Of a stretch of DNA of 64,000 bases, positions 1 through 64,000 are shown piece by piece. This DNA comes from Oscillospiraceae bacterium (GTDB lineage: Bacteria > Bacillota_A > Clostridia > Oscillospirales > Ruminococcaceae). Position 1 is the first letter of the stretch, and every line of letters begins with the position of its first letter. The stretch lies in the NCBI GenBank assembly GCA_017523995.1, contig JAFWUX010000108.1:1-64000 (forward strand). Direction: 5' to 3'. The notes under the pieces are model-generated. The model saw only the letters and a list, made by a program, of their open reading frames with translations, did no database searches and was not told where the DNA came from. The translations under genes and the position numbers were made by a program.

Positions 1-78
1 AGAATAGATGCGCAGGATTTTTGTCGTGAGACAAGGCAGAAAGCCGCCGCCTTGCTGACGCAAGGCAAGGATTTCTAA
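1..78 (+). other. possible 3' end of a plus-strand ORF cut by the window edge
   Basis: An open frame enters from the left edge and stops with TAA at 76-78; its last residues read like a charged alpha-helix (…QKAAALLTQGKDF). I do not recognise a family from 25 residues. The following 100 bases carry no gene that I can support. It could equally be non-coding. Confidence 0.2.
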
Positions 79-183
79 CGCAGTATCACGGCAAAAAGAC
101 AAGCAGATATCTTCAAGAGATAGTTGGGACATCAATATATTAGACCGGAATCACGCAGAACCGTTACATTCCATATTCCGGAA

Positions 184-217
184 CGGCAGGGACCTGAAAC
201 AGATCCCTGCCGCTTTT
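184..217. terminator. hairpin terminator, possibly bidirectional
   Basis: Perfect 9-bp stem CGGCAGGGA (184-192) with TCCCTGCCG (204-212) and an 11-nt loop. On the plus strand it is followed by CTTTTCTT; on the minus strand it lies directly behind the stop codon of the cyclophilin gene but is followed by a poorer T tract. Confidence 0.6.
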
Positions 218-218
218 C

Positions 219-890
219 TTATTCCTTCGGCAGGAAATCCTGCATTGTGACCAGCACGCGGTCATGGCCTTCGGAATCCTGCGTGTACATCTCAACCTTG
301 TCCATGACGATCGGAGACTTCGGAACGGAAAGCTCACCCATGCTGCTCATATCAAGACCGACCTTGATAAAGTTGTCAACAACCTCCATGCCCTCGGTCA
401 CCTTGCCGAACGCAGCATATTTGCCGTCGAGATACGGAATGCTGTCATCGGTATAGCAGATGAAGAACTGGCTCGATGCGCTGTCCGGATCGTTCGATCT
501 TGCCATCGAAACAACGCCGCGCGTATGCGAAAGCTGATTGTCAACGCCGTTCTCCTTGAACTCACCCTTGATGTTCTTGTCGCTGCCGCCCATGCCGGTA
601 CCGGTCGGGTCGCCGCCCTGTGCCATGAATCCCTCAATGACGCGGTGGAACACAATGCCGTCATAGAAGCCGTCCTTGACGAGGTTCTCAAAATTCTCGC
701 AGGTGATCGGTGCATATTCCGGATACAGCGTAATCACAAACTGCTTGTCATTCAGCGTAATCTCGGAGGCAGCGCTCTGCTCTGCAACTTCGCCTGCCGG
801 ATCGCTCGTCTGTGTGTTGCCGCAGCCTGCCATACCGGTCATCAGCAGCATCATTGCCGCAGTCAGCAGCGCTCTTTTTCTGATTCTCAT
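219..890 (-). CDS. cyclophilin-type peptidyl-prolyl cis-trans isomerase lipoprotein
   Basis: Catalyses proline isomerisation during folding, here outside the membrane. The 223-residue product has a basic N-terminus, a hydrophobic stretch and a lipobox ending GMAGC at about residue 23, so it should be lipid-anchored on the cell surface. The cyclophilin core follows from about residue 44: FHRVIEGFMAQGGD carries the catalytic Arg and the Gln of the active site, and ASSQFFI and DGKYAAFGKV are family hallmarks. It lies 63 bases behind the DUF2791 ATPase gene on the same strand, so it may be co-transcribed, though a functional link is not implied. Length and motifs are normal for secreted Firmicute cyclophilins. 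Family call is firm; the substrate is unknown. Confidence 0.93.
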   Translation of the reverse strand: MRIRKRALLTAAMMLLMTGMAGCGNTQTSDPAGEVAEQSAASEITLNDKQFVITLYPEYAPITCENFENLVKDGFYDGIVFHRVIEGFMAQGGDPTGTGMGGSDKNIKGEFKENGVDNQLSHTRGVVSMARSNDPDSASSQFFICYTDDSIPYLDGKYAAFGKVTEGMEVVDNFIKVGLDMSSMGELSVPKSPIVMDKVEMYTQDSEGHDRVLVTMQDFLPKE

Positions 891-953
891 GATAAAAACT
901 CCTTTGGTAAATGAAAATATATGGATACGCGGTTTTCCGCGAATCTGGCTGAT

Positions 954-2273
954 TTATACGGTAAACTCCGCATATTCGTCCTCGACGGGCTCCTGCTCCT
1001 CGAGGGCGGTCGGTGCATAGGTGAAGCCTCCGTCGCCGCCGAGCAGACCTGCAACCGTGCTGCCCGGATGCTGCTGCATGATATCCAGCACCTCAATGAA
1101 ATCGCGGATCACCTCGCGCGGGGTCAGGTTGCTGTCCGCGCCGATCCTGCCGTATTCAATCTTGATGAAGGCGTCCATATCCGCCGCGGTGACAATCTGC
1201 TGATAGTCATAGAGCACGGCGTGGATTTCCGCGAGCTTTTCCACAAGGATACGCATTTCTGCGTAGCTCAGCGGCTCCAGACGGATGATCGGGGCATGCA
1301 GATTGTTCTGCCCGTCGCAGTATTTGCCGTCCACCAGACGGGAACGCAGCGCCTCATAGCTGTAGATGCCGCGCCGCGGATCCTCCATGCACTGCGGGGT
1401 TCCGCACATCACAATGCCGAGATACTGCGCCTTGCCCTGCATCGTGTCATTGTACATCGTCAGGATTTTTTCGTAGTTCTTGTCGCGCGAAATGCTCTGC
1501 GGGATTTTATAGAGATTGACAAGCTCATCGACCAGCACGATCAGTCCCTGATAGCCTGCCTGCTTTAAGAACATCGCAAACAGCTTGATGTACTCGTACC
1601 AGTCATCATCGCGGATGCAGATGCTTACGCCGAGCTCGTTTTTCGCCTCGGTCTTGTTCTGATATTCGCCGCGGAACCACTTGATGACCTTCGCTTTCGT
1701 CTCCATATCATCGTTGACGAATGACTTGTAATAAATGCGCAGGAGCGTTGCAAAATCGAAGCCGTGGACAAGGCTGCTCAGCGCATCGACCATCTGATAA
1801 ATCTGCTTTTCGACCTGCTTGTGAAATTCCGGATCGGTCAGCTCAAGCCCGCTCTCCGCCGCGACATTCGTCCGGATGCCGTTGATCCAGCGGTCGAGGA
1901 TCAGTGTCAGCGCGCCGCCGTCGGGCTTTGTTTTGGTCGAAAGATTCTGCATCAGTTCCTTGTAGGTGGCAAGTCCCTGACCGTTCGCGCCCTGCAGTCT
2001 GCGCTCCGGTGAAAGGTCGGCATCGCAGACCGCAAATCCCCTGTCCATTGCGTAATTGCGGACTGTCTGCAGCAGAAAGCTCTTGCCGCTGCCGTATTTG
2101 CCGCTGATGAACCGGAAGGATGCGCCGCCGTCCGCCATGACGCCGATGTCATGCAGCAGCGCTTCGATCTCCTTTTCTCTGCCGACTGCGATATACTGCA
2201 GACCGATGCGCGGAACAACGCCGCCCTGCAGCGCGTGAATCACCGCGCCTGCCATTCGTTTCGGGATATTCAT
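954..2273 (-). CDS. DUF2791/BrxD-like P-loop ATPase
   Basis: A 439-residue cytoplasmic ATP-binding protein of the DUF2791 type, the family that includes BrxD of some BREX phage-defence loci. Walker A is GKYGSGKS at residues 58-65 and Walker B is LIVLVDE at 244-250; an AAA-like C-terminal helical part follows, and the last 20 residues are acidic and probably disordered. The start codon overlaps the stop of the TerB_N gene by 4 bases (ATGA at 2270-2273), so the two are translationally coupled. In related loci known to me, DUF2791 and TerB_N genes tend to sit beside large helicases; none is present in this window. The role is therefore inferred as part of an ATP-driven stress or defence complex, not demonstrated. 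Confidence 0.8.
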   Translation of the reverse strand: MNIPKRMAGAVIHALQGGVVPRIGLQYIAVGREKEIEALLHDIGVMADGGASFRFISGKYGSGKSFLLQTVRNYAMDRGFAVCDADLSPERRLQGANGQGLATYKELMQNLSTKTKPDGGALTLILDRWINGIRTNVAAESGLELTDPEFHKQVEKQIYQMVDALSSLVHGFDFATLLRIYYKSFVNDDMETKAKVIKWFRGEYQNKTEAKNELGVSICIRDDDWYEYIKLFAMFLKQAGYQGLIVLVDELVNLYKIPQSISRDKNYEKILTMYNDTMQGKAQYLGIVMCGTPQCMEDPRRGIYSYEALRSRLVDGKYCDGQNNLHAPIIRLEPLSYAEMRILVEKLAEIHAVLYDYQQIVTAADMDAFIKIEYGRIGADSNLTPREVIRDFIEVLDIMQQHPGSTVAGLLGGDGGFTYAPTALEEQEPVEDEYAEFTV

Positions 2274-3892
2274 GTTTCCAGCATTCCTTTCACATCGTCA
2301 AGATAATCTTCGATCAGCACAGGTGTCTCATCATCCTGCATTTCGATGATCGTGTCACCGAAGCTGTCATAGAGGTTTTCGTTGATCTCATCCGCAAGCA
2401 CCGAGAGCATCTGTCCGGCATCGACAAGCGGCTGATAGGATTCGCCCGTTGCAAGGCAGATCAGCAGAGCCATTGCCGGTGCGCTCAGCGGCAGATCCGG
2501 AATCTCGCTGTCATCCGGATCGTCATCGTCCTCAGGTTCCGGTTCGGCAGCGGGTGCTGCGGGCTCGGTGATCTCGTCCTCAGGGAGCGTCAGCATATCG
2601 GTGGTGTGCTCGGCTGCCTTGCGGATCGCCGCGAGTTCCTCCTCATTGAGCGTGATCACCGGCGCATTTTTGCGCGCCTGCTCCTCGAACCATGCGTCAA
2701 TTGCCTGCCGGATGACTTCTGCATCGCCCTCGGGCAGATCGCCGGGTTTGAGTTTGCCCTTAAAGTTCAGCTTCTCACGCAGAATCGAATCAAAGGTTCG
2801 GAGCAATGCCCCGACTCTGTCCGGATGCGGCGCGGAGCAGAATGTCTCCTTCACCCACTGTCCCTTGTAGCACTGATAGACGCACAGCGGGGACAGCCGG
2901 TAACTGCCGTCCGTCTGCGGCGTGCGGTAGCAGAAGACAGCGCCCTCAAACATGATGTGCTGCTCGCGTTTCTGTTCACCCAGCAGATACGCCGAAAATG
3001 ACTGATTTTTCTGCTCGGCGTAATGCATCAGCATTGCCTGATAAACTGCCTTGAGCAGCTCGGCAACCTTTTCCGGCTCGGCGAGATAGAGTTTGGAATC
3101 CTTGATGTGATACTTTGAAAGCTTGTCCAGCGCAAGCAGCAGCTCCTCCGCCGTGTGGGAGCTGTGGCGCAGAACCGTGATCTCCGCCGCCTCCTTTTCG
3201 TCCTCAAGTCGGTACGGGAGATGATAATATGCGGCGAAATCCGGCATCCAGCGCAGCAGCGATTTTTTCACGGACGGGAACTGCTCTCCGTAATCGTTCA
3301 GCAGATTGCCGAGTGCATCATAGGCGAGCTCCGCCGTAGCAAAACCGATCAGATTCAGAATCTCATATGCATAAAGCAGCAGAAACGCATTCTGTGTCTC
3401 GGGGAGTGCGCCCTGCCGGTAGAGCGTGCGCCATGTGAAATATGCGCGCAGCTCGTTGTCTTTCATATTATAGTACATCGGCGTTGAGCGGCCGCACTGC
3501 ACCTTGTCGAAATACTCATCCGTATAGTGCTCCATGAATTTGCCCTGCTGATAGAACAGGCTTTCCATCGAGCGCGTGCCGTCAAGATTGTTGTATCCTG
3601 AGAGCGTCCGCATCTGCCGGAGCTGCTGCGGCACGGGCGTGAACGCCGCCATCGGATTGGAGAGGATCGACTGGTCGCTGTAAACCTTTGCCGAGTGTGA
3701 AGCCGTACCGGTCTTTCTGCGGTTTGCAGTCTGGGATACGGGACGCTTCGAGGGAGACGCCGGTTTCTTTGCTGCCGGTTTCCTCCGCGCGGATGACGCA
3801 GGTCTGCGCGCTCCGGACGCGGGCAGTTTTTCATCGAGATATGCCTCTCCTGCTGCACGGAACAGCTTTTTCAGTATATTCATCATGCTCAT
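2270..3892 (-). CDS. TerB_N domain protein (possibly with TerB_C)
   Basis: About 540 residues. The first 75 residues are basic and Ala/Pro/Lys-rich (repeated RRPAS/KKPAS-like words), probably disordered. A TerB_N-like domain follows (roughly residues 90-260), recognised by RAYFTWR, the YAYEILNLIG stretch and the LRWMPDFAAYYHL stretch. The C-terminal part (about 300-540) contains an acidic Pro/Glu linker and may hold a TerB_C-like domain. I place the start at the ATG at 3892, 11 bases behind an AAAGGAG site; the longer frame begins with a GTG that overlaps that site. TerB-type modules belong to proposed tellurite/phage stress systems. Coupled to the downstream DUF2791 ATPase by a 4-base overlap. 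Exact function unknown. Confidence 0.75.
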   Translation of the reverse strand: MSMMNILKKLFRAAGEAYLDEKLPASGARRPASSARRKPAAKKPASPSKRPVSQTANRRKTGTASHSAKVYSDQSILSNPMAAFTPVPQQLRQMRTLSGYNNLDGTRSMESLFYQQGKFMEHYTDEYFDKVQCGRSTPMYYNMKDNELRAYFTWRTLYRQGALPETQNAFLLLYAYEILNLIGFATAELAYDALGNLLNDYGEQFPSVKKSLLRWMPDFAAYYHLPYRLEDEKEAAEITVLRHSSHTAEELLLALDKLSKYHIKDSKLYLAEPEKVAELLKAVYQAMLMHYAEQKNQSFSAYLLGEQKREQHIMFEGAVFCYRTPQTDGSYRLSPLCVYQCYKGQWVKETFCSAPHPDRVGALLRTFDSILREKLNFKGKLKPGDLPEGDAEVIRQAIDAWFEEQARKNAPVITLNEEELAAIRKAAEHTTDMLTLPEDEITEPAAPAAEPEPEDDDDPDDSEIPDLPLSAPAMALLICLATGESYQPLVDAGQMLSVLADEINENLYDSFGDTIIEMQDDETPVLIEDYLDDVKGMLET

Positions 3893-3929
3893 GGCAGACC
3901 TGTCTCCTTTCACGCTGATATACTACTTT

Positions 3930-3958
3930 ATTATAGCATATTCTCTGTCAAAACGCAA
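3930..3958 (-). promoter_or_regulatory. probable promoter of the TerB_N-DUF2791 operon
   Basis: Read on the minus strand: TTGCGT (-35, 3953-3958), 17-base spacer, TATAAT (-10, 3930-3935), about 40 bases upstream of the TerB_N start. Confidence 0.55.
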
Positions 3959-3986
3959 TGGGAGAAACGTGAAAAAAGCCTGAAAA

Positions 3987-4284
3987 GATTGATTCATAAA
4001 CACAAGATGAAGATACCAAACACAAAACAGACCTTTAGCAAATTGGAGGCGGGCACTGCCCGCCGCTGCCCACAGTAGATTATAAAAAGATTGATTGATT
4101 CATAAACACAAGATGAAAACAGTAAACACTAAACAGACCTTTAGCAAATCGGAAGCGGGCACTGCCCGCCACTGCCCACAGTAGATTATAAAAAAGTTTG
4201 ATTGATTCATAAACACAAGATGAAGATACCAAACACAAAACAGACCTTTAGCAAATCGGAAGCGGGCACTGCCCGCCACTGCCC
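3987..4284. repeat. three tandem copies of a ~107-bp hairpin-containing repeat
   Basis: Units begin with GATTGATTCATAAACACAAG at 3987, 4093 and 4200. Each holds a conserved CAGACCTTTAGCAAAT block and a perfect hairpin, in copy one GGCGGGC-ACT-GCCCGCC. Copies one and two end in CAGTAGATTATAAAA; the third is cut short at about 4284, where it runs into the promoter of the DUF5131 gene. Copies differ by only a few substitutions. No ORF spans them. They look like an intergenic palindromic repeat family amplified in tandem, not CRISPR, because the units are continuous without unique spacers. Confidence 0.85.
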
Positions 4285-4288
4285 GTGC

Positions 4289-4317
4289 TTGACAAGCGGG
4301 AGCAATTTGATTATACT
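4289..4317 (+). promoter_or_regulatory. consensus promoter of the DUF5131 gene
   Basis: TTGACA (4289-4294), 17 bases, TATACT (4312-4317), followed by the ribosome site AGGAGG at 4333. It begins immediately after the truncated third repeat unit. Confidence 0.85.
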
Positions 4318-4346
4318 ATATATAATCTCAGCAGGAGGTGTTCTCA

Positions 4347-5222
4347 ATGCATGATATCTGGAATCCGTGGCACGGCTGCATCCGCAAGAGCGAGGGCTGC
4401 GACCACTGCTATATGTACTTTCTTGACAAGATGCGCGGCGGCGACGGCTCGCAGATCTACCGCACCAAAGCCGGCTTCAACTATCCGCTGCAGAAAGAAC
4501 GCTCCGGTCAGTATAAAGTCAAAAGCGGCGAGATGATCCGCGTCTGCATGACCTCGGATTTCTTCCTCCAAGAGGCTGATCCTTGGCGTCCCGATGCGTG
4601 GAATATCATCCGCGCAAGAAGCGATGTCATATTCTTCCTGCTGACAAAGCGTCCCGAACGGGTCGCAGAATGTCTGCCGCCGGATTGGGGCGACGGCTGG
4701 GAGAATGTCTTTTTCAACGTATCTGCTGAGAATCAGCGCCGCGCAGATGAACGCATCCCGATTTTGCTGGAGCTGCCGTTCAAGCACAAGGGCGTGATGT
4801 GTGCGCCGTTTATCGGGCGTGTCAGCCTGCGGCAATATCTCAGCTCCGGACAGATCGAGCGCGTGGTCTGCGACGGCGAAAACTATGACGGCGCCCGCCC
4901 CTGCAATTTTGAATGGGTAAAGCTGCTGCGGCAGGAATGCGAGGAGCACGATGTCACATTTGTTTTCTGCGGCACCGGCAGGCGCTTCATCAAGGACAAA
5001 AAGCTCTATCACATTGAGGGCAGCGCGCTCCAGAGCAGACAGGCGCATCTTTCCGGCATGCACTATCAGGGGAAACCGATGCAGTTTCTGCTCTATGATG
5101 ACTTTGGCTATCCGATTGCACCGGAGAAGCTGCATCGGCCGTATTTCCGCGAAAAATGTCAGACCTGCGGCATGCGCACAATCTGCAACGGGTGCGAAAA
5201 CTGCGGAAAATGCGATCCGTGA
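4347..5222 (+). CDS. DUF5131 (phage Gp37/Gp68-like) Cys-rich protein
   Basis: A 291-residue protein of the Gp37/Gp68 family. Its N-terminus has the family signature WNPWHGC followed by GCDHCY, giving a C-x6-C-x2-C cluster (Cys11, Cys18, Cys21) that resembles the iron-sulfur site of radical-SAM enzymes. The C-terminus adds a second dense cysteine set (CQTCG, CNGCENCGKC) that could bind another cluster or zinc. A TIM-barrel-like middle part includes FFLLTKRPERV. Start: ATG 4347, eight bases behind AGGAGG; an in-frame GTG at 4338 overlaps that site and is rejected. It has its own promoter and no partner gene. Homologues occur in phages and bacterial chromosomes; the biochemical role is not established. 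Confidence 0.8.
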   Translation: MHDIWNPWHGCIRKSEGCDHCYMYFLDKMRGGDGSQIYRTKAGFNYPLQKERSGQYKVKSGEMIRVCMTSDFFLQEADPWRPDAWNIIRARSDVIFFLLTKRPERVAECLPPDWGDGWENVFFNVSAENQRRADERIPILLELPFKHKGVMCAPFIGRVSLRQYLSSGQIERVVCDGENYDGARPCNFEWVKLLRQECEEHDVTFVFCGTGRRFIKDKKLYHIEGSALQSRQAHLSGMHYQGKPMQFLLYDDFGYPIAPEKLHRPYFREKCQTCGMRTICNGCENCGKCDP

Positions 5223-5383
5223 TGTGCAGATATCTGTCATCTGTTGCGGTGCAATAAAATATCATTTTTGAATATTTGGACAATATCATCCAAATTTTGC
5301 CGGAAACAATCAGAAAACTGCCGGATATGCATACAAAATCCGCTGCTGAAAACGTCAAAATGCCCTGAGAATCGCAAAACGGC

Positions 5384-5412
5384 TTGACATTATCCGTTAT
5401 TCATGGTATACT
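5384..5412 (+). promoter_or_regulatory. promoter of the sugar dehydratase gene
   Basis: TTGACA (5384-5389), 17-base spacer, TATACT (5407-5412). The next plausible start codon is 358 bases downstream, so the transcript carries a long leader. Confidence 0.8.
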
Positions 5413-5769
5413 GATTTTATAAGAACTTTTTTAAGCATTCTGCGCCGCTGATTCCGCCTTCGTGCATAATATGCGCGACTGCAGCCGCAGATGCATCCGC
5501 ATTTCATATACCCGGAACGCACAATTTCGCTTCTGTATCCAGCACACGGTGCCCGGATGCTCCCGCATTCCGCACCGCAGTTCCCGCATGTGCCATGCAT
5601 ATGCGTGCACAGGTCTCCCAGCCTGTTTCGGTTCATGCTGCCGGCTGAATTCAACACCCCGAATCCATCCGGTTCTGCGTGATCTATGATTATCCGATGC
5701 TGTGCTCCCCTCAATGCACTTCGCAGCATGAGCCGCATCGGGCAGCCGGATGATAAGGGGTCAATGCAT
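5413..5769 (+). other. long 5' leader of unknown function
   Basis: About 350 bases between the promoter and the ribosome site. The sequence is C/T-rich on the plus strand with many CCGCA/GCAT words and no ORF with a ribosome site. There is no clear intrinsic terminator. In Bacilli, exopolysaccharide operons carry antitermination leaders; whether this leader is analogous cannot be told by eye. Confidence 0.4.
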
Positions 5770-7761
5770 ATGAAATCTAAGTTCCAAAAATATGTGGGCA
5801 CATTTTCCACGCGGAAATGCCTGCTCGCAATCGCAGACAGTTTTATTTTAGCAGCATCCGCTCTCATCTCGAACTTTATTCTCTCCCTGGGCGGAACCGG
5901 ACTTCCTTCCGATGCGCTTCTCATACCGCTGGTCATCGGAACCATCTGCTGTTTTGCATTCCTGTTTATCTGGGGTGCCTACAGCAAAATGTGGCGCTAC
6001 TTCCGCAGGAGGGATTATCTCTCCTGCATCCTCGGCGTCCTCTGCGGACTTTCCGCAACGTTCCTGTTCACGCATATCCTTGAAATGAATCTGCCGATCG
6101 CATTCCTTGCACTTTATGCAGCGTGTTCCGTGATCGGCGTCTGTCTGTTCCGGCTTCTGTTCCGCAAAACCTTTATCAAGGTCGCGGAAATCAGCAAGCA
6201 CTCCATGCAGTATAAGCGCACAATGATCATCGGCGGCGGCAAGGCATGTCAGATGCTGCTGACCGAGATCGGGAACGCGAGAAAATCGCCTTATGAAGGC
6301 GACAAGGTCTCGGCACAGTTCCTGCCGGTCTGCATCATCGACGATGACCGTGCCAAAATCGGCAAGGAGGTCATGGGCATCGAGATCGTCGGCACCACTG
6401 CCGATATCGCCGATTTTGCAAAGAAAATGGAGATCGAACAGATCATCTGCGCAATGCCCTCTGCTGCGGAGGAAGACCGCACCAGAGTCCTTAATCTTTG
6501 CTCAAAAACCAATCTGCCCGTTAAGATGGTGCCGTTCATCGGCAGCCTGATTTTCGACGAACAGCATCCCTCGCTGCTCGGTCAGGTTCGCGATATCAAG
6601 GTCGAGGATCTGCTCGGCAGAGAACCCGTCCGCTTTGACAACAAGGAGATCCGCCGCTTTATCAGCGGTAAGGTCTGTATGGTCACCGGCGGCGGCGGTT
6701 CGATCGGCTCGGAGCTTGTCCGGCAGATTGCGAAATATGAACCCAAACAGGTGATCATCGTAGACATCTACGAGAACAACGCCTATGAGATTCAGCAGGA
6801 GCTGCTCATGGAGTACGGCTCCGACTTAAACCTCGTCACGCTGATCGCATCCGTCCGCGATTACTTCCGCATGAATCAGATCTACGAGAAGTACAAGCCG
6901 CAGGTTGTGTTCCACGCAGCCGCACACAAGCATGTGCCGCTGATGGAGGTCTCCCCGATGGAGGCGATCAAGAACAATATCGTCGGCACATTCAATGTCG
7001 CGACACTTGCACAGTTCCATGACGTTGAAAAGTTCGTCATGATCTCCACTGACAAGGCGGTCAATCCGACGAATGTCATGGGTGCCTCCAAGCGCTGCTG
7101 CGAGATGATCGTGCAGTATCTGGCACAGCAGCACGAGGGCAGAACCGAATTTGTTACCACGCGCTTCGGCAATGTACTCGGCTCAAACGGCTCTGTCATT
7201 CCGCTGTTCAAAAAGCAGATCGAGGAGGGCAAGCCGGTCACGGTCACGCATCCCGATGTCATCCGCTATTTTATGACGATTCCGGAGGCTGTTTCGCTCG
7301 TCATGGAGGCGGCGGCAATTGCAAAAGGCGGCGAAATCTTTGTCCTTGATATGGGCAAGCCGGTCCGCATTGTCACACTCGCCGAGAACCTCATCCGCAT
7401 GTACGGCAAGGTGCCCTATAAGGATGTTGAGATCAAATTCGTCGGGCTGCGTCCCGGTGAAAAGATCAAGGAAGAACTGCTCATGGATGAAGAAGGTCTG
7501 CAGAAAACCGCGAACAAGCTCATCTATATCGGCAAGCAGATCGACATCGACATCCAGAAATTCGGCATGGAGCTCGGTGTTCTGCGTGATTCTGCGCAGA
7601 AAAACAATGAGGCAATCGCCGTTGCGGCACTGCATCAGATTGTGCCAACCTTCACAACGCCCGATGCCTATAACCGCAAAGAGCTGGCAAAGAAAAAAGC
7701 AAAGCATGAACGCCGCAATCTCGCGCCGGATGATACGCAGAGCGCACTGGCGGCTGTCTGA
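5770..7761 (+). CDS. membrane-bound NDP-sugar 4,6-dehydratase (PglF/WbpM/CapD-like)
   Basis: Converts UDP-GlcNAc-type sugars to 4-keto-6-deoxy intermediates for capsule, exopolysaccharide or glycan synthesis. Four hydrophobic segments fill roughly residues 15-130, followed by a CoA-binding-like Rossmann part (MIIGGGKAC) and the catalytic extended SDR domain with the nucleotide motif VTGGGGSIGSELV. The active-site stretch TDKAVNPTNVMGASKR carries Lys but Met instead of the usual Tyr, as in PglF-type enzymes. The C-terminal LRPGEKIKEELL is typical. Start: ATG 5770, nine bases behind AAGGGG; the frame is open further upstream but without a ribosome site. 663 residues, normal for the family. Transcribed alone; no glycosyltransferases are adjacent. 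Confidence 0.92.
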   Translation: MKSKFQKYVGTFSTRKCLLAIADSFILAASALISNFILSLGGTGLPSDALLIPLVIGTICCFAFLFIWGAYSKMWRYFRRRDYLSCILGVLCGLSATFLFTHILEMNLPIAFLALYAACSVIGVCLFRLLFRKTFIKVAEISKHSMQYKRTMIIGGGKACQMLLTEIGNARKSPYEGDKVSAQFLPVCIIDDDRAKIGKEVMGIEIVGTTADIADFAKKMEIEQIICAMPSAAEEDRTRVLNLCSKTNLPVKMVPFIGSLIFDEQHPSLLGQVRDIKVEDLLGREPVRFDNKEIRRFISGKVCMVTGGGGSIGSELVRQIAKYEPKQVIIVDIYENNAYEIQQELLMEYGSDLNLVTLIASVRDYFRMNQIYEKYKPQVVFHAAAHKHVPLMEVSPMEAIKNNIVGTFNVATLAQFHDVEKFVMISTDKAVNPTNVMGASKRCCEMIVQYLAQQHEGRTEFVTTRFGNVLGSNGSVIPLFKKQIEEGKPVTVTHPDVIRYFMTIPEAVSLVMEAAAIAKGGEIFVLDMGKPVRIVTLAENLIRMYGKVPYKDVEIKFVGLRPGEKIKEELLMDEEGLQKTANKLIYIGKQIDIDIQKFGMELGVLRDSAQKNNEAIAVAALHQIVPTFTTPDAYNRKELAKKKAKHERRNLAPDDTQSALAAV

Positions 7762-7775
7762 AACATACAACTTTT

Positions 7776-7807
7776 ACAGGAGAGATTCGTTCTCTCCTGT
7801 TTCTTTT
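7776..7807 (+). terminator. intrinsic terminator of the dehydratase gene
   Basis: Perfect 10-bp stem ACAGGAGAGA/TCTCTCCTGT with loop TTCGT, then TTCTTTT. Confidence 0.9.
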
Positions 7808-7848
7808 ACATGCAATTAAGTTTTATTATGAAAAAATATGAAAAATGC

Positions 7849-7877
7849 TTGATTTTTCTGTATACTCCTGCTATAAT
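7849..7877 (+). promoter_or_regulatory. promoter of the LRR-dockerin gene
   Basis: TTGATT (7849-7854), 17 bases, TATAAT (7872-7877); ribosome site AGGAGG at 7932. Confidence 0.8.
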
Positions 7878-7945
7878 GAAAGCAGCAGCGCTTTATAAAC
7901 AATGAGAACGAACATACAAGCTGCAAATCACAGGAGGGGCGAGAA

Positions 7946-10612
7946 ATGAAAAGACATTGTATCAAGCACATCTCAGCAGTCACAGCCGCAATCGTATTCC
8001 TGTCACAGACGGTTCTGCCGGCCGCCGCATATTATGATGACGGTTATTATGACGGGGAGTTCGGATGGAAGGATAATCAGCCGGAGCTTCTGGCAGACGG
8101 CAGCTACGATCTGGAAAGCCCGTACATGATTCTGGAAGTCATGTATGAGCGAGGCGATCTGACACCGACAAAAGCAACGGAAATCATAGCGGAGGATCCC
8201 GATATTCTCTATAATCCGTTCCGGGATCCGGATAATCCCGCCTACTTTACAGCCGGTCCGGATATCACATGGAAGGTTGAAAATCACACTCTGACATTCA
8301 CCGGATCCGGCAGAATGTATGATATAGAGGACAGCTATTCAAACTGGACGATTTTTAGCCAGGCAATCTTCAATGTTGTCTTTGATGATGACATCGAATA
8401 CATCGCAAGCTATGCCCTGAGCGGCTTCGGCAGTATGGAAAAGCTGCATCTGCCGGAAAATCTGGTCGCACTCGGAGACTCGTGCTGTGAATCCTGCTAC
8501 ATGCTCCATGAACTCGATTTTCCGGATTCGCTGTCGCTCATCGGCGACTATGCTTTTGAAGGCTGTTCACTGGAATCGGTTGTTCTGGGCAGTAATGTCA
8601 CAGAAATCGGCTATGAGGCGTTTTCAAATAACGGACCGCTCAGCACGGTTGTGCTTCCCGATTCGCTCGTGAGCCTCGGTGCGTTCTGCTTTATGGGAGA
8701 CATGAATCTCGCGGACTGCAAGGTTCCGGATTCCGTAACGGATCTCGGCAGAGGCATTTTCAACGGATGCCATCAATGGCTGATCAATCAATCGAAGAAT
8801 AATGACTTTCTTGTGCTGGGAGACGGTTATCTCTACGGTCACTTTATTCATGATCCCACGGAGCTGACGATTCCGGAAGGTGTCAAGCATATCACTGAGG
8901 ATTCCTTCACCGAGTATTATCTCTCATCGGATTACTATGACGAACCAGTCTTTCAACATTCCAAGAAAAGCCGCTATCTGACCAAGGTTACGCTTCCGGA
9001 ATCACTTGAGGATATCGGATACAGCGGCATGGCAAACCTGAACCGGCTTGAAACAGTTGTATTCAAAGGCAGCAATCTCAAATTCATCGCAGATCATGCA
9101 TTTTACGATGATAATGCGCTTATATCAATCAATCTTCCGGATTCGCTGGAATACATCGGAGCAAACGCATTCGAGACCTGCAACGCTCTGGAAAAACTGA
9201 CAATCCCGAAGAGTGTGACATATATCGGTGATAATGCTTTTCGGTTCACGCCGTTTTTTGAATTGTATCCGGATGATTTTATCATTCTGGCAGACGGCAT
9301 TCTCTACTATTACAAAGGCGATGACAAGGTCATCACGATTCCGGATGGCGTCAAGACCATCAACAGTTATGCACTCAGTGATCATCCGGTGGTGTCCATC
9401 ACCATGCCGGAATCGCTCCGCACCATTCAGCAATATGCCATTCACTGCGATGATCTTGCAGAGGTCTATCTCAATGACGGACTGGAAACCATCGAAGATT
9501 TCGGCATCGTCGCCGGAACGGGACTCAAAACGCTCTATATTCCTGAATCACTGAAAACTTTTTCGGGAGATTCCATTCCGCGCGCCAACCTGAAATACAT
9601 CACCGGCGACAGTGAAGCCGCACAGCTTTTTTCCGAGAAGTATTCCGCGCCGATCGCAGAAGATCCTTCGGAATATGAAAAAACAGGTCCGGATAACACG
9701 CTTGATATTGAGAAGGACTGCTGGAGCTTTGCAAATGTCGCGCAGAGTTTTGACAATACCTATTACTTCACCGAACATGATGCTGCTGTGATCCGCGATC
9801 TCCCCGCAAGAGATTCTCTGCTCGACCGCGAATCATGGACAGGTGCCTGTTTCGGCATGACCGCAACCGTCATTCTTGCAAAGGCGGGCGTTATCAAGCC
9901 GCAGCAGATTCAGAAGGACGCTGACTCCATTCATATGCTCAAGCCCGACAAACCGGTGCAGTCGCTGATCAATTATTATCACAATGTGCAGAATCTGCGT
10001 TCGTTCACGCTTTCCAATCTGCCGAAATCCATGGTCAGCCGCATGTACAGCATCATTCACACAGCAGAACATGTCAAAGACGGCGAACTGCCCTTCATGG
10101 TCTCCTTCCAGAAAAAAGACTTCGGGCATGCGCTCATCGGCTTTGGACAGGAGGACGGCGAATGGACGTTCAATGACAACAAATATGACGGCAGAATCAT
10201 CGCCTGGGACCCGAACTTCCCGAATGTCCTCAATGAGGAATCCTACATCTACTATGACAAGCACACCTTTGATTACTGCATTCCGCATTACGATGTCTAC
10301 TACAGCTTCGATGAAGACACGGACAATACCGGACAGATTCTCTATATGTGCAATGATCTGGACAAACTGAATCCGATTCCCTATCAGTTTGAGGTTTCAA
10401 AGAGCATCGACCCCGTGCGGGGCGATCTCAACAATGACAACATCGTCGATGTTTCGGATGCAGTGCTCCTCGCGCGGCATTTCGCGGAGGATCAGACAGC
10501 ACAGATTCCGGCTTCTGCACTGCTGCTCGCGGATGTCAATCAGGACGGAGCACTCCTGCCCGATGACGTCATCGGAATCCTGCGCATCATCGCAAAACTC
10601 GATGTCGCGTAA
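7946..10612 (+). CDS. secreted leucine-rich-repeat / cysteine-peptidase-like dockerin protein
   Basis: An 888-residue exported protein. A signal peptide ends near AAA-YYDD (about residue 29). Residues ~95-570 hold BspA/LRR_5-type repeats (IGDYAFEGC, LPDSLEYIGANAFE, ITMPESLRTI), a surface-binding fold. Residues ~600-790 resemble a papain-like peptidase: ACFGM has Cys635, GHALIGF has His728 and AWDPN has Asp755, a plausible catalytic triad. The last 63 residues are a type I dockerin with two calcium-loop repeats (DLNNDNIVDVSDA, DVNQDGALLPDD). The dockerin should lock it onto a cohesin of a cell-surface or cellulosomal scaffoldin. The end DDVIGILRIIAKLD is shared with the dockerin protein at 17653, implying the same cohesin partner. 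Peptidase activity is an inference. Confidence 0.88.
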   Translation: MKRHCIKHISAVTAAIVFLSQTVLPAAAYYDDGYYDGEFGWKDNQPELLADGSYDLESPYMILEVMYERGDLTPTKATEIIAEDPDILYNPFRDPDNPAYFTAGPDITWKVENHTLTFTGSGRMYDIEDSYSNWTIFSQAIFNVVFDDDIEYIASYALSGFGSMEKLHLPENLVALGDSCCESCYMLHELDFPDSLSLIGDYAFEGCSLESVVLGSNVTEIGYEAFSNNGPLSTVVLPDSLVSLGAFCFMGDMNLADCKVPDSVTDLGRGIFNGCHQWLINQSKNNDFLVLGDGYLYGHFIHDPTELTIPEGVKHITEDSFTEYYLSSDYYDEPVFQHSKKSRYLTKVTLPESLEDIGYSGMANLNRLETVVFKGSNLKFIADHAFYDDNALISINLPDSLEYIGANAFETCNALEKLTIPKSVTYIGDNAFRFTPFFELYPDDFIILADGILYYYKGDDKVITIPDGVKTINSYALSDHPVVSITMPESLRTIQQYAIHCDDLAEVYLNDGLETIEDFGIVAGTGLKTLYIPESLKTFSGDSIPRANLKYITGDSEAAQLFSEKYSAPIAEDPSEYEKTGPDNTLDIEKDCWSFANVAQSFDNTYYFTEHDAAVIRDLPARDSLLDRESWTGACFGMTATVILAKAGVIKPQQIQKDADSIHMLKPDKPVQSLINYYHNVQNLRSFTLSNLPKSMVSRMYSIIHTAEHVKDGELPFMVSFQKKDFGHALIGFGQEDGEWTFNDNKYDGRIIAWDPNFPNVLNEESYIYYDKHTFDYCIPHYDVYYSFDEDTDNTGQILYMCNDLDKLNPIPYQFEVSKSIDPVRGDLNNDNIVDVSDAVLLARHFAEDQTAQIPASALLLADVNQDGALLPDDVIGILRIIAKLDVA

Positions 10613-10640
10613 GGCAGTGTCCATTCAATAACCGTACAAA

Positions 10641-10684
10641 AAAAGCCGCTGAAATGAGCGTTTCGCAAATTTCAGCGGCTTTCA
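10641..10684. terminator. bidirectional terminator
   Basis: AGCCGCTGAAAT pairs with ATTTCAGCGGCT across a 12-nt loop, flanked by an A tract upstream and TTTCAT downstream; it closes the LRR-dockerin transcript. Confidence 0.85.
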
Positions 10685-10707
10685 TATTTCCGTGCATCCT
10701 GTATACG

Positions 10708-10745
10708 AAAAAAATCCCTGCCGTGTAAATACAGCAGGGATTTTT
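10708..10745 (-). terminator. intrinsic terminator of pckG
   Basis: On the minus strand AAAAATCCCTGC pairs with GCAGGGATTTTT and a T tract follows, about 10 bases after the pckG stop. Confidence 0.88.
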
Positions 10746-10754
10746 GACGTAACA

Positions 10755-12590
10755 TTACTTGTTGAGGTTTGCCTCGATCTTGTCAAGCACATCGTAAAGA
10801 GCCTGCGGAATCTTGCCGCCCTTTGCCTTGATGTCCTCATCATAGTATCTGCGCATCTCAGCGATCTCCTTCTTCCAGAGATCCTTGTCAACAGCGAGGA
10901 GAGCCTTCATCTGGTTGAGATCGACCTCACCCTCAAGGCCTTCGATGTTGATATCCTCCGGCTTCGGCAGGTAGCCGATTGCGGTCTCATCAGCATCAAC
11001 GGTGCCTTCGCAGCGCTTGATGATCCAGTCAAGGACTCTCATGTTGTCGCCGAAGCCCGGCCACATGAAGTGTCCCTCTGCATCCTTCTTGAACCAGTTG
11101 ACGTTAAAGATCTTCGGAGCCTTGTCGCCGAGCTTCTCGCCCATCTCGAGCCAGTGTGCCCAGTAGTCACCGACATTGTAACCGATAAACGGCTTCATTG
11201 CCATCGGATCGTGACGGAGAACGCCGACTGCACCGGTTGCAGCTGCAGTGGTCTCAGAGGAGACTGCAGAGCCCATGTAGGTGCCGTGTGTCCAGTCGAA
11301 GGACTGGTAAACCAGCGGAGTGGTGGATGCACGTCTGCCGCCGAAGATGATTGCGGAGATCGGCACGCCCTGCGGATTGTTGAACTCAGGGCTGATGCAC
11401 GGGCAGTTCTCTGCCGGTGCGGTGAAGCGGCTGTTCGGATGTGCCAGCGTCAGGTGCTTGCCGTTTGCGTCAAGCTGTGCGCAGTACTCCGGACCGTTGA
11501 CCTTTGCGCCCTTCCACTCAGTTGCATCGACCGGCGGCTCCTTGGTGAGAGATTCCCACCACGGGGTGTTGTCGGAGTTATCCAGTGCAACGTTGGTGAA
11601 GATTGCGTTCTTCTTGGTGGAAGCAAGTGCATTGTAGTTGGACTTTTCGTTGGTGCCGGGAGCAACGCCGAAGAAGCCGTACTCCGGATTGATTGCATAG
11701 AGTCTGCCGTCCGGACCGGGCTTCAGCCACGCGATATCATCACCGACAGTGAAGACCTTGTAACCGGCCTTGCGGTAGCCTTCCGGCGGAATCAGCATTG
11801 CGAGGTTGGTCTTGCCGCAGGCAGACGGGAATGCTGCGCAGATGTACTTGGTATCGCCGTCCGGCTTCTGAACGCCGAGGATCAGCATATGCTCTGCCAT
11901 CCAGCCCTCGTTCTTTGCCTGATAGGATGCGATACGGAGTGCAAAGCACTTCTTGCCGAGCAGGACGTTTCCGCCGTATGCGGAGTTGATCGACCAGATG
12001 GTGTTGTCCTCCGGGAACTGGACGATGTAACGCTTTTCCGGATCGACATCTGCCTTGGAGTGCAGACCGCGGACGAAATCGTTGGAGACATCACCGAGGT
12101 TCTCGAAAGCCTTGGTGCCCATACGGGTCATGATGTTCATGTTCAGAACAACGTAGATGGAATCGGTGACCTCAACGCCGACCTTTGCGAGCGGAGAGCC
12201 GATCGGGCCCATGCTGTACGGAATGACATACATGGTTCTGCCCTTCATGACGCCGTCATAAAGCGGAGTCAGCTTTGCATACATTTCCTTCGGATCCATC
12301 CAGTTGTTGGTCGGACCTGCATCCTCCTGCTTGCGGGAGCAGATAAAGGTTCTGTCTTCCACACGGGCAACGTCGTTCGGGCGTGTACGGTGATACAGGC
12401 AGCCCGGATATTTATCCTCATTGAGCGGATAGAGCTTATCGGGGTGACCGTCCGGCAGAGCGGTGACCTCTGCGGTCAGCTGATCGAGCTGTTCCTTCGA
12501 GCCGTCGATCCATACGACCTTGTCCGGCTTGCAGAGCGCGATCATTTCCTCTACCCACTTGTTTACATTCGGGTTCTTTGTCAGAGACAT
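10755..12590 (-). CDS. pckG: phosphoenolpyruvate carboxykinase (GTP)
   Basis: Interconverts oxaloacetate plus GTP and PEP plus GDP plus CO2; in rumen and gut fermenters it usually runs toward CO2 fixation on the route to succinate. The 611-residue length matches GTP-type enzymes. The kinase P-loop is in AAFPSACGKTNLAM, with the hyper-reactive P-loop Cys; downstream GDDIAWLK supplies the metal-binding aspartates, and GRRASTTPLVYQS and FGDNMRVLDWI are family blocks. A strong AGGAGG site lies nine bases before the ATG. It is monocistronic, with its own consensus promoter and terminator. Codon use is very regular, consistent with high expression. Identification is secure. Confidence 0.97.
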   Translation of the reverse strand: MSLTKNPNVNKWVEEMIALCKPDKVVWIDGSKEQLDQLTAEVTALPDGHPDKLYPLNEDKYPGCLYHRTRPNDVARVEDRTFICSRKQEDAGPTNNWMDPKEMYAKLTPLYDGVMKGRTMYVIPYSMGPIGSPLAKVGVEVTDSIYVVLNMNIMTRMGTKAFENLGDVSNDFVRGLHSKADVDPEKRYIVQFPEDNTIWSINSAYGGNVLLGKKCFALRIASYQAKNEGWMAEHMLILGVQKPDGDTKYICAAFPSACGKTNLAMLIPPEGYRKAGYKVFTVGDDIAWLKPGPDGRLYAINPEYGFFGVAPGTNEKSNYNALASTKKNAIFTNVALDNSDNTPWWESLTKEPPVDATEWKGAKVNGPEYCAQLDANGKHLTLAHPNSRFTAPAENCPCISPEFNNPQGVPISAIIFGGRRASTTPLVYQSFDWTHGTYMGSAVSSETTAAATGAVGVLRHDPMAMKPFIGYNVGDYWAHWLEMGEKLGDKAPKIFNVNWFKKDAEGHFMWPGFGDNMRVLDWIIKRCEGTVDADETAIGYLPKPEDINIEGLEGEVDLNQMKALLAVDKDLWKKEIAEMRRYYDEDIKAKGGKIPQALYDVLDKIEANLNK

Positions 12591-12641
12591 AATTGCAGAC
12601 CTCCTAAGTACATTTTGAGAAAACCAATTTTCCCTTTTTAT

Positions 12642-12670
12642 ATTATACCGAAAATTGCGAAAAAAGTCAA
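12642..12670 (-). promoter_or_regulatory. promoter of pckG
   Basis: On the minus strand TTGACT (12665-12670), 17 bases, TATAAT (12642-12647), ending about 50 bases before the pckG start. Confidence 0.85.
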
Positions 12671-12715
12671 GGGTGAAACTATGATAATCCCGTGAAAGTT
12701 ATTCCAAGCATCTTC

Positions 12716-12744
12716 TTGACATCCTGTGAAAAATGTGCTATACT
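12716..12744 (+). promoter_or_regulatory. promoter of the GNAT acetyltransferase leader
   Basis: TTGACA (12716-12721), 17 bases, TATACT (12739-12744). It diverges from the pckG promoter and gives the acetyltransferase a leader of roughly 165 bases. Confidence 0.85.
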
Positions 12745-12794
12745 GAAATTGCTGAGAAATCAGCGAAAATTCTTATTATAAAGGAGTCAGTTGT

Positions 12795-12830
12795 TTGAAA
12801 TATTACAGCCGACCTGAGATTGCAGCGTAA
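12795..12830 (+). CDS. possible 11-codon leader peptide
   Basis: AAGGAG at 12781-12786 is followed eight bases later by a TTG start and an 11-codon frame, MKYYSRPEIAA, ending in TAA. Its last codons overlap the 5' arm of a leader hairpin, the usual geometry of translation-controlled attenuation of resistance genes. A TTG start and short length make this uncertain. Confidence 0.4.
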   Translation: MKYYSRPEIAA

Positions 12831-12876
12831 ACGGGAAGGTTTGCGAATACAATCTCAATTACACAAGCCCTCCCGT
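12815..12876 (+). promoter_or_regulatory. two interleaved hairpins in the acetyltransferase leader
   Basis: Stem A pairs TGAGATTG (12815-12822) with CAATCTCA (12850-12857). Stem B pairs ACGGGA plus AGGTTTG (12831-12843) with CAAGCCC plus TCCCGT (12864-12876). The arms interleave, so both cannot form as simple hairpins; they are mutually exclusive or a pseudoknot. No T tract follows stem B, so control would be at translation or by other means. Confidence 0.5.
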
Positions 12877-12916
12877 ATTGTCATACAAAAATGTACAATT
12901 TCAGGAGGAAACAATC

Positions 12917-13579
12917 ATGAAGCAAATCAACAATCAGGAAATCATCATCCGTTTGGAGCAGAAAAGCGATTACCGCGCCGTCGAGGAACTGACCCGCGAA
13001 GCATTCTGGAATGTCTACAATCCCGGATGCAGCGAGCATTATCTGGCACATATCATGCGGACGCATCAGGACTTTCTCCCCGAGCTGACCTTTGTCGCGG
13101 AATACCGCGGACAGATCGCCGCGAGCATCATGTATATGAAATCGTGGCTTGAGGAGGATGACGGCACCCGCCGTGAAATTCTCTCGTTCGGTCCGATCTC
13201 GGTGCATCCGGATTTTCAGCGTCTGGGGCTCGGCAAGCGCATCATGGCGCATTCCTTTGCAGCGGCAAAAGCGCTCGGTTACAAGGCTGTTGTCATCTTC
13301 GGCAACCCCGAAAACTATGTCAGCAGCGGCTTCAAATGCAGCAGAAGATTCAATGTCTCGATGGACGGCAATTACTTCCCGACAGCACTGTTCTGTCTGG
13401 AGCTGAACGCCGGACTGTTCGACGGCAGACATTATGTCTACCGCGAAAGCGATGTTGTCACACTGCTGGATGATGAAAAAGTCGAGGAATTTGACCGCTC
13501 GTTCCCGCACAAAGAAAAGGGCTGGATGCCGAGTCAGGAAAAATTCTACATCTACAGTCATTCGTCTGTCGGAGAATGA
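12917..13579 (+). CDS. GNAT-family N-acetyltransferase
   Basis: Transfers an acetyl group from acetyl-CoA to an amine; the substrate is unknown. The 220-residue protein has the GNAT fold signature V-x-P-x-x-Q-x-x-G-x-G as ISVHPDFQRLGLGKRIM (acetyl-CoA pyrophosphate loop), preceded by FVAEYRGQIAASIMYM and followed by AVVIFGNPENYVSSGFK, the YhbS-like pattern. The C-terminal ~70 residues are an extension common in this subgroup. I use ATG 12917, eight bases behind AGGAGG, rather than the upstream in-frame start at 12878. It has a dedicated promoter, a structured leader with a possible leader peptide, and a terminator behind it. That arrangement suggests inducible expression, perhaps by an antibiotic. 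Confidence 0.88.
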   Translation: MKQINNQEIIIRLEQKSDYRAVEELTREAFWNVYNPGCSEHYLAHIMRTHQDFLPELTFVAEYRGQIAASIMYMKSWLEEDDGTRREILSFGPISVHPDFQRLGLGKRIMAHSFAAAKALGYKAVVIFGNPENYVSSGFKCSRRFNVSMDGNYFPTALFCLELNAGLFDGRHYVYRESDVVTLLDDEKVEEFDRSFPHKEKGWMPSQEKFYIYSHSSVGE

Positions 13580-13586
13580 AAACTTT

Positions 13587-13623
13587 GCGGACATCCTGCT
13601 TCCGGCGGGATGTCCGCATTTTT
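13587..13623 (+). terminator. intrinsic terminator between acetyltransferase and ade
   Basis: Perfect 10-bp stem GCGGACATCC (13587-13596) with GGATGTCCGC (13608-13617), then ATTTTT. The ade ribosome site GAGGTG lies just behind it at 13626, so ade may be reached only by read-through; no separate promoter is evident. Confidence 0.85.
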
Positions 13624-13635
13624 ATGAGGTGCAAA

Positions 13636-15330
13636 ATGAAAACACTGCTCAAAAACGGCACGGTCATCAATGTGTTCACCGGTGAGGCTATGCGCGAAAA
13701 TATCCTGATCGGGGATGATGTGATCCTCGGCGTCGGGGATTACACCGATGCGGATGCCGACAAGGTCGAGGATATCTCCGGCTGCACAGTCTGCCCGGGG
13801 CTGATTGACGGACACATCCACATTGAAAGCACCATGCTCACCCCCGCCGAGCTGACGCGCGCGGCACTCCCCCACGGCACCACCGCGATCGTTGCCGACC
13901 CGCATGAGATTGCAAATGTCTGCGGCACAAAGGGCATCGACTTTATGCTCGAAATGAGCGAAAATCTGCCGATGCATGTTTACATCATGCTGCCCTCGTG
14001 CGTGCCTGCCATGCCGCTGGATGAATCCGGCGCAGAGCTGCTCGCGAAGGACCTCGCGCCGTATTTTTCGCATCCGCGCGTGCCTGGGCTTGCCGAAATG
14101 ATGAACTATCCCGGCGTGCTTGCCGGTGCGGATTTCGTCATGGACAAGCTTGCCGCTGCAAAAGCTGCCGGAAAGGTCATTGACGGCCATGCGCCGCTGC
14201 TTTCCGGGCACGATCTCGACCGCTATATCGCGGCAGGCATCCAGAGCGACCACGAATGCTCCTCTGCGGAAGAAGGCATCGAGCGCGTGCGCAAGGGGCA
14301 GTGGCTGATGATCCGGCAGGGCACTGCGGCGCGCAATCTCGAGGCGCTGCTCCCGCTCTTTGATGAGCCCTTCTGCCGCCGCTGCCTGCTCGTCACCGAT
14401 GACAAGCACCCCGCCGATCTGCTCCGTGACGGGCATATCGACAACTCGATCCGCATGGCGGTGCGCGCCGGAAAGGATGTCATCACCTGCATCCGCATGG
14501 CGACCGTTCAGGCGGCACAGTGCTTCGGACTGCAGCGTGTCGGCGCAATCGCCCCCGGTTACCGTGCCGATCTCGTGGTGCTCTCCGATCTCAACAGCTT
14601 CACCGTGCGGGATGTGTACTCTGCCGGAAAACCCGCCGTGCGCGGCGGCAGATGCCTGCCGTTTGACGCCCCCGATTTCCGCGGTGACAAATGGGCAGAG
14701 ATTCTGCACTCGTTCCATCTGGATGCGCTCACACCGGCGCATTTCCATATCGAAGCGAAATCGAACCGCTGCCGCGTGATCGAAGTGGTACCCGGTCAGC
14801 TGCTGACAAACGAGCGCATCGAAATGCTTGATTTTACGCAGAATAACGGTATCGACACCGCGCGGGATATCCTCAAGCTTGCGGTCATTGAGCGTCACCG
14901 CAATACCGGTCACAGAGGGCTCGGGTTTATCAAGGGCATCGGGCTGAAGCGCGGCGCAATCGCGGCATCCGTCTCGCATGATGCGCACAATCTCATCGTG
15001 ATCGGCACGAATGATGCAGATATGGCATTTGCAGCAAACCGCATCCGTGAACGCAGCGGCGGCTCAGTTGCAGTCGCAGAGGGCAAAGTCTGCGCGGAGA
15101 TTCCCCTGCCGATTGCCGGTCTCATGAGTGATGCCGATGCGGAAACCGTCGCTGCGCAGAATGAAGCGCTCAATGCCGCCGTCCGTGAAATGGGCGTGCC
15201 GGAGAACATCTCGCCGTTCATGAACATGGCATTTGTCTCGCTGACCGTCATTCCGGCGATCAAAATGACAACCTTCGGTCTTGCCGATGTGCAGACGCAG
15301 TCGCTGCTGCCGTTAGAGGTGCAGGAATAA
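13636..15330 (+). CDS. ade: adenine deaminase
   Basis: Deaminates adenine to hypoxanthine in purine salvage. The 564-residue protein has the amidohydrolase TIM barrel: the metal site GLIDGHIHIES, then VADPHEIANV, the IDGHAP histidine, ECSSAEEG, and the C-terminal DDKHPADLL with its metal-ligand Asp. The second, adenine-deaminase-specific C-terminal half contains GHRGLGFIKGIGL and ASVSHDAHNLIVIG. Start ATG 13636 follows GAGGTG by four bases, somewhat short; the frame extends upstream but through the terminator. The gene directly follows the acetyltransferase terminator. A second hairpin closes the transcript. Family identification is secure. Confidence 0.95.
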   Translation: MKTLLKNGTVINVFTGEAMRENILIGDDVILGVGDYTDADADKVEDISGCTVCPGLIDGHIHIESTMLTPAELTRAALPHGTTAIVADPHEIANVCGTKGIDFMLEMSENLPMHVYIMLPSCVPAMPLDESGAELLAKDLAPYFSHPRVPGLAEMMNYPGVLAGADFVMDKLAAAKAAGKVIDGHAPLLSGHDLDRYIAAGIQSDHECSSAEEGIERVRKGQWLMIRQGTAARNLEALLPLFDEPFCRRCLLVTDDKHPADLLRDGHIDNSIRMAVRAGKDVITCIRMATVQAAQCFGLQRVGAIAPGYRADLVVLSDLNSFTVRDVYSAGKPAVRGGRCLPFDAPDFRGDKWAEILHSFHLDALTPAHFHIEAKSNRCRVIEVVPGQLLTNERIEMLDFTQNNGIDTARDILKLAVIERHRNTGHRGLGFIKGIGLKRGAIAASVSHDAHNLIVIGTNDADMAFAANRIRERSGGSVAVAEGKVCAEIPLPIAGLMSDADAETVAAQNEALNAAVREMGVPENISPFMNMAFVSLTVIPAIKMTTFGLADVQTQSLLPLEVQE

Positions 15331-15357
15331 AATCAGGCGCCCGAAAAACGAATAGAA

Positions 15358-15404
15358 GAAAGCCGTCAAATCAGCGAAATTACGCGGATTTGGCGGCTTT
15401 TCAT
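15358..15404. terminator. bidirectional terminator between convergent ade and the GGDEF gene
   Basis: AAAGCCGTCAAATCAGCG pairs imperfectly with CGCGGATTTGGCGGCTTT; A tract on one side and TTTTCAT on the other. It sits between two convergent genes. Confidence 0.8.
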
Positions 15405-15411
15405 ATGCATG

Positions 15412-17340
15412 TTACGGTTCCGGCGAAGAAACTTCTTTCCGAAGCTGCTCTGATCTGCGGGTGTTCTTTTTGAGCTTTTTGATCTCGTACATCTTATCAT
15501 CCGCCTGCTGAATCATGCTGTAAAGCGTATCATCCTTGCCGGGCACCGTCACAATGCTGCCGATGCTCGCGGAAAGCTGATAGGGCTTCTGCAGGCGTTC
15601 ATTGCACAGGCGGAGCGATTCGTTGAACTTTGCGGCAAGCGCATCTGCGGAATCCGCACCCGCACCGCGCGCAAAGATGATAAACTCATCGCCGCCGATG
15701 CGCGCACAGATGCCGCGCGTACCGGCGCAGGACTTGACAATCTCGGCGAGCTGCCGGATCGCAAAATCGCCCTCATTGTGCCCGTAGTTATCGTTGATGA
15801 ATTTCAGCCCGTCCATATCAATGAAGCTGAGGATCACGCTCTCCTGCTGCGCGATGCTCTCGCGGAACATCTCGCCTGTCAGATTGATGAAGCCGTGCCG
15901 GTTGTAGATTTCGCAGAGCGGATCAATGACATAGAGCCGGTTGAGCTCCTCCATCGCGCGGTTGAGGTGGAACAGCTTGCGGATGTTCTCGATCGAGTTG
16001 CTGATATTCATCGTCAGCGTGTGACAGAGCAGGCTGTAGATCGGAAAATCGCCGTTCGTGATGATATAATAGCCGAGGCAGCGGTCGCCGAAGTGCAGCG
16101 GCAGAAAATAGTAGATATTTCCGCCTGAGCGCGGCGGCTCGGGGAACATCTCGCGGCTTTTGAAGATCGCGACACTCCGGCGCGCACCCCTATCCCAGAT
16201 CAGCGGCGCGGTCATGTATTCGGAATAGCCGTTCGGATCGCGCGGCGGCATCTTCGGGGAGAACGCCTCCTGCCAGTCCGCCGTCAGGCAGAGACAGAAT
16301 TTTTCGCAGTCTATATCGCGGATGACCTTCTCAATGACATCCATATCCTCGGCGGTGGTCTCCGCCTCCGCAAGGCCCGCGGTCAGGCGGTTGAGCATCA
16401 GGATATTGCTGTTCGTGATCTCGAGGCGGTGCGAAGTGCGCTTTTTGTATTCGCGCAGATCGTCGGCGGTATCGCCCGGGCAGCCGCAGCTTTCGGTAAA
16501 GACCGGCGTCGCTTTGAGCTCGGTCGAGCGCGGCTGATTTTCACCGTTGAGCAGCCGGCAGAGTTTTTCGCATGCCTGATAACCGGAGACAAACAGCGGC
16601 CGCTTGACAGTTGTCAGCGCGGGGCATGCATTGCGCGCACTGAACGTGTGATCAAAGCCTGTGACAATGACATCGTTCGGAACACGGAAACCGAGGCGCT
16701 CCAGCGAAGTGACGAGCGTCAGCGCCATGCTGTCATTGGAGCAGATGAACGCATCGGGCAGCGGCAGTCCGGATTCCAGAAATGCATCGACGGCAAGCTT
16801 GCCGTCATAGCCGCGGAAACTGCCGTAAAAGATGCGGCGCTCGTCGATCTCGAGCCCGTTTTCCTCCATCGCGGAAAGATATGCCTCGTAGCGCATTTTG
16901 CCCTCGGGATTCGAGAGCGGGCCGGAAACAAAATTCAGCGTCCTTGCGCCGTGCTCCACAATTACATGATTGATCAGCGCCTTCATGACCTTGAAGTTGT
17001 CAATGCTGATATCGTAAAAATCAGGGTAATCCTTGGTTTCAAAGGCAAGTGCAGGGATGCCGGATGCACGGACGCGGTCAACAATCCGCGCCTTGACATC
17101 CGCATCGCTGAAGGTATTGAGCATCAGCAGTGCACCGTCAAAATAAGAGAAGTTCGTCAGGTTGAAGATGCTGAATTCACCGAGGTCAAACCTGCGGCTG
17201 TCCACCACGCCGCCGAATGCGGCAAAATAAGAGATATTGACATCATGCTCGCGCGCATACTGATTGATGCCGCGGATGACATTGTACTGATATTCTTCGT
17301 CAAGACCGATCACAATCACGGCGATATTCCGGACCCTCAT
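15412..17340 (-). CDS. LacI-type sugar-sensor domain fused to GGDEF diguanylate cyclase
   Basis: Predicted cytoplasmic sensor that makes cyclic di-GMP in response to a small ligand. Residues 1-~270 are a periplasmic-binding/LacI sensor fold (IAVIVIGLDEEYQYNVIRGI; ICSNDSMALTLVTSLERLG; VIVTGFDHT), but the DNA-binding helix-turn-helix of LacI repressors is absent and there is no signal peptide or membrane segment. A linker or GAF-like part follows. The C-terminal ~165 residues are a GGDEF domain with FIDMDGLKFINDNYGHNEGD and an intact RIGGDEF at about residue 550, so catalysis is likely. Start ATG 17340 stands seven bases from AGAGAGG; the frame opens further upstream at a TTG. Monocistronic. 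A -10-like TATAAT lies at 17382-17387. Confidence 0.87.
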   Translation of the reverse strand: MRVRNIAVIVIGLDEEYQYNVIRGINQYAREHDVNISYFAAFGGVVDSRRFDLGEFSIFNLTNFSYFDGALLMLNTFSDADVKARIVDRVRASGIPALAFETKDYPDFYDISIDNFKVMKALINHVIVEHGARTLNFVSGPLSNPEGKMRYEAYLSAMEENGLEIDERRIFYGSFRGYDGKLAVDAFLESGLPLPDAFICSNDSMALTLVTSLERLGFRVPNDVIVTGFDHTFSARNACPALTTVKRPLFVSGYQACEKLCRLLNGENQPRSTELKATPVFTESCGCPGDTADDLREYKKRTSHRLEITNSNILMLNRLTAGLAEAETTAEDMDVIEKVIRDIDCEKFCLCLTADWQEAFSPKMPPRDPNGYSEYMTAPLIWDRGARRSVAIFKSREMFPEPPRSGGNIYYFLPLHFGDRCLGYYIITNGDFPIYSLLCHTLTMNISNSIENIRKLFHLNRAMEELNRLYVIDPLCEIYNRHGFINLTGEMFRESIAQQESVILSFIDMDGLKFINDNYGHNEGDFAIRQLAEIVKSCAGTRGICARIGGDEFIIFARGAGADSADALAAKFNESLRLCNERLQKPYQLSASIGSIVTVPGKDDTLYSMIQQADDKMYEIKKLKKNTRRSEQLRKEVSSPEP

Positions 17341-17554
17341 GCAGACACCTCTCTTTCGGGTCAAAATGATTAGTTACCTTTATTATATCACGTTTCGCCG
17401 AAAGAAAAAGGATTTTTCTGAGATTTTGTCAGTATGCACATAGATTTCCTGCATTATTTGTGCATAATTTTCTGCAAAGAGGCAGCGGGAATATACGTTC
17501 TGTTGTATGTGATATAATTGCGATTTTTCGTCATATGTTGTGCATGTTTTCGCA

Positions 17555-17583
17555 TTGACTTTCCGATTTTGCAGGTATATACT
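17555..17583 (+). promoter_or_regulatory. promoter of the zincin-like dockerin gene
   Basis: TTGACT (17555-17560), 17 bases, TATACT (17578-17583); ribosome site GGGGAGGA at 17640. Confidence 0.82.
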
Positions 17584-17652
17584 GAAAATACGGCAACAGA
17601 CAAGCTGCACAATTCAGATGCAGCACACAGCCGGATTTTGGGGAGGATTATC

Positions 17653-20358
17653 ATGAAGATGAAAACGAGAAAACTGTCAGGGGCGATCTGCGCCCTGACG
17701 CTGCTCTGTCCGATCGTGCAGAGCATGCCGCAGCAGGCATTCGCCGCAGAGGCGTATCAGGTGCGCGACCCGTTCTATCAGTTCGGCGGCGGGTATCACT
17801 ATTACACCTCGGAGCATTTCCAGTTTATCTGGGGAAACAGCGGCGATGCGGGCAGAGTCACCGATGCATTTCTCAAGGCGAATGCGGCGAATCTGGAAAC
17901 CTGCTGGGATATCTATGTCAACGATCTCGGCATGAACGAATGCGCCGAATCTGTTGAGCCGCGTCTGCGCGACGGCAAAAAGTACAAGCTCAATGTCTAC
18001 ATCTCCGGCACGGGGCTCGCGGATAAACAGGATGACTGGGCGTATATGTCCTATGACAATCAGGGGTTCCCGTTCCTGTTCTGCTGCGTCGATGCCATGG
18101 CGACCGATCCGGTCTCGTGGGTGATGCCGCATGAATTCGGTCACGCGATCACGGCGCATCAGCTCGGCTGGAACCGCAACAAATACTCGAATACATGGTG
18201 GGAGGCGCTCGGCAACTGGTTCCGCGAGCAGTGGATCTACCGCGTCTCGGAACAGTACGGCTGGGAGAATGATCCCTCGCACGGCTACGGCACCGATTTC
18301 TTTGAGACCTATCTGCAGAACCTCTGCTTCACATCGCCGTTCGGCAGAGACTACTATGCCGCATGGGTGCTGATGCAGTATCTGACTGAGAACCCCGACG
18401 GACTCGAGGGCTACGGCGAGAACTTCGTCCGGACGATGCTCCAGCAGGGCAAGGATGACGAATATCCCCTGCTGATGATCGACCGCCTCGCGCCCGCCGA
18501 TATCAAGGAGACGCTCGGGCACTATGCAAAGCGCATGGCAACGCTTGATTTCGGACAGCAGACCGCCTACCGCAAGCGGCTCAATGAGCTGCTCGGACGC
18601 GGCGCATGGTACTGGCAGCAGATCTACACCCTGCCGGAGCCCGTTACCGGCAGAGCAGCAACCTACACCGTCCCGACTGAGCGTGCACCGCAGGCAAGCG
18701 GTCTCAACATCATCCCGCTGGCGCTCAACGGCGATACGGTTTCTGTCACGCTGACCGGCAAATCGGATCTGCAGGGCGCAGACTGGCGCGGCTGCATTGT
18801 GATCGAGGATGCACAGGGCAAATCCCATTATTCCGATCTGTTCCGGAACGGCGAAACCGGCACGCTCGCTGTCCCTGCGGATGCAAAAGCTGCATATGTC
18901 ACGGTCATCGCAACGCCGGATTCCTCGCTCTATTGCCCGTCCGGTCTGCACTGGCATCAGGATACGGATGAATTCGGCGAGACAAGACAGCCGTTTTCCT
19001 CCAAGCACCGCTATCCCTATGAGATCACGCTCGGCGGGGCGGAGATCATGGAACGTCCGCTCGGCAATGTCCGCGGACACAAGCACGCAAACGGCGGCGG
19101 ATTTGTCGCAGATACCGCAAAGGTCGCGGATACGGTCTATGTCGGGCCGGATGCGGCTGTGCTCGGCAATGCGGCGGTCTCCGGAAACGCGGTGGTGACC
19201 GGTCACGCAATCGTCGCGGAGAATGCAAAGGTCTCCGGCAATGCTTATATCGCGGACACGGCAATCGTGCGCGGCAGGGCGACCGTCACGGACAATGCCC
19301 GCGTGCTGGAAAGCGCCTGCCTCTGGGATGATTACACCGTCAAGGAGAATGCGACCGCAAAGGGCGTTGCGTTCTGCATGGCAAAGGGTACGGCATCCGG
19401 TCAGGCGGTGCTCGACGGCGATTACTACGATGACGGCAGCAATACCGCAACAAAGGGCAACTGCTGCGGCTGGTACGGCACGCAGACCTATCTCAATGCA
19501 CGCCCCTATACAGACGGGCTTTCCCTCGCATATGATTTTGATGCGGACAGCAGCACCGTCTGCAAGGAGCAGTCCTCCTCGACCTATGCGCTGCCCGAGG
19601 GCTGCACATGGCAGAAGACACATCACGGCGCAAACGGCGTCATGGCATTTGACGGCAAGGACGATGTCATTCCGCTGGACAGCGCATTCGGCGGACTGCA
19701 GGGCACACCGGAATATCAGCTCGCGGCACTGTGGTACGGCGGCGCGGATAATCAGGCGTTGCTCAGCTTCGGCAATGCAGAGCGCTCCGTCACGCTGACA
19801 CCGAAAAACAGCAGCGGCAAGGCGGCGCTCATCCTGCGCGACGGCGATCAGGTCACGCAGATTGAAGCACCCGCAGCGCTGACGCCCGGCAAATGGACGG
19901 TCATCCGCATCATCCCGAATCCGGATGAAACCGTGCTCGAGATCAGCGGCATGGAGCCCGTCCGCGCAAAGGCATCCCTGACACCGTATCAGGCGATGCT
20001 TGCGCCGAAGAGCACCTGCCTGCTCGGCAATGACAGCAGCGGTCATGCGTTCAGCGGCGTTGTGGATTTTGTCCGCGCAAGCTTCAAAGAGACCGCGCTG
20101 ACCATCGGCGACTACCCTGCCGAGCCGGAACCTGTCGCAGAGCCCGAACAGCCTGCCGTCACGCTGCGCGGCGATGTCGATTGCAGCGGCTTTGTCGATG
20201 TCTCCGATGCGGTACTGCTCGCGCGGTATATCGCAGAGGATCAGAAGGCTGTTGTGACCGCCGCAGGCAAGCAGAACGCCGACTGTGACGGCGACGGCGC
20301 CCCGACCTCCGATGATGTAATCGGCATTCTCCGCATCATCGCAAAACTTGATACATAA
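17653..20358 (+). CDS. secreted zincin-like (DUF6055-type) / hexapeptide / LamG-like dockerin protein
   Basis: A 901-residue exported protein with several modules. Signal peptide cleavage is likely after AFAAEA (about residue 34). Residues ~40-340 are DUF6055-like and contain MPHEFGHAITAH (HExxH at 160-164) followed by WWEALGNW, the pattern of a zinc metallopeptidase with Glu184 as possible third ligand. Residues ~485-590 are hexapeptide repeats (VADTVYVGPDAAVLGNAAV), predicting a left-handed beta-helix. Residues ~605-815 look like a LamG/concanavalin fold (SLAYDFD, MAFDGKDDVIPL, KWTVIRI). The last 63 residues are a type I dockerin (GDVDCSGFVDVSDA; CDGDGAPTSDD). Start ATG 17653 follows GGGGAGGA. 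Likely a scaffoldin-bound surface enzyme acting on protein or glycoprotein; its activity is inferred. Confidence 0.87.
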   Translation: MKMKTRKLSGAICALTLLCPIVQSMPQQAFAAEAYQVRDPFYQFGGGYHYYTSEHFQFIWGNSGDAGRVTDAFLKANAANLETCWDIYVNDLGMNECAESVEPRLRDGKKYKLNVYISGTGLADKQDDWAYMSYDNQGFPFLFCCVDAMATDPVSWVMPHEFGHAITAHQLGWNRNKYSNTWWEALGNWFREQWIYRVSEQYGWENDPSHGYGTDFFETYLQNLCFTSPFGRDYYAAWVLMQYLTENPDGLEGYGENFVRTMLQQGKDDEYPLLMIDRLAPADIKETLGHYAKRMATLDFGQQTAYRKRLNELLGRGAWYWQQIYTLPEPVTGRAATYTVPTERAPQASGLNIIPLALNGDTVSVTLTGKSDLQGADWRGCIVIEDAQGKSHYSDLFRNGETGTLAVPADAKAAYVTVIATPDSSLYCPSGLHWHQDTDEFGETRQPFSSKHRYPYEITLGGAEIMERPLGNVRGHKHANGGGFVADTAKVADTVYVGPDAAVLGNAAVSGNAVVTGHAIVAENAKVSGNAYIADTAIVRGRATVTDNARVLESACLWDDYTVKENATAKGVAFCMAKGTASGQAVLDGDYYDDGSNTATKGNCCGWYGTQTYLNARPYTDGLSLAYDFDADSSTVCKEQSSSTYALPEGCTWQKTHHGANGVMAFDGKDDVIPLDSAFGGLQGTPEYQLAALWYGGADNQALLSFGNAERSVTLTPKNSSGKAALILRDGDQVTQIEAPAALTPGKWTVIRIIPNPDETVLEISGMEPVRAKASLTPYQAMLAPKSTCLLGNDSSGHAFSGVVDFVRASFKETALTIGDYPAEPEPVAEPEQPAVTLRGDVDCSGFVDVSDAVLLARYIAEDQKAVVTAAGKQNADCDGDGAPTSDDVIGILRIIAKLDT

Positions 20359-20366
20359 AAAAGAAG

Positions 20367-20404
20367 AACCGCTCCGGTCACAAACGCTGACCGGAGCGGT
20401 TTTG
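20367..20404 (+). terminator. intrinsic terminator of the zincin-like dockerin gene
   Basis: Perfect 14-bp stem AACCGCTCCGGTCA/TGACCGGAGCGGTT with a 7-nt loop, then TTG TT; it also lies just behind the convergent small dockerin gene. Confidence 0.88.
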
Positions 20405-20414
20405 TTCTGCGCGG

Positions 20415-20933
20415 TTATGTCTCATCACGCGGAAGCGCTGTAAATGCGCCTGTTTCGGGATCAAAGTACATGCGGTACTTTGCCTTGAATGCATCAAGTG
20501 CCTCAAATGCTTTCTCTGTTCTGCCGGATACCTCCTGCAGCGTCACATTCGGATCGACAAGATGCCCGCAGTAGTAGTACAGGACCATTTGCGCATCCAC
20601 AACATCCGCAGGAATCGGAATCGGATCCACTTCAACCCTCTCATACCGAATCGGATCCGTTGATACCAATCTGCGCTCGTGTCTATAATCAATATAGACT
20701 TCGCCGTCAACATTTCCGAGCTCGCGCTGCGCATCCGTCAGATATCCGTTCTTCTTTCTGCAGATCAGGGCTGTGAAATCGTGCAGAATCAACTGTGCAT
20801 CCGCAACATCGACAACGCCGTCGAAATTGACATCGCCAAGCTGCGGTTCAAATTCCTCTGCTGAGACAGGTGCCGTCAGCAGTCCGCAGAGCATCACGCC
20901 CGCGGTGATTCCGGTCATCAGTTTCTTTTTCAT
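20415..20933 (-). CDS. small secreted dockerin-like protein
   Basis: 172 residues. A signal peptide (MKKKLMTGITAGVMLCGLL … VSAEEF) is followed at once by a dockerin-type calcium loop, GDVNFDGVVDVADAQLILHD. The second repeat seems split: GNVDGEVYIDYR, then about 25 residues later PADVVDAQMVLYYYCGHLV. I recognise no catalytic domain. The start at 20933 is chosen because GAGGAGGAAT precedes a GTG-ATG pair; the open frame begins within that site. It is the third gene of the ECF sigma operon, 15 bases behind the anti-sigma-like gene, and its interrupted dockerin resembles that of the anti-sigma ectodomain. It could be a ligand, competitor or co-sensor of that system. Function unknown. Confidence 0.75.
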   Translation of the reverse strand: MKKKLMTGITAGVMLCGLLTAPVSAEEFEPQLGDVNFDGVVDVADAQLILHDFTALICRKKNGYLTDAQRELGNVDGEVYIDYRHERRLVSTDPIRYERVEVDPIPIPADVVDAQMVLYYYCGHLVDPNVTLQEVSGRTEKAFEALDAFKAKYRMYFDPETGAFTALPRDET

Positions 20934-20947
20934 CACGATTCCTCCTC

Positions 20948-22315
20948 TCATGCGTTCGGGATGCGAATCCCCATGAACTGTTTGGATGCTTCAATAAAAT
21001 CTTCTTCCGATGCAAAGCCGACTCCGTATGTATGGAGATTGATGCCGGATTCATACCAGCTCAACGCGGAATTGAAATTATAACTGTTGTATTTTGCCGG
21101 ATAATAACTCCGGATCAGAATATCCGGCGACGGCGGCTCAATCCCTGGATCATCCGACGCGGCCCATCTCGGTTCGCCGTCATCATTCCGGCTGCTCCGG
21201 GTAAGCTCTATCAGCCGGTCTTCGTCACGATAGAACATGCTGCTTTCGCCTCGTTCCGGACAATAGCGATAACCGAACATGATAAACGCACCGACCTGAA
21301 CCGGCAGCGTGCCAAACTCCGGAATCGTGACTGTTTCCTCTGCTGCATCGACATAGCGCCAGTCAATTCCATGATCAACAACCGTATTTCCGTTCCCGTC
21401 AGAGGTGAAAATGCCGCTTTGCGCAAATTCCTCCATTGTAATCCTGCTCAAATTCCGATGTGCAGGAATACCGCTGTAATAAGTGAGGCCAATCATAACA
21501 TCTGCGAAAGATACCGGATAATCCGGCTGTTCAAGCAGCTGGACTGCATTGCGCTCTGAAGTGGTTGCAAGCCCGAATACCGACAGCGGAAAACGGTTGT
21601 CCTTGACAATATCCGCGAGCACAAGCTGCTCTGCTGTCAGGATGCTTTCTCCGCCGTCTTTGACAACAGTATTATATTCTTGCCACATGAGCTGACAGTC
21701 TTGCACTCTGATCTCTCCGTCCATGTCAACATCCCCAAGCTGATACTGTGCCACAATCTCCGGATCATAGGGGCGCCCTGCGATTGTCGGGAGCGGTTCG
21801 GTCTCAGTCTGCGCGGCAGCTTCGGTGCACGCCGCGGCGGCAGATGCCGGCTTTGCGGTTCCCGCGGAAGATTCTGCCGGTTCCGCCGATGTTGCTGTTT
21901 CCGCCGCACTGCCGCTGACAATGGCTGTCACAGTCACCACCGCGGATTCCGCATCTGTATGCGGCTTAGCGGTTGTGCTGCGCTGCGTAACGGTTTCGGC
22001 TGCCGTTGTGACGGTTTCCGCCGCAGTTGTGACGGTTCCGGCAGGCGGCTGCTCCTCAATGACCGCATTCTGCAGCGATTCGACAGGATGTTCCGGCTGT
22101 TTTGTCCCGATGAACAGCACCAGCCCGGTCACCGCCGCCAGACACGCCGCCGCACTGACCGGCGCCGCAATCCAGAGCATCCGGTGCGGAACGGCTTTCT
22201 GTTCTGTCTGCACGGATATCTCCTGCGGCGCATGTGCCGCGTGATAATCCATCGCTTCATCCAGATACCGCTCGGGGACAAGCTGCATCAGCGCATTCAG
22301 TTTTGCATCGTTCAC
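20948..22315 (-). CDS. membrane anti-sigma-like protein with extracellular dockerin-like module
   Basis: 455 residues. A short cytoplasmic part (1-45; LNALMQLVPERYLDEAMDY) could bind the sigma factor encoded immediately upstream. One membrane helix spans about 46-70. Residues ~71-183 are a Thr/Ala/Glu-rich extracellular linker with repeated TVTTAAE. A dockerin-like module starts at 193 (LGDVDMDGEIRVQDCQLMWQEY) with a degenerate, interrupted second half near 270 (VSFADVMIGLTYYSG). The remaining ~170 residues are extracellular and unrecognised. The GTG start overlaps the sigma stop by 4 bases, and GGAGGAGGA lies seven bases before it. Gene order and topology fit an ECF anti-sigma factor, but no named anti-sigma domain is certain by eye. 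Confidence 0.75.
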   Translation of the reverse strand: MNDAKLNALMQLVPERYLDEAMDYHAAHAPQEISVQTEQKAVPHRMLWIAAPVSAAACLAAVTGLVLFIGTKQPEHPVESLQNAVIEEQPPAGTVTTAAETVTTAAETVTQRSTTAKPHTDAESAVVTVTAIVSGSAAETATSAEPAESSAGTAKPASAAAACTEAAAQTETEPLPTIAGRPYDPEIVAQYQLGDVDMDGEIRVQDCQLMWQEYNTVVKDGGESILTAEQLVLADIVKDNRFPLSVFGLATTSERNAVQLLEQPDYPVSFADVMIGLTYYSGIPAHRNLSRITMEEFAQSGIFTSDGNGNTVVDHGIDWRYVDAAEETVTIPEFGTLPVQVGAFIMFGYRYCPERGESSMFYRDEDRLIELTRSSRNDDGEPRWAASDDPGIEPPSPDILIRSYYPAKYNSYNFNSALSWYESGINLHTYGVGFASEEDFIEASKQFMGIRIPNA

Positions 22316-22872
22316 AGCAGATCCTCCTCCCTCAAAAAGACTTCCAGCTTTTTGCGTGTACGCAGGAGCGTCATTTTCACCGCACTGACGCCCATCTGAT
22401 GCTCCGCAGCAATTTCGCGGACACTGAGCATCATCCAATAGTGCTCGATAAAGATGATGCGTGTCTCCTGCGGCAGATCGCCGAGGAACCGCCCGAGCGC
22501 CTCCTTCTGCATCCGCTGTTCCGCAGCAAGCGCGGTATCATCCGCAGCCGGCAGAACATCGGGCAGGGCTTCGAGTGAGGTTTCCGTTCCGGCACCGCCG
22601 CGCTTTGCCGCCTGACGGTGCTCCTGCATATCCAGCGCAAGCCGCCGTGTCAGCGTGATGAGAAACGCGCGGAAGCTCCGCGGCTTTGCAGGCGGAATCG
22701 CGTTCCAGAGATGCAGCATGGCATCGTTGACGCACTCCTCGGCATCCTGCGCGCTGCCGAGAATGCGGTAGGCGATGCTGTAGCAGAAGCCGCCGTAGCG
22801 CGTCTGTGTCTGCGCGATCGCCTGTTCTTCGCGAGATTCAAACATCTCAATGAGATCGCTGTCTGCCGGCAT
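22312..22872 (-). CDS. ECF-type RNA polymerase sigma factor
   Basis: 186 residues with the two ECF regions. Region 2 runs about 20-90 (YGGFCYSIAYRILGSAQDAEECVNDAMLHLWNAI is split here only by family memory; the DAEE-x-V-N-D core is visible) and region 4 about 125-180 (LPQETRIIFIEHYW, SVREIAAEHQMGVSAVKMTL). Start ATG 22872 follows AAGGAGGCG; the frame is open 57 codons further but without a ribosome site. It is the first gene of a three-gene operon with the membrane anti-sigma-like protein and the small dockerin protein. A candidate self-recognised promoter lies 44 bases upstream. The regulon is unknown; the dockerin context suggests cell-surface or fibre-degradation genes. Confidence 0.9.
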   Translation of the reverse strand: MPADSDLIEMFESREEQAIAQTQTRYGGFCYSIAYRILGSAQDAEECVNDAMLHLWNAIPPAKPRSFRAFLITLTRRLALDMQEHRQAAKRGGAGTETSLEALPDVLPAADDTALAAEQRMQKEALGRFLGDLPQETRIIFIEHYWMMLSVREIAAEHQMGVSAVKMTLLRTRKKLEVFLREEDLL

Positions 22873-22915
22873 GAGAATCGCCTCCTTTGCTGCTTGATTT
22901 CCCGCTTCATTCCCA

Positions 22916-22942
22916 TAGACGGAAAATCCCCCGGAACGGTCA
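22916..22942 (-). promoter_or_regulatory. candidate ECF-type autoregulated promoter
   Basis: On the minus strand TGACC (22938-22942) is separated by 16 bases from CGTCTA (22916-22921), followed by a 43-base leader to the sigma start. TGA-C-rich -35 and CGTC -10 boxes are typical of Firmicute ECF factors, and no housekeeping TTGACA/TATAAT pair is visible there. Confidence 0.5.
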
Positions 22943-23045
22943 CATAAAAATGATGAGAAATTGCGATCTTTTCCAAACCGGTCTTCGATGGACCGGCGAA
23001 TCAATCTCCGCATCCGCGGACACCGCAATTTCTCATTTCTCATTT

Positions 23046-24044
23046 TTATTTCAGATTCCGCTTCTCACGGTATGCCAGATAATCCGCGGCGAGCGCCTCT
23101 GCGTCTGCGTAGGTGCAGAGCCCTGCGGAGCGCGCACGGAATGCCGCCGCGCCGGGATATCCGCGGAGATACCAGAGCGCATGCTTGCGCGCCTCCCGCA
23201 TTGCAAGCTGCTCCGATTTTTCGCTGTTGTCAAGGATCATGCGCATGTGCCGGAGCATTTCGCGCAGTCTTGCTTCAACATCAGGCGGGGTGAATGCTGT
23301 GCCCGCAAGCGCGTGGATGATCTCCTCAAAGATCCACGGATTGCCGTAGCTCGCCCTGCCGACCATCACGAGATCACAGCCGGTCTCGCGATACATGCGC
23401 ACCGCATCCGCGCCGCAGGTGATATCGCCGTTTCCGATCACGGGAACGCTGACCGCCTGCTTTACGGCTGCAATCTGTAACCAGTCCGCGCTGCCGCTGT
23501 AGAACTGTGTGCGCGTTCTGCCGTGGACAGCAATCGCCTCGGCACCGGCAGCCTCCATGCGCTTTGCAAAGTCCGCCGCATTGATGTGCTCCGCATCCCA
23601 GCCGATGCGCATTTTGACTGTCACCGCGACTTTGCCCGCCGCCGCCTTGACCGCTGCTTTCAGGCAGTCCTCCGCGAGCTGCGGCGTTTTCATCAGTGCG
23701 CTGCCCGCCCCCTGATTGACCACCTTCGGCACGGGGCATCCCATATTGAGGTCAATCCAGTCCGGCTGAAAATCCAGCAGCATTCTGACCGCCTCTGCAA
23801 TGAACTCCGGCTCGCTGCCAAAGAGCTGCAGACCCATCGGGCGCTCGGCTGCGGTGATGCGGCAGAGTTCGGCACTGCCCTTGCTGCCATAGCAGAGCCC
23901 CTTTGCGGAGACCAGCTCGCCGGTTGTCATGCAAGCGCCGTGTTCCGCGCAGAGTGTGCGGTAGGCAGTGTCGGCAACGGATGCCATCGGGGCGAGTGCA
24001 GCTGTCTGCGGCACAGTCTGCCGCGCAATCGTGATTGTGTTCAT
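23046..24044 (-). CDS. dus: tRNA-dihydrouridine synthase
   Basis: Flavoenzyme that reduces uridines in the tRNA D-loop with NADPH. The 332-residue product has the Dus TIM barrel: ALAPMASVADTAYR near the start, MGLQLFGSEP, the catalytic-cysteine motif DLNMGCPVPKVV, VKMRIGW, AIAVHGRTRTQFYSG, PVIGNGDI and LVMVGRASYGNPWIF, followed by the helical C-terminal tRNA-binding part. This is the DusB-like bacterial subgroup. The ATG at 24044 overlaps the stop of the epimerase gene (ATGA) and AAGAGGAAC precedes it. Last gene of a four-gene operon; the sigma operon begins 170 bases further on. Confidence 0.94.
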   Translation of the reverse strand: MNTITIARQTVPQTAALAPMASVADTAYRTLCAEHGACMTTGELVSAKGLCYGSKGSAELCRITAAERPMGLQLFGSEPEFIAEAVRMLLDFQPDWIDLNMGCPVPKVVNQGAGSALMKTPQLAEDCLKAAVKAAAGKVAVTVKMRIGWDAEHINAADFAKRMEAAGAEAIAVHGRTRTQFYSGSADWLQIAAVKQAVSVPVIGNGDITCGADAVRMYRETGCDLVMVGRASYGNPWIFEEIIHALAGTAFTPPDVEARLREMLRHMRMILDNSEKSEQLAMREARKHALWYLRGYPGAAAFRARSAGLCTYADAEALAADYLAYREKRNLK

Positions 24045-24916
24045 ATTGTTCCTCTTGTTCGTGATATTTCCAGTTCTGCCAGTGCGGGCAGCCATGTGTG
24101 CAGATCGGAAAAGCGGCAGCCGAGCGCCGCAGCCTTTGCCGTATCATAGGAGCAGTCATCCGCACAGCCGTCATAGGGCGCCGGATCGCCAGCCGCAGAG
24201 AGAATCGCGGAATGACCGGTCACCTGCTCCATATACCACATGATTTTCCGCTGTGAAACCGTCCCCGCAGCGCTGCCGTTGACCGCACCTGCGCACGGGT
24301 GCTCAGCGAGATGCGCCAGAAATTCGCCGGCTTCTTTCTCATGGATATAGGGCGCTTCTGCGTCGGGATGCTGTATCAGCATCGGCATCTGCGCCGCGAT
24401 GTGCTCCGCGTAAAAGCGCAGTCTGCCGGTGTAGTCATTCGGACCGAGCACAACCGGATACCGCACAAACGTACAGGCGTCCGCATCCATGAATTCCAGC
24501 GCAGCACGCTCCGCCTGACGCTTGCCCTCGGCATAATCCGCGGGGCGGTCCATCCAGACCAGCGGGTGCACTGCCGGATCAAACGCCTGCTCCGGAATCT
24601 GCAGTCCGGTTTCCCTGTAGACCGCGCACGAGGACATCTGGATATAGCGGTCACAGCGGATATTTTCCAGCAGTGCGCGCACATCATTGGATGCATAGGC
24701 GACCTTGTCGATCACCAGATCAAACCGCTCTGCGCCGAGATTCCGCCGGACGCTTTCCGCATCGGTTCTGTCTGCCGCGATATGCCGGACACGCCCGCCG
24801 AACGGATTGCTGCGGCTGCCGCGCGTCGCAATTGTGATGCTGTGTCCCTGTTTCATCAGACGCTCTGTCATCGGGATGCCGAAAAAGCGCGTACCGCCGA
24901 CAATCAGAATGTTCAT
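24041..24916 (-). CDS. NAD-dependent epimerase/dehydratase-family SDR
   Basis: 291-residue extended short-chain dehydrogenase. The nucleotide motif is GGTRFFG at residues 7-13, atypical enough to place it among the CsfB/RNA-binding-like atypical SDRs as well as sugar-nucleotide epimerases. A Y-A-E-G-K stretch (DYAEGKRQAE) offers the Tyr-Lys catalytic pair, and SSCAVYRETG supplies the serine region. RYPVVLGPNDYTGR is typical of the family. Start ATG 24916 is one base from the amidohydrolase stop, with GGGAGAA as ribosome site. It lies in a tight operon with a metal-dependent hydrolase and dus, which does not define a substrate. Family firm, function open. Confidence 0.85.
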   Translation of the reverse strand: MNILIVGGTRFFGIPMTERLMKQGHSITIATRGSRSNPFGGRVRHIAADRTDAESVRRNLGAERFDLVIDKVAYASNDVRALLENIRCDRYIQMSSCAVYRETGLQIPEQAFDPAVHPLVWMDRPADYAEGKRQAERAALEFMDADACTFVRYPVVLGPNDYTGRLRFYAEHIAAQMPMLIQHPDAEAPYIHEKEAGEFLAHLAEHPCAGAVNGSAAGTVSQRKIMWYMEQVTGHSAILSAAGDPAPYDGCADDCSYDTAKAAALGCRFSDLHTWLPALAELEISRTRGTI

Positions 24917-24917
24917 A

Positions 24918-25739
24918 TTATTCTCCCAGCAGGCGCTGCGCATTTTTATGCGTAATCAGCGCCATTTCTTCGTCTGTCAGACCAAGCGATTCCAGATAGC
25001 GCAGCGTATCCGCCGGATCCTCCCACGGAGAATCCGAGCCGAAAAGAATCTTCTCCGCGCCGTGATTGCGGATGATGCGTCTGCACTGCTCCGGTGCGAG
25101 GAACTGCGCGATGTATGCCGTATCGAGAAAGACCGGTGTCCCGACAAGATAGGTCTCGACATCGTCCCATTCTGCCCAGCCGCCGAGATGCGCCGCGATC
25201 AGATTGCTGCCTTCGACATAATCCAGCGCATGTCGGATCTTCTGCGGCGAGGTGTAGACCGGCGGCGGCAATCCGATATCCGCGCCTGCATGGAACACCA
25301 CCAGCAGCCCGAGCTTTTCGCATGTCTGCAGGATTTTCAGCACCTCGGGGCTGTCGATATCATACTGCTGAAACTGCAGATGCAGCTTGATGCCGCGGAA
25401 TCCGCGCTGCTTCAGATCTGCGAGCACCTGCTCCGCCTCCGGATCCGCCGGATGCACCGTGCCGAATGAGAGCGCACGCTCCGAGCGGACAGTTTCGGCA
25501 TAGCGATTGATGGTCGCAGTCTGCGAGGGTTTTGTCGCAATCGGCAGGCAGATGCTTTTGTCCACATGCGAGCGCGTCATGGAATCGAGCAGCCCCTCCA
25601 GCGTCGCCGGACGGCAGGTCAGCGCCTCGCCCTTGCGGTAATCCGCGCCCTGTTCGCGCCGGATGCCCGCTTCAAGCGCCGCGATGCTGCGCTCCGCAAT
25701 CGCCTCGGGGAAAATATGGGTATGGAAATCAATGAGCAT
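24918..25739 (-). CDS. amidohydrolase-family metal-dependent hydrolase
   Basis: 273 residues of the TIM-barrel amidohydrolase_2 type (ACMSD-like). The N-terminal DFHTHIFPE supplies the H-x-H metal ligands, GIKLHLQFQQYD and LVVFHAGADIGLP carry further histidines, and ILFGSDSPWEDP ends with the metal-ligand Asp. Such enzymes decarboxylate or hydrolyse small acids; the substrate here cannot be named. Start ATG 25739 has AAAGGAGAAG in front. It is second in the operon, 13 bases behind the unknown protein gene and one base before the SDR gene. Confidence 0.88.
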   Translation of the reverse strand: MLIDFHTHIFPEAIAERSIAALEAGIRREQGADYRKGEALTCRPATLEGLLDSMTRSHVDKSICLPIATKPSQTATINRYAETVRSERALSFGTVHPADPEAEQVLADLKQRGFRGIKLHLQFQQYDIDSPEVLKILQTCEKLGLLVVFHAGADIGLPPPVYTSPQKIRHALDYVEGSNLIAAHLGGWAEWDDVETYLVGTPVFLDTAYIAQFLAPEQCRRIIRNHGAEKILFGSDSPWEDPADTLRYLESLGLTDEEMALITHKNAQRLLGE

Positions 25740-25752
25740 TGAGCTTCTCCTT

Positions 25753-26400
25753 TTACATGTTTTCAGTAAGCCATTCATAGGCTTCTGTCCGCGGGATATC
25801 CACTTCGTTGAGGATCATGTCAAGCAGTTCGAGATCGTCTGTGCAGGATGCCAGCTCCTTGCGCCGCTCATAATCATAGTTGTCATCGCGCGCCGCGCGC
25901 AGTTCGTCCGGATCGTCAATGTCACCGTAATAGTATTCGTCCGTCTCCCAGTCCTCAAGCGAAAACTGCTCGTAATGGAGACAGTAGTAGATTGCTGCAA
26001 AGGTCTTGTTGACGCCGAGATGCTTTTTCAGGACACGCAGCACCGTTCGCATCCCCTGTTCATTGCAGACAGCCTCGCTGAGAAACGCCCGCAGTGCCGC
26101 TGCTTTCTCCGGCTCGGTTTCCGGATCGCAGCCGCCAAAGCAGACAGGGTCCACATCAAAATACAGCGTATCCGGCTCGGAGTATTCCAGCAGCCGCGCC
26201 GTCACCTCGAGATAGATGCTGCACATACCGGCAGCAAGCGAATAGACCGCAAGCTGTTCGGGGATATTGCGGTATTCGGTCAGTCCGTCGCGCGCAAGCA
26301 GCTCCCAGACCTTGATGAACCATATTTCGGCGTTGCCCTCGTAGGTTGTCACGCCGCGCAGGATGCAGGGATAGATGTCCTTCTGAAAATCCGGCTTCAT
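25753..26400 (-). CDS. conserved hypothetical acidic protein
   Basis: 215 residues, strongly acidic, no signal peptide or membrane helix. Visible features: an N-terminal IYPCILRGVTTYEGNAEIW, several cysteines in YFDVDPVCFGGCDPE, and an acidic YYYGDIDDPDELRAARDD stretch. The N-terminal half looks helical and faintly like DUF4240-type or ankyrin-adjacent small proteins, but I do not recognise it with any certainty. First gene of the operon with the amidohydrolase, SDR and dus; GAAAGGAG precedes the ATG. Confidence 0.65.
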   Translation of the reverse strand: MKPDFQKDIYPCILRGVTTYEGNAEIWFIKVWELLARDGLTEYRNIPEQLAVYSLAAGMCSIYLEVTARLLEYSEPDTLYFDVDPVCFGGCDPETEPEKAAALRAFLSEAVCNEQGMRTVLRVLKKHLGVNKTFAAIYYCLHYEQFSLEDWETDEYYYGDIDDPDELRAARDDNYDYERRKELASCTDDLELLDMILNEVDIPRTEAYEWLTENM

Positions 26401-26434
26401 AAATCACAGCTCCTTTCAGGAATCAGTACACCTT

Positions 26435-26463
26435 ATTATACAACAATTCCGGATGCTTTGCAA
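26435..26463 (-). promoter_or_regulatory. promoter of the 26400-23046 operon
   Basis: On the minus strand TTGCAA (26458-26463), 17 bases, TATAAT (26435-26440), 35 bases upstream of the first gene. Confidence 0.75.
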
Positions 26464-26506
26464 GCGGATTCTTCTGATAACCGGTTATATGAGCATCACT
26501 CTGCGC

Positions 26507-26529
26507 ATATTTATGTAAAACATAAATAT
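26507..26529. promoter_or_regulatory. perfect 9-bp inverted repeat, possible operator
   Basis: ATATTTATG (26507-26515), spacer TAAAA, CATAAATAT (26521-26529). It lies between two divergent promoters, 14 bases upstream of the SPFH -35 box. No T tract follows on either strand, so an operator is likelier than a terminator. Confidence 0.45.
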
Positions 26530-26542
26530 ATAATTTCAGGTA

Positions 26543-26581
26543 TTGACAAACCGATATTCTTGTGATATCATTATGATATCA
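26543..26581 (+). promoter_or_regulatory. SPFH-operon promoter overlapped by tandem TGATATCA palindromes
   Basis: TTGACA (26543-26548), 17 bases, TATCAT (26566-26571). Two identical 8-bp palindromes TGATATCA (26563-26570 and 26574-26581) separated by TTA overlap and follow the -10 box. Tandem 8-bp palindromes with one helical-turn spacing are the kind of site bound by ribbon-helix-helix repressors such as MetJ; the second gene of this operon encodes such a protein. Confidence 0.65.
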
Positions 26582-26614
26582 AATGGATGCAGTGCATCCG
26601 GAAAGGACATCATC

Positions 26615-27652
26615 ATGAAAGAAATTATTTTGACAAAAAAGAAGAACGGCATGGCAATGCTCCTGCTGACAATCCTGTTTTATCTGATCGGCATTGCGGT
26701 CTTTGTGTTCGGCGTCACCGGCTTTGATTCCGAGGGACAAATCGCGGCGCTGCGCCTGACCGCATTCATCGCGGGCATCATCTGGATGTGCATCGGCTGG
26801 TTCCCGCTGCTCGGTCTGCGGATTCTCAAGCCGCAGGAAGCACTTGTCCTGACCCTGTTCGGCAAGTACATCGGCACACTCAAGGATGACGGCTTCTACT
26901 GGGTCAACCCGTTCTGCATGGGCTTCAATCCGGCGGCATCCACCAAGCTCCGCCAGAGCGGTGACGTCTCCCCGACCTCCGTGCTCAGCGCATCGACCGC
27001 GGAAAGCGTTGTCACCAATCTCTCGGTGAATATCCCGGACAAAAAAATCTCGCTCAAGATGATGACGCTGAACAACAACCGCCAGAAAATCAATGACTGC
27101 CTCGGCAACCCTGTCGAGATCGGCATCGCGGTGATCTGGCGCGTGGTCGATACGGCACAGGCGGTGTTCAATGTCGATAACTACAAGGAGTATCTCTCGC
27201 TGCAGTGCGATACGGCGCTGCGCAACATCGTCCGGCTCTATCCCTATGACGTTGCACCGAATGTCGATACAACCGGTGACGGCATCGCGGATGAGGGCAG
27301 CCTGCGCGGTTCCAGCGAGGTCGTTGCGGCAAGAATCCGCGATGAGATTCAGGCAAAGGTCGAAAATGCGGGCATCGAGATCATTGAGGCACGCATCACC
27401 TATCTCGCATATGCTCCGGAGATCGCAGCCGTCATGCTGCAGCGTCAGCAGGCATCCGCGATCATCGACGCGAGAAAGATGATCGTAGACGGCGCAGTCG
27501 GCATGGTGGAAATGGCGCTTGACAGACTCAGCGAAAACAACACCGTTGAGCTGGATGAGGAGCGCAAGGCGGCAATGGTTTCCAATCTGCTGGTTGTGCT
27601 CTGCGGCAACCATGACGCCCAGCCGGTGGTCAATTCCGGCAGCCTCTACTGA
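26615..27652 (+). CDS. SPFH/Band-7 domain membrane protein
   Basis: 345 residues. Two hydrophobic segments occupy about 12-36 and 42-66, then an SPFH domain begins at [18 protein letters not shown] and runs to about 300 ([52 protein letters not shown]), ending in a helical stretch with [16 protein letters not shown] proteins assemble into membrane-bound rings or rafts that organise partner proteins. Start ATG 26615 is chosen after a GAAAGGA site; the frame opens 24 codons earlier, inside the promoter. The stop overlaps the start of the next gene by one base, so the two are coupled. Confidence 0.9.
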
Positions 27653-27858
27653 TGGCGGCGAAAAAGCAGATCCCGCTGCGGCTCTCCGAGAAGCTCTATA
27701 ACGCCATTGCCGCATGGGCTGAGGATGATTTCCGGTCCGTCAACGGGCAGATCGAATATCTGCTGACGGAATGCGTCAAGCAGCGGAAGAAAAACGGAAA
27801 ATATGTCGGCGAGGAGATCGACGCGCCCCCCGATATCGACGTCAATACATTTGAATAA
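27652..27858 (+). CDS. ribbon-helix-helix (Arc-like) DNA-binding protein
   Basis: 68 residues: a short beta strand KQIPLRL, then helices SEKLYNAIAAWAEDD and VNGQIEYLLTECVKQRK, the Arc/MetJ fold, and an acidic tail. Dimers of such proteins insert paired beta strands in the DNA major groove. The ATG shares its A with the TGA of the SPFH gene. The tandem palindrome over the operon promoter is a natural target, so autoregulation is proposed. The pairing with an SPFH protein resembles a module seen in other Firmicutes; its purpose is unknown. Confidence 0.8.
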   Translation: MAAKKQIPLRLSEKLYNAIAAWAEDDFRSVNGQIEYLLTECVKQRKKNGKYVGEEIDAPPDIDVNTFE

Positions 27859-27866
27859 CGCGCACG

Positions 27867-27905
27867 CCGCGGAGTCAGTTCATCGCTGATTCCGCGGTTC
27901 ATTTT
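27867..27905 (+). terminator. intrinsic terminator of the SPFH operon
   Basis: CCGCGGAGTCAG pairs with CTGATTCCGCGG across a 7-nt loop (one G-T pair), then TTCATTTTA. Confidence 0.85.
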
Positions 27906-27910
27906 ATAAG

Positions 27911-28097
27911 GTGTCTCCGACGGATTTTTAATGGGGCTCTGCCCCAAACCCCGCTGGGGGAATGATTCCCCCAGACCCCTCATCTTTTATATAAAATGTG
28001 CATGTCCGAAATTTTTGTTGTTGTAAAATTCCAAAGGGTGTCAGCCATTTCATAGGAGCCTGGGGGCAACGTCCCTTTCACAATCTATCGGAGATAA
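27911..28097. repeat. intergenic palindromic element, MITE- or REP-like
   Basis: A gene-free stretch with outer inverted words TCTCCGA (27914-27920) and TCGGAGA (28088-28094), and two strong inner hairpins: GGGG-CTCTG-CCCC (27933-27945) and CTGGGGGAA-TGA-TTCCCCCAG (27954-27974). No ORF inside. The dense short palindromes are typical of mobile-derived intergenic repeats of gut Firmicutes. No target-site duplication could be confirmed. Confidence 0.55.
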
Positions 28098-28104
28098 CCC
28101 CATA

Positions 28105-28138
28105 CCGCAATTTCTCGTTTCTCATTTCTCATTTCTGA
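28105..28138. repeat. short dispersed repeat, copy also at 23023-23045
   Basis: CCGCAATTTCTC followed by iterated TTTCTCA words; the 23023-23045 copy starts with the same 12 bases and continues TCATTTCTCATTT-like. Both copies lie in intergenic DNA. The remaining bases to 28231 show nothing I can name. Confidence 0.5.
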
Positions 28139-28231
28139 TTCAATTCGTTAGGCAAATTGCGTGAAATGCCCAAAAACCGGACAATGCCCCTGCCCTGTCC
28201 AAAAATCAGACACATGCCCTGCAGTTGTCCG

Positions 28232-28260
28232 TTGCAAACTCCGCAGAAACCGTGTATCAT
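28232..28260 (+). promoter_or_regulatory. promoter of the DUF308-MMPL operon
   Basis: TTGCAA (28232-28237), 17 bases, TATCAT (28255-28260). Confidence 0.65.
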
Positions 28261-28291
28261 AGAAGCATAAGATGAACAGAAAGGACTGAGG

Positions 28292-28900
28292 ATGATGCGT
28301 AATGTACGTTCCGTGCTCCCGATGCAGGCAGCGAAAACCGGCTATATTATTCTTTCGGTGCTGCTCTGCGGATTCGGCTGTTTTCTGATCTGCAAGCCGG
28401 AGATCAGCACAGCGCTGCTCGGCAGTGCGGCAGGCATCCTGCTGATCGCATTCGGGATTTTCAAGCTGATCGGATACTTTTCAAAGGATCTCTACCGGCT
28501 GGCGTTTCAGTTTGATTTCGCTTTCGGGCTGCTGATGCTGATACTCGGCAGCATGATCCTGACAAAGCCGGAAAACCTGATGCATTTTCTCTGCATCGTT
28601 ACCGGATTGTATGTCACCGCGGACGGGCTGATGAAGCTCCAGACCGCGCATGATGCAAGGCTGTTCGGCATCCGCTCGTGGTGGGCGATCCTCGCGGCTG
28701 CGGTGCTGACAAGCATGCTCGGAGCCGCGCTGATGCTGCGTCCGGCAGCAGGCAGCACGCTCCTGATGCGGCTGTTCGGCGGCGTGATGCTCGCAGAGGG
28801 CATCCTGAATCTCATCACGGTGCTGATAACCGTCAAGATCGTGCGCCATCAGCGTCCGGATGTCATCGAAGTTTCTTATCAGGAGGGTGCAAAATTATGA
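28292..28900 (+). CDS. DUF308 (HdeD-like) membrane protein
   Basis: 202 residues with six hydrophobic helices in pairs, each pair ending in a short charged loop (CKPEIS, TKPENL, LRPAAG), the DUF308 pattern of HdeD. HdeD is linked to acid resistance in enterics, but the Firmicute members have no proven function. First gene of a three-gene operon; its stop overlaps the MMPL start by four bases (ATGA). The ATG pair at 28292/28295 leaves the exact start open by one codon. Confidence 0.88.
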   Translation: MMRNVRSVLPMQAAKTGYIILSVLLCGFGCFLICKPEISTALLGSAAGILLIAFGIFKLIGYFSKDLYRLAFQFDFAFGLLMLILGSMILTKPENLMHFLCIVTGLYVTADGLMKLQTAHDARLFGIRSWWAILAAAVLTSMLGAALMLRPAAGSTLLMRLFGGVMLAEGILNLITVLITVKIVRHQRPDVIEVSYQEGAKL

Positions 28901-31005
28901 CACGTTTCGGAGAATGGATCGCAAAGCACCGCGCGCTGGTGCTGGTGATCGGCATTCTGCTGCTGATCCCTTCGGTTTTCGGCTATCTCGGAACCCGCGT
29001 CAATTATGATATTCTCTCGTATCTGCCGGAGGACATCAACACGATGCAGGGACAGGATATCCTGAAAGCGGAATTCGGCAAAGGCGGCTTTTCCTTTGTA
29101 ATCACAGAGGGCATGCGCGAGAAGGAGATCGCGGAGACCGCCGACAAAATCGCAGCGATTGACCATGTCGCGGATGTGGTCTGCTACGAATCCCTGACAG
29201 ACCTCAGAATCCCGAAGGAGATTCTGCCGCAGAAGGTCTATGATGCGTTCAACAAGGGCGATACAACAATCATGGCGGTGTTCTTTGATGACACCACCTC
29301 GGCAGACGGCACACTCGCCGCAATCGACGAGATGCGGAAAGTCACCTCGGAGCAGTGCTTCATCAGCGGCATGTCCGCAATCACAACCGACATGAAGCAC
29401 CTGACCGAGAGCGAGACAATCATCTACGCGGTGATCGCCGTCATCCTGACGAGCATCGTCCTGATGCTGACAATGGATTCGTTCCTGATTCCGGTGTTCT
29501 TCATGCTGAGCATCGGATTTGCGGTTGTCTGGAATCTCGGAACAAACATCTTCCTCGGCGAGATTTCGTTCATCACACAGGCGCTCGCGATGGTGCTGCA
29601 GCTCGGCGTCACGATGGATTACTCCATCTTCCTCTGGCACAGCTACAAGGAAATGCAGACGCGCTATGCGGACAAAGAGGACGCAATGGCGCATGCAATC
29701 TCCATGACGGTCGGCTCGGTCGTCAGCAGCTCGCTGACAACCGTCGCAGGATTCCTCGCAATGTGCTTCATGAGCTTCACGCTCGGTCTTGATCTCGGCA
29801 TCGTTATGGCAAAGGGCGTTGTCTGCGGCGTGATCTCGTGCATCACGGTGCTGCCCGCCATGATCCTGATCTTTGACCGCGCCATCGCAAAGACCACGCA
29901 CAGAGCAATCCTGCCGGCTTTCGGGCGCACATCGGCGTTCATCACAAAGCATTCGCCGGTATTCCTGATTGCAGCGGTTGTGCTGCTGATTCCGGCGGTG
30001 TTCGGCTACAAAAACTACGATGTCTACTACAATCTCGACAGCACACTTCCGGCAGAGCTTGACAGCGTGATCGCAAACACAAAGCTCTCTGAGGAATACA
30101 ACATGAACAGCACGCATCTGCTGCTCACGGATGCCGATATGGATGCAAAGACCGCCGGACAGATGCTGCACGAGATCGAATCCGTAGACGGCGTGCAGTT
30201 CGCGCTCGGATTCAATTCGCTGGTCGGTCCGGCAATCCCGGAAGAAGCCGTACCGGAACAGCTCCGCAGCATCCTGAAAAGCGATGACTGGCAGCTCATG
30301 CTGATCGGCTCGGAATACAAGGTCGCATCCGATGCCGTCAACCGGCAGATCGAACAGCTCAACAAAATCGTGACAAAATATGACAGCGACAGCCTGCTCA
30401 TCGGTGAGGCACCGGCAACGAAAGACCTCATCGAAATCACCGACCGCGATTTCAAGATCGTCAGCATTCTCTCGATCGCAGTGATCTTCCTGATCATCGC
30501 GCTGAACTTCAAATCGCTGACGCTGCCGGTGATTCTTGTCTCGGTGATTGAGCTCGCAATCATGATAAACCTCGGGCTTGCGTACTACATGAACGCCTCG
30601 CTGCCGTTTATCGCATCGGTTGTCATCGGCACGATTCAGCTCGGCGCAACCGTCGATTACGCAATCCTGATGACCACGCGCTACCGCACGGAACGCAGCA
30701 GCGGAAAGGAGAAAAAAGAGGCAGTCGGCATTGCGCTGAAAACCTCAATCCAGTCCGTCATCACCTCGGCGCTTGGATTTTTCGCAGCGACAATCGGTGT
30801 CGGCATCTATTCACAGATCGGCATGATCTCCTCGCTTTGCATGCTGCTCGCACGCGGCGCGCTGATCTCGATGGTCATTGTGATCACGGTGCTGCCCTCG
30901 ATGTTCATGCTGCTTGACAAATTGATCTGCAGGACCTCGGCAGGCTTTCTCCCCGATTCCGGTCAAAAGAGAAAGCAACGTCTGATTTTCGTATCGTCTC
31001 ATTGA
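28897..31005 (+). CDS. MMPL/RND-family transporter
   Basis: 702 residues with the duplicated RND architecture: one helix at the N-terminus (VLVIGILLLIPSVFGYL), an extracellular loop domain (~40-180), five or six helices (~190-350), then the same again (~370-702). LQLGVTMDYSIFLWHSY and IQLGATVDYAILMTTRYR are the paired helix-4 motifs with the proton-relay Asp-Tyr. MMPL proteins export lipids or hydrophobic compounds. ATG 28897 overlaps the DUF308 stop; AGGAGGG precedes it. The next gene, 17 bases on, encodes a giant exported heptad-repeat protein that probably works with it. Confidence 0.93.
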   Translation: MTRFGEWIAKHRALVLVIGILLLIPSVFGYLGTRVNYDILSYLPEDINTMQGQDILKAEFGKGGFSFVITEGMREKEIAETADKIAAIDHVADVVCYESLTDLRIPKEILPQKVYDAFNKGDTTIMAVFFDDTTSADGTLAAIDEMRKVTSEQCFISGMSAITTDMKHLTESETIIYAVIAVILTSIVLMLTMDSFLIPVFFMLSIGFAVVWNLGTNIFLGEISFITQALAMVLQLGVTMDYSIFLWHSYKEMQTRYADKEDAMAHAISMTVGSVVSSSLTTVAGFLAMCFMSFTLGLDLGIVMAKGVVCGVISCITVLPAMILIFDRAIAKTTHRAILPAFGRTSAFITKHSPVFLIAAVVLLIPAVFGYKNYDVYYNLDSTLPAELDSVIANTKLSEEYNMNSTHLLLTDADMDAKTAGQMLHEIESVDGVQFALGFNSLVGPAIPEEAVPEQLRSILKSDDWQLMLIGSEYKVASDAVNRQIEQLNKIVTKYDSDSLLIGEAPATKDLIEITDRDFKIVSILSIAVIFLIIALNFKSLTLPVILVSVIELAIMINLGLAYYMNASLPFIASVVIGTIQLGATVDYAILMTTRYRTERSSGKEKKEAVGIALKTSIQSVITSALGFFAATIGVGIYSQIGMISSLCMLLARGALISMVIVITVLPSMFMLLDKLICRTSAGFLPDSGQKRKQRLIFVSSH

Positions 31006-31022
31006 ACAGGAGTGAAGATATC

Positions 31023-33659
31023 ATGAAAAACTACAAAAGAGTGATCGCGGGGATGCTGGCAGTGCTGCTCTCCGCAGGCGCAACCGGCGCATTCGCATAT
31101 CAGAGACAGACCGCACCGGCCTCCGCAGAGGAGACCGCCGCAGAACCGGACTCCGGCACCGCAGAAGCCGAACGCACACCGGCATCCGGCAGGGCGGAAA
31201 AGGATGAGACCGTCTATGTCATGTGCAATGCAGATGCATCGGTCAAAAATGTGATGGTCAGCGACTGGCTGAAAAATCCGAAGGCGGCTGCAACCCTCAG
31301 CGATCTTTCCAGCCTGACCGGCATCGAAAATGTCAAGGGCGACGAAACCTTCACGCAGGACGGCAAAACGCTCAGCTGGAATGCATCCGGCGACGATATC
31401 TACTACACGGGCAGCAGCGATGCAGAGCTGCCGGTCGGCGTCACCGTGACCTATCTGCTTGACGGCAAACCGATCTCGCCGGAAAAGCTCAAAGGAAAAA
31501 GCGGTCATGTCACAATCCGCTGGGACTACGAAAACCGCACATCCGTCACGAAGGAGATCGGCGGCGAAAAGCGGCAGATCAGCGTGCCGTTCATGGCAGC
31601 AAGCGCGGCAGTCCTCGACAGCAGCAGATTCCTGAATGCGACCGTCACAAACGGCAAGATCATCTCGGACGGCAACCGCCTGATCGTGGTCGGCGTTGCA
31701 TTCCCCGGCCTCAATGACAGTCTGGGGCTCCGCGATCTCAAGCAGATTGAGACCGAACTGCCGGAATCCGTGGAGCTCTCCGCGGATGTCACGGACTTCT
31801 CGATGAACACATCGGTGACGGTTGTCTCAAGTGAAATCTTCTCCGATCTGCACTTTGATGACGCCGCATCGTTTGATGATCTGACAGCGAAGATTCACGA
31901 GCTCAGCGACGGCGCGGAATCCCTCTGCGACGGCACGGCGGCGCTCTATGACGGTCTGACGCAGCTTTCCGACGGCACCGGCGACCTGACCTCCGGCATC
32001 GGAAAACTCTATGACGGCGCAAAGGCACTGAAATCCGGCGCGGATACGCTCAGCAGCGGCGCAGGTCAGGTCAGCGGCGGCGCATCGCAGCTTGCGGATG
32101 CGGCATCACAGGTCGCGGCAGGCGCAAAGGATGCAAAGGACGGCTCCGCAAAGCTGCTCGCAGGATATGAGCAGGTCGGCGGCGGCGCAGATTCCCTGAC
32201 AGCCGGACTGCAATCGGCAAAACAGGGCGCAGAGACGCTGCACAAGGGCATCACGGATGCAAAATCCGGCTCGGATGCCCTGACAGCAGGCTTTGCTGAA
32301 ATCGGCAAAAACACCGGTGCCCTGACAGACGGCGAGACCAAACTCAAAGAGGGCATGACGTCTCTGACCGCAGGCAGCAAACAGGTCAGTGACGGCGCGG
32401 CACAGCTTGCGGAGAAATCCGGCGAATTCAGTACCGGCGCAAAGCAGATGAGCGAATCCGCAGCGGCACTCTCCGCGGGCATCACGCAGGCAAAATCCGG
32501 CGCAGATGCACTCGCGGAAGGCATCACCGGCGCAAAGGACGGCGCAGCAGCACTGACCGCAGGCGCAGCACAGCTCAGCGAGGGCGCAGCCGCACTCAGC
32601 GGCGGGCTGCAGCAGGCAGAGGGCGCACTCGATACCACCATTGCGGCAAATGAACAGGCACTCGCTGCACTGCAGGCGCTCTATGAACAGTCCCCCTCTG
32701 AGGAGATGGCAGCAGCCGTCGGAACGCTGCAGCAGACAATTGCCGCACAGAAGCAGATCTCCGATTCCATGAAGCAGACCGGCGATCTCGGCGCAGGGGC
32801 TGCAGCTTTGCAGACCGGCGCAGCGACGCTCTCCGGCGGCATCGGCACGCTCTCCGAGGGGCTTGCCTCCGCGGATACGGGCGCTGCATCGCTCAAGGAA
32901 GGCATGGCACAGCTCGATCAGGGCGGCACGGCTCTCGCAGCGGGTGCAGGTCAGCTCTCTGCAGCATCGGTGCAGATCGCACAGGGCGCAGGCAGTCTCT
33001 CCGCAGGCGCATCGTCGCTTGACGGCGGTATCCAACAGTTTGCAGCAGGCGGCACAACGCTGTTCGGCGGACTTGATGCACTGATGAAAGGCATCGGGCA
33101 GCTCTCCGGCGGTGCATCGCAGCTCAGCGGCGGACTCGGGCAGCTCTCGGATGGCTCGCAGGAGCTCTCGGGCGGCGTGTCTGCACTCTATGACGGCTCT
33201 GCGGCACTGCGCGGCGGCATCACGCAGCTCTATGACGGCACATCGGCGCTCGATCAGGGACTGCTCCGGCTCGCGGACGGCAGCGCACAGCTTTCCGGCG
33301 GTGCGAATACGCTCAGCAGCGGCGCCTCCGGTCTGACGGGCGGCGCAAAGCAGCTTGCAGGCGGCGCCAATGATCTGTTCGGCGGCATCGGGACACTGCG
33401 CGACGGCGTCACACCGCTGACAGACGGCATCGCAAAGCTCCGCAGCGGCGCGAAAGAGCTCAATGACGGCATGATCAAATTCAATGAGGAAGGCATCCGG
33501 AAGATTGCCTCCGCCGCAGATGAAGCCCTGCCCGATCTGCTCGACCGGTTCAAGGCCGTGCAGGCAGCCGCCGCGGATTATCAGAGCTTCTCCGGCATCT
33601 CCTCGGGCATGGACGGCAAAGTCCGCTTCATCTATCTGATGGACGGCACCGAAGAATAA
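31023..33659 (+). CDS. giant exported L-x-x-G heptad-repeat protein
   Basis: 878 residues. A signal peptide (MKNYKRVIAGMLAVLLSAGATG) leads to a ~270-residue N-terminal domain (SVKNVMVSDWLKN; VTYLLDGKPISPEKLKGKSG) and then about 560 residues of repeats of the kind x-x-x-L-x-x-G (LYDGLTQLSDGTGDL, LAAGAGQLSA, LSGGASQLSGG), known from YhgE/Pip-like proteins. One non-repeat insertion lies near residues 540-590. Such repeats may form a long coiled or helical stalk. No C-terminal anchor is seen. Start ATG 31023 follows AGGAGTG. It is paired with the MMPL transporter, and a shared role in moving or spacing an envelope lipid or polymer is inferred. Confidence 0.88.
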   Translation: MKNYKRVIAGMLAVLLSAGATGAFAYQRQTAPASAEETAAEPDSGTAEAERTPASGRAEKDETVYVMCNADASVKNVMVSDWLKNPKAAATLSDLSSLTGIENVKGDETFTQDGKTLSWNASGDDIYYTGSSDAELPVGVTVTYLLDGKPISPEKLKGKSGHVTIRWDYENRTSVTKEIGGEKRQISVPFMAASAAVLDSSRFLNATVTNGKIISDGNRLIVVGVAFPGLNDSLGLRDLKQIETELPESVELSADVTDFSMNTSVTVVSSEIFSDLHFDDAASFDDLTAKIHELSDGAESLCDGTAALYDGLTQLSDGTGDLTSGIGKLYDGAKALKSGADTLSSGAGQVSGGASQLADAASQVAAGAKDAKDGSAKLLAGYEQVGGGADSLTAGLQSAKQGAETLHKGITDAKSGSDALTAGFAEIGKNTGALTDGETKLKEGMTSLTAGSKQVSDGAAQLAEKSGEFSTGAKQMSESAAALSAGITQAKSGADALAEGITGAKDGAAALTAGAAQLSEGAAALSGGLQQAEGALDTTIAANEQALAALQALYEQSPSEEMAAAVGTLQQTIAAQKQISDSMKQTGDLGAGAAALQTGAATLSGGIGTLSEGLASADTGAASLKEGMAQLDQGGTALAAGAGQLSAASVQIAQGAGSLSAGASSLDGGIQQFAAGGTTLFGGLDALMKGIGQLSGGASQLSGGLGQLSDGSQELSGGVSALYDGSAALRGGITQLYDGTSALDQGLLRLADGSAQLSGGANTLSSGASGLTGGAKQLAGGANDLFGGIGTLRDGVTPLTDGIAKLRSGAKELNDGMIKFNEEGIRKIASAADEALPDLLDRFKAVQAAAADYQSFSGISSGMDGKVRFIYLMDGTEE

Positions 33660-33685
33660 ACATCCATACAAAGAAATGCATCAAA

Positions 33686-33730
33686 AAAGCCGCTGAATCA
33701 ACGCAAACCCGTTGATTCGGCGGCTTTCAT
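33686..33730. terminator. bidirectional terminator between convergent operons
   Basis: AAAGCCGCTGAATCAACG (33686-33703) pairs with CGTTGATTCGGCGGCTTT (33710-33727); A tract before, TCATT after. It serves the plus MMPL operon and the minus metallophosphoesterase operon. Confidence 0.88.
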
Positions 33731-33745
33731 TCTGATCGGGACACA

Positions 33746-35821
33746 TTACGAAATGCTTGTCAGCGGAATCTGCTCGAGGTCCCATGTGCTGTCCGGATGC
33801 AGCGTGATCAGCTCGGCGCCGCGCTGTGCGGTGTCATTCTCGATCCCCGGCATCGCGAGATAGTCAATGCTCATGCCGTAGGTCAGGCGGATCCCCTTGT
33901 ATTCCAGCGACATGTTGTTGTAGTGATCGTGTCCGCAGAAGACCGCTTTTGTGCTGCCGAGCGCAAGCATACGGTCAAAGAGCCTGCTCGGATAATCAGA
34001 ACAGCATACCTTGTTGATCATCTTTTCGCCGTTCTCGCCGAAGAAATATGTCACCTCATCGCTGCCGGATTCATAGAGCTCATAGGCGGTGCGGTACTGC
34101 TGCAGCGGGATATGGAAAAACGCCATCGAGCTGATTTGTCCGCCCTCCGCGGCCTGCAGCCGTGCAACTTCATCCGCGTACCAATCCACCTGATCGTTAT
34201 GGATGTAGTCATAGACATTGATGCCCTCGCCGGTATAGGCGTTCGAGTCGATCAGGAACAGCGCCGTATTCAGCGAGCCGTCTGCATTGCGCACCTCGAT
34301 CATCTGGTTGCTGCGCCCCGTGATCTCCGGCTGCACATAGGGATAGAGCAGCGTGCCGGAGGTTTCATAGGAAAGCGATTTGTAGACCTCATTGAGCTCC
34401 TGCTTTTTCAGCGTGGCAAGACTTTCGGTATCGTGATTGCCGTAGGTAAACGCCCACGGCACGCCGAGATTCCGCATAAACGCTGCAAACTGATACACCG
34501 GCGCGGAATTGTTCAGCGACATCGACATGATGCCGAGCGGAAAGCAGAGATCACCCGTCACGATGACAAGATCGGGCTTGGCGTGCGCAATCTCGGCATA
34601 ACAGGCTTTCAGTGCCTTGATGTCCTTGCGGTAGGAATAGAGACTGCCGCCCAAATGGATATCGGTCAGGTGCAGGATGCGGAAATCTGCAGACTGTACT
34701 GTCAGCGTGTAGACACCGGTTTCCGCGTCATAGCGGATCGGGCAGCGCGACTGCTGCACCACCGGCACGCTGTTGATATAGGGCTGCGTATACCATGTAT
34801 CCCGCTGCAGATAGCCAAAGCCGCCGACCGCGACTGCCAGCGCTGTCACAACAGCAAGCCTCGGCTTGTTCACAACCAGATTGCGGTACATGACCCTGCG
34901 CCGGAGCGTCAGATTATAAAGCAGCATCAGCAGCCCGAAGCAGATGCCCGCCAGCAGGAACCAGTTTCCGGCATAGTGCAGGCGGTCGCGCAGCAGCACC
35001 GATGCCGCAAGCACGATCAGCCAGTATACGGCAGAGAAGATCACTATGCCGCACTGATGCCGGCGGAATCCTTTGCGCACCGGCAGCTCGATCCGGTTCT
35101 GCATCACGTAAAGGAGCAGGCGGTTCCGGATCAGCAGAAACGCCGGAATCTCAAGCAGGATGATATTCGCAAAAACATTCTCGATCAGCTCGGCGGATTT
35201 GGAATTGCCGAAGATGAAAAAGCTCAGTTCCGAGCAGAAAAACAGCACAACCGATGCAAACATCAGTGCGATGCTGTTGAGTGTGCGCTTGGCATAGCGG
35301 TCGGAGCGGATGCGCAGATATTCAAAGGCATCGGTATCATACTTCTGCTCCTGCGCCTGGCGCTCCGTGCGGAAGAACCGCCGCAGGATCAGCCATGCAG
35401 CACCGCCGAAGCCCGCCGCAAACAACAGATTCCAGAGCGCCTGCGCAGGCTTTGCCGCAAGCATGTAGACCATCCAGAGGAGCTGCACAAATGCTGCAAT
35501 CGCGCACACCGCGCCGCAGCAGATGCGAAGTTTCTGCCGGCGCAGAAATTTCCGCAGCGGCTTTTCTGAGACTGCATCTCCCGCCTCGCGCCATGCTGCC
35601 GCCTGCTCCGGCGAAAAGCCGGCAAGCGCAGCCATGTCGCTGAGTTTTCCGTACCGGCTGATGATCTCATCGAGCGCGGCATCCGGTGATATTTCAGCGG
35701 CACGCTCCGTATACTTCTGATCGAGTGCGGCAGCGATCTGTTCCTCGGCCGCCGCGGTCTCGGGGCTGTACGGAATGTCCTCAAAAAGCAATCCGACCAG
35801 CCGCCTGATTCGCTGATCCAT
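33746..35821 (-). CDS. polytopic membrane metallophosphoesterase
   Basis: 691 residues. An acidic cytoplasmic N-terminus (1-~95) resembles small DUF1700/permease-associated modules (ISRYGKLSDMAALAGFSPEQ). Seven or eight helices fill about 98-345. The C-terminal part (~375-691) is a calcineurin-like phosphoesterase: LHLTDIHLGG (D-x-H), VIVTGDL, TYGNHDTES, FFHIPLQQY and FCGHDHYNN give the full set of binuclear-metal ligands. The enzyme domain is predicted outside the membrane or at its surface; substrates of relatives include phospholipids and nucleotides. The gene ends the eight-gene operon, two bases behind cca. Confidence 0.88.
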   Translation of the reverse strand: MDQRIRRLVGLLFEDIPYSPETAAAEEQIAAALDQKYTERAAEISPDAALDEIISRYGKLSDMAALAGFSPEQAAAWREAGDAVSEKPLRKFLRRQKLRICCGAVCAIAAFVQLLWMVYMLAAKPAQALWNLLFAAGFGGAAWLILRRFFRTERQAQEQKYDTDAFEYLRIRSDRYAKRTLNSIALMFASVVLFFCSELSFFIFGNSKSAELIENVFANIILLEIPAFLLIRNRLLLYVMQNRIELPVRKGFRRHQCGIVIFSAVYWLIVLAASVLLRDRLHYAGNWFLLAGICFGLLMLLYNLTLRRRVMYRNLVVNKPRLAVVTALAVAVGGFGYLQRDTWYTQPYINSVPVVQQSRCPIRYDAETGVYTLTVQSADFRILHLTDIHLGGSLYSYRKDIKALKACYAEIAHAKPDLVIVTGDLCFPLGIMSMSLNNSAPVYQFAAFMRNLGVPWAFTYGNHDTESLATLKKQELNEVYKSLSYETSGTLLYPYVQPEITGRSNQMIEVRNADGSLNTALFLIDSNAYTGEGINVYDYIHNDQVDWYADEVARLQAAEGGQISSMAFFHIPLQQYRTAYELYESGSDEVTYFFGENGEKMINKVCCSDYPSRLFDRMLALGSTKAVFCGHDHYNNMSLEYKGIRLTYGMSIDYLAMPGIENDTAQRGAELITLHPDSTWDLEQIPLTSIS

Positions 35822-35823
35822 CT

Positions 35824-37179
35824 TTACTCATCCTTTTCTTCATGCAGATATTGTGATGCTGCCGCGCAAAGCGCATCATGCTCATTCGGGAGCGAGCCGT
35901 CAATCACCGCTTCGAGCAGACGGTTCAGCATCACGCCGACCGCCTTCCCCTGCGGAATCCCGAGCGCGATCAGGTCGCCGCCCGAGACCACTAGCTGCTT
36001 TAAGCTCATGCACGCATCCGCTTCACGCAGGTCTGCGAGCATCTGCAGCAGCCGGTTCGATTCCGCAACACGCTCCGCGCGGTGACATGCCGCCTGCGCG
36101 GAAACATCCGCCCTGTGCAGATACAAAAGCTGCTCCGCGGCGTCAATCCCGATGCGCCGTACAATGCGCTTGAGCTGCTTTTCCGTTCCATTCATGACCG
36201 TGTCATGCTGATCGACAAGCAGCAGCACGCGGTCGAACCGTTTGCGGTCGCACTTCATGGATTTGAGTGCACGCGCGGCGATCTCCTTTGAGACGGCAGC
36301 ATGTCCGTAAAAATGGCCGCCGCGTTCATCCTGCGTGAAGGTGTGCGGCTTACCGGAATCATGCAGCAGCGCCGCCCAGCGCAGAACCGGCTCCGGCGGG
36401 CATGCCGCGACCGTTTTCAGCGTGTGGATATAGACATCATAATCGTGGTGCGGATTGCGCTGATCGAAGCCGTACATCGGTTCAAGCTCCGGCAGCACCG
36501 TGAACAGAACATCCGCGAAATCCGTCAGGATGCGCTCCGCCCCGATGCCGCAGAGCAGCTTTGTCAGCTCGGTGTCGATGCGCTCCGCGGAGATATGGTG
36601 CAGCAGCGTTTTCTGCGCATGTACGGCATTTGCGGTATCCTCTGCAATTGCAAAATCCAGCACCGATGCAAACCGCATCGCGCGGAGAATGCGCAGACCG
36701 TCCTCATCAAAGCGGTCGCGCGGACTGCCGACACAGCGGATGATCTTCGCCTGCAGATCGGATGCGCCGTCATAGGGGTCAATCAGACCGCGCGCCGGAT
36801 GATACGCCATTGCATTGACCGTGAAATCGCGGCGTGCCAGATCCTCGGTCAGCGAATCGGTAAAGGTCACGGTATCCGGTCTGCGGTGATCGGCATAGAC
36901 GCCGTCGATGCGGTAGGTTGTGATCTCAATCGGCATGTGTTCAATCACAACCGTGACCGTGCCGTGCTGCAAGCCGGTCTCGATCACATGAAAACCGCGG
37001 AAACATGCGCAGATCTGTTCGGGCTTTGCATTGGTTGTGCAGTCCCAGTCATGGGGTTCGGCGCCTCTGAGTGCATCCCGCACGCAGCCGCCGACAATAT
37101 AAGCTTCAAAGCCTGCACCGCAGAGCGTATCGAGCGCTCTCTGAACCGGTGCAGGCGGTGTGATTTGTAATTTGTTCAT
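35824..37179 (-). CDS. cca: CCA tRNA nucleotidyltransferase with HD domain
   Basis: Adds or repairs the CCA end of tRNAs. 451 residues: the class II nucleotidyltransferase head with YIVGGCVRDALRG and the catalytic DWDCTT (D-x-D), RRDFTVNAMAYH, the neck region with RILRAMRFA, and a C-terminal HD domain (LLHDSGKPHTF) with a metal-binding His-Asp. Such HD-fused enzymes are common in clostridia. It shares an operon with RNase Z, which prepares tRNA 3' ends, and the tRNA-Leu in this window has no encoded CCA. Two bases separate it from the metallophosphoesterase start; 12 bases from the unknown gene before it. Confidence 0.95.
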   Translation of the reverse strand: MNKLQITPPAPVQRALDTLCGAGFEAYIVGGCVRDALRGAEPHDWDCTTNAKPEQICACFRGFHVIETGLQHGTVTVVIEHMPIEITTYRIDGVYADHRRPDTVTFTDSLTEDLARRDFTVNAMAYHPARGLIDPYDGASDLQAKIIRCVGSPRDRFDEDGLRILRAMRFASVLDFAIAEDTANAVHAQKTLLHHISAERIDTELTKLLCGIGAERILTDFADVLFTVLPELEPMYGFDQRNPHHDYDVYIHTLKTVAACPPEPVLRWAALLHDSGKPHTFTQDERGGHFYGHAAVSKEIAARALKSMKCDRKRFDRVLLLVDQHDTVMNGTEKQLKRIVRRIGIDAAEQLLYLHRADVSAQAACHRAERVAESNRLLQMLADLREADACMSLKQLVVSGGDLIALGIPQGKAVGVMLNRLLEAVIDGSLPNEHDALCAAASQYLHEEKDE

Positions 37180-37191
37180 AGGTCAGCCTTT

Positions 37192-37527
37192 CTATCCGAC
37201 GTCAAACCAGTAATCTTCATCCTTGTGTTCCTGATAAAACTGAATGAGAAACGGTTTCAGCTCGTCGCGAATCCGCCATGAAACGTATTCCGTGTCTTCC
37301 CCGCCGTTGATCTGTACCCAGTCATAGATGCGGTCGAGTTCTGCAAGCACATCCGGTATCTGACTAACCGAAAAATAAGAGCAGTCCTGAAACAACCTGC
37401 CGCCGCAGGCAGCAATCGCCGGCGACCATACTTCTTTCCAGACGCGAAAGAATGATACCGGTCTGTCATCAAGAAACTCGCCGTCCTGATAGGTGCTCCC
37501 TTTGTAGATTCCCATGGTGAGTGACAT
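37192..37527 (-). CDS. small conserved hypothetical protein
   Basis: 111 residues, soluble, aromatic-rich (VSFFRVWKEVWSPAIAACGG; YDWVQINGGEDTEYVSWRIR). I do not recognise a family. An AGGAGCG site lies before the ATG. It sits between RNase Z and cca in the operon with short gaps, so it is very probably expressed, but position alone does not give a role. It is not a shadow of another gene. Confidence 0.65.
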   Translation of the reverse strand: MSLTMGIYKGSTYQDGEFLDDRPVSFFRVWKEVWSPAIAACGGRLFQDCSYFSVSQIPDVLAELDRIYDWVQINGGEDTEYVSWRIRDELKPFLIQFYQEHKDEDYWFDVG

Positions 37528-37539
37528 AGAACGCTCCTT

Positions 37540-38451
37540 TCAGTCATCGGTATACTGCAAATCAACGGACTGCCCGTCCACAGGACAGATTGTCTCCGGA
37601 AAGATTGCCTGTGCCAGCGGCAGATACTCCGCGGGATTCGGCAGCGACGGCGAAAAATGCGTCAGCCAGAGTGCATGCGCACCGGCATCCTTTGCGATCT
37701 CCGCCGCCTCGGTGAACATCATATGCTTGGTTTCGAGTGCCTTATCGAGCTTTTCCGGTTCGCCGTACATGCCCTCCAGAATCAGCAGGTCGGCGTCATC
37801 GGCATATTTCAGGATATTCGGGACGGGGCGCGTATCGGTGCAGTAGGTCACGCTGAGACCGCGCCGCGGTGCGCCGAGCACCTGCGACTGATAATAGGTC
37901 AAGCCGTCCATCTCGACGGATTCCTGTTTTTGCAGCATGCCCCATGCACGCATCGGGATACCTGCCGCCTTTGCACGCTCCGGATCAAACTTGCCGACAC
38001 GCGGCAGATGCATCCGGAAGCCGTAGCACGGCAAAGTATGCGAAACGGCAAACGCCGTGATTTCCAGTCCTGCAAAATGCAGCGTCTGCACGGGCTCCGT
38101 CAGCTCGGTATATTCCAGTTCAAAGGGCAGCTCGGGCGCGATGACGCGCAGCCCCTCGACAGTCCGCTGCAAGCCGCGCGGTCCGCAGAGCATCAGCGGC
38201 TCAGTGCGGCCTTCCAGACCCATCGAGAGCAGCAGCCCCGGCAATCCGCTGATGTGGTCGGCGTGATAATGCGTGAACAGCAGCAGATCGACCTTCTGGA
38301 CGGAACGTCCTGCGCATTTCAGCGCGATCTGGGTGCCCTCGCCGCAGTCAATCAGGACACCGTGTCCCTCATTGCGGATGAGACAGCTCGTCAGCCAGCG
38401 GTTTTTCATCGGCATGGTACCGCCCGTGCCGAGCAATGCGATATCTAACAC
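37540..38451 (-). CDS. rnz: ribonuclease Z
   Basis: Endonuclease that matures tRNA 3' ends lacking CCA. 303 residues with the metallo-beta-lactamase fold: LLGTGGTMPM at the start, LIDCGEGTQIAL, the zinc motif FTHYHADHISGLPGLL, AVSHTLPCYGFR, CTDTRP with a metal-bridging Asp, LILEGMYGE and the final LTHFSPS. The KFDPERAKAAGIP stretch is typical of the RNase Z exosite region. Lies 19 bases after the DUF4279 gene. Operon partner of cca. Secure call. Confidence 0.94.
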   Translation of the reverse strand: MLDIALLGTGGTMPMKNRWLTSCLIRNEGHGVLIDCGEGTQIALKCAGRSVQKVDLLLFTHYHADHISGLPGLLLSMGLEGRTEPLMLCGPRGLQRTVEGLRVIAPELPFELEYTELTEPVQTLHFAGLEITAFAVSHTLPCYGFRMHLPRVGKFDPERAKAAGIPMRAWGMLQKQESVEMDGLTYYQSQVLGAPRRGLSVTYCTDTRPVPNILKYADDADLLILEGMYGEPEKLDKALETKHMMFTEAAEIAKDAGAHALWLTHFSPSLPNPAEYLPLAQAIFPETICPVDGQSVDLQYTDD

Positions 38452-38470
38452 TTTGTATTTCTCCTATCGG

Positions 38471-38956
38471 TTACGTTTCATTTCTGTCGGCGCCGGTCAT
38501 TTCATCCGGACACGCGACGTAGAGATCAATGTCGATCTCGGTGCCGGTCTCCATGCAGAATCGCATGATTGCCGGCGACGGCGCGAGCATCGGTGTCGGC
38601 TCATCGTAGCGCACAAGAGGCACAACGATCAGCCAGAGCTTCGCGTCATAGGTCAGCTTGATTTTGCGCAGCAGATCGGCTTTCGTCAGCAGCGGGTCGA
38701 TCGTCTGCATCATCTGGTTGGCGGTGTCGAGCCGGTGACTTTTCACCGTGCCGAAGCGCCAGCTTGCAAAGTCATACGGCACGCCGTTGCTGCGGACATC
38801 CCCGATGCGCTGCACGCTCTCCGGTGCAAGCCGCAGATATTTCGTGATATCATCCGGATCAAAATTGCCCGTGATCCGGAAATAGGTCATGCACTGTGTC
38901 CGTTCCGCGTGATAGTACACGCGCTGCAACTCCATACCCTCCGGTAATTCAGCCAT
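38471..38956 (-). CDS. DUF4279 domain protein
   Basis: 161 residues; the N-terminal part TYFRITGNFDPDDITKYLRL and the following RIGD … ASWRFGT match the pattern of DUF4279 proteins, small soluble proteins of unknown function sometimes near toxin-antitoxin or immunity genes. The C-terminal half (LWLIVVPLVRYDE) completes an alpha-beta fold. The start overlaps the end of the GTPase-NYN gene by eight bases, which implies coupled translation. Confidence 0.78.
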   Translation of the reverse strand: MAELPEGMELQRVYYHAERTQCMTYFRITGNFDPDDITKYLRLAPESVQRIGDVRSNGVPYDFASWRFGTVKSHRLDTANQMMQTIDPLLTKADLLRKIKLTYDAKLWLIVVPLVRYDEPTPMLAPSPAIMRFCMETGTEIDIDLYVACPDEMTGADRNET

Positions 38957-41528
38957 CTGCCTGCCCTCCGATCAGTGCGCGGATCTCCTGCTCAGCGGCA
39001 CGGAGCTCCGCTTCAAATTCACGCGCCGAGATGCGCATAGCGCCGTTGCCCAGAATAATCAGCTGTTCCAGTGCATCCGAGGTCGCCACGCGGACACGGT
39101 TCTTCTTGATGAGCTGCTTCGAGACCCGCTCGATATAGGAATCGGCGGTCTCCGCTTCTTTTGTATACACAACACTGACACCGCCGTGCTGCTCGATCTC
39201 GGTGCCGTGCCCCTTGATTTTGTATGCATCAAACACGAGGATCACCTCGCATTTCCGGAATCCCTGATAATTCTGCAGCAGATTCAGCAGACGGTCGCGC
39301 GCATGCTCTAAGCTGTCCTTCGCGAGCGATTTCAGCGAATCCCATGCAAAGATGATGTTGTAGCCGTCCACGAGCAGATATTCCTTCTCCGGCGGCGCGG
39401 GCACCCTGATATTGCCCTCTGTCAGCTCGGCGGTCCTGTTGCGGCGCATCGTTTTCGGCTTGTCGCGGTTGATTTTGCCGTAGGTGCGCTCATAGATCGC
39501 CATGAGCTCCTCATCGCTCGCATCCGGCAGATCACTGACGCGCGGGGTATATTCCGGCTGCATCTCCTCCTCGGGGAAGTCATAGCGATGCGGCAGAACC
39601 GCGGGCAGATGCATACAGAGCGGCACCTCCGCCCAGTTGACGAGATAGCCTGCGCCGTGCGAGCAAAACACCGAATCTGCGCTGTTTTCGAGGTCGCTGT
39701 CTGCATCGTAGCCGATCAGCGCGATCACTTCCTCGGGATTATGACATCGCCGGTATCCGGAGACATTCAGCGAGAGCGCCCCCCTGCCCTTTGTATAGCT
39801 GAGCACCTCCGCCGTGTAATCATTGAGCGTTGCGACCGGTGCGCTTCCGGTGAGGACAGCCGTCTCGCCGAGAATCTCCGGCGGATCGAACTGCCCTGCG
39901 CGCTGCTGCAGATCGGTCATCGCACGACCGACGCATTCCGACGGCAGCTCGAGCGTGAAATCATAGTAGGGCTCGAGCAGGATGCTCTCTGCGGAGCGAA
40001 GTCCCTGCCGGACAGCGCGGTAGGTCGCCTGCCGGAAGTCGCCGCCCTCCGTGTGTTTCAGATGCGCCCTGCCGCTGACCAGCGTGATCTTCATATCGGT
40101 GATCGGGCTGCCGGTCAGCACGCCGATATGTGTTTTTTCAAGCAGATGCGTCAGTATCAAACGCTGCCAGTTGCGGTCGAGCACATCCTCCGAGCAGCGC
40201 GTGCCGCATTGCAGACCGCTCCCCTCCGGCAGCGGCTCCATCAGCAGATGCACCTCCGCATAGTGGCGCAGCGGCTCATAATGCCCCACGCCCTCGACCG
40301 CCTCCGCAATCGTTTCGCGATAGGTCACGGCGCCGCTGTCAAAGGTGACGTCATAGCCGAAGCGCGCCGCAATCTGATTGGTCAGCACCTCAAGCTGCAC
40401 CGCGCCCATGAGCTGCACGAAAATCGTGCGCGTGCGCGCATCCCACTCGACATGCAGCTGCGGATCCTCCGCCTCAAGCGTCTGGAAATACTGCATCGCC
40501 TCCTGCGGCTGGATTGCCTCCGGCAGCAGCACGCGGTAGCGCATGACCGGTGTCAGCATCGCCTCGCGCGTATCTTCGCAGCAGCCGAGCCCGCAGCCCG
40601 CATACGCCGCAGAAAGCCCCGTCACCGCGCAGACAGCGCCCGGCTCCGCCTCATCCCCCGGCACATACTTCGCGCCGGAATAAAAGCGGATGCCTGTGAC
40701 TTTTTCGGTATATTCATTGTGATCCGCGCCGGTATAGCGGATCTCATCGCGGTTGTGCAGTGTGCCGCCGCGAATCTTGAGATAGGTCAGGCGGTTGCCT
40801 TTTGCATCCGCGGAAATCTTGAACACATGCGCACCGAATTCCGGCGTCCGCGCGGGTTCCTGCGTGTAGCCCGTCAGGATGTCCAGCAGTGACTCGACGC
40901 CTTTCAGGTCGCGCGCCGCGCCGAAGCACACCGGAAACATCTGCCGCGCCGCGATCGCATCACGCAGCATCTCCTGCGGCAGTGTATCCGTCTCAAAATA
41001 GACGTTCATCAGGTCTTCGGTGCAGGCAGCGGCATGCTCGCAGATGGTCTCATAGTCCGTATCAAACTGCACGCAGCTCTGCGACAGTCTGCCCTGTAAT
41101 TCCTGCAACAGCGCGGTTTCCGTGCGGTCAGAGAGATCCATTTTGTTGACGAACAGGATCACCGGCACGCCGTACTGCTCCAGCAGGCGCCAGAGTGTCC
41201 GCGTGTGGCTCTGCACGCCGTCCGTGCCGCTGATGACAAGGACTGCGTAATCGAGCACCTGCATGGTGCGCTCGGTCTCCGCAGAAAAATCAACGTGACC
41301 GGGCGTATCAAGCAGCGTGAACACGGTCTCGCCGAGCGTAAGCGACGCCTGATGCGCAAACACCGTGATGCCGCGGCTGCGCTCGATGTCATTTGTATCG
41401 AGCCACGAATCGCCGTGATCGACTCTGCCGCGCTTTTTGATCTCGCCGGTACGGAACAGCAGCGCTTCGGCAAGCGTTGTCTTTCCGGCATCGACATGCG
41501 CCATGATGCCGACGGTCAGTTGTTTCAT
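38949..41528 (-). CDS. TetM/EF-G-like GTPase fused to a NYN (Rae1/YacP-like) nuclease domain
   Basis: An 859-residue fusion. Residues 1-~650 are an EF-G-like GTPase of the ribosomal-protection (TetM/OtrA) type: AHVDAGKT (10-17), RGIT switch I (52-55), DTPGH (74-78), NKMD (128-131), then EF-G domains II-V. Residues ~714-859 are a NYN/PIN-like nuclease domain with conserved acids in LLVDGYNII, LVFDAYKIKG, ETADSYIERV and ATSDALEQL, as in YacP/Rae1, which cuts mRNA in the ribosomal A site in Bacillus. The joining linker (~655-713) is acidic then basic. I use ATG 41528 behind AGAGGTGA; the in-frame GTG at 41537 overlaps that site. The architecture predicts a GTPase that brings a nuclease to the ribosome. 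Activity is inferred; tetracycline resistance is not shown. Confidence 0.88.
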   Translation of the reverse strand: MKQLTVGIMAHVDAGKTTLAEALLFRTGEIKKRGRVDHGDSWLDTNDIERSRGITVFAHQASLTLGETVFTLLDTPGHVDFSAETERTMQVLDYAVLVISGTDGVQSHTRTLWRLLEQYGVPVILFVNKMDLSDRTETALLQELQGRLSQSCVQFDTDYETICEHAAACTEDLMNVYFETDTLPQEMLRDAIAARQMFPVCFGAARDLKGVESLLDILTGYTQEPARTPEFGAHVFKISADAKGNRLTYLKIRGGTLHNRDEIRYTGADHNEYTEKVTGIRFYSGAKYVPGDEAEPGAVCAVTGLSAAYAGCGLGCCEDTREAMLTPVMRYRVLLPEAIQPQEAMQYFQTLEAEDPQLHVEWDARTRTIFVQLMGAVQLEVLTNQIAARFGYDVTFDSGAVTYRETIAEAVEGVGHYEPLRHYAEVHLLMEPLPEGSGLQCGTRCSEDVLDRNWQRLILTHLLEKTHIGVLTGSPITDMKITLVSGRAHLKHTEGGDFRQATYRAVRQGLRSAESILLEPYYDFTLELPSECVGRAMTDLQQRAGQFDPPEILGETAVLTGSAPVATLNDYTAEVLSYTKGRGALSLNVSGYRRCHNPEEVIALIGYDADSDLENSADSVFCSHGAGYLVNWAEVPLCMHLPAVLPHRYDFPEEEMQPEYTPRVSDLPDASDEELMAIYERTYGKINRDKPKTMRRNRTAELTEGNIRVPAPPEKEYLLVDGYNIIFAWDSLKSLAKDSLEHARDRLLNLLQNYQGFRKCEVILVFDAYKIKGHGTEIEQHGGVSVVYTKEAETADSYIERVSKQLIKKNRVRVATSDALEQLIILGNGAMRISAREFEAELRAAEQEIRALIGGQADG

Positions 41529-41558
41529 CCTGTTCACCTCTTTGCGGGAATCCCCCGA

Positions 41559-42155
41559 TTATTTCAGCAGACCTTCCTCAGTCGCGCGCCGGATCAGCTC
41601 CATCGCCAGATCGCCGAGCACCTTCGAGCCGTCATAGGTCGCCTGATTGCGCGCGATCACCTGCTCGTGCCGGATGCCGTTCTGCACCCATGTTTCGCCG
41701 TGCTTGCAATAGTTGAGCAGCAGCGGCTGCACGCGGTCGAGCGAATTAGCAAAGCGTGCCTCCGGCGTGGACTGCGCTTCAAATTCATCCCAGAGGCGGC
41801 GCAGATACGTCCCCTGATCTTCAGGCAGCATCCCGAACAGCCGGTCTGCCGCCTTCTGCTCGCGTGCCGCCTTGGTCGTGTAGCCCTCGGTATCGTAAGC
41901 GTAGGTGTCGCCGGCGTCAATCTCGACAACATCGTGGATCAGCACGGTCGCGAGCACGGTTTTCAGATCAACCGGCTCATTTGCATACTCCGAGAGCACC
42001 AGCGCCAGCATCGCAAGATGCCACGCATGCTCAGCGTCATTTTCGGCGCGGTCCTCATGCAGCACGCGCGTCATCCGCCAGATATTTTTCATCTTGTCCA
42101 TCTCGACAAGAAACTCAATTTGTTTGGTAAAGCGTTCTTTTTCCTGCTCGTTCAT
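41559..42155 (-). CDS. HD-domain phosphohydrolase (YfbR/HDDC2-like)
   Basis: 198 residues of the HD superfamily: ENDAEHAWHLAMLAL carries the first His, VLIHDVVEIDAGDTYAYD the H-D pair and following acid, and NSLDRVQPLLLNY the last Asp. This set matches 5'-deoxynucleotidases such as YfbR and its human relative HDDC2, which remove phosphate from dNMPs. Substrate here is inferred from family only. Start overlaps the SDR stop by four bases (ATGA at 42152-42155). Second gene of the eight-gene operon. Confidence 0.85.
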   Translation of the reverse strand: MNEQEKERFTKQIEFLVEMDKMKNIWRMTRVLHEDRAENDAEHAWHLAMLALVLSEYANEPVDLKTVLATVLIHDVVEIDAGDTYAYDTEGYTTKAAREQKAADRLFGMLPEDQGTYLRRLWDEFEAQSTPEARFANSLDRVQPLLLNYCKHGETWVQNGIRHEQVIARNQATYDGSKVLGDLAMELIRRATEEGLLK

Positions 42156-42865
42156 ATATTGAACCCTCCGTTGACCGGCAGAATCTGTCCGGTGATGAAC
42201 CTTGCGCGGTCTGAGACCAGAAACGCAACCGCCTCCGCAATATCCTCCGGTTTTCCGATGCAGCCGAGCGGTGTTTCGTCCGCAAGCGCCTGCATGGTTT
42301 CCGCATCGTGCATGCGGTTCATGTCGGTATCAATCACGCCCGGCGAGACGCAGTTGACGCGGATGCCGGAAAGCCCGACCTCCTTCGCAAGCGCCTTTGT
42401 AAAGCCGATGACCGCCGCCTTTGCCGCGGAATAATGCACCTCGCAAGCCGCGCCGCATTCGCCCCAGACGGACGCCGTATTGACAATACACCCGCTGTGC
42501 TGATGCAGCATATGCGGCAGAACCTTCTTCGCCGTGTGCATCGTGCCGCCGAGGTTGACCGCAAACAGCCGCAGCGCATCCGCATCGGAAATCTCCTGAT
42601 AGAGCCCCGTCAGTGCGATGCCGGCGTTATTGACGAGCACATCAATTCTGCCGTATCTGCGGATGATTTCGTCGATCATCGTGTCAATCTGCGCAAAATC
42701 CCCGAGATCGGCACAGAACGCACATCCGCCGGTTTCGGCAGCGATCTGCTCCGCCTGCGCCTTTGCATGGTGATAATGCACGATCACCGTATACCCATCT
42801 GCGGCAAGTTTTTTTGCTGTCGCCGCACCAATGCCGCGTGATGCGCCTGTTACAAGTGCTATCAT
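42152..42865 (-). CDS. short-chain dehydrogenase (FabG-like)
   Basis: 237-residue classical SDR. The cofactor motif TGASRGIG is at 6-13, NNAG lies near 87, the catalytic Ser is in NTASVWGE, and the Tyr-Lys pair in HYSAAKAA; VSPGVIDTDMN and the C-terminal GQILPVNGG are typical. It most resembles 3-oxoacyl-ACP reductases, but no fatty-acid genes are near, so the substrate is open. First gene of the minus-strand operon that runs to 33746; GGAGCG stands eight bases before the ATG. The cysteine-rich ECGAACEV stretch beside the active site is unusual. Confidence 0.88.
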   Translation of the reverse strand: MIALVTGASRGIGAATAKKLAADGYTVIVHYHHAKAQAEQIAAETGGCAFCADLGDFAQIDTMIDEIIRRYGRIDVLVNNAGIALTGLYQEISDADALRLFAVNLGGTMHTAKKVLPHMLHQHSGCIVNTASVWGECGAACEVHYSAAKAAVIGFTKALAKEVGLSGIRVNCVSPGVIDTDMNRMHDAETMQALADETPLGCIGKPEDIAEAVAFLVSDRARFITGQILPVNGGFNI

Positions 42866-42887
42866 AGAACGCTCCGATCATTCATAC

Positions 42888-42916
42888 TTGCTTTTTCCGG
42901 TATCATGTGGTATAAT
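42888..42916 (+). promoter_or_regulatory. promoter of the DUF896 gene
   Basis: TTGCTT (42888-42893), 17 bases, TATAAT (42911-42916). It diverges from the SDR-led operon. Confidence 0.75.
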
Positions 42917-42948
42917 AGTCATGATATTCACGAAAGGATGTGATCCGT

Positions 42949-43164
42949 TTGGATCAGGGACTGCTCGACCGCATCAACGAGCTTGCACACAAGGCAAAGA
43001 CCGTCGGGCTCAATGAAGCTGAGCTTGCCGAGCGTGAGGTGCTCCGCAGAGAGTACCGCGAGGCATTCCGCCGGAATCTTGTCGGCACGCTGGAACACAC
43101 CGTCATTGTGGACAAGGACGGCAATGTGATCCGCCGTGTTGCGGATGCAAAAAAGGACAAATAA
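42949..43164 (+). CDS. DUF896 (YnzC-like) small protein
   Basis: 71 residues, highly charged and helical: LDRINELAHKAK, then LNEAELAEREVLRREYREAFR and the C-terminal HTVIVDKDGNVIRR, the DUF896 signature. YnzC of Bacillus is a small cytoplasmic protein tied to the SOS-regulated yneA operon; its activity is unknown. I favour the TTG at 42949, ten bases behind AAAGGA and matching the usual MDQ-L-RINELA start; the in-frame GTG at 42940 is too close to that site. Monocistronic with its own terminator. Confidence 0.88.
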   Translation: MDQGLLDRINELAHKAKTVGLNEAELAEREVLRREYREAFRRNLVGTLEHTVIVDKDGNVIRRVADAKKDK

Positions 43165-43176
43165 CCGCAAATCATA

Positions 43177-43216
43177 AAAAGGAAAGCTGCCGCAAACAAG
43201 CGACAGCTTTTCCCTT
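43177..43216. terminator. terminator between convergent DUF896 and membrane-protein genes
   Basis: AAGGAAAGCTG pairs with CAGCTTTTCCCTT with one bulge and a short inner stem CGC/GCG; A and T tracts on both sides suit both strands. Confidence 0.75.
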
Positions 43217-43225
43217 ACTTGCTCT

Positions 43226-43762
43226 TTATTTGGAACGGAACAGCTCCCGCATCATCATGGCGCCGCCTGCAAATGTCATTGCAAACATGGTAAAGAACAT
43301 CCAGCCGTTCGAGGTTCTCCACTGAATGCTGACGCTCATCAGAATCGCCGCAATGACAATCACGATGCCGACACCGATAAACAGCCAGCCCCAGAGCTTG
43401 CGGTCCAGCAGGAACAGCAGTGCAATGCCGATCAGCAGCGGAATCATAATCGTGCCGTTCGGGATACTGATATTGCCGACGCGGAAGATCGAGCCGACTC
43501 CCCACGAACTTGTAATAATCAGGTTCTGGAAGATCATGTACATGCCCGCGCCGAAGAGCAGCAGGCCGCCGAAGAATCGCAGCAGCTCATTGCCTTCCTT
43601 CGAGGACGAGCGCTCATTTCCGCCGCCGTCCATGCCGTTCAGGATCGAATCCATCTGGCGCTCGGGTCTGGTTTTTCTTGTTTCCTTCGCGTGTTCGCGT
43701 TCTACTTCGCTGTAGAGCTTTTCGAGTTCGGGATCAACGCCGTTTTTCTGCAGTTCACTCAT
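43226..43762 (-). CDS. membrane protein of unknown function
   Basis: 178 residues. A charged cytoplasmic N-terminus (1-~60; KLYSEVEREHAKETRKTRPE) is followed by four or five short hydrophobic helices (FFGGLLLFGAGMYMIF; IMIPLLIGIALLFLLD; WLFIGVGIVIVIAAIL; MFFTMFAMTFAGGAMMM). I recognise no family. Start ATG 43762 follows GAAAGGAAAT; the open frame continues upstream through the tRNA-Leu, which cannot be coding. It lies 109 bases behind the tRNA on the same strand. Confidence 0.75.
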   Translation of the reverse strand: MSELQKNGVDPELEKLYSEVEREHAKETRKTRPERQMDSILNGMDGGGNERSSSKEGNELLRFFGGLLLFGAGMYMIFQNLIITSSWGVGSIFRVGNISIPNGTIMIPLLIGIALLFLLDRKLWGWLFIGVGIVIVIAAILMSVSIQWRTSNGWMFFTMFAMTFAGGAMMMRELFRSK

Positions 43763-43819
43763 GTCAATTTCCTTTCTCCAAAACAGTCGGGTCTTTTCAC
43801 AACGGGTCGGATTCCCTGT

Positions 43820-43863
43820 ACAGAATCTGCTGCGCTCCGGAAGAACCGGAACACAGATTCTGT
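43820..43863 (-). other. long hairpin just behind tRNA-Leu
   Basis: Perfect outer arms ACAGAATCTG (43820-43829) and CAGATTCTGT (43854-43863), with an inner stem TCCGG/CCGGA. It begins seven bases after the tRNA 3' end. It may halt transcription, although the T tract is weak, or mark the processing boundary. Confidence 0.5.
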
Positions 43864-43870
43864 CCACGGA

Positions 43871-43954
43871 TGCTGCTGACCGGACTTGAACCGGTACGGT
43901 GTATCCACCGAGAGATTTTAAGTCTCTTGCGTCTGCCGATTTCGCCACAGCAGC
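43871..43954 (-). tRNA. tRNA-Leu (UAA anticodon)
   Basis: 84-nt class II tRNA. Acceptor arms GCTGCTG and CAGCAGC with discriminator A; anticodon arm AGAGACTTAAAATCTCT with anticodon TAA; long variable arm CGGTGGATACACCG; T arm CCGGTTCAAGTCCGG. The 3' CCA is not encoded (ATCC follows), so it depends on the CCA enzyme. It has its own consensus promoter. Confidence 0.96.
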
Positions 43955-43963
43955 GTCTGTATT

Positions 43964-43992
43964 ATTATAGCATAATCCGGCAAAATTGTCAA
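43964..43992 (-). promoter_or_regulatory. promoter of tRNA-Leu
   Basis: On the minus strand TTGACA (43987-43992), 17 bases, TATAAT (43964-43969), ten bases before the tRNA 5' end. Confidence 0.9.
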
Positions 43993-44033
43993 GATAATTA
44001 TGAAATATACATGAAGTATACAAGTATACATAC

Positions 44034-44240
44034 GAGGACCTGCCGTCTGACAGGTCCTCATTGTCTGCAAATTCCCCGATCCCACCCGGGCGTCATTGAG
44101 AGCAAGGTGATAAATATGCGTTGTACGGTGTTCCGCTGTGCAAAGTGCAGAATGCGTTGTCACCAAACTAAGTGCCTTTCGGCGTGCGGACTATCACTCA
44201 GCCGCGGAGCTGCTCTCCACCTGATGCCCTGCCAAAATTA
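44034..44240. ncRNA. candidate structured RNA, strand uncertain
   Basis: A gene-free stretch with strong folding signs: a 9-bp hairpin GAGGACCTG/CAGGTCCTC at 44034-44059; a long-range stem GAGAGCA (44098-44104) with TGCTCTC (44211-44217); directly inside it GGTGATA (44106-44112) with TATCACT (44192-44198); and a small GCC-TTTC-GGC hairpin near 44174. Such nested long-range pairing around a large interior is reminiscent of 6S-type RNAs, but I cannot match a family. Minus-strand transcription would place it between the DIP1984 gene and tRNA-Leu. Confidence 0.4.
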
Positions 44241-44705
44241 TCAGCTTTCGCCGCTGCAGAGTTCAACCGTCCAGTTGAGCTCCTGCAGGCGCTCCTCGGT
44301 CAGGCGGATCTCCTTCCCGAGCGCATCAAGCTCCTTTTGCAGCTTGCGGACATTGACCGTGCTTTCAATCCGGATTTCGGTCTTGGAATAACGCGGCGCG
44401 AGATTGCTCGCCTCATCGAGAAAACCGCGCATAATCCGCATTTTCTGCATCAGTGCATCCCGATGCGAGATCAGCTCTGTGACGGTTTTCCCCTCGCTGA
44501 CGGTCTGTGCATTGGTCAGATTGATCTGTGTGACAAGCGTTTCCAGCTCTGCGACCGCGGCATCGAGCGCAGCCAGCAGATCGGTCGGTGCTTCGGCGGG
44601 CTTTTCGCCCTCCTGCACACGGGCATTGTTGTTGAGTCTCACCTGCAGCTCATTGATCTGAGTCTGCAGTTCGGCACGGCGCATCAGCGCAGCAGCAAGT
44701 TTCAT
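44241..44705 (-). CDS. DIP1984-family (septicolysin-like) protein
   Basis: 154 residues, nearly all helical: MKLAAALMRRAELQTQINEL, RLNNNARVQEGEKP, then VTQINLTNAQTVSEGKT and a C-terminal coiled stretch LQKELDALGKEIRLTEERLQELNW. This sequence pattern matches the DIP1984 family, small cytoplasmic proteins of unknown function once annotated as septicolysin. GAAAGGAG precedes the start. It follows the DUF4317 gene by 15 bases and probably shares its transcript. Confidence 0.85.
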   Translation of the reverse strand: MKLAAALMRRAELQTQINELQVRLNNNARVQEGEKPAEAPTDLLAALDAAVAELETLVTQINLTNAQTVSEGKTVTELISHRDALMQKMRIMRGFLDEASNLAPRYSKTEIRIESTVNVRKLQKELDALGKEIRLTEERLQELNWTVELCSGES

Positions 44706-44720
44706 CGCGTACTCCTTTCG

Positions 44721-45890
44721 TTATGCATCCCACGGTGCGGGCGAATCGGGATCGAGCACACCCGGCACCTTGAGGTCATAGCCGTTGACCTCGATCAGTG
44801 CGTCATCGAGCTCGATGACCATGCAGTGGCGCCCGTTGATCTTATCGAGCCGCACCTTGTCTTTCGCCTGATTCTTGACGTTGACAACAATCTCCGGCGT
44901 CTTGATGACGGTTTTCGGCGAGATCAGACGCTCGGGCTTGAGCGAAGTCTCGACATGCTCCTCAAAGACCTTTTCGGTATCGACGAGCTTCTCCTCCGGC
45001 ACACCTGCCTCCGCGAGCATGCGGTGCAGAATGCGTCCGGTGACTTCTGTCGGGGAATCGTCGGTCTTGTTTTTCGCGACGATCTCCGTCAGCTTCTCGT
45101 TGACGGCGGTGACCGTCTCATAGGTCAGATCATCGCCGAGCAGCGTGCCGAGCACCTCTTTCATGTCCGCCTGATCCTCCTCGACGGTCGCCTCAACATC
45201 GCACTCAAGGAACGCATCTATGAGCTTTTCGTTCGGTGTATTCGGCGTTTTGGTGTAATAGAGGACATGGTGGACATCGGTCGCACGATCCGTGAACACC
45301 GGATAGAAGAAACCGTCCGCCGGCGCCTTGCTGATCACGGCATTCGGATTTTCCTGCCGCAGAATCTCATCGTCAAACTGATTGTAAACGAGCACACCCT
45401 CGGTTTTCGCGATCGGGCAGAGTGCCGCAACGATGTAACGGAACACCTGATCGGTAAAATCGGTCTCAAGCTCGTCCATCTTGTTTTTGCGCGGCGGATT
45501 GTACTGGCAGTATGCAAGCAGCACGGCATAGGGCGCATCGGAATCAATCTGCTCTGCCATCGAGCCGAGAAACGCAAGGGCAACATCCTCCTGCTTCAGC
45601 TCGGACTGCAGCAGATTGGCAAGGCGCGTCTGTGCGCCGTCCTCGCCGTAGGCATGGTTGCGGAACGGCAGCTCGGAGCTCTGCTTGCCGAGGTTGACGT
45701 TCAGCACCTTTTTCATCGTATCATAGAGGATCTGGCTTTCCGGCGACGGAATACTCGCTGCATTGCGGATATTGACGCCGCGGACATTGCGCTGGCTGTC
45801 CACGAATGCCGTCAGCACGCGGTCCATCGTGAAATATTTTGCTTCCGGATTAAAGTGGTTCCGGATCTCATTGAGTTCTTTACGGTTCAT
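44721..45890 (-). CDS. DUF4317 family protein
   Basis: 389 residues, cytoplasmic, no membrane segment. MNRKELNEIRNHFNPE at the start, VLLAYCQYNPPRKN in the middle and the region with ILHRMLAEAGV are typical of DUF4317, a family widespread in Clostridia with unknown function. The start at 45890 follows CAGGAGAC; the frame opens 24 codons earlier. It is followed closely by the DIP1984-family gene. The C-terminal 70 residues (IVVNVKNQAKDKVRLDKI; HCMVIELDDALIEVNG) form a separate beta-rich part. Confidence 0.85.
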   Translation of the reverse strand: MNRKELNEIRNHFNPEAKYFTMDRVLTAFVDSQRNVRGVNIRNAASIPSPESQILYDTMKKVLNVNLGKQSSELPFRNHAYGEDGAQTRLANLLQSELKQEDVALAFLGSMAEQIDSDAPYAVLLAYCQYNPPRKNKMDELETDFTDQVFRYIVAALCPIAKTEGVLVYNQFDDEILRQENPNAVISKAPADGFFYPVFTDRATDVHHVLYYTKTPNTPNEKLIDAFLECDVEATVEEDQADMKEVLGTLLGDDLTYETVTAVNEKLTEIVAKNKTDDSPTEVTGRILHRMLAEAGVPEEKLVDTEKVFEEHVETSLKPERLISPKTVIKTPEIVVNVKNQAKDKVRLDKINGRHCMVIELDDALIEVNGYDLKVPGVLDPDSPAPWDA

Positions 45891-45968
45891 CGGAATTGTC
45901 TCCTGTTCTCTGTGTTCGGGTTGATAAGCAAAAGGCAGCCGCCGGAGCAAGACCGGCGGCATATGCCA

Positions 45969-46166
45969 TTACTGTGCAAAATGTGCCTTGAGCTTCTCCA
46001 CAAGCTCGTCCGCACTGACACCGTGTACCATGCAGGCCTCCTCAAGGGACTCGCCGCGCGATGCGGGGCAGCCAAGGCAGTGCATGCCCATCTCGAGGAA
46101 AAACGGTGCGGTGGAAGGATCAGCGTCGAGAATATCGCCGATCACAGAATTCTTTGTAATATCCAT
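45969..46166 (-). CDS. DUF1858 hybrid-cluster-associated redox disulfide protein
   Basis: 65 residues: DITKNSVIGDILDADPSTAPFF, then GMHCLGCPASRGESLEEAC. The C-L-G-C pair and downstream Cys match small DUF1858 proteins often found with hybrid cluster (Hcp-like) proteins and presumed to handle electrons or persulfide. Start ATG 46166 has AAAGGATG at a good distance; the in-frame ATG at 46175 is too close to that site. No Hcp gene is adjacent here. Confidence 0.88.
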   Translation of the reverse strand: MDITKNSVIGDILDADPSTAPFFLEMGMHCLGCPASRGESLEEACMVHGVSADELVEKLKAHFAQ

Positions 46167-46223
46167 TGGAATCATCCTTTCAAATAAAGAGGGCGCAGCC
46201 GTGCCGCGCCCTGCTGGTTCAAA

Positions 46224-46502
46224 TTACTGCTGGTTCTTGAGCTGTGCGTAGCACTCGCTGCAATAAACAGGGCGATCCTCACGCGGACGGAACGGAACCT
46301 GTGCTTCCTTACCGCAGTTTGCGCATGTAGCAGTGAAGTACTCACGCTCAGTCTTACCGGCATTTTTTCTTGCATCGCGGCATGCCTTGCACTTCTTCGG
46401 ATCGTTTGCAAAGCCTTTCTCAGCATAAAACTCCTGCTCGCCGGCGGTGAATACGAACTCCTGTCCGCACTCGTTGCATACTAAGGTTCTGTCTTCGTAC
46501 AT
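46224..46502 (-). CDS. double zinc-ribbon protein
   Basis: 92 residues with two CxxC zinc ribbons: first VCNECGQEFVFTAGEQEFY … KKCKACRDARK, second TCANCGKEAQVPF … VYCSECYAQLK. The FTAGEQEFYAEKGF block is the mark of a common probable zinc-binding domain family in Firmicutes. Role unknown, perhaps nucleic-acid or ribosome associated. GAGGATAA stands before the ATG. It is preceded by a 211-base gene-free leader. Confidence 0.9.
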   Translation of the reverse strand: MYEDRTLVCNECGQEFVFTAGEQEFYAEKGFANDPKKCKACRDARKNAGKTEREYFTATCANCGKEAQVPFRPREDRPVYCSECYAQLKNQQ

Positions 46503-46713
46503 TTGAATTATCCTCGATTCTTGAAATTTGGACCTCGACGGAATACCCCATCACTGTTGCTCATGTATCGCCTGCGGGCGATGCTCTGAAGCGAAATCGG
46601 GTTGCAGGTGAATTAACTTGCACGCGCTGGAAGAAATGCTGCCGGGCCATGGTTAATGTGGAGAAGATCGCCCGCTTCTCATTCGGGACAGCCTGCCGGA
46701 CTGCACGGGCTGC
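46503..46713 (-). other. gene-free stretch before the zinc-ribbon gene
   Basis: 211 bases between the sigma factor stop and the zinc-ribbon start. It contains a small hairpin ATCGCC-CGCA/TGCG-GGCGAT near 46569-46584 and an imperfect TGCAGGT/ACTTGCA repeat near 46603-46622. I see no convincing promoter or terminator. Confidence 0.35.
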
Positions 46714-47349
46714 TCACTCCGGTTCTGCGGAGCTGCCTGCCGCCGTAAAAGTTCTGCTCCATACGGCGCGGAGCTTGCGTCTTGCACGCTGGATCGCGTT
46801 ATCGACGCTTTTGGACGGGATTGCAAGCTTTTCAGCGATTTCCTCATAGGAAAGCCCGCTGACCGAAAGCCAGAAAATCTCCCGCTCCTGTTTGCTGAGT
46901 ACATCTGCAAGCCTTGCATAAAGCTCGGAAATACGTTCTTTCTCAAAGAATGCCTGCTCGGGCGTATCCGCTTCGTCCGCCAGTGTATCCTGAATGCTGC
47001 TCTCGGGATCATCCAGAGAGACATCCGCAGAACCTGCCGAACGGGATGCCGTTCGCTCCATTCTTGAAACAGTACGCATCCGGTTCCGGATGCAGACAAC
47101 CGCATAGGTACGGAATCCTGCCGCCTTTCCCTGCGCAAACGAAGTCACCGCAGCAAGCAGTCCGAGCATCCCCTCCTGCGCATAGTCCTCGGCATCCGCC
47201 GGATTACCGGCAAATGACCGTGCCATGCTGACTACCGTGGAACGGTAGCGCTCCAGAAGTATCTCAAACGCCTGCGGCTCATCCGCACAGAGGGAGACCA
47301 GTGCTTCATCCGGCATAGAGGTGAGCCTGTCAACAGAGAACGTGCCCAT
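46714..47349 (-). CDS. SigH-like sigma-70 family factor
   Basis: 211 residues. Region 2 includes EILLERYRSTVVSMARSF and DAEDYAQEGMLGLL; region 4 is the C-terminal SYEEIAEKLAIPSKSVDNAIQRARRKLR, whose K-S-V-D-N-A-I-Q-R core is characteristic of SigH, the transition-state/early sporulation sigma. The middle is acidic (SLDDPESSIQDTLADEADTPE). Start ATG 47349 follows GAGGAGG; the frame opens 17 codons earlier. It has its own promoter, overlapped by a TGATATCA palindrome. No sporulation genes are near, so the regulon is open. Confidence 0.85.
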   Translation of the reverse strand: MGTFSVDRLTSMPDEALVSLCADEPQAFEILLERYRSTVVSMARSFAGNPADAEDYAQEGMLGLLAAVTSFAQGKAAGFRTYAVVCIRNRMRTVSRMERTASRSAGSADVSLDDPESSIQDTLADEADTPEQAFFEKERISELYARLADVLSKQEREIFWLSVSGLSYEEIAEKLAIPSKSVDNAIQRARRKLRAVWSRTFTAAGSSAEPE

Positions 47350-47449
47350 GCAGAAAAGCCTCCTCACGCAGAACAAGCACGGTGCCGCATTCCGCCGCAC
47401 CTGTCAGATCCGCAGCCTGCGCAGAACCGCAAACCGCAGAATATGACCT

Positions 47450-47484
47450 GATATCATGATAACCGAAAGCTGTCTATTTGTCAA
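47450..47484 (-). promoter_or_regulatory. promoter of the SigH-like gene with TGATATCA palindrome
   Basis: On the minus strand TTGACA (47479-47484), 17 bases, TATCAT (47456-47461), with TGATATCA at 47450-47457 overlapping its downstream edge. The same -10/palindrome combination occurs at the SPFH promoter. Confidence 0.8.
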
Positions 47485-47562
47485 GCGTTTTTACGCTCAG
47501 CGCACCGAAAACGGCAATATCAACAGCTTTCAACATGCGATATTCGGCAATTAAACCAAATC

Positions 47563-48129
47563 TCAGTCCGCCACGAACTGACCTCGTCCGTCGCGGAACA
47601 GATTGCCGCCGTGAGAATCAATCGCGACGAGCAGCGGAAAGTCCTTCAGCTCCAGCCGCTTGACGGATTCGCATCCGAGATCCTCATAAGCAATGACTTC
47701 ACACTCGGTAATATGTGCCGCAGCAAGCGCACCTGCGCCGCCGACCGCACAGAAATATACCGCATGGTTGCGCTCGATTGCATCGCAGACTTCCTGTGTC
47801 CGCTCACCCTTGCCGATCATCGCAAGGAGCCCTGAATCGAGCAGCATCGGGGCATAGGGATCCATTCTGCCGGAAGTTGTCGGACCGCACGCACCGATCG
47901 GGCGTCCCGGAGGCGCCGCCGTCGGACCTGCATAGTAGATCACGGCATCCTTGAGCGGAAACGGGAGCGCCTGCACACCGTCCGTGCGCATGGCTGCCGT
48001 CAGTCTCTTGTGTGCCGCATCGCGCGAAGTATAGACCGTTCCGGAGAGGATCACACGATCGCCGGCGTGCAGAAGCTGCTGCTCCCGCACCATTGCCGGC
48101 AGATCGGATACATTACAATGATACTCCAT
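47563..48129 (-). CDS. fumarate hydratase/L-tartrate dehydratase beta-type subunit, orphan
   Basis: 188 residues of the class I Fe-S hydro-lyase beta-subunit fold: DRVILSGTVYTSRDAAHKRL, then IYYAGPTAAPPGRPIGACGP, the TTSGRMD motif, and AVGGAGALAAAHI; KRLELKDFPLLVAIDSHG near the end is typical. In the heterodimeric enzyme the alpha subunit carries the 4Fe-4S cluster and the beta subunit helps bind the dicarboxylate. No alpha-subunit gene is in this window. The ATG overlaps the DivIVA-like stop by one base (TGATG), which couples it to a cell-division-type gene rather than to its expected partner. Confidence 0.88.
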   Translation of the reverse strand: MEYHCNVSDLPAMVREQQLLHAGDRVILSGTVYTSRDAAHKRLTAAMRTDGVQALPFPLKDAVIYYAGPTAAPPGRPIGACGPTTSGRMDPYAPMLLDSGLLAMIGKGERTQEVCDAIERNHAVYFCAVGGAGALAAAHITECEVIAYEDLGCESVKRLELKDFPLLVAIDSHGGNLFRDGRGQFVAD

Positions 48130-49610
48130 CAGTTCCAGCCGTTACCGTTTTCGCCGGCGCTCTCAGCGAGATCATCGAAGTTGAACTCGCTCTTGCCGAC
48201 CTTCTCAAAGGACTTGGATGCAACCTCATCGAAGCTCTCGAAGCTCGGGACATCGTCATCGTCGCCGACTGTGGAACGCGCCTCGGAAATGACATTCTTC
48301 GCCTCAGTCAGGCGGCTGCCTGCCTGACCGGAGAGGTTCTCCAGTACAAGCGAAATCTCGTTGAACTTCTTGGAAACGCTGTCGATCTCACTGCGGAGCA
48401 GTGCGCGGACTGTTCTTGCAGTTTCGGTTGTAGTCTTGGTTCTGCGCTCAGCATCCTCGATCGAAGCGCGCACGGATTCCTCAGCATCTGCGACAGTTTT
48501 GATTGCCTGTGCATCTGCATCGTTGAGCTTCTTCTCCGCTTCTGCATTTGCATTGCTGATGGTCTCATCTGCCTGCTTGTTTGCATCTGCGATGGTCTGC
48601 TCAGCCTGTGCATTTGCGTCAGCGATTGTCTGCTCAGCCTGTGCGTTTGCATCTGCGATGGTCTTTGCAGCCTTCTCCTCGGCATCCTTCGTGATAGACG
48701 CAGCCTTCTTGTTTGCCTCGGTTGCGACCTTCTTCGCAGTCATCTGTGCTTCCATAAAGAGTGCGCTCATATCGAAGCCGGTATCCGCGCTGTTCTCTCT
48801 GAGATCCTGATTCTCCTGACGGAGCTGCTCGAGCTCGCGGTCCTTTTCAGCAAGGCTGCTGCTCTGCTCAGAGATGACAGCCTCATACTCAGCGAGCTTC
48901 TGGAGATCAGACTCGCTGGAAAGACCTGCGGTCTCCTCGATCATTGCATTCTTGGTATCGAGCTCTGCGCGGAGCGACTCAAGCTCAGCTGCGGATTCGG
49001 CAGCCTTTGCCTCAAGCGACTCAATCGTTGCAGCGCTCTCGTTGATCTTTGCCTGATACTCTGCGATCTGGTTTGCGAGCTCCTCGGAGCCCTCACCGCC
49101 GCCGCTCAGAGCCTGTGCAGCCGCTGCCGCCAGATCCTGACGCAGAGATTCGTTATCCTCATTGAGTGTGGTCAGACGGCTTTCGAGCTCGGTGACCTTG
49201 TTGTTCAGTGCACTTGTTTCTTCCTGTGCAAGCAGGAGCTCAGCCTGTGCAGATGCGAGATCCGCCTTGGCGTCAGTCGCCTCCTGCTGTACCTCAGCGA
49301 ATGCCTCCTCGGAGACAACGCCTGCGCCGCTGCCGTCGATAACCGGACGGTTCTTCAGCTCATCCTGTGCAGCGCGAAGCTGATTCTTCGTCGTACCCAA
49401 TTCGCCGCGGAGTCGGGAGAGTTCAGCTTCATATTCGGCTTTCAGTTCATCGGTAGCACCGCCGCCGGACTGCGCTTTTTTCTTCAGTTCATCGCGCTCT
49501 TCCTGCAAGGCATAAATCTGGGAATTCAATTCATCGACGTATGCTAAAACATCTTCCTTCACAAAACCGCCACCGATTTTCGTGGTTCTCAAAACATTTG
49601 GCTGATCCAT
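48129..49610 (-). CDS. DivIVA-domain coiled-coil protein
   Basis: 493 residues. The N-terminal ~60 residues fit the DivIVA membrane-targeting domain (LRTTKIGGGFVKEDVLAYVDELN), followed by a coiled coil to residue ~440 (ELEQLRQENQDLREN) and an acidic tail. About residues 310-375 consist of 11-residue repeats such as TIADANAQAEQ, visible as repeated DNA at 48560-48690. Related proteins (GpsB, SepIVA-like) guide septum or pole peptidoglycan synthesis. Start ATG 49610, with GGAG seven bases before. It has its own promoter and is coupled to the fumarase-type gene. An isolated DivIVA of this length is unusual but not unique. Confidence 0.85.
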   Translation of the reverse strand: MDQPNVLRTTKIGGGFVKEDVLAYVDELNSQIYALQEERDELKKKAQSGGGATDELKAEYEAELSRLRGELGTTKNQLRAAQDELKNRPVIDGSGAGVVSEEAFAEVQQEATDAKADLASAQAELLLAQEETSALNNKVTELESRLTTLNEDNESLRQDLAAAAAQALSGGGEGSEELANQIAEYQAKINESAATIESLEAKAAESAAELESLRAELDTKNAMIEETAGLSSESDLQKLAEYEAVISEQSSSLAEKDRELEQLRQENQDLRENSADTGFDMSALFMEAQMTAKKVATEANKKAASITKDAEEKAAKTIADANAQAEQTIADANAQAEQTIADANKQADETISNANAEAEKKLNDADAQAIKTVADAEESVRASIEDAERRTKTTTETARTVRALLRSEIDSVSKKFNEISLVLENLSGQAGSRLTEAKNVISEARSTVGDDDDVPSFESFDEVASKSFEKVGKSEFNFDDLAESAGENGNGWN

Positions 49611-49746
49611 AAGTACGCTCCAATCCTCCGCAAAAAAATGATATTGCACGGCTGCGGGATGCTCAAAACTGCCGTTGCCGGAACTGTTCGCGGATGCAGT
49701 TCCTCCTGTGGCAGCTGATCAACAGTATCCCACGAGTACATAATAT

Positions 49747-49775
49747 ATGATAACACATTTTCGCATTTTTTGCAA
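49747..49775 (-). promoter_or_regulatory. promoter of the DivIVA-like gene
   Basis: On the minus strand TTGCAA (49770-49775), 17 bases, TATCAT (49747-49752). The remaining gap 49776-49941 holds nothing I can name. Confidence 0.75.
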
Positions 49776-49941
49776 GCCGCTATATGTAGAAATATCCGGT
49801 TGTTTTTCGTGCAACTTCACCATATATCTTAGCCATTTTCCGGAACAATCGACAAAAACGAAACCATTTATGCCGATTTCAGGCGCTTTTCGCATCTTTC
49901 GGAACTGTGCAGAAATCACTTTCCGATCCTGAGCGGAATAT

Positions 49942-49970
49942 AAAAAAACAGACCGCCGAAGCAGTCTGTT
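49942..49970 (-). terminator. terminator of the dcw cluster behind ftsZ
   Basis: On the minus strand AACAGAC pairs with GTCTGTT across GCTTCGGC-type loop bases and is followed by seven T; it lies 11 bases after the ftsZ stop. Confidence 0.88.
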
Positions 49971-49980
49971 TTGTGTGATC

Positions 49981-51141
49981 TTATTTCTTATCAAGGATCT
50001 TGAAGATCTCGGAGAGATCATCGTCATCGTCAAGGCGCGGGATCGCACCGGACGGACGCTGCTGTGCAGCCTTTCTCGGCTCGACGGATGCAAAGTTATC
50101 GACGAGCGGATTCTTGACCTCTATCGGCTCCTTCTTCTTCTTTTCAGCAGGCAGCGGAACATCGTCGATGGTGTCCGGCGTCTTGTCCTCATAGCCTGCA
50201 GCGATGACGGTGATAACCATCTCGTCGCTCATATCCTCCTTGAACGCAGTACCGAGGATGACTTCAACACCCGGTGCAGCGGTCTCGGTGATCTTCTGCG
50301 TTGCAGCATCGACCTCAGCAGAAAGCACATCCTCGCTCATTGCGATATTGATGAGCAGGCGCTTTGCACCGGCGATCGAGGTTTCGAGCAGCGGGCTGGA
50401 AATAACAGCAGAAGCTGCCTCGTCCGCCTTGTTCTTGCCTGCGCCGTGACCGATTGCCATATGTGCATAGCCGGCACCCTTCATGATCGTGGAGACATCC
50501 GCGAAGTCCAGATTGATATAGCCGTCCTCAACGATCAGATCGGAGATCGACTTGACACCTGTTTTCAGCACATCATCCGCCATTGCAAAGCTCTGGCGCA
50601 TGGTGAGCGGCTTATCAAGACCGACGAGCAGACGCTCATTCGGAATAATTACGAGGGAATCAACATATTTTTTCAGTGTCTCGATACCGCGCTCAGCCTG
50701 TGCCATTTTCTGCTCACGCTCGAAAGCGAACGGCTTGGTGACAACTGCGACCGTCAGGATCCCGAGTTCCTGTGCGATCTGTGCAACGACGGGAGCTGCA
50801 CCGGTACCGGTACCGCCGCCCATACCTGCGGTAATGAAGATCATGTCCGCACCCTTGAGTGCATTGCTGATCTCATCACGGTTTTCCTCTGCGGACTGTC
50901 TGCCGACCTCAGGACGGTTGCCTGCGCCTCTGCCCTTCGTCAGCTTTGCGCCGATCTGGATTCTGGTCGGTGCCTTCGAGTTCAGCAGTGCCTTTGCATC
51001 GGTGTTCACCGCGATATACTCAATATTTTTCACATCTGCCTGTACCATGCAGTCCAGAGCATTTCCGCCGCCGCCGCCGACGCCGACGACCTTAATATTC
51101 ACCTGCGGGTCAAATGAATCTTCATAAACAAAATCAGTCAT
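49981..51141 (-). CDS. ftsZ: cell division protein FtsZ
   Basis: Tubulin-like GTPase that forms the Z ring. 386 residues: IKVVGVGGGGGNALD at 16-30, NTDAKAL at 46-52, the tubulin signature GGGTGTGAAP at 108-117, and NLDFADV and RLLINIAMSEDV in the core. The C-terminal linker ends with the acidic RLDDDDDLSEIFKIL peptide that binds FtsA or other anchors. Start ATG 51141 has GGAGGAAC before it. A separate promoter lies upstream (51206-51234), so ftsZ can be transcribed apart from the rest of the dcw cluster. No ftsA is next to it. Confidence 0.97.
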   Translation of the reverse strand: MTDFVYEDSFDPQVNIKVVGVGGGGGNALDCMVQADVKNIEYIAVNTDAKALLNSKAPTRIQIGAKLTKGRGAGNRPEVGRQSAEENRDEISNALKGADMIFITAGMGGGTGTGAAPVVAQIAQELGILTVAVVTKPFAFEREQKMAQAERGIETLKKYVDSLVIIPNERLLVGLDKPLTMRQSFAMADDVLKTGVKSISDLIVEDGYINLDFADVSTIMKGAGYAHMAIGHGAGKNKADEAASAVISSPLLETSIAGAKRLLINIAMSEDVLSAEVDAATQKITETAAPGVEVILGTAFKEDMSDEMVITVIAAGYEDKTPDTIDDVPLPAEKKKKEPIEVKNPLVDNFASVEPRKAAQQRPSGAIPRLDDDDDLSEIFKILDKK

Positions 51142-51205
51142 CAAAGTTCCTCCATTTCGACAGCCCAAGGTTCCGCTCGGGAGAGCCGCCTACAAACATA
51201 TAGTT

Positions 51206-51234
51206 ATTTTATCACAGTTTCGATGTGAATGCAA
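51206..51234 (-). promoter_or_regulatory. promoter of ftsZ
   Basis: On the minus strand TTGCAT (51229-51234), 17 bases, TAAAAT (51206-51211), in the gap between ftsQ and ftsZ. Confidence 0.7.
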
Positions 51235-51296
51235 GCGGATTTTTTATTTTTGCGCAACTTTGTGCAATTTAACGAATAATTTGTTTGAATATTATG

Positions 51297-52190
51297 TCAT
51301 TCTATGGCAGTTGACGTGGTTGTGGTAGTCGTTTCGGCGGATTGCGGCGCAGTCTCCGTAATCATGCTGAGCCACGAAGGCGTCGTAACCGGATTTTCGA
51401 TTGTTTCCAGCGGCAGAACGGAGATCTGTTTGTTGCCGATCATCGTCAGTTTGTAGTTCTTGTTCGCATTCAGATTATTGAGCTTTTCAAATACAGTGAG
51501 CGCCAAACGGAGCTTATAAACTGCATCGCTGCTGTTGCCCATATGGAACACGGCATTGCTGCCGATGTAAACCAGAATATCACTCTGATCCGCCATATCC
51601 AGCGACCAGATGCGCGGATCGCCGCACTCGGAGACCGCGGCGGTCAGGGTCTTGAGGATGTTGTCGCGCTTTTCGTCCTCGGAGCGCAGCACCATACCGA
51701 TCGAACCCTCCGCCGGATTGTAGCCGGAGATAATCAGCAGCCCCGGATACGGATCCTCTTTGAGTTCTTCGAGCACGCGGTTCGAGGAGCTGACCAGCAG
51801 ATAGCCGTAGCTCTGCGTGATATTCGCAACCGGCACCGCCCGCTCAACCTTGATTTCGACTGTGGACGGAAACTGCCGCGTCACCGTGACTTTCTCTGCA
51901 TACACAACATTTGCGCGGACACGTTCCGCTGCGATATTCGTATCCAGCCGCACGAGATTATCGTGATATTTGATCTGGCTCAGCGCCACGATCTGCTCGT
52001 CCGGCGTATCGGTTTCATTGATGACCACAATATCCTTGATATTGAAGAACAGCGTCATCGAAAGCGCTGCCGCAAGCCCGATCACCAGTACAATGACCAG
52101 CAGAATATAGGCTCTGTGACCGCGTGTCCGGCGGCGGCGGCGTTTGCTGCTGCGCTGCCGTTTGACACTCTGCTTGACGACGTCCTGCAT
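51297..52190 (-). CDS. ftsQ: cell division protein FtsQ/DivIB
   Basis: 297 residues. A very basic cytoplasmic N-terminus (KRQRSSKRRRRRTRGH), one membrane helix (~27-50), then the extracytoplasmic POTRA domain (FFNIKDIVVINETDTPDEQI) and beta domain, ending in a Thr-rich tail. It links early and late divisome proteins through FtsL and FtsB/DivIC. Length and topology are normal. A GAGAGGAGTG site lies before the ATG. A 200-base gap with a large hairpin separates it from murA. Confidence 0.9.
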   Translation of the reverse strand: MQDVVKQSVKRQRSSKRRRRRTRGHRAYILLVIVLVIGLAAALSMTLFFNIKDIVVINETDTPDEQIVALSQIKYHDNLVRLDTNIAAERVRANVVYAEKVTVTRQFPSTVEIKVERAVPVANITQSYGYLLVSSSNRVLEELKEDPYPGLLIISGYNPAEGSIGMVLRSEDEKRDNILKTLTAAVSECGDPRIWSLDMADQSDILVYIGSNAVFHMGNSSDAVYKLRLALTVFEKLNNLNANKNYKLTMIGNKQISVLPLETIENPVTTPSWLSMITETAPQSAETTTTTTSTAIE

Positions 52191-52232
52191 CCGTTCTCAC
52201 TCCTCTCTCCGACTTCTGAGACAATATTGCCC

Positions 52233-52290
52233 TGTTGAACGTGGAAAAATGCCGTAACGTATCAGCGTGGATTTTCCCACAAGTTCAACA
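52233..52290 (-). other. large hairpin in the ftsQ leader
   Basis: TGTTGAAC plus GTGGAAAA (52233-52248) pair with TTTTCCCAC and GTTCAACA (52272-52290), with a two-base bulge and a ~23-nt loop. TTTTCAAC words recur at 52294, 52366 and 52377 in the same gap. The role is unknown; it may act as a processing or attenuation site between murA and ftsQ. Confidence 0.4.
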
Positions 52291-52390
52291 GAGTTTTCAA
52301 CACTATAACCCTGCAACCACGCGGAAACCGGCGGTTTTCCCCCGCCTTCCGGATAGTTTTGCACTTTTTCAACCAAGTTTTCAACAAAAT

Positions 52391-53689
52391 TCAGAGTTTC
52401 ACACCCGAAAAGCTGCGCTCCAAGGCTGAAAACGCTTTGCGCTCGGTCGCGATGCCGAGACTGTTGAAAGTCTCTGCAAAATGTTCATATCCGCGGTCCA
52501 GATGCTGCAGACCGGAAAGATATGTGATACCCTCCGCACCGGCCGCCGCAGCAGCCAGTGCCGCGCCGCCTCTGAGATCCATCGCTTCGACGGATGCGCC
52601 GTGCAGCTTCGGGACGCCGGTCACAACCGCAGTTCTGCCTGATACGCGGATATCTGCGCCCATTCTTGCCAGCTCGCCCATGTGCTTGAACCGGTTTTCA
52701 AAGATCGTTTCCTCCAGCATGCTCGTGCCCTTTGCCGTGCAGAGCACCGCCGAAATCAATGCCTGCGCATCAGTCGGGAAGCCCGGATACGGCATCGTGC
52801 GTATGTAGCTGATGCTTTTGAGCGGTCCGGTGCGGTCTAAGAAGATGCGGTCTCCGCAGACGCCGATCCGGCAGCCTGCCTGCTCCAGCAGATCCAGACA
52901 GCTTTTCATGTCCTGCGGGGCTGCATCGCGCAGACAGATTTCGCCGCCTGCCGCCGCACCCGCGCAAAGATAGGTCATCGCGGCGATGCGGTCTGCCATG
53001 ACGCGGTATTCCGTGCCGTGCAGATGCTTTCCGCCGCGGATCACAACGGTATGCGTTCCGGCGCCCTGAATCTCCGCGCCGCACTGATTGAGAAAGCCCG
53101 CGAGATCGGCGATCTCGGGCTCACAGGCGGCATTTGTCAGGACGGTCTCACCCTCTGCACAGACGGCTGCCATCAGGACATTCTCCGTCACCCCGACAGA
53201 CGGGATCGGCAGATGAATCCTTGCGCCGGTAAGCTTCTCCGCGGAGCAGAACATTCTGCCTGCCCCCTCGCGGATCCGCACACCCATTGCGCGCATCGCA
53301 TCCAGATGCAGATTGATCGGGCGCGGGCCAAGCTCGCAGCCGCCGGGCATGGTCAGCGTGCAGCGCTTCATGCTGCCGAGAATCGGTCCAAGAAACATGA
53401 TGGACGAGCGCATCGCGCGCATATCCTCATCCGGAATCTCATAGACCTCCGCCGATTCCCGAACGATCCGGACGGTATTGCCCTCCGCCGTCGAACGGCA
53501 TCCGAGCCGGTTCAGGATCCGGCATGCCGCGTAGACATCCGAGAGCTGCGGCACATTTGTCAGGACGGTCTCGCCGCCGCAGAGCAGTGCAGCCGCCATC
53601 AGCGGGAGCGCGCTGTTCTTCGCGCCCTGTACGGAAATCTCACCGTGCAGCGGTCTGCCGCCGGTTATTTTCAGATACTCCTCTGTCAT
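52391..53689 (-). CDS. murA: UDP-N-acetylglucosamine 1-carboxyvinyltransferase
   Basis: First committed step of peptidoglycan precursor synthesis: transfers enolpyruvate from PEP to UDP-GlcNAc. 432 residues in the EPSP-synthase-like double fold; GAKNSALPLMAAALL has the Lys24-Asn25 pair, PGGCELGPRPINLH carries catalytic Cys118 (the fosfomycin target, so no intrinsic Cys-to-Asp resistance), and YPGFPTDAQA is conserved. It lies in the dcw cluster between murG and ftsQ. Firmicutes often have two MurA paralogs; which one this is cannot be told from the sequence alone. Confidence 0.96.
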   Translation of the reverse strand: MTEEYLKITGGRPLHGEISVQGAKNSALPLMAAALLCGGETVLTNVPQLSDVYAACRILNRLGCRSTAEGNTVRIVRESAEVYEIPDEDMRAMRSSIMFLGPILGSMKRCTLTMPGGCELGPRPINLHLDAMRAMGVRIREGAGRMFCSAEKLTGARIHLPIPSVGVTENVLMAAVCAEGETVLTNAACEPEIADLAGFLNQCGAEIQGAGTHTVVIRGGKHLHGTEYRVMADRIAAMTYLCAGAAAGGEICLRDAAPQDMKSCLDLLEQAGCRIGVCGDRIFLDRTGPLKSISYIRTMPYPGFPTDAQALISAVLCTAKGTSMLEETIFENRFKHMGELARMGADIRVSGRTAVVTGVPKLHGASVEAMDLRGGAALAAAAAGAEGITYLSGLQHLDRGYEHFAETFNSLGIATERKAFSALERSFSGVKL

Positions 53690-53790
53690 ATTGCATCACC
53701 TCAAACGTAAAGGGCGGTATCCGCCGTTTGTCTTTAGCGTATGCTGATTTTGCCGATTCTGTGAATCCGCGCAAAATCCGTTCTCTCTCT

Positions 53791-54909
53791 TTATTTTTGA
53801 CGAATGTCCTTGATCGCATTCCAGATGCGGTCATTCGTATCGGTCAGGAACAGCCTGCCCGCGCGCTGGTGCATCGCGAGCCGCTTTTCCGGATCGTTGT
53901 AAAGCGCTTCGATATGCTGCTTCATCAGGTCGATTGTCAGGTCTTTCTGTTCAATGACAACCGCAGCGCCCGCCTTGCCCAGCACCATTGCGTTGTAATA
54001 CTGGTGGTTTTCAGCCGCCGCCGGATACGGAATCAGAATCGACGCTCTGCCGACTGCCTCGAGTTCGCTCAGCGTCGATGCACCGGCTCTGCTGATGACA
54101 AGATCCGCCGCCGCAAGACAGATATCCATATCGTGGATGTACTCGGTCACGCGCATCCGCGGATCATCTGCGATGCCGCGCTTTTTGAGCTCATCCGGCA
54201 TGGTGTCCCTACCGTGCTTGCCGTAGGCATGAATATGGTTGATCTGCATATCGGATTCGAGATGCCACTGCATCAGCTCCGGCATCATATCATTGAGACA
54301 TTTTGCGCCCTGACTGCCGCCGAACGATACAATCAGCATGCCCTCGCGGTATCCGAGCTGACGGCGTGCCTGCTCTCTGTCCACTTTGGTCATGCCGCCG
54401 CGGACGGGCAGTCCGGTCATGACGGTGTTTGTGCCTGCGGGGAAGTATTTTTTTGCCTCCTCAAAGGTCATCATGACAGCCTTTGCCTTTTTGGCAAGGA
54501 GCTTGTTCGTCACGCCGGGAAATGCGTTCTGCTCATGCACCGCCGTCGGGATGCCGAGCTGCTGTGCGGCACGGATCACCGGTCCGGATGCATAGCCGCC
54601 GGTGCCGATTGCCAGACACGGCTGAAATTCGCGGACAATTTTGCGGGCATGTCCGCCTGCCGTCATCAGGTAGCGGACGGCTTTCAGATTCCGTTTGATG
54701 TTCTCGGGGCTCAGGCTCCGCTGAAATCCGGCGGATTCGACAAATTCCATGCGGTAGCCGGCAGCGGGCACGAGGGTCGCCTCCATGCCGTCCGGTGTGC
54801 CGACAAACAGAAATTCCGCCTCCGGATCATGTTCTGCAATGATGCCTGCAATGGCAAGTCCCGGGTTGATGTGTCCGCCCGTACCGCCGCAGGAAATCAG
54901 ATATCTCAT
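53791..54909 (-). CDS. murG: MurG glycosyltransferase
   Basis: Adds GlcNAc to lipid I to form lipid II on the cytoplasmic face. 372 residues of GT28 type: N-terminal CGGTGGHINPGLAIAG, QNAFPGVTNKLL, then VSFGGSQGAKCLNDMM and ISRAGASTLSELEAVGRASILIPYP, with the UDP-GlcNAc-binding Glu in the second half. It follows the nudix gene by 58 bases on the same strand. Confidence 0.96.
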   Translation of the reverse strand: MRYLISCGGTGGHINPGLAIAGIIAEHDPEAEFLFVGTPDGMEATLVPAAGYRMEFVESAGFQRSLSPENIKRNLKAVRYLMTAGGHARKIVREFQPCLAIGTGGYASGPVIRAAQQLGIPTAVHEQNAFPGVTNKLLAKKAKAVMMTFEEAKKYFPAGTNTVMTGLPVRGGMTKVDREQARRQLGYREGMLIVSFGGSQGAKCLNDMMPELMQWHLESDMQINHIHAYGKHGRDTMPDELKKRGIADDPRMRVTEYIHDMDICLAAADLVISRAGASTLSELEAVGRASILIPYPAAAENHQYYNAMVLGKAGAAVVIEQKDLTIDLMKQHIEALYNDPEKRLAMHQRAGRLFLTDTNDRIWNAIKDIRQK

Positions 54910-54967
54910 ATTGGTCTCCAGTCTTTCGGTTCACAGCCTCCGCTGTGTGGATTTATGTTCCTGCATC

Positions 54968-55468
54968 TCAAAGATGGATGTACGTCCCGTATGCCTCCGC
55001 GATCAGCGGCGTGTGCTGCGGGATTGTTTTATGCGCTGCAATCAGCGCCTTGTATTCGTCAGTTGTTACCCAGCGGAACGCATCGGTTTCGCCCTCCTGC
55101 ATCCGGAGCTGCGCATCCTGCACATCGCGGCGGAGCAGGAAAAATGTGTGGATATACCCCGTTCTGTGAAAGACGCCGCAGGGAATCAGGTCGGATTCCG
55201 CTGCACGGATGCCGGTCTCCTCAAAGAGCTCGCGGACGGCACCTTCGACCGCCCGTTCGCCGGACTGCACGCATCCGCCGGTGATCTCCCATCTGCCGGA
55301 ATACTTCTTCGGGAATGCGCGCCGTGTCATCAGGAATCTGCCGTCGCTGCGCAGCGTCATGACCGCGGTCAGCATCAGATTCGTTCCTGCCGGCACGGGA
55401 TTCCCGCGCAGAACCGTCCCGAGGATTCTTGTGCCGGTATCATCATATAAATCGAGCAGCTCTGTCAT
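54968..55468 (-). CDS. NUDIX hydrolase in the dcw cluster
   Basis: 166 residues. The Nudix box is complete: GGCVQSGERAVEGAVRELF continued by EETGI, with the metal-binding Glu set. The fold begins MLTAVMTLRSDGRFLMTRR and includes the YSGRWEITGG strand. Substrates of such small enzymes (nucleoside diphosphate derivatives) cannot be told by eye; the ITGG context resembles IDI-like and DR-type family members. Start ATG 55468 follows AAAGGGGTG. It sits between ftsW and murG, a place normally free of such a gene. Confidence 0.88.
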   Translation of the reverse strand: MTELLDLYDDTGTRILGTVLRGNPVPAGTNLMLTAVMTLRSDGRFLMTRRAFPKKYSGRWEITGGCVQSGERAVEGAVRELFEETGIRAAESDLIPCGVFHRTGYIHTFFLLRRDVQDAQLRMQEGETDAFRWVTTDEYKALIAAHKTIPQHTPLIAEAYGTYIHL

Positions 55469-55496
55469 CGGCACACCCCTTTCGTCCGTTCTGAAA

Positions 55497-56711
55497 TCAG
55501 TCGAGCTTTGCCTGTCTGGAAATATTGAGCAGCACGCCCATTTCGGCAAGCTGCATCATCAGCGCCGTGCCCCCGTATGAGAAGAACGGCAGCGAAATGC
55601 CTGTTGGCGGAATCGCCTTTGTGACAACGGCGATATTCAGCAGCGCCTGCAGTCCGATGTGCATGGTAAAACCGACTGCAATCAGCATGCCGAATTTATC
55701 CTTCGCCTTTGCCGCGATATAGAAGCCGCGGAAGATCAGCAGGCAGAACAGCAGGATCACCGTCACTGCGCCGACAAAGCCGAACTCCTCGCAGAGGATT
55801 GCAAATACATAGTCATTCTGCGCTTCCGGCAGATACTGATACTTCTGCCGCGATGCGCCGAGTCCGAGACCGAACATGCCGCCCGAGCCGATTGCAATGA
55901 GCGACTGACAGGTCTGCCATGTCTGATCCTGCATATACTCCGGATCAAACGGATCGAGATACGAGAGGATTCTGTCCTCGAAATAGTCAAAGCCCTTGCT
56001 GTGCATCAGATATAGAATGATGACCGCCAGCGCGAGCACACCGACCACGATCAGGATGCCGAAATGCAGCGGTCTTGCGCCGCCGACGAACACCAGCGTC
56101 ACGGCAAGTGTCGCGATGATCAGCGTACCGGAGACATGCGGCTCCAGCATCATCAGTCCGGCGACAACTCCGAGCATCACCATGTAGGGCACGATGCCGT
56201 AGAGGAATGTCTGCATGCGGTGATCGTTGCGGACAATCAGTGTTGCAAAAAACAGGACAATCGCGATCTTCATCAGCTCCGAGGGCTGGAAGGTCAGTCC
56301 GCCCGCACCGCCGATCGCGATCCAGCGGCGGGCGAATGTGCCCTGCTTGGAACCGATGCCCGGTATCAGCACCAGAATCAGCATGATCAGTGCCGTGCCG
56401 AATGCCGTGCCCGAAACCCACAGCTTTTCAAAAAACTGATAGGGCACAATACTCAGGATAAACATTGCAGCAAGTCCGAGACCTGCGAAAATCAGCTGAC
56501 GGGTTGCGTAATAGGTACCGCTCAGACCGTCCTCAATCGCTGCCGGATAGGATGCGGAAAACATCATCAGGATGCCGATGACCAGCAGCGCAATGACCGT
56601 TCCCAGTAGCACACCGTCCAGGTCATTGTTCACGAGACGCCGTCCTCTGCCGGCGGGACGCACGCGCGTTTTGGTGCGCGCACCGGATTGTTTTGCCGAA
56701 GCAGACGCCAT
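55497..56711 (-). CDS. ftsW: FtsW/SpoVE-type SEDS glycosyltransferase
   Basis: 404 residues with ten hydrophobic helices after a basic cytoplasmic tail. SEDS marks: RWIAIGGAGGLTFQPSELMK, the LMLLEPHVSGTLI stretch with catalytic-type Glu, YLPEAQNDYVFAILCEEFG and PPTGISLPFFSYGGTALM. It polymerises septal glycan with a class B PBP; the PBP of this cluster (59397-61805) is the likely partner. The name FtsW rather than SpoVE rests on position. Confidence 0.93.
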   Translation of the reverse strand: MASASAKQSGARTKTRVRPAGRGRRLVNNDLDGVLLGTVIALLVIGILMMFSASYPAAIEDGLSGTYYATRQLIFAGLGLAAMFILSIVPYQFFEKLWVSGTAFGTALIMLILVLIPGIGSKQGTFARRWIAIGGAGGLTFQPSELMKIAIVLFFATLIVRNDHRMQTFLYGIVPYMVMLGVVAGLMMLEPHVSGTLIIATLAVTLVFVGGARPLHFGILIVVGVLALAVIILYLMHSKGFDYFEDRILSYLDPFDPEYMQDQTWQTCQSLIAIGSGGMFGLGLGASRQKYQYLPEAQNDYVFAILCEEFGFVGAVTVILLFCLLIFRGFYIAAKAKDKFGMLIAVGFTMHIGLQALLNIAVVTKAIPPTGISLPFFSYGGTALMMQLAEMGVLLNISRQAKLD

Positions 56712-56742
56712 GTTTCAATCAGCTCCTTTTCTGAAGATGCGC

Positions 56743-57768
56743 TTACAGACGGGTCAGTGCGGCAAGAACGCCGAAGGCCAGCCCGAACAGCGAGAATACG
56801 ATCACGATTTTGTACTCGCTCCACTTGCAGAGCTCAAAGTGATGGTGGATCGGGGACATTTTGAAGATACGGCGTCCCTCACCGTATTTTTTTCTGGTGT
56901 ACTTGAAATAGAGTGTCTGAATGACAACGCTCAGTGCATCGAGGACATAGACAATGCCGACGATCACGAGCAGCAGATGCATTCTGCATGCAACGCCGAG
57001 TGCGGCAAATGCGCCGCCGAGATACATCGAACCGGTATCGCCCATGAAGCACTTTGCCGGATGCAGATTCCAGACAAGGAATCCGATGCAGCCGCCCGCA
57101 ATCGTGATTGCGTAGAGCGAGAGCTCCAGTTCATCGAAGGATGCGCAGAGAATGGTCATAACAAGCATCGAGACAACCGTCACCGAGCCGCAGAGTCCGT
57201 CGATGCCGTCTGTGAGGTTGACCGCGTTGATCATGTAGATCATGAAGAGCAGCATAATCGGATAATAGAGAATGCCGAAGTTCAGCTTGACAAACAGCAG
57301 GTCGATTGTTGTTTCGTGATCGCCCAGCGCATACATTATTGCCAGAAATGCACTGCAAAATACGATCTGGAACAGAATTTTCTGCTTCGGATTCAGTCCT
57401 TCGTTGCGCTTCTTGACCGCCTTGATGAAATCATCGGTGAAGCCGCATGCGCCGGAATAGAACAGCGCAAACAGCATGACCGTCAGCAGGCGGAGTGCAT
57501 GCGTTGTGGTTGCGGCATCGGTCAGATCGGGTCCGCCGCGGAAACGCCAGACCGCATAGCCGAGAATCGTTGCAATGACACTGCCGGCAATGAACAGGAA
57601 TCCGCCCATGATCGGCGTGCCCTGCTTGGATTTGTGCCACGCCGGACCTTCCTCCAGAATGGTCTGTCCGAAGTGAATGCGGCGCAGAAACGGAATCAGC
57701 ACAAAACCGCCGAGTGCTGCGATGATCGCCGACGTCACCGCGGCACATAAAGTCAACCAGATAGGCAT
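56743..57768 (-). CDS. mraY: phospho-N-acetylmuramoyl-pentapeptide-transferase
   Basis: Transfers phospho-MurNAc-pentapeptide to undecaprenyl phosphate to form lipid I. 341 residues, ten helices; GFTDDFIK has the catalytic Asp pair, NAVNLTDGIDGL the conserved loop, FMGDTGSM and the SPIHHHFEL histidines complete the site. Order murE-mraY-ftsW is canonical, although murF is absent between murE and mraY. Confidence 0.96.
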   Translation of the reverse strand: MPIWLTLCAAVTSAIIAALGGFVLIPFLRRIHFGQTILEEGPAWHKSKQGTPIMGGFLFIAGSVIATILGYAVWRFRGGPDLTDAATTTHALRLLTVMLFALFYSGACGFTDDFIKAVKKRNEGLNPKQKILFQIVFCSAFLAIMYALGDHETTIDLLFVKLNFGILYYPIMLLFMIYMINAVNLTDGIDGLCGSVTVVSMLVMTILCASFDELELSLYAITIAGGCIGFLVWNLHPAKCFMGDTGSMYLGGAFAALGVACRMHLLLVIVGIVYVLDALSVVIQTLYFKYTRKKYGEGRRIFKMSPIHHHFELCKWSEYKIVIVFSLFGLAFGVLAALTRL

Positions 57769-57798
57769 AAAACCGGAACCTCCGAATAAATTGAAATC

Positions 57799-59256
57799 TT
57801 ACAGTTTTTCCGCAAAGATGCGCTTTGCCGCATCCGCGACCAGCTCACGTTCATCCATATGCAGATGCACGCCGCCGGCAATGATCTGATAATCCTCATG
57901 TCCCTTGCCTGCCAGCAGCACGACATCGCCGGTCTTTGCCTGCTTCATTGCAAGGTAGATCGCCTCGGCTCTGTCGGGCTCTGTCTGATACGGAACATTG
58001 GTATCTTTGAGTCCTTCGAGAATATCGTGAATAATCGCAAGCGGATCCTCGTCACGCGGATTATCCGAAGTGACCATGACAAAATCCGCGAGATTTGCCG
58101 CAGCACGCGCCATCTTCGGGCGCTTTGCGGCATCGCGGTTGCCGCCGCAGCCAAAGACCGCAATCAGCCGCCCGACCGTGCATTCACGCAGGCTTGCGAG
58201 TGTTTTTTCCAGTGCATCCGGTGTGTGTGCGTAATCGCAGATCACCGTGAAATCGAGTGCCGTCGGGATGACCTCGCATCTGCCGCGGACACCGGTGTAA
58301 TCGAGCAGCAGGTCGTTCATCACATCCATCGGGATGCCGATTCTTCTGCCGACCGCGATTGCCGCGACCGCATTGCTGACATTGAACATGCCGGTCATGC
58401 GCATCGACATCGGAATGTTCTCGCCGTGCAGATGCAAGGTGAACTTTGTGCCCTCGGTGCTCAGCGTAATCTCATCCGCCATTGCATCGAAGCTGTCCGC
58501 ATCATTCTGCCGGATGCCGTAGGTCATTTTCTCGCAGCTGATCTCATGATAGAGCCGCTTGCCGTAGTCATCGTTGCCGTTGACAATCGCAAAATCGCAG
58601 ATGTCAAAGAGCATGCGCTTGGCAAGATAGTAATTCTCCATCGTGCCGTGGACATCGAGATGATCCTGCGTCAGATTCGTGAACACAGCCGCGTCGAAAT
58701 GTGTCGGGCCGATGCGGTGCTGCTCCAGACCGAAGGACGAGACCTCCATGACAACCGTCTCGATCTTTGCCTCGACCATTTTGGCGAGCAGTGCAAAGTA
58801 TGCATCGGTCAACGGTGTGGTATTCGGCGAGGGCAGAATCTCATCACCGATCTCATACTGCACCGTGCCGATCAGACCGACACGCTGACCGGTCTTTTTG
58901 AGCATCTCCTTGATGAGCGTTGCAGTGGTGGTCTTGCCGTTCGTGCCGGTCACGCCGATGAACCGCATTTTCCGCTCCGGATGTCCATACCACGCGGCGC
59001 AGAGATCGCCGTAGGTGCGGCGGGTATTCGCAACGGTGATTTCGCGGTCGCCGAGCCCGAGCGGGCGCTCCGTAATGACCAGAACGGCGCCCTTTTCCAG
59101 CATGGCAGCTGCGGCATCGTGCCCGTCATATTTTGCGCCGCGGATCGCGACAAAGACCATATTCGGTTTCAGTGCGCGGGTATCGTCCGTGACACCCGTC
59201 ACCTCCGTATCCGCAAGACCTGTTTTCAGGTTTTCGAGTAAAGTATGCAGTTTCAT
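57799..59256 (-). CDS. murE: UDP-MurNAc-tripeptide synthetase (meso-DAP type)
   Basis: 485 residues. ATP site GVTGTNGKTTTATLI, the conserved KMRFIG just before, the central domain with FTNLTQDHLDVHGTMENYY, VICDYAHTPDALEK, FGCGGNRDAAKRP, and TSDNPRDED. The DNPR motif indicates that meso-diaminopimelate, not lysine, is added as third residue. This agrees with a Gram-positive of the clostridial line. Start ATG 59256. Confidence 0.95.
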   Translation of the reverse strand: MKLHTLLENLKTGLADTEVTGVTDDTRALKPNMVFVAIRGAKYDGHDAAAAMLEKGAVLVITERPLGLGDREITVANTRRTYGDLCAAWYGHPERKMRFIGVTGTNGKTTTATLIKEMLKKTGQRVGLIGTVQYEIGDEILPSPNTTPLTDAYFALLAKMVEAKIETVVMEVSSFGLEQHRIGPTHFDAAVFTNLTQDHLDVHGTMENYYLAKRMLFDICDFAIVNGNDDYGKRLYHEISCEKMTYGIRQNDADSFDAMADEITLSTEGTKFTLHLHGENIPMSMRMTGMFNVSNAVAAIAVGRRIGIPMDVMNDLLLDYTGVRGRCEVIPTALDFTVICDYAHTPDALEKTLASLRECTVGRLIAVFGCGGNRDAAKRPKMARAAANLADFVMVTSDNPRDEDPLAIIHDILEGLKDTNVPYQTEPDRAEAIYLAMKQAKTGDVVLLAGKGHEDYQIIAGGVHLHMDERELVADAAKRIFAEKL

Positions 59257-59396
59257 GATGTTCTCCGTTCCCCTGCTGCGCAGATTGCGCGCAGTCCGTT
59301 TGTAGAAAACTCAGATTCCTTTTGCAGTTGCCCCGCCGGACGGCTCAGAAGGAGACCGTCCGGCAGGAACGAAAGGATTGAGCGTAGATAGCTTGA

Positions 59397-61805
59397 TTAT
59401 CCGGCGTCCTCATCGTGACCGACATCGAGTGTGATGACCGACCACGGTTCGACGGTGCTGCCGGCAGGCTGACTCTGCAGCAGAACAATCGCATCCTGAT
59501 GCAGCGAGCCCTTGGAAACATAATTGAGTTTTGCCTCCGTGAGGATTTCATTCGCCTGTGCAAGTGTGCAGTTGATAACTGAAGGAACCGTCACAGGCTC
59601 CGGTGTTGTTTTATTGGTATAGAGCACAACCGTGCCGCCCTTTGCGACCGGCGTACCGGTGATCGGCATCTGCGTGAGGACGGTCGAGCCGTCGCCGACG
59701 ATCTCGTAGTTGAGACCGATGTCCTCGAGCTTTTCGATTGCATCCGCCGTCGGGGTGTCAATCAGCAGCGGGACGCTGACGTCCTTGTGTGCCTCCTCCT
59801 CCGCGGAATACTCCGGATAAATGCCGAGATACGGCAGCGCCTTTTCGAGTACGCGGCGCGAATACGGCACGACAACCGTAGCGCCGTAATAGGTGATGTT
59901 CTTGTTCGGTTCATCTGCCATGATCAGCAGCACGATCTCCGGATCATCTGCCGGTGCAAAGCAGCAGTACGAAGCAACATACTCCGCGTCCGCCGCATTG
60001 ATCATGCCCTGCAGCTTCTGGGATGTACCGGATTTACCGCCGATCTTATAGCCCTTGATGTAAGCGTTGCCGCCGTGGTTGAAGTCAACAACGAACTGCA
60101 AAGCGCGGCGCATTTCCGCCGAGGTCTCCTCGGAGATTACCTGGCGGCGCACGGTTTTGTCATGTGAAAGCACAACATTTCCCGCCTGATCGACAACCTT
60201 GCTGACCACATACGGTTCCAGCAGGTAGCCGCCGTTGACAACCGCAGCATAGCCTGTGACCATTTCGATCGGTGTCAGGGAGTTGCGCTGACCGTAGGAG
60301 CTTGCCGCAAGGTCAACAGGTCCCATAGAATCCAGATTGGAAATGGACTTTGTTTCAGCCGGCAGGTCAATGCCGGTGCGGTCTTCGAGACCGAATGACC
60401 GGAAATACTGACAGAACATGGTTCTGCCGAGCGTCTGACCGATCGAGATAAACGCCGGGTTGCAGGAGTTTTTCAGGATCAGTTCAAAGGACTGCGCGCC
60501 GTGAACACCGGTACATTTGATCGGCGGCTCGCCCTCATACGGAATAATGGAGCCGGTACAGGTATAGCTGTAATTGTAATAGTCAATCACATTTTCTTCG
60601 AGACCTGCACTTGCTGTAAAGACCTTGAAAACCGAACCCGGAATATAGGTCTCGGCGATGCATTTGTTGCGCCACTGCCGCTCCCGCGCCGCTTTGAGCG
60701 CTTCCGTCTTTTCCTCGTCATTGCGGATTTTGCGGATTTCGGAAGCAATCGACTTGTCATAAATCTCATAGGGCTCATTCGCATCAAAGCCGCCGACGCT
60801 CGCCATTGCAAGCACCGCGCCGGTCTTTGCATTGAGCATTACGCCGCAGCCGCGCTCCGCAACCTGAAACTGATTGACCATCTCGGTGAGTTCGCTCTCA
60901 AGATAAGTCTGCAGCGTCATGTCAATCGTGAGGTAGACATCGTCGCCGTCCTGTGCCGGATAGGTTTTGGAATAGCGGTATGGCATATCGTTTCCGTTTG
61001 CATCGCGCGCCGTGACATTGCGTCCGTCCACGCCGGAAAGATATTCGTCATAATATTTCTCGACGCCGTAGAAGCCGTGGCCGTCATTGTTCGTGAATCC
61101 GATGACAGATGCCGCAAGCTCATTCTGCGGGTAGTAGCGCTTGGTATCAGACTGCCGGCTGATCGACGAAATCGCGATCTTGCGCGCACTGCCCGGCACG
61201 CGGATATCGCTGATGTACTCGATGATGCGGTCGGCGCGGCTCTTTTCCACCTGATTTTTCAGGACAACATAGTTGCTGTCCTTATCAAACGCCTCATTGA
61301 TTTTGGATTCCGGTTCCTCGAGAATCTCCGCGAGATATGTGACAAGCTGCTCGCGGATCACAGCCGGATCGACAACGTCCGCCTTTGCGCCGCTGTCGCC
61401 CTGCTTTTTCTGCGCCGCTTCGGTCAGCTCGGCATTGCGCTTCTCAACGAGTTCCATTTCCTTGCTGAACAGCCCCGGATCGAGGAAGATTTTATAGACC
61501 GTCGCGCTCTGTGCAACAACCGCTTCATTCGCATCATAGATTGTGCCGCGCGCCGCCGGAATCGTGATCGTTCCAAACTGACGGGAATTCGCCATATCTG
61601 TATATTTATCATGCTCCACCAGCATGATCTTCGCGAGGTTTGCGATCAGACCCGCCGCCGCCAGAAGCACGATTGTCTGAATGACAACATTCGTGCGGAC
61701 CTTCATGCTGGTAGACGGTCCCTTGGAGCGGTAGCCGCGCTTCCAGACCTGCTTTTTCGAGGCTTTGATCTTTCCCCGCGGATGCTTTTCAGTTTGATCC
61801 GGCAT
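59397..61805 (-). CDS. class B penicillin-binding protein with two PASTA domains
   Basis: Septal peptidoglycan transpeptidase. 802 residues: basic cytoplasmic tail (1-~38), one membrane helix (~41-60), dimerisation domain (RGTIYDAN), then the transpeptidase with active-site Ser391 in PGSVFKVF, SCN at 447-449 and KSGT at 591-594. Two PASTA domains occupy about 655-795 (VPLLIDTPTADAIEKL; VPSVINCTLAQANEIL). PBP2x/SpoVD-type by layout. Start ATG 61805 behind AAAGGAGTGAG; the open frame extends 38 codons upstream but through a terminator. Preceded by a 395-base attenuator-like leader. Confidence 0.95.
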   Translation of the reverse strand: MPDQTEKHPRGKIKASKKQVWKRGYRSKGPSTSMKVRTNVVIQTIVLLAAAGLIANLAKIMLVEHDKYTDMANSRQFGTITIPAARGTIYDANEAVVAQSATVYKIFLDPGLFSKEMELVEKRNAELTEAAQKKQGDSGAKADVVDPAVIREQLVTYLAEILEEPESKINEAFDKDSNYVVLKNQVEKSRADRIIEYISDIRVPGSARKIAISSISRQSDTKRYYPQNELAASVIGFTNNDGHGFYGVEKYYDEYLSGVDGRNVTARDANGNDMPYRYSKTYPAQDGDDVYLTIDMTLQTYLESELTEMVNQFQVAERGCGVMLNAKTGAVLAMASVGGFDANEPYEIYDKSIASEIRKIRNDEEKTEALKAARERQWRNKCIAETYIPGSVFKVFTASAGLEENVIDYYNYSYTCTGSIIPYEGEPPIKCTGVHGAQSFELILKNSCNPAFISIGQTLGRTMFCQYFRSFGLEDRTGIDLPAETKSISNLDSMGPVDLAASSYGQRNSLTPIEMVTGYAAVVNGGYLLEPYVVSKVVDQAGNVVLSHDKTVRRQVISEETSAEMRRALQFVVDFNHGGNAYIKGYKIGGKSGTSQKLQGMINAADAEYVASYCCFAPADDPEIVLLIMADEPNKNITYYGATVVVPYSRRVLEKALPYLGIYPEYSAEEEAHKDVSVPLLIDTPTADAIEKLEDIGLNYEIVGDGSTVLTQMPITGTPVAKGGTVVLYTNKTTPEPVTVPSVINCTLAQANEILTEAKLNYVSKGSLHQDAIVLLQSQPAGSTVEPWSVITLDVGHDEDAG

Positions 61806-62200
61806 TCCTCTCACTCCTTTCCGGATTCTGCGGCTGCTCCGCCAAAAAAACAGGCGGAGCGCATACGCCGCTCCGCCTTGATCATCACAGGTGAACAGCA
61901 AACCGCATCGGCACCCCATAAGCCGTTCCGCGGCAATGCCGCAGATCGCGGATCTGTATGCAGAGGATCTGGTTGCATACAGCCTGCTCGCCTGTTTATC
62001 GCATTACAGTGCGGAGCTTTCAGCGGACCGAATATCCGCCGCTGCCCGATGCAGAATGTTTGTCGCTTCTACATCCGTCGGCATTGCTGCTCCGTTTCCT
62101 TTGTTCTACACATCTTGAATCTGACCTGCACATCATATATCTCTATGCAAGCTCCGCCGCAGCAGCAGTACCTGCTATGGCGTTACATTTTATATCTATG
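61806..62200 (-). promoter_or_regulatory. attenuator-like leader of the PBP gene
   Basis: 395 gene-free bases inside the dcw cluster. On the transcribed (minus) strand five mutually complementary segments alternate: A1 GGCGGAGC (62158-62151), B1 GCTCCGC (62017-62011), A2 GGCGGAGC (61877-61870), B2 GCTCCGCC (61860-61853), A3 GGCGGAGC (61843-61836). A2:B2 forms a terminator followed by seven T. B1:A2 would be an antiterminator. A separate perfect hairpin CTGTATGCA/TGCATACAG lies at 61954-61982. No known riboswitch class is recognised. Confidence 0.65.
61844..61878 (-). terminator. intrinsic terminator just upstream of the PBP gene
   Basis: On the minus strand AGGCGGAGC pairs with GCTCCGCCT across a 9-nt loop and is followed directly by TGTTTTTTT. 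It sits 39 bases before the PBP start, inside a cluster otherwise read as one unit. Confidence 0.88.
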
Positions 62201-63097
62201 TTATTTGCCCCGCAAAAATTCCCAGATGCTGACGAGGTAATCATTGACCGTGACGAAGAAGTTGTCTTCCGGCTCAGTGACCGTGACCTCGTCCTCAGTC
62301 TGCAGCTGAATGTACTCAATCTGTGACTGGTTCAGCGGCCGGAGTCCGAGCTCGTCCTCTGCATATTCCTCGATTTTTTTGACGGTGAGCTTGCCTTCCA
62401 TCTCAGATCTCATGCTGATATTTCTGGCAGTCAGGTCGTCATATTCCGCCTGCAGGGCTGCGATTTTTGTGTACACCTCATTCGTCTGCACACGGCCGTA
62501 TATCACCGTGCCGATCAGAATGCCCGTGAGGATACCGAGTGTCACGGCGCCGCCCGTTGTGATCCTGTTCGGATGCTCGGAGGTTCCGTTATTTGCGGTG
62601 CCCGTATAGCGGGAGCCCTGGGATGTTCGCGATTTGGATTCGGTTTGCTGTTTTGTGTTCTTTTTCTTTTTTGATTTGGCCTCAGACTGATCCTTTGTGT
62701 CCGGGATATCGACGTCGATATCGGAGTCAGCGGTCATCGGAGCAGTCAGGGGTTCCGCCTGTTTGGAAGTCTTTTTCCTGTGTTCCGGTTCAGGCGGAGG
62801 AGCAGGCGCTTCGGCTCCGCCGGTTGCCGCCTGACGGCGGTTCTCCTCTGAGAGGGCGCTTCGGCTCTCCCGTTCTTCACGGATCCTTGCCTGTTCACGA
62901 GATCGGCGTTCCGCCTCAGTGAGCTTCCGCTCCTTTGGCTCAGCCTGTTTGGATTTGCGTTTCTTGCGGCTTTTGGCAGCCTTACTCATTGCAAGATTCC
63001 GCAGCGACATCTGCCGGCGCTCCTCAGAGCTCAGGCTCTCCTCTCCGGAGAATGACGCAGCGAATTCGGAAAAATGCGTCACGAAGTCTTCTGCCAC
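62201..63097 (-). CDS. ftsL: FtsL/DivIC-like septum protein with long cytoplasmic extension
   Basis: 298 residues. The first ~185 are cytoplasmic, Lys/Arg/Glu/Ala-rich and probably disordered (KAAKSRKKRKSKQ; SKKKKNTKQQTESK). One membrane helix (~190-210, AVTLGILTGILIGTVIYG) leads to a short extracellular leucine-zipper-like coil (EVYTKIAALQAEYDDLTARN) and LGLRPLNQSQIEYIQLQ, the FtsL/DivIC septum-initiator pattern. Start GTG 63097 is placed behind GGGAGGTGA; the ATG 21 bases upstream overlaps it. Position between rsmH and the PBP is canonical for ftsL. The long extension is unusual. Confidence 0.8.
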   Translation of the reverse strand: MAEDFVTHFSEFAASFSGEESLSSEERRQMSLRNLAMSKAAKSRKKRKSKQAEPKERKLTEAERRSREQARIREERESRSALSEENRRQAATGGAEAPAPPPEPEHRKKTSKQAEPLTAPMTADSDIDVDIPDTKDQSEAKSKKKKNTKQQTESKSRTSQGSRYTGTANNGTSEHPNRITTGGAVTLGILTGILIGTVIYGRVQTNEVYTKIAALQAEYDDLTARNISMRSEMEGKLTVKKIEEYAEDELGLRPLNQSQIEYIQLQTEDEVTVTEPEDNFFVTVNDYLVSIWEFLRGK

Positions 63098-63313
63098 CGA
63101 GGTCACCTCCCATGGCATTTGCTGTGCGCCGCGCCGACCGGCTGGTTTGTTATGTTTCTCAGCCGGTCATTGCAGCATAAAGGTCACACTCGTTTTGTGT
63201 TGTTCTGCTTATATCAAATTCCCGCATCGTGCGGAAATCCGGTCTTTCGTTCGTTAGTTGGTTGTGTCTTCCGTTTCCTTTGCTGTTTGTGCGGAGATTG
63301 CTGCCGCACGGTT

Positions 63314-64000
63314 TCAGAGTTTCTCGATGCTGCGCAGCTTCGCACTGTGGGATCTTGGATTGCGTGCAAGCTCCTCAGCGGTGGCTGTCAGCGGTTTGCG
63401 GTGCAGAAGTCTGCCTTCGGGTTTGTGTCCGCATACGCAGACAGGAAACTCCGGCGGACAGATACATCCGGTACACCATTTTGCGAAAGCCTGCTTGACG
63501 ATTCTGTCCTCCAGACTGTGAAACGTCAGAATCACAAGTCTGCCGCCCGGTTTGAGCGAGGCAAACGCCGTATCCAGCGCCGCGGTCAGACAGTTCAGTT
63601 CATCGTTCACCGCAATGCGGATCGCCTGAAACGTCTTTTTGCAGGGGTTCTTTTCGCGTCTCATTTTTGCCGGTACGCCTTTTTTAATCAGCTCGGCAAG
63701 TTCGGTTGTTGTCTCGATCGGTTTGATCGCTCTCGCTGCGACGATCTGTGCAGCGATCTGCCTGGAAAATTTTTCTTCTCCGTAACGAAAGATGATATCA
63801 CTGAGCTCCCGTTCCGTCAGCGTATTCACCAGATCGGCGGCTGTCCGTCCCGTCTGTGACATGCGCATGTCGAGCGGTGCATCCTGATGATAGGAAAAGC
63901 CCCGTGACCCTTCGTCCAGCTCATGGCTGCTGACTCCGAGATCGAGCAGAATACCGTCTGCTTTTGTTTGATGCTCTGCCAGTACCTTCCCCAGCTCCGT
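63314..64000 (-). CDS. rsmH: 16S rRNA (cytosine-1402-N4)-methyltransferase, 5' end beyond window
   Basis: Methylates N4 of C1402 in the 16S rRNA P site. The visible C-terminal part (about 228 residues) contains DGILLDLGVSSHELD, GFSYHQDAPLDMRM, LTERELSDIIFRYGEE, IRIAVNDELNCL and LKPGGRLVILTFHSLEDRIVK, all family hallmarks, plus the Cys-rich insert CTGCICPPEFPVC. The frame stays open to the right edge, so the start and SAM-binding N-terminus lie outside. First gene seen of the dcw cluster, normally after mraZ. Confidence 0.96.
   Translation of the reverse strand, partial: TELGKVLAEHQTKADGILLDLGVSSHELDEGSRGFSYHQDAPLDMRMSQTGRTAADLVNTLTERELSDIIFRYGEEKFSRQIAAQIVAARAIKPIETTTELAELIKKGVPAKMRREKNPCKKTFQAIRIAVNDELNCLTAALDTAFASLKPGGRLVILTFHSLEDRIVKQAFAKWCTGCICPPEFPVCVCGHKPEGRLLHRKPLTATAEELARNPRSHSAKLRSIEKL

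Follow-up and report, generated by a model that had tools for sequence, protein, structure and literature searches.

The nuclease Rae1 is reported to cleave mRNA within the ribosomal A site (PMC12320835, PMC6613710), and stalling has been hypothesised to raise its access (PMC6613710). A combination of this type of nuclease with a translational GTPase was described by Atkinson et al. (2015, PMC4342817), who reported the acquisition of a YacP-like NYN domain by Tet proteins in ten species of Clostridiales and suggested RNase-based resistance; the phrase ‘YacP-like NYN’ also occurs in PMC8547433. No experimental study of such a fusion was found in the literature searched, outside which lie most subscription papers and the original Rae1 papers. 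The protein analysed here has the same architecture as those of Atkinson et al. (PMC4342817), namely a Tet/EF-G-type GTPase and a YacP-like NYN domain in one chain in Clostridiales. Whereas those were described as Tet proteins and connected with resistance, the GTPase of the present protein is without Tet-defining features, and the fusion takes the place of free Rae1 in one-third of the clostridial genomes sampled.

The window, i.e. the whole 64,000-nt stretch that was analysed (positions 1 to 64,000 of contig JAFWUX010000108.1, assembly GCA_017523995.1, from an Oscillospiraceae bacterium), carries the fusion gene at 38949..41528, exactly where the original prediction had placed it, and on the minus strand, which the prediction left unstated. 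Translation starts from an ATG at 41528, with the ribosome-binding-like sequence GAGGTG directly 5′ of it, and yields 859 amino acids plus the stop codon with no internal stop. Domains were called by Pfam, each above its own gathering score, and a chance origin of these matches is ruled out by their E-values. All features lie on the minus strand. The GTPase (G) domain (residues 4–223, 40860..41519; GTP_EFTU, E 3.2e-50, together with conservation) is followed by EF-G domains II and III (residues 231–396, 40341..40838), for which the matches to EF-G_D2 at 231–307 (28.5 bits) and EFG_III at 346–396 (27.7 bits) are barely above the cut-off of 27, then by domain IV (residues 400–513, 39990..40331; EFG_IV, E 1.1e-17) and domain V (residues 517–597, 39738..39980; EFG_C, E 4.4e-19). 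Alignment comparison delimits a C-terminal extension of the GTPase with the motif S-V-F-C-S-H-G-A-G (residues 598–640, 39609..39737). A tether (residues 641–715, 39384..39608) leads from there to the Rae1/YacP-like NYN nuclease domain (residues 718–851, 38976..39377; NYN_YacP).

That a frameshift hides two separate proteins is contradicted by the genome scan: all 80 loci kept, the best 80 of 595 confirmed, encode the same fusion in a single frame; in L051, a contig edge cuts the N terminus and removes the first 28 residues. Since, moreover, a cluster at 99% identity holds 47 member sequences, a frameshift or assembly accident is excluded. The protein search returned at least 7,989 relatives, and an NYN_YacP domain was read by eye on 119 of the 120 relatives listed, the exception being a protein of 598 residues (P0046). 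The fusion is confirmed as real and conserved.

The C-terminal domain matches NYN_YacP (PF05991) with 171.6 bits against a gathering score of 24.6. Because the full-length fold search covered residues 1–619, the NYN domain was modelled alone, and its predicted PIN/NYN fold superposes on B. subtilis Rae1/YacP (PDB 5mq8 and 5mq9) with 43% identity in the structural alignment. Four acids, D721, D767, D796 and D818, align to Rae1 D7, D53, D81 and D104. The first three are present in 81/81 fusions and D818 in 80/81, and these positions are, as in the original prediction, taken to be those of the catalytic acids. Hence the family match, the superposition of the predicted folds and the four acids all bear out the original prediction of a YacP/Rae1-like NYN domain, and the modelling supports its being a relative of Rae1/YacP.

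Two differences from Rae1 were seen. B. subtilis Rae1 is free-standing, whereas the window domain is fused to a GTPase; moreover, the window domain ends near Rae1 residue 145–146, the region holding R166 being absent, and is ∼25 residues shorter than free clostridial NYN proteins (n = 17, the rows kept after a motif filter removed 8/25). In B. subtilis, the Rae1 mutation R166P, located in this tail, is a suppressor interpreted as loss of function (PMC6613710). Treating the C-terminal tail as a Rae1-defining feature is a criterion set in this analysis, and its loss is not general, since the NYN C terminus is short in 55/81 fusions and long in 26/81. Longer C termini are also found in five proteins of another type (L090, L104, L106, L109 and L110). 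Tail loss would fit a situation in which the GTPase supplies access to the ribosome, a fit that is suggestive only.

A search for the fusion across Clostridia, proposed together with the original prediction, was run on 391 genomes of the class to which Ruminococcus flavefaciens belongs (Clostridia, NCBI taxonomy), and yielded 130 fusions. NYN_YacP is matched above the cut-off in 248/391 genomes, and classes were assigned from the open frame around each match, giving, besides the 130 fusions, 108 free domains (<250 residues), 10 partial or broken frames (295–646 residues) and one frame of 342 residues. The GTPase match lies in a frame of ≥750 residues for 127/130 fusions; in the other three (G149, G244 and G402) the GTPase is matched too, but in an unlisted frame. 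The NYN domain is truncated in one case (G093) and the frame is interrupted in another (G233). One genome (G342) has both the fused and the free form, one (G145) has two fusions, and three have a second NYN match below the cut-off. A further candidate for a free NYN gene beside the GTPase, in genome G236, was rejected: its NYN match lies ≤140 bases from one end of contig C44, whose length is 28,600, and the assembly has probably split the gene. Without it the free forms number 107.

Fused and free forms nearly exclude each other, with a Fisher p of about 2e-21 in a sample whose genomes are related by clade and not independent, and we therefore read the exclusivity as one Rae1 per genome in either form; the exclusive occurrence partly reflects clade structure rather than independent events. 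In 12 genomes chosen for their fusion, the fusion is the sole NYN_YacP gene in 11, and in the twelfth a second match, equal in score, lies in a 360-residue frame. As shown for this sample, the fusion takes the place of free Rae1 in one-third of the Clostridia sampled and is the sole Rae1 in nearly all carriers, and many clostridia seem to have the Rae1 nuclease mainly in this form.

With the fusion as the sole Rae1 in nearly all carrier genomes, it would most likely perform the job of Rae1, the GTPase giving access to the ribosome. We tentatively read it as a housekeeping ribosome-associated factor, in which an EF-G-like GTPase would deliver a tethered Rae1 nuclease to the A site, a reading that we place a little short of probable. 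Domain IV of EF-G-type factors reaches the ribosomal A site. The original prediction had the GTPase and Rae1 sharing this site, and the identity of the site stands, but joint action there would be impossible: domain IV and the NYN domain could not occupy the A site simultaneously, which favours a sequential hand-off. A hand-off from GTPase to nuclease, with the ribosome binding, GTP-driven delivery and A-site cleavage that we infer for it, is conjecture and might run as follows. The GTPase half would bind ribosomes with a blocked or slow A site, and the tip of domain IV would probe or clear the decoding site. After GTP hydrolysis the GTPase would withdraw, by analogy with EF-G and TetM, and the tethered Rae1-type nuclease would enter the vacated A site and cut the mRNA, by analogy with B. 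subtilis Rae1.

Alternatively, the two halves may have independent activities, the GTPase being a translation factor that merely keeps Rae1 near ribosomes and GTP hydrolysis not driving cleavage; we consider this unlikely, although several observations agree with it. Separate GTPase and NYN genes, a search for which in relatives had also been proposed, both occur. The GTPase subfamily is found without NYN in 21 sample genomes (frames 645–700 residues, 776–881 bits), 14 with a free NYN elsewhere and 7 with no NYN_YacP match (G346, G219, G090, G041, G074, G195 and G046). Not included in this count are G063, G143 and G340, whose matches end at 551–565 of 652; G180, whose match is in two pieces (frame 729); G353, where NYN comes next but in a different frame; and G159, which is of another Tet-like type. 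Unless the assemblies are incomplete, the seven genomes point to a nuclease-independent role of the GTPase, and the subfamily may have its own, separate function.

The tether is also long. In 81 fusions, 78–124 residues separate the extension's tryptophan from the DGYN motif, the distance from W632 to D721 in the window protein being 88 residues, and the predicted tether is mainly low-confidence coil with one helix at 672–683. In the full-length model (pTM 0.62), confidence is low around this single helix and NYN has no firm placement with respect to the GTPase; the modelling is consistent with a flexible tether. Against independent activities, the fusion is retained across wide divergence (51–75% identity to the window protein in alignment A2), and the genomes that carry it almost never have another NYN_YacP gene; this suggests that joining GTPase and NYN in one chain matters.

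Trees were built by FastTree only. On the GTPase side, the fusions (support 0.742) are sister to the GTPase-only proteins (0.914), the two together having support 0.999; for a single fusion clade the support is thus modest. In the NYN tree, a branch with support 0.999 parts the fused domains (86) from the free ones (25). The one exception is L103, a free NYN placed among the fused ones (0.999); its genome, G255, carries a GTPase-only gene as well, and here a fusion may possibly have split later. The trees would fit one fusion event and a possible later split, the 145 columns of the NYN alignment being few.

In the window, an SDR enzyme and an HD-domain protein are followed by the fusion and then by a DUF4279 protein, RNase Z, a 111-residue protein to which no family was assigned, and a CCA transferase, all on the minus strand, and their close spacing suggests an operon. 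A tRNA-Leu (TAA) gene lies at 43871-43954, minus strand, upstream of this operon-like run. The original prediction took the operon with RNase Z and CCA transferase as a functional clue; however, this pairing stands beside the fusion in only 1/80 loci (36 of them with both 6-kb flanks), that of the nearest relative (L001), and hence the neighbourhood is no evidence of function. Nor did any neighbourhood among the 80 loci, or the neighbours in the window, point to ribosome rescue. That the protein is an rRNA or tRNA maturation nuclease carried to ribosomal particles by the GTPase, which would agree with these two neighbours and with a proposal for the NYN domain cited in Atkinson et al. (PMC4342817), is improbable, given the rarity of the pairing and the reported action of Rae1 on A-site mRNA (PMC12320835, PMC6613710).

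We regard as more improbable still that the fusion is a Tet-type protection protein with RNase activity against tetracycline, as suggested in 2015 (PMC4342817). The GTPase half has the five-domain EF-G-like layout in its Pfam matches, PDB matches and predicted fold, with the P-loop AHVDAGKTT, switch I RGIT(V/I)F, DTPGH and NKMD intact, as had been predicted. Its best full-length PDB matches are TetM and TetO, which share this layout, and several listed relatives bear database names of the TetM/TetW/TetO/TetS family, both in line with resistance; EF-G follows closely (240 vs 233 bits). Among NCBIfam models, however, tet_protect gives 403.8 against a cut-off of 775, those for Tet(M)/(W), Tet(Q), Otr(A) and Tet(M) are also below their cut-offs (best 25 of 42 families), and the EF-G cut-offs are missed as well, TIGR00484 giving 279.4 against 659.4.

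Moreover, Pro509 of TetM sits within the tetracycline site (PMC8161019). The corresponding position lies in the tip loop of domain IV (residues 486–500, 40029..40073), where the window protein has K491; this column holds Lys in 83/83 fusion rows (the 81 fusions together with L112 and L111, a split gene) and 16/16 GTPase-only rows, and Pro in 4/5 Tet rows. At the EF-G tip histidine, H489 of the window protein, His stands in all rows of the fusions (83/83), of the GTPase-only proteins (16/16) and of EF-G (2/2), and in 1/5 Tet rows. The fusion tip, with consensus H-x-K-H-T-(E/D)-G-G-D-F-R, thus shares its histidine with EF-G but has KHT where EF-G has DVDS, and its H-x-K-H-T-E-G-G-D-F contrasts with YYSPVSTPADF in TetM/TetO. 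The fusion also differs from both in its C-terminal additions, the S-V-F-C-S-H-G-A-G extension and then the NYN domain. A related form of the extension occurs in the GTPase-only relatives (L113–L128, frames about 650–730 aa), which have the same tip loop and no nuclease domain, and none was seen in the Tet-like and EF-G rows compared. A Tet-like GTPase of genome G159 (L129, 648-residue frame) has an intermediate tip, D-H-V-M-H-S-N-P-G-D-F, that is neither TetM-like nor of the fusion type. The TetM/EF-G-type GTPase originally proposed therefore stands as an EF-G-like factor and not as a ribosomal-protection type, since the tip proline is absent and the Tet cut-offs are unmet, and a drug-bound ribosome as its target finds no support on the same two grounds. 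By its sequence the fusion is not a TetM-type protection protein, and its N-terminal 640 residues are an EF-G-family translational GTPase in a subfamily of its own.

The fusion also occupies the place of a housekeeping nuclease and is scarce on plasmids: the NYN domain matches 23/72,556 plasmid records, with a fusion-type name on two among the 15 matches listed, and thus the fusion does not travel like a resistance gene. The one inspected of these two (L140, Agathobacter rectalis NZ_CP143948.1, 252-kb) is typed non-mobilizable. A DUF4317 gene lies near its fusion, with a BrnT/CopG pair between, and another lies near the fusion in the window (44721-45899); this proximity may be chance, as only L018 matched among the 80 loci. 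Among the plasmid-filed records that match the NYN domain, 12 are from Clostridioides difficile, and the one inspected (L141, NZ_CP149721.1), with cysS, thyX, rlmB, the NYN gene, sigH, tuf, secE and nusG, looks like a chromosome piece misfiled as a plasmid. Matching phage records number 12/50,697, none covering >80% of the query. Finally, a defence or toxin module cutting RNA on ribosomes in phage attack is scarcely credible, for although ribosome-targeted RNases are known in toxin and abortive-infection systems, 0/5027 PADLOC models match the fusion at E 0.001, ten scanned neighbours show no defence or mobile family above cut-off (the RNase Z gene matches Apyc1 below it), and the fusion occurs in one-third of the Clostridia sampled, in near mutual exclusion with free Rae1.

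The architecture has been known since 2015 (PMC4342817), and what appears to be new here, within the literature searched, is the replacement of Rae1, the absence of the Tet tip and the loss of the tail in the window protein. These data suggest that the name ‘tetracycline resistance ribosomal protection protein’ is wrong for database entries of this family, a point of relevance to resistome counts. The route of Rae1 into the A site appears to be unsettled, and a natural EF-G-like fusion makes this question testable with one protein. Returning to the housekeeping factor that we prefer, it is possible, though we hold this with reserve, that the fusion is a GTP-driven mRNA-cutting translation factor, which would check and vacate the A site of stalled ribosomes and hand the mRNA to its tethered nuclease. 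If so, one protein would constitute a complete entry point for ribosome rescue and mRNA decay in many Clostridia, replacing free Rae1.
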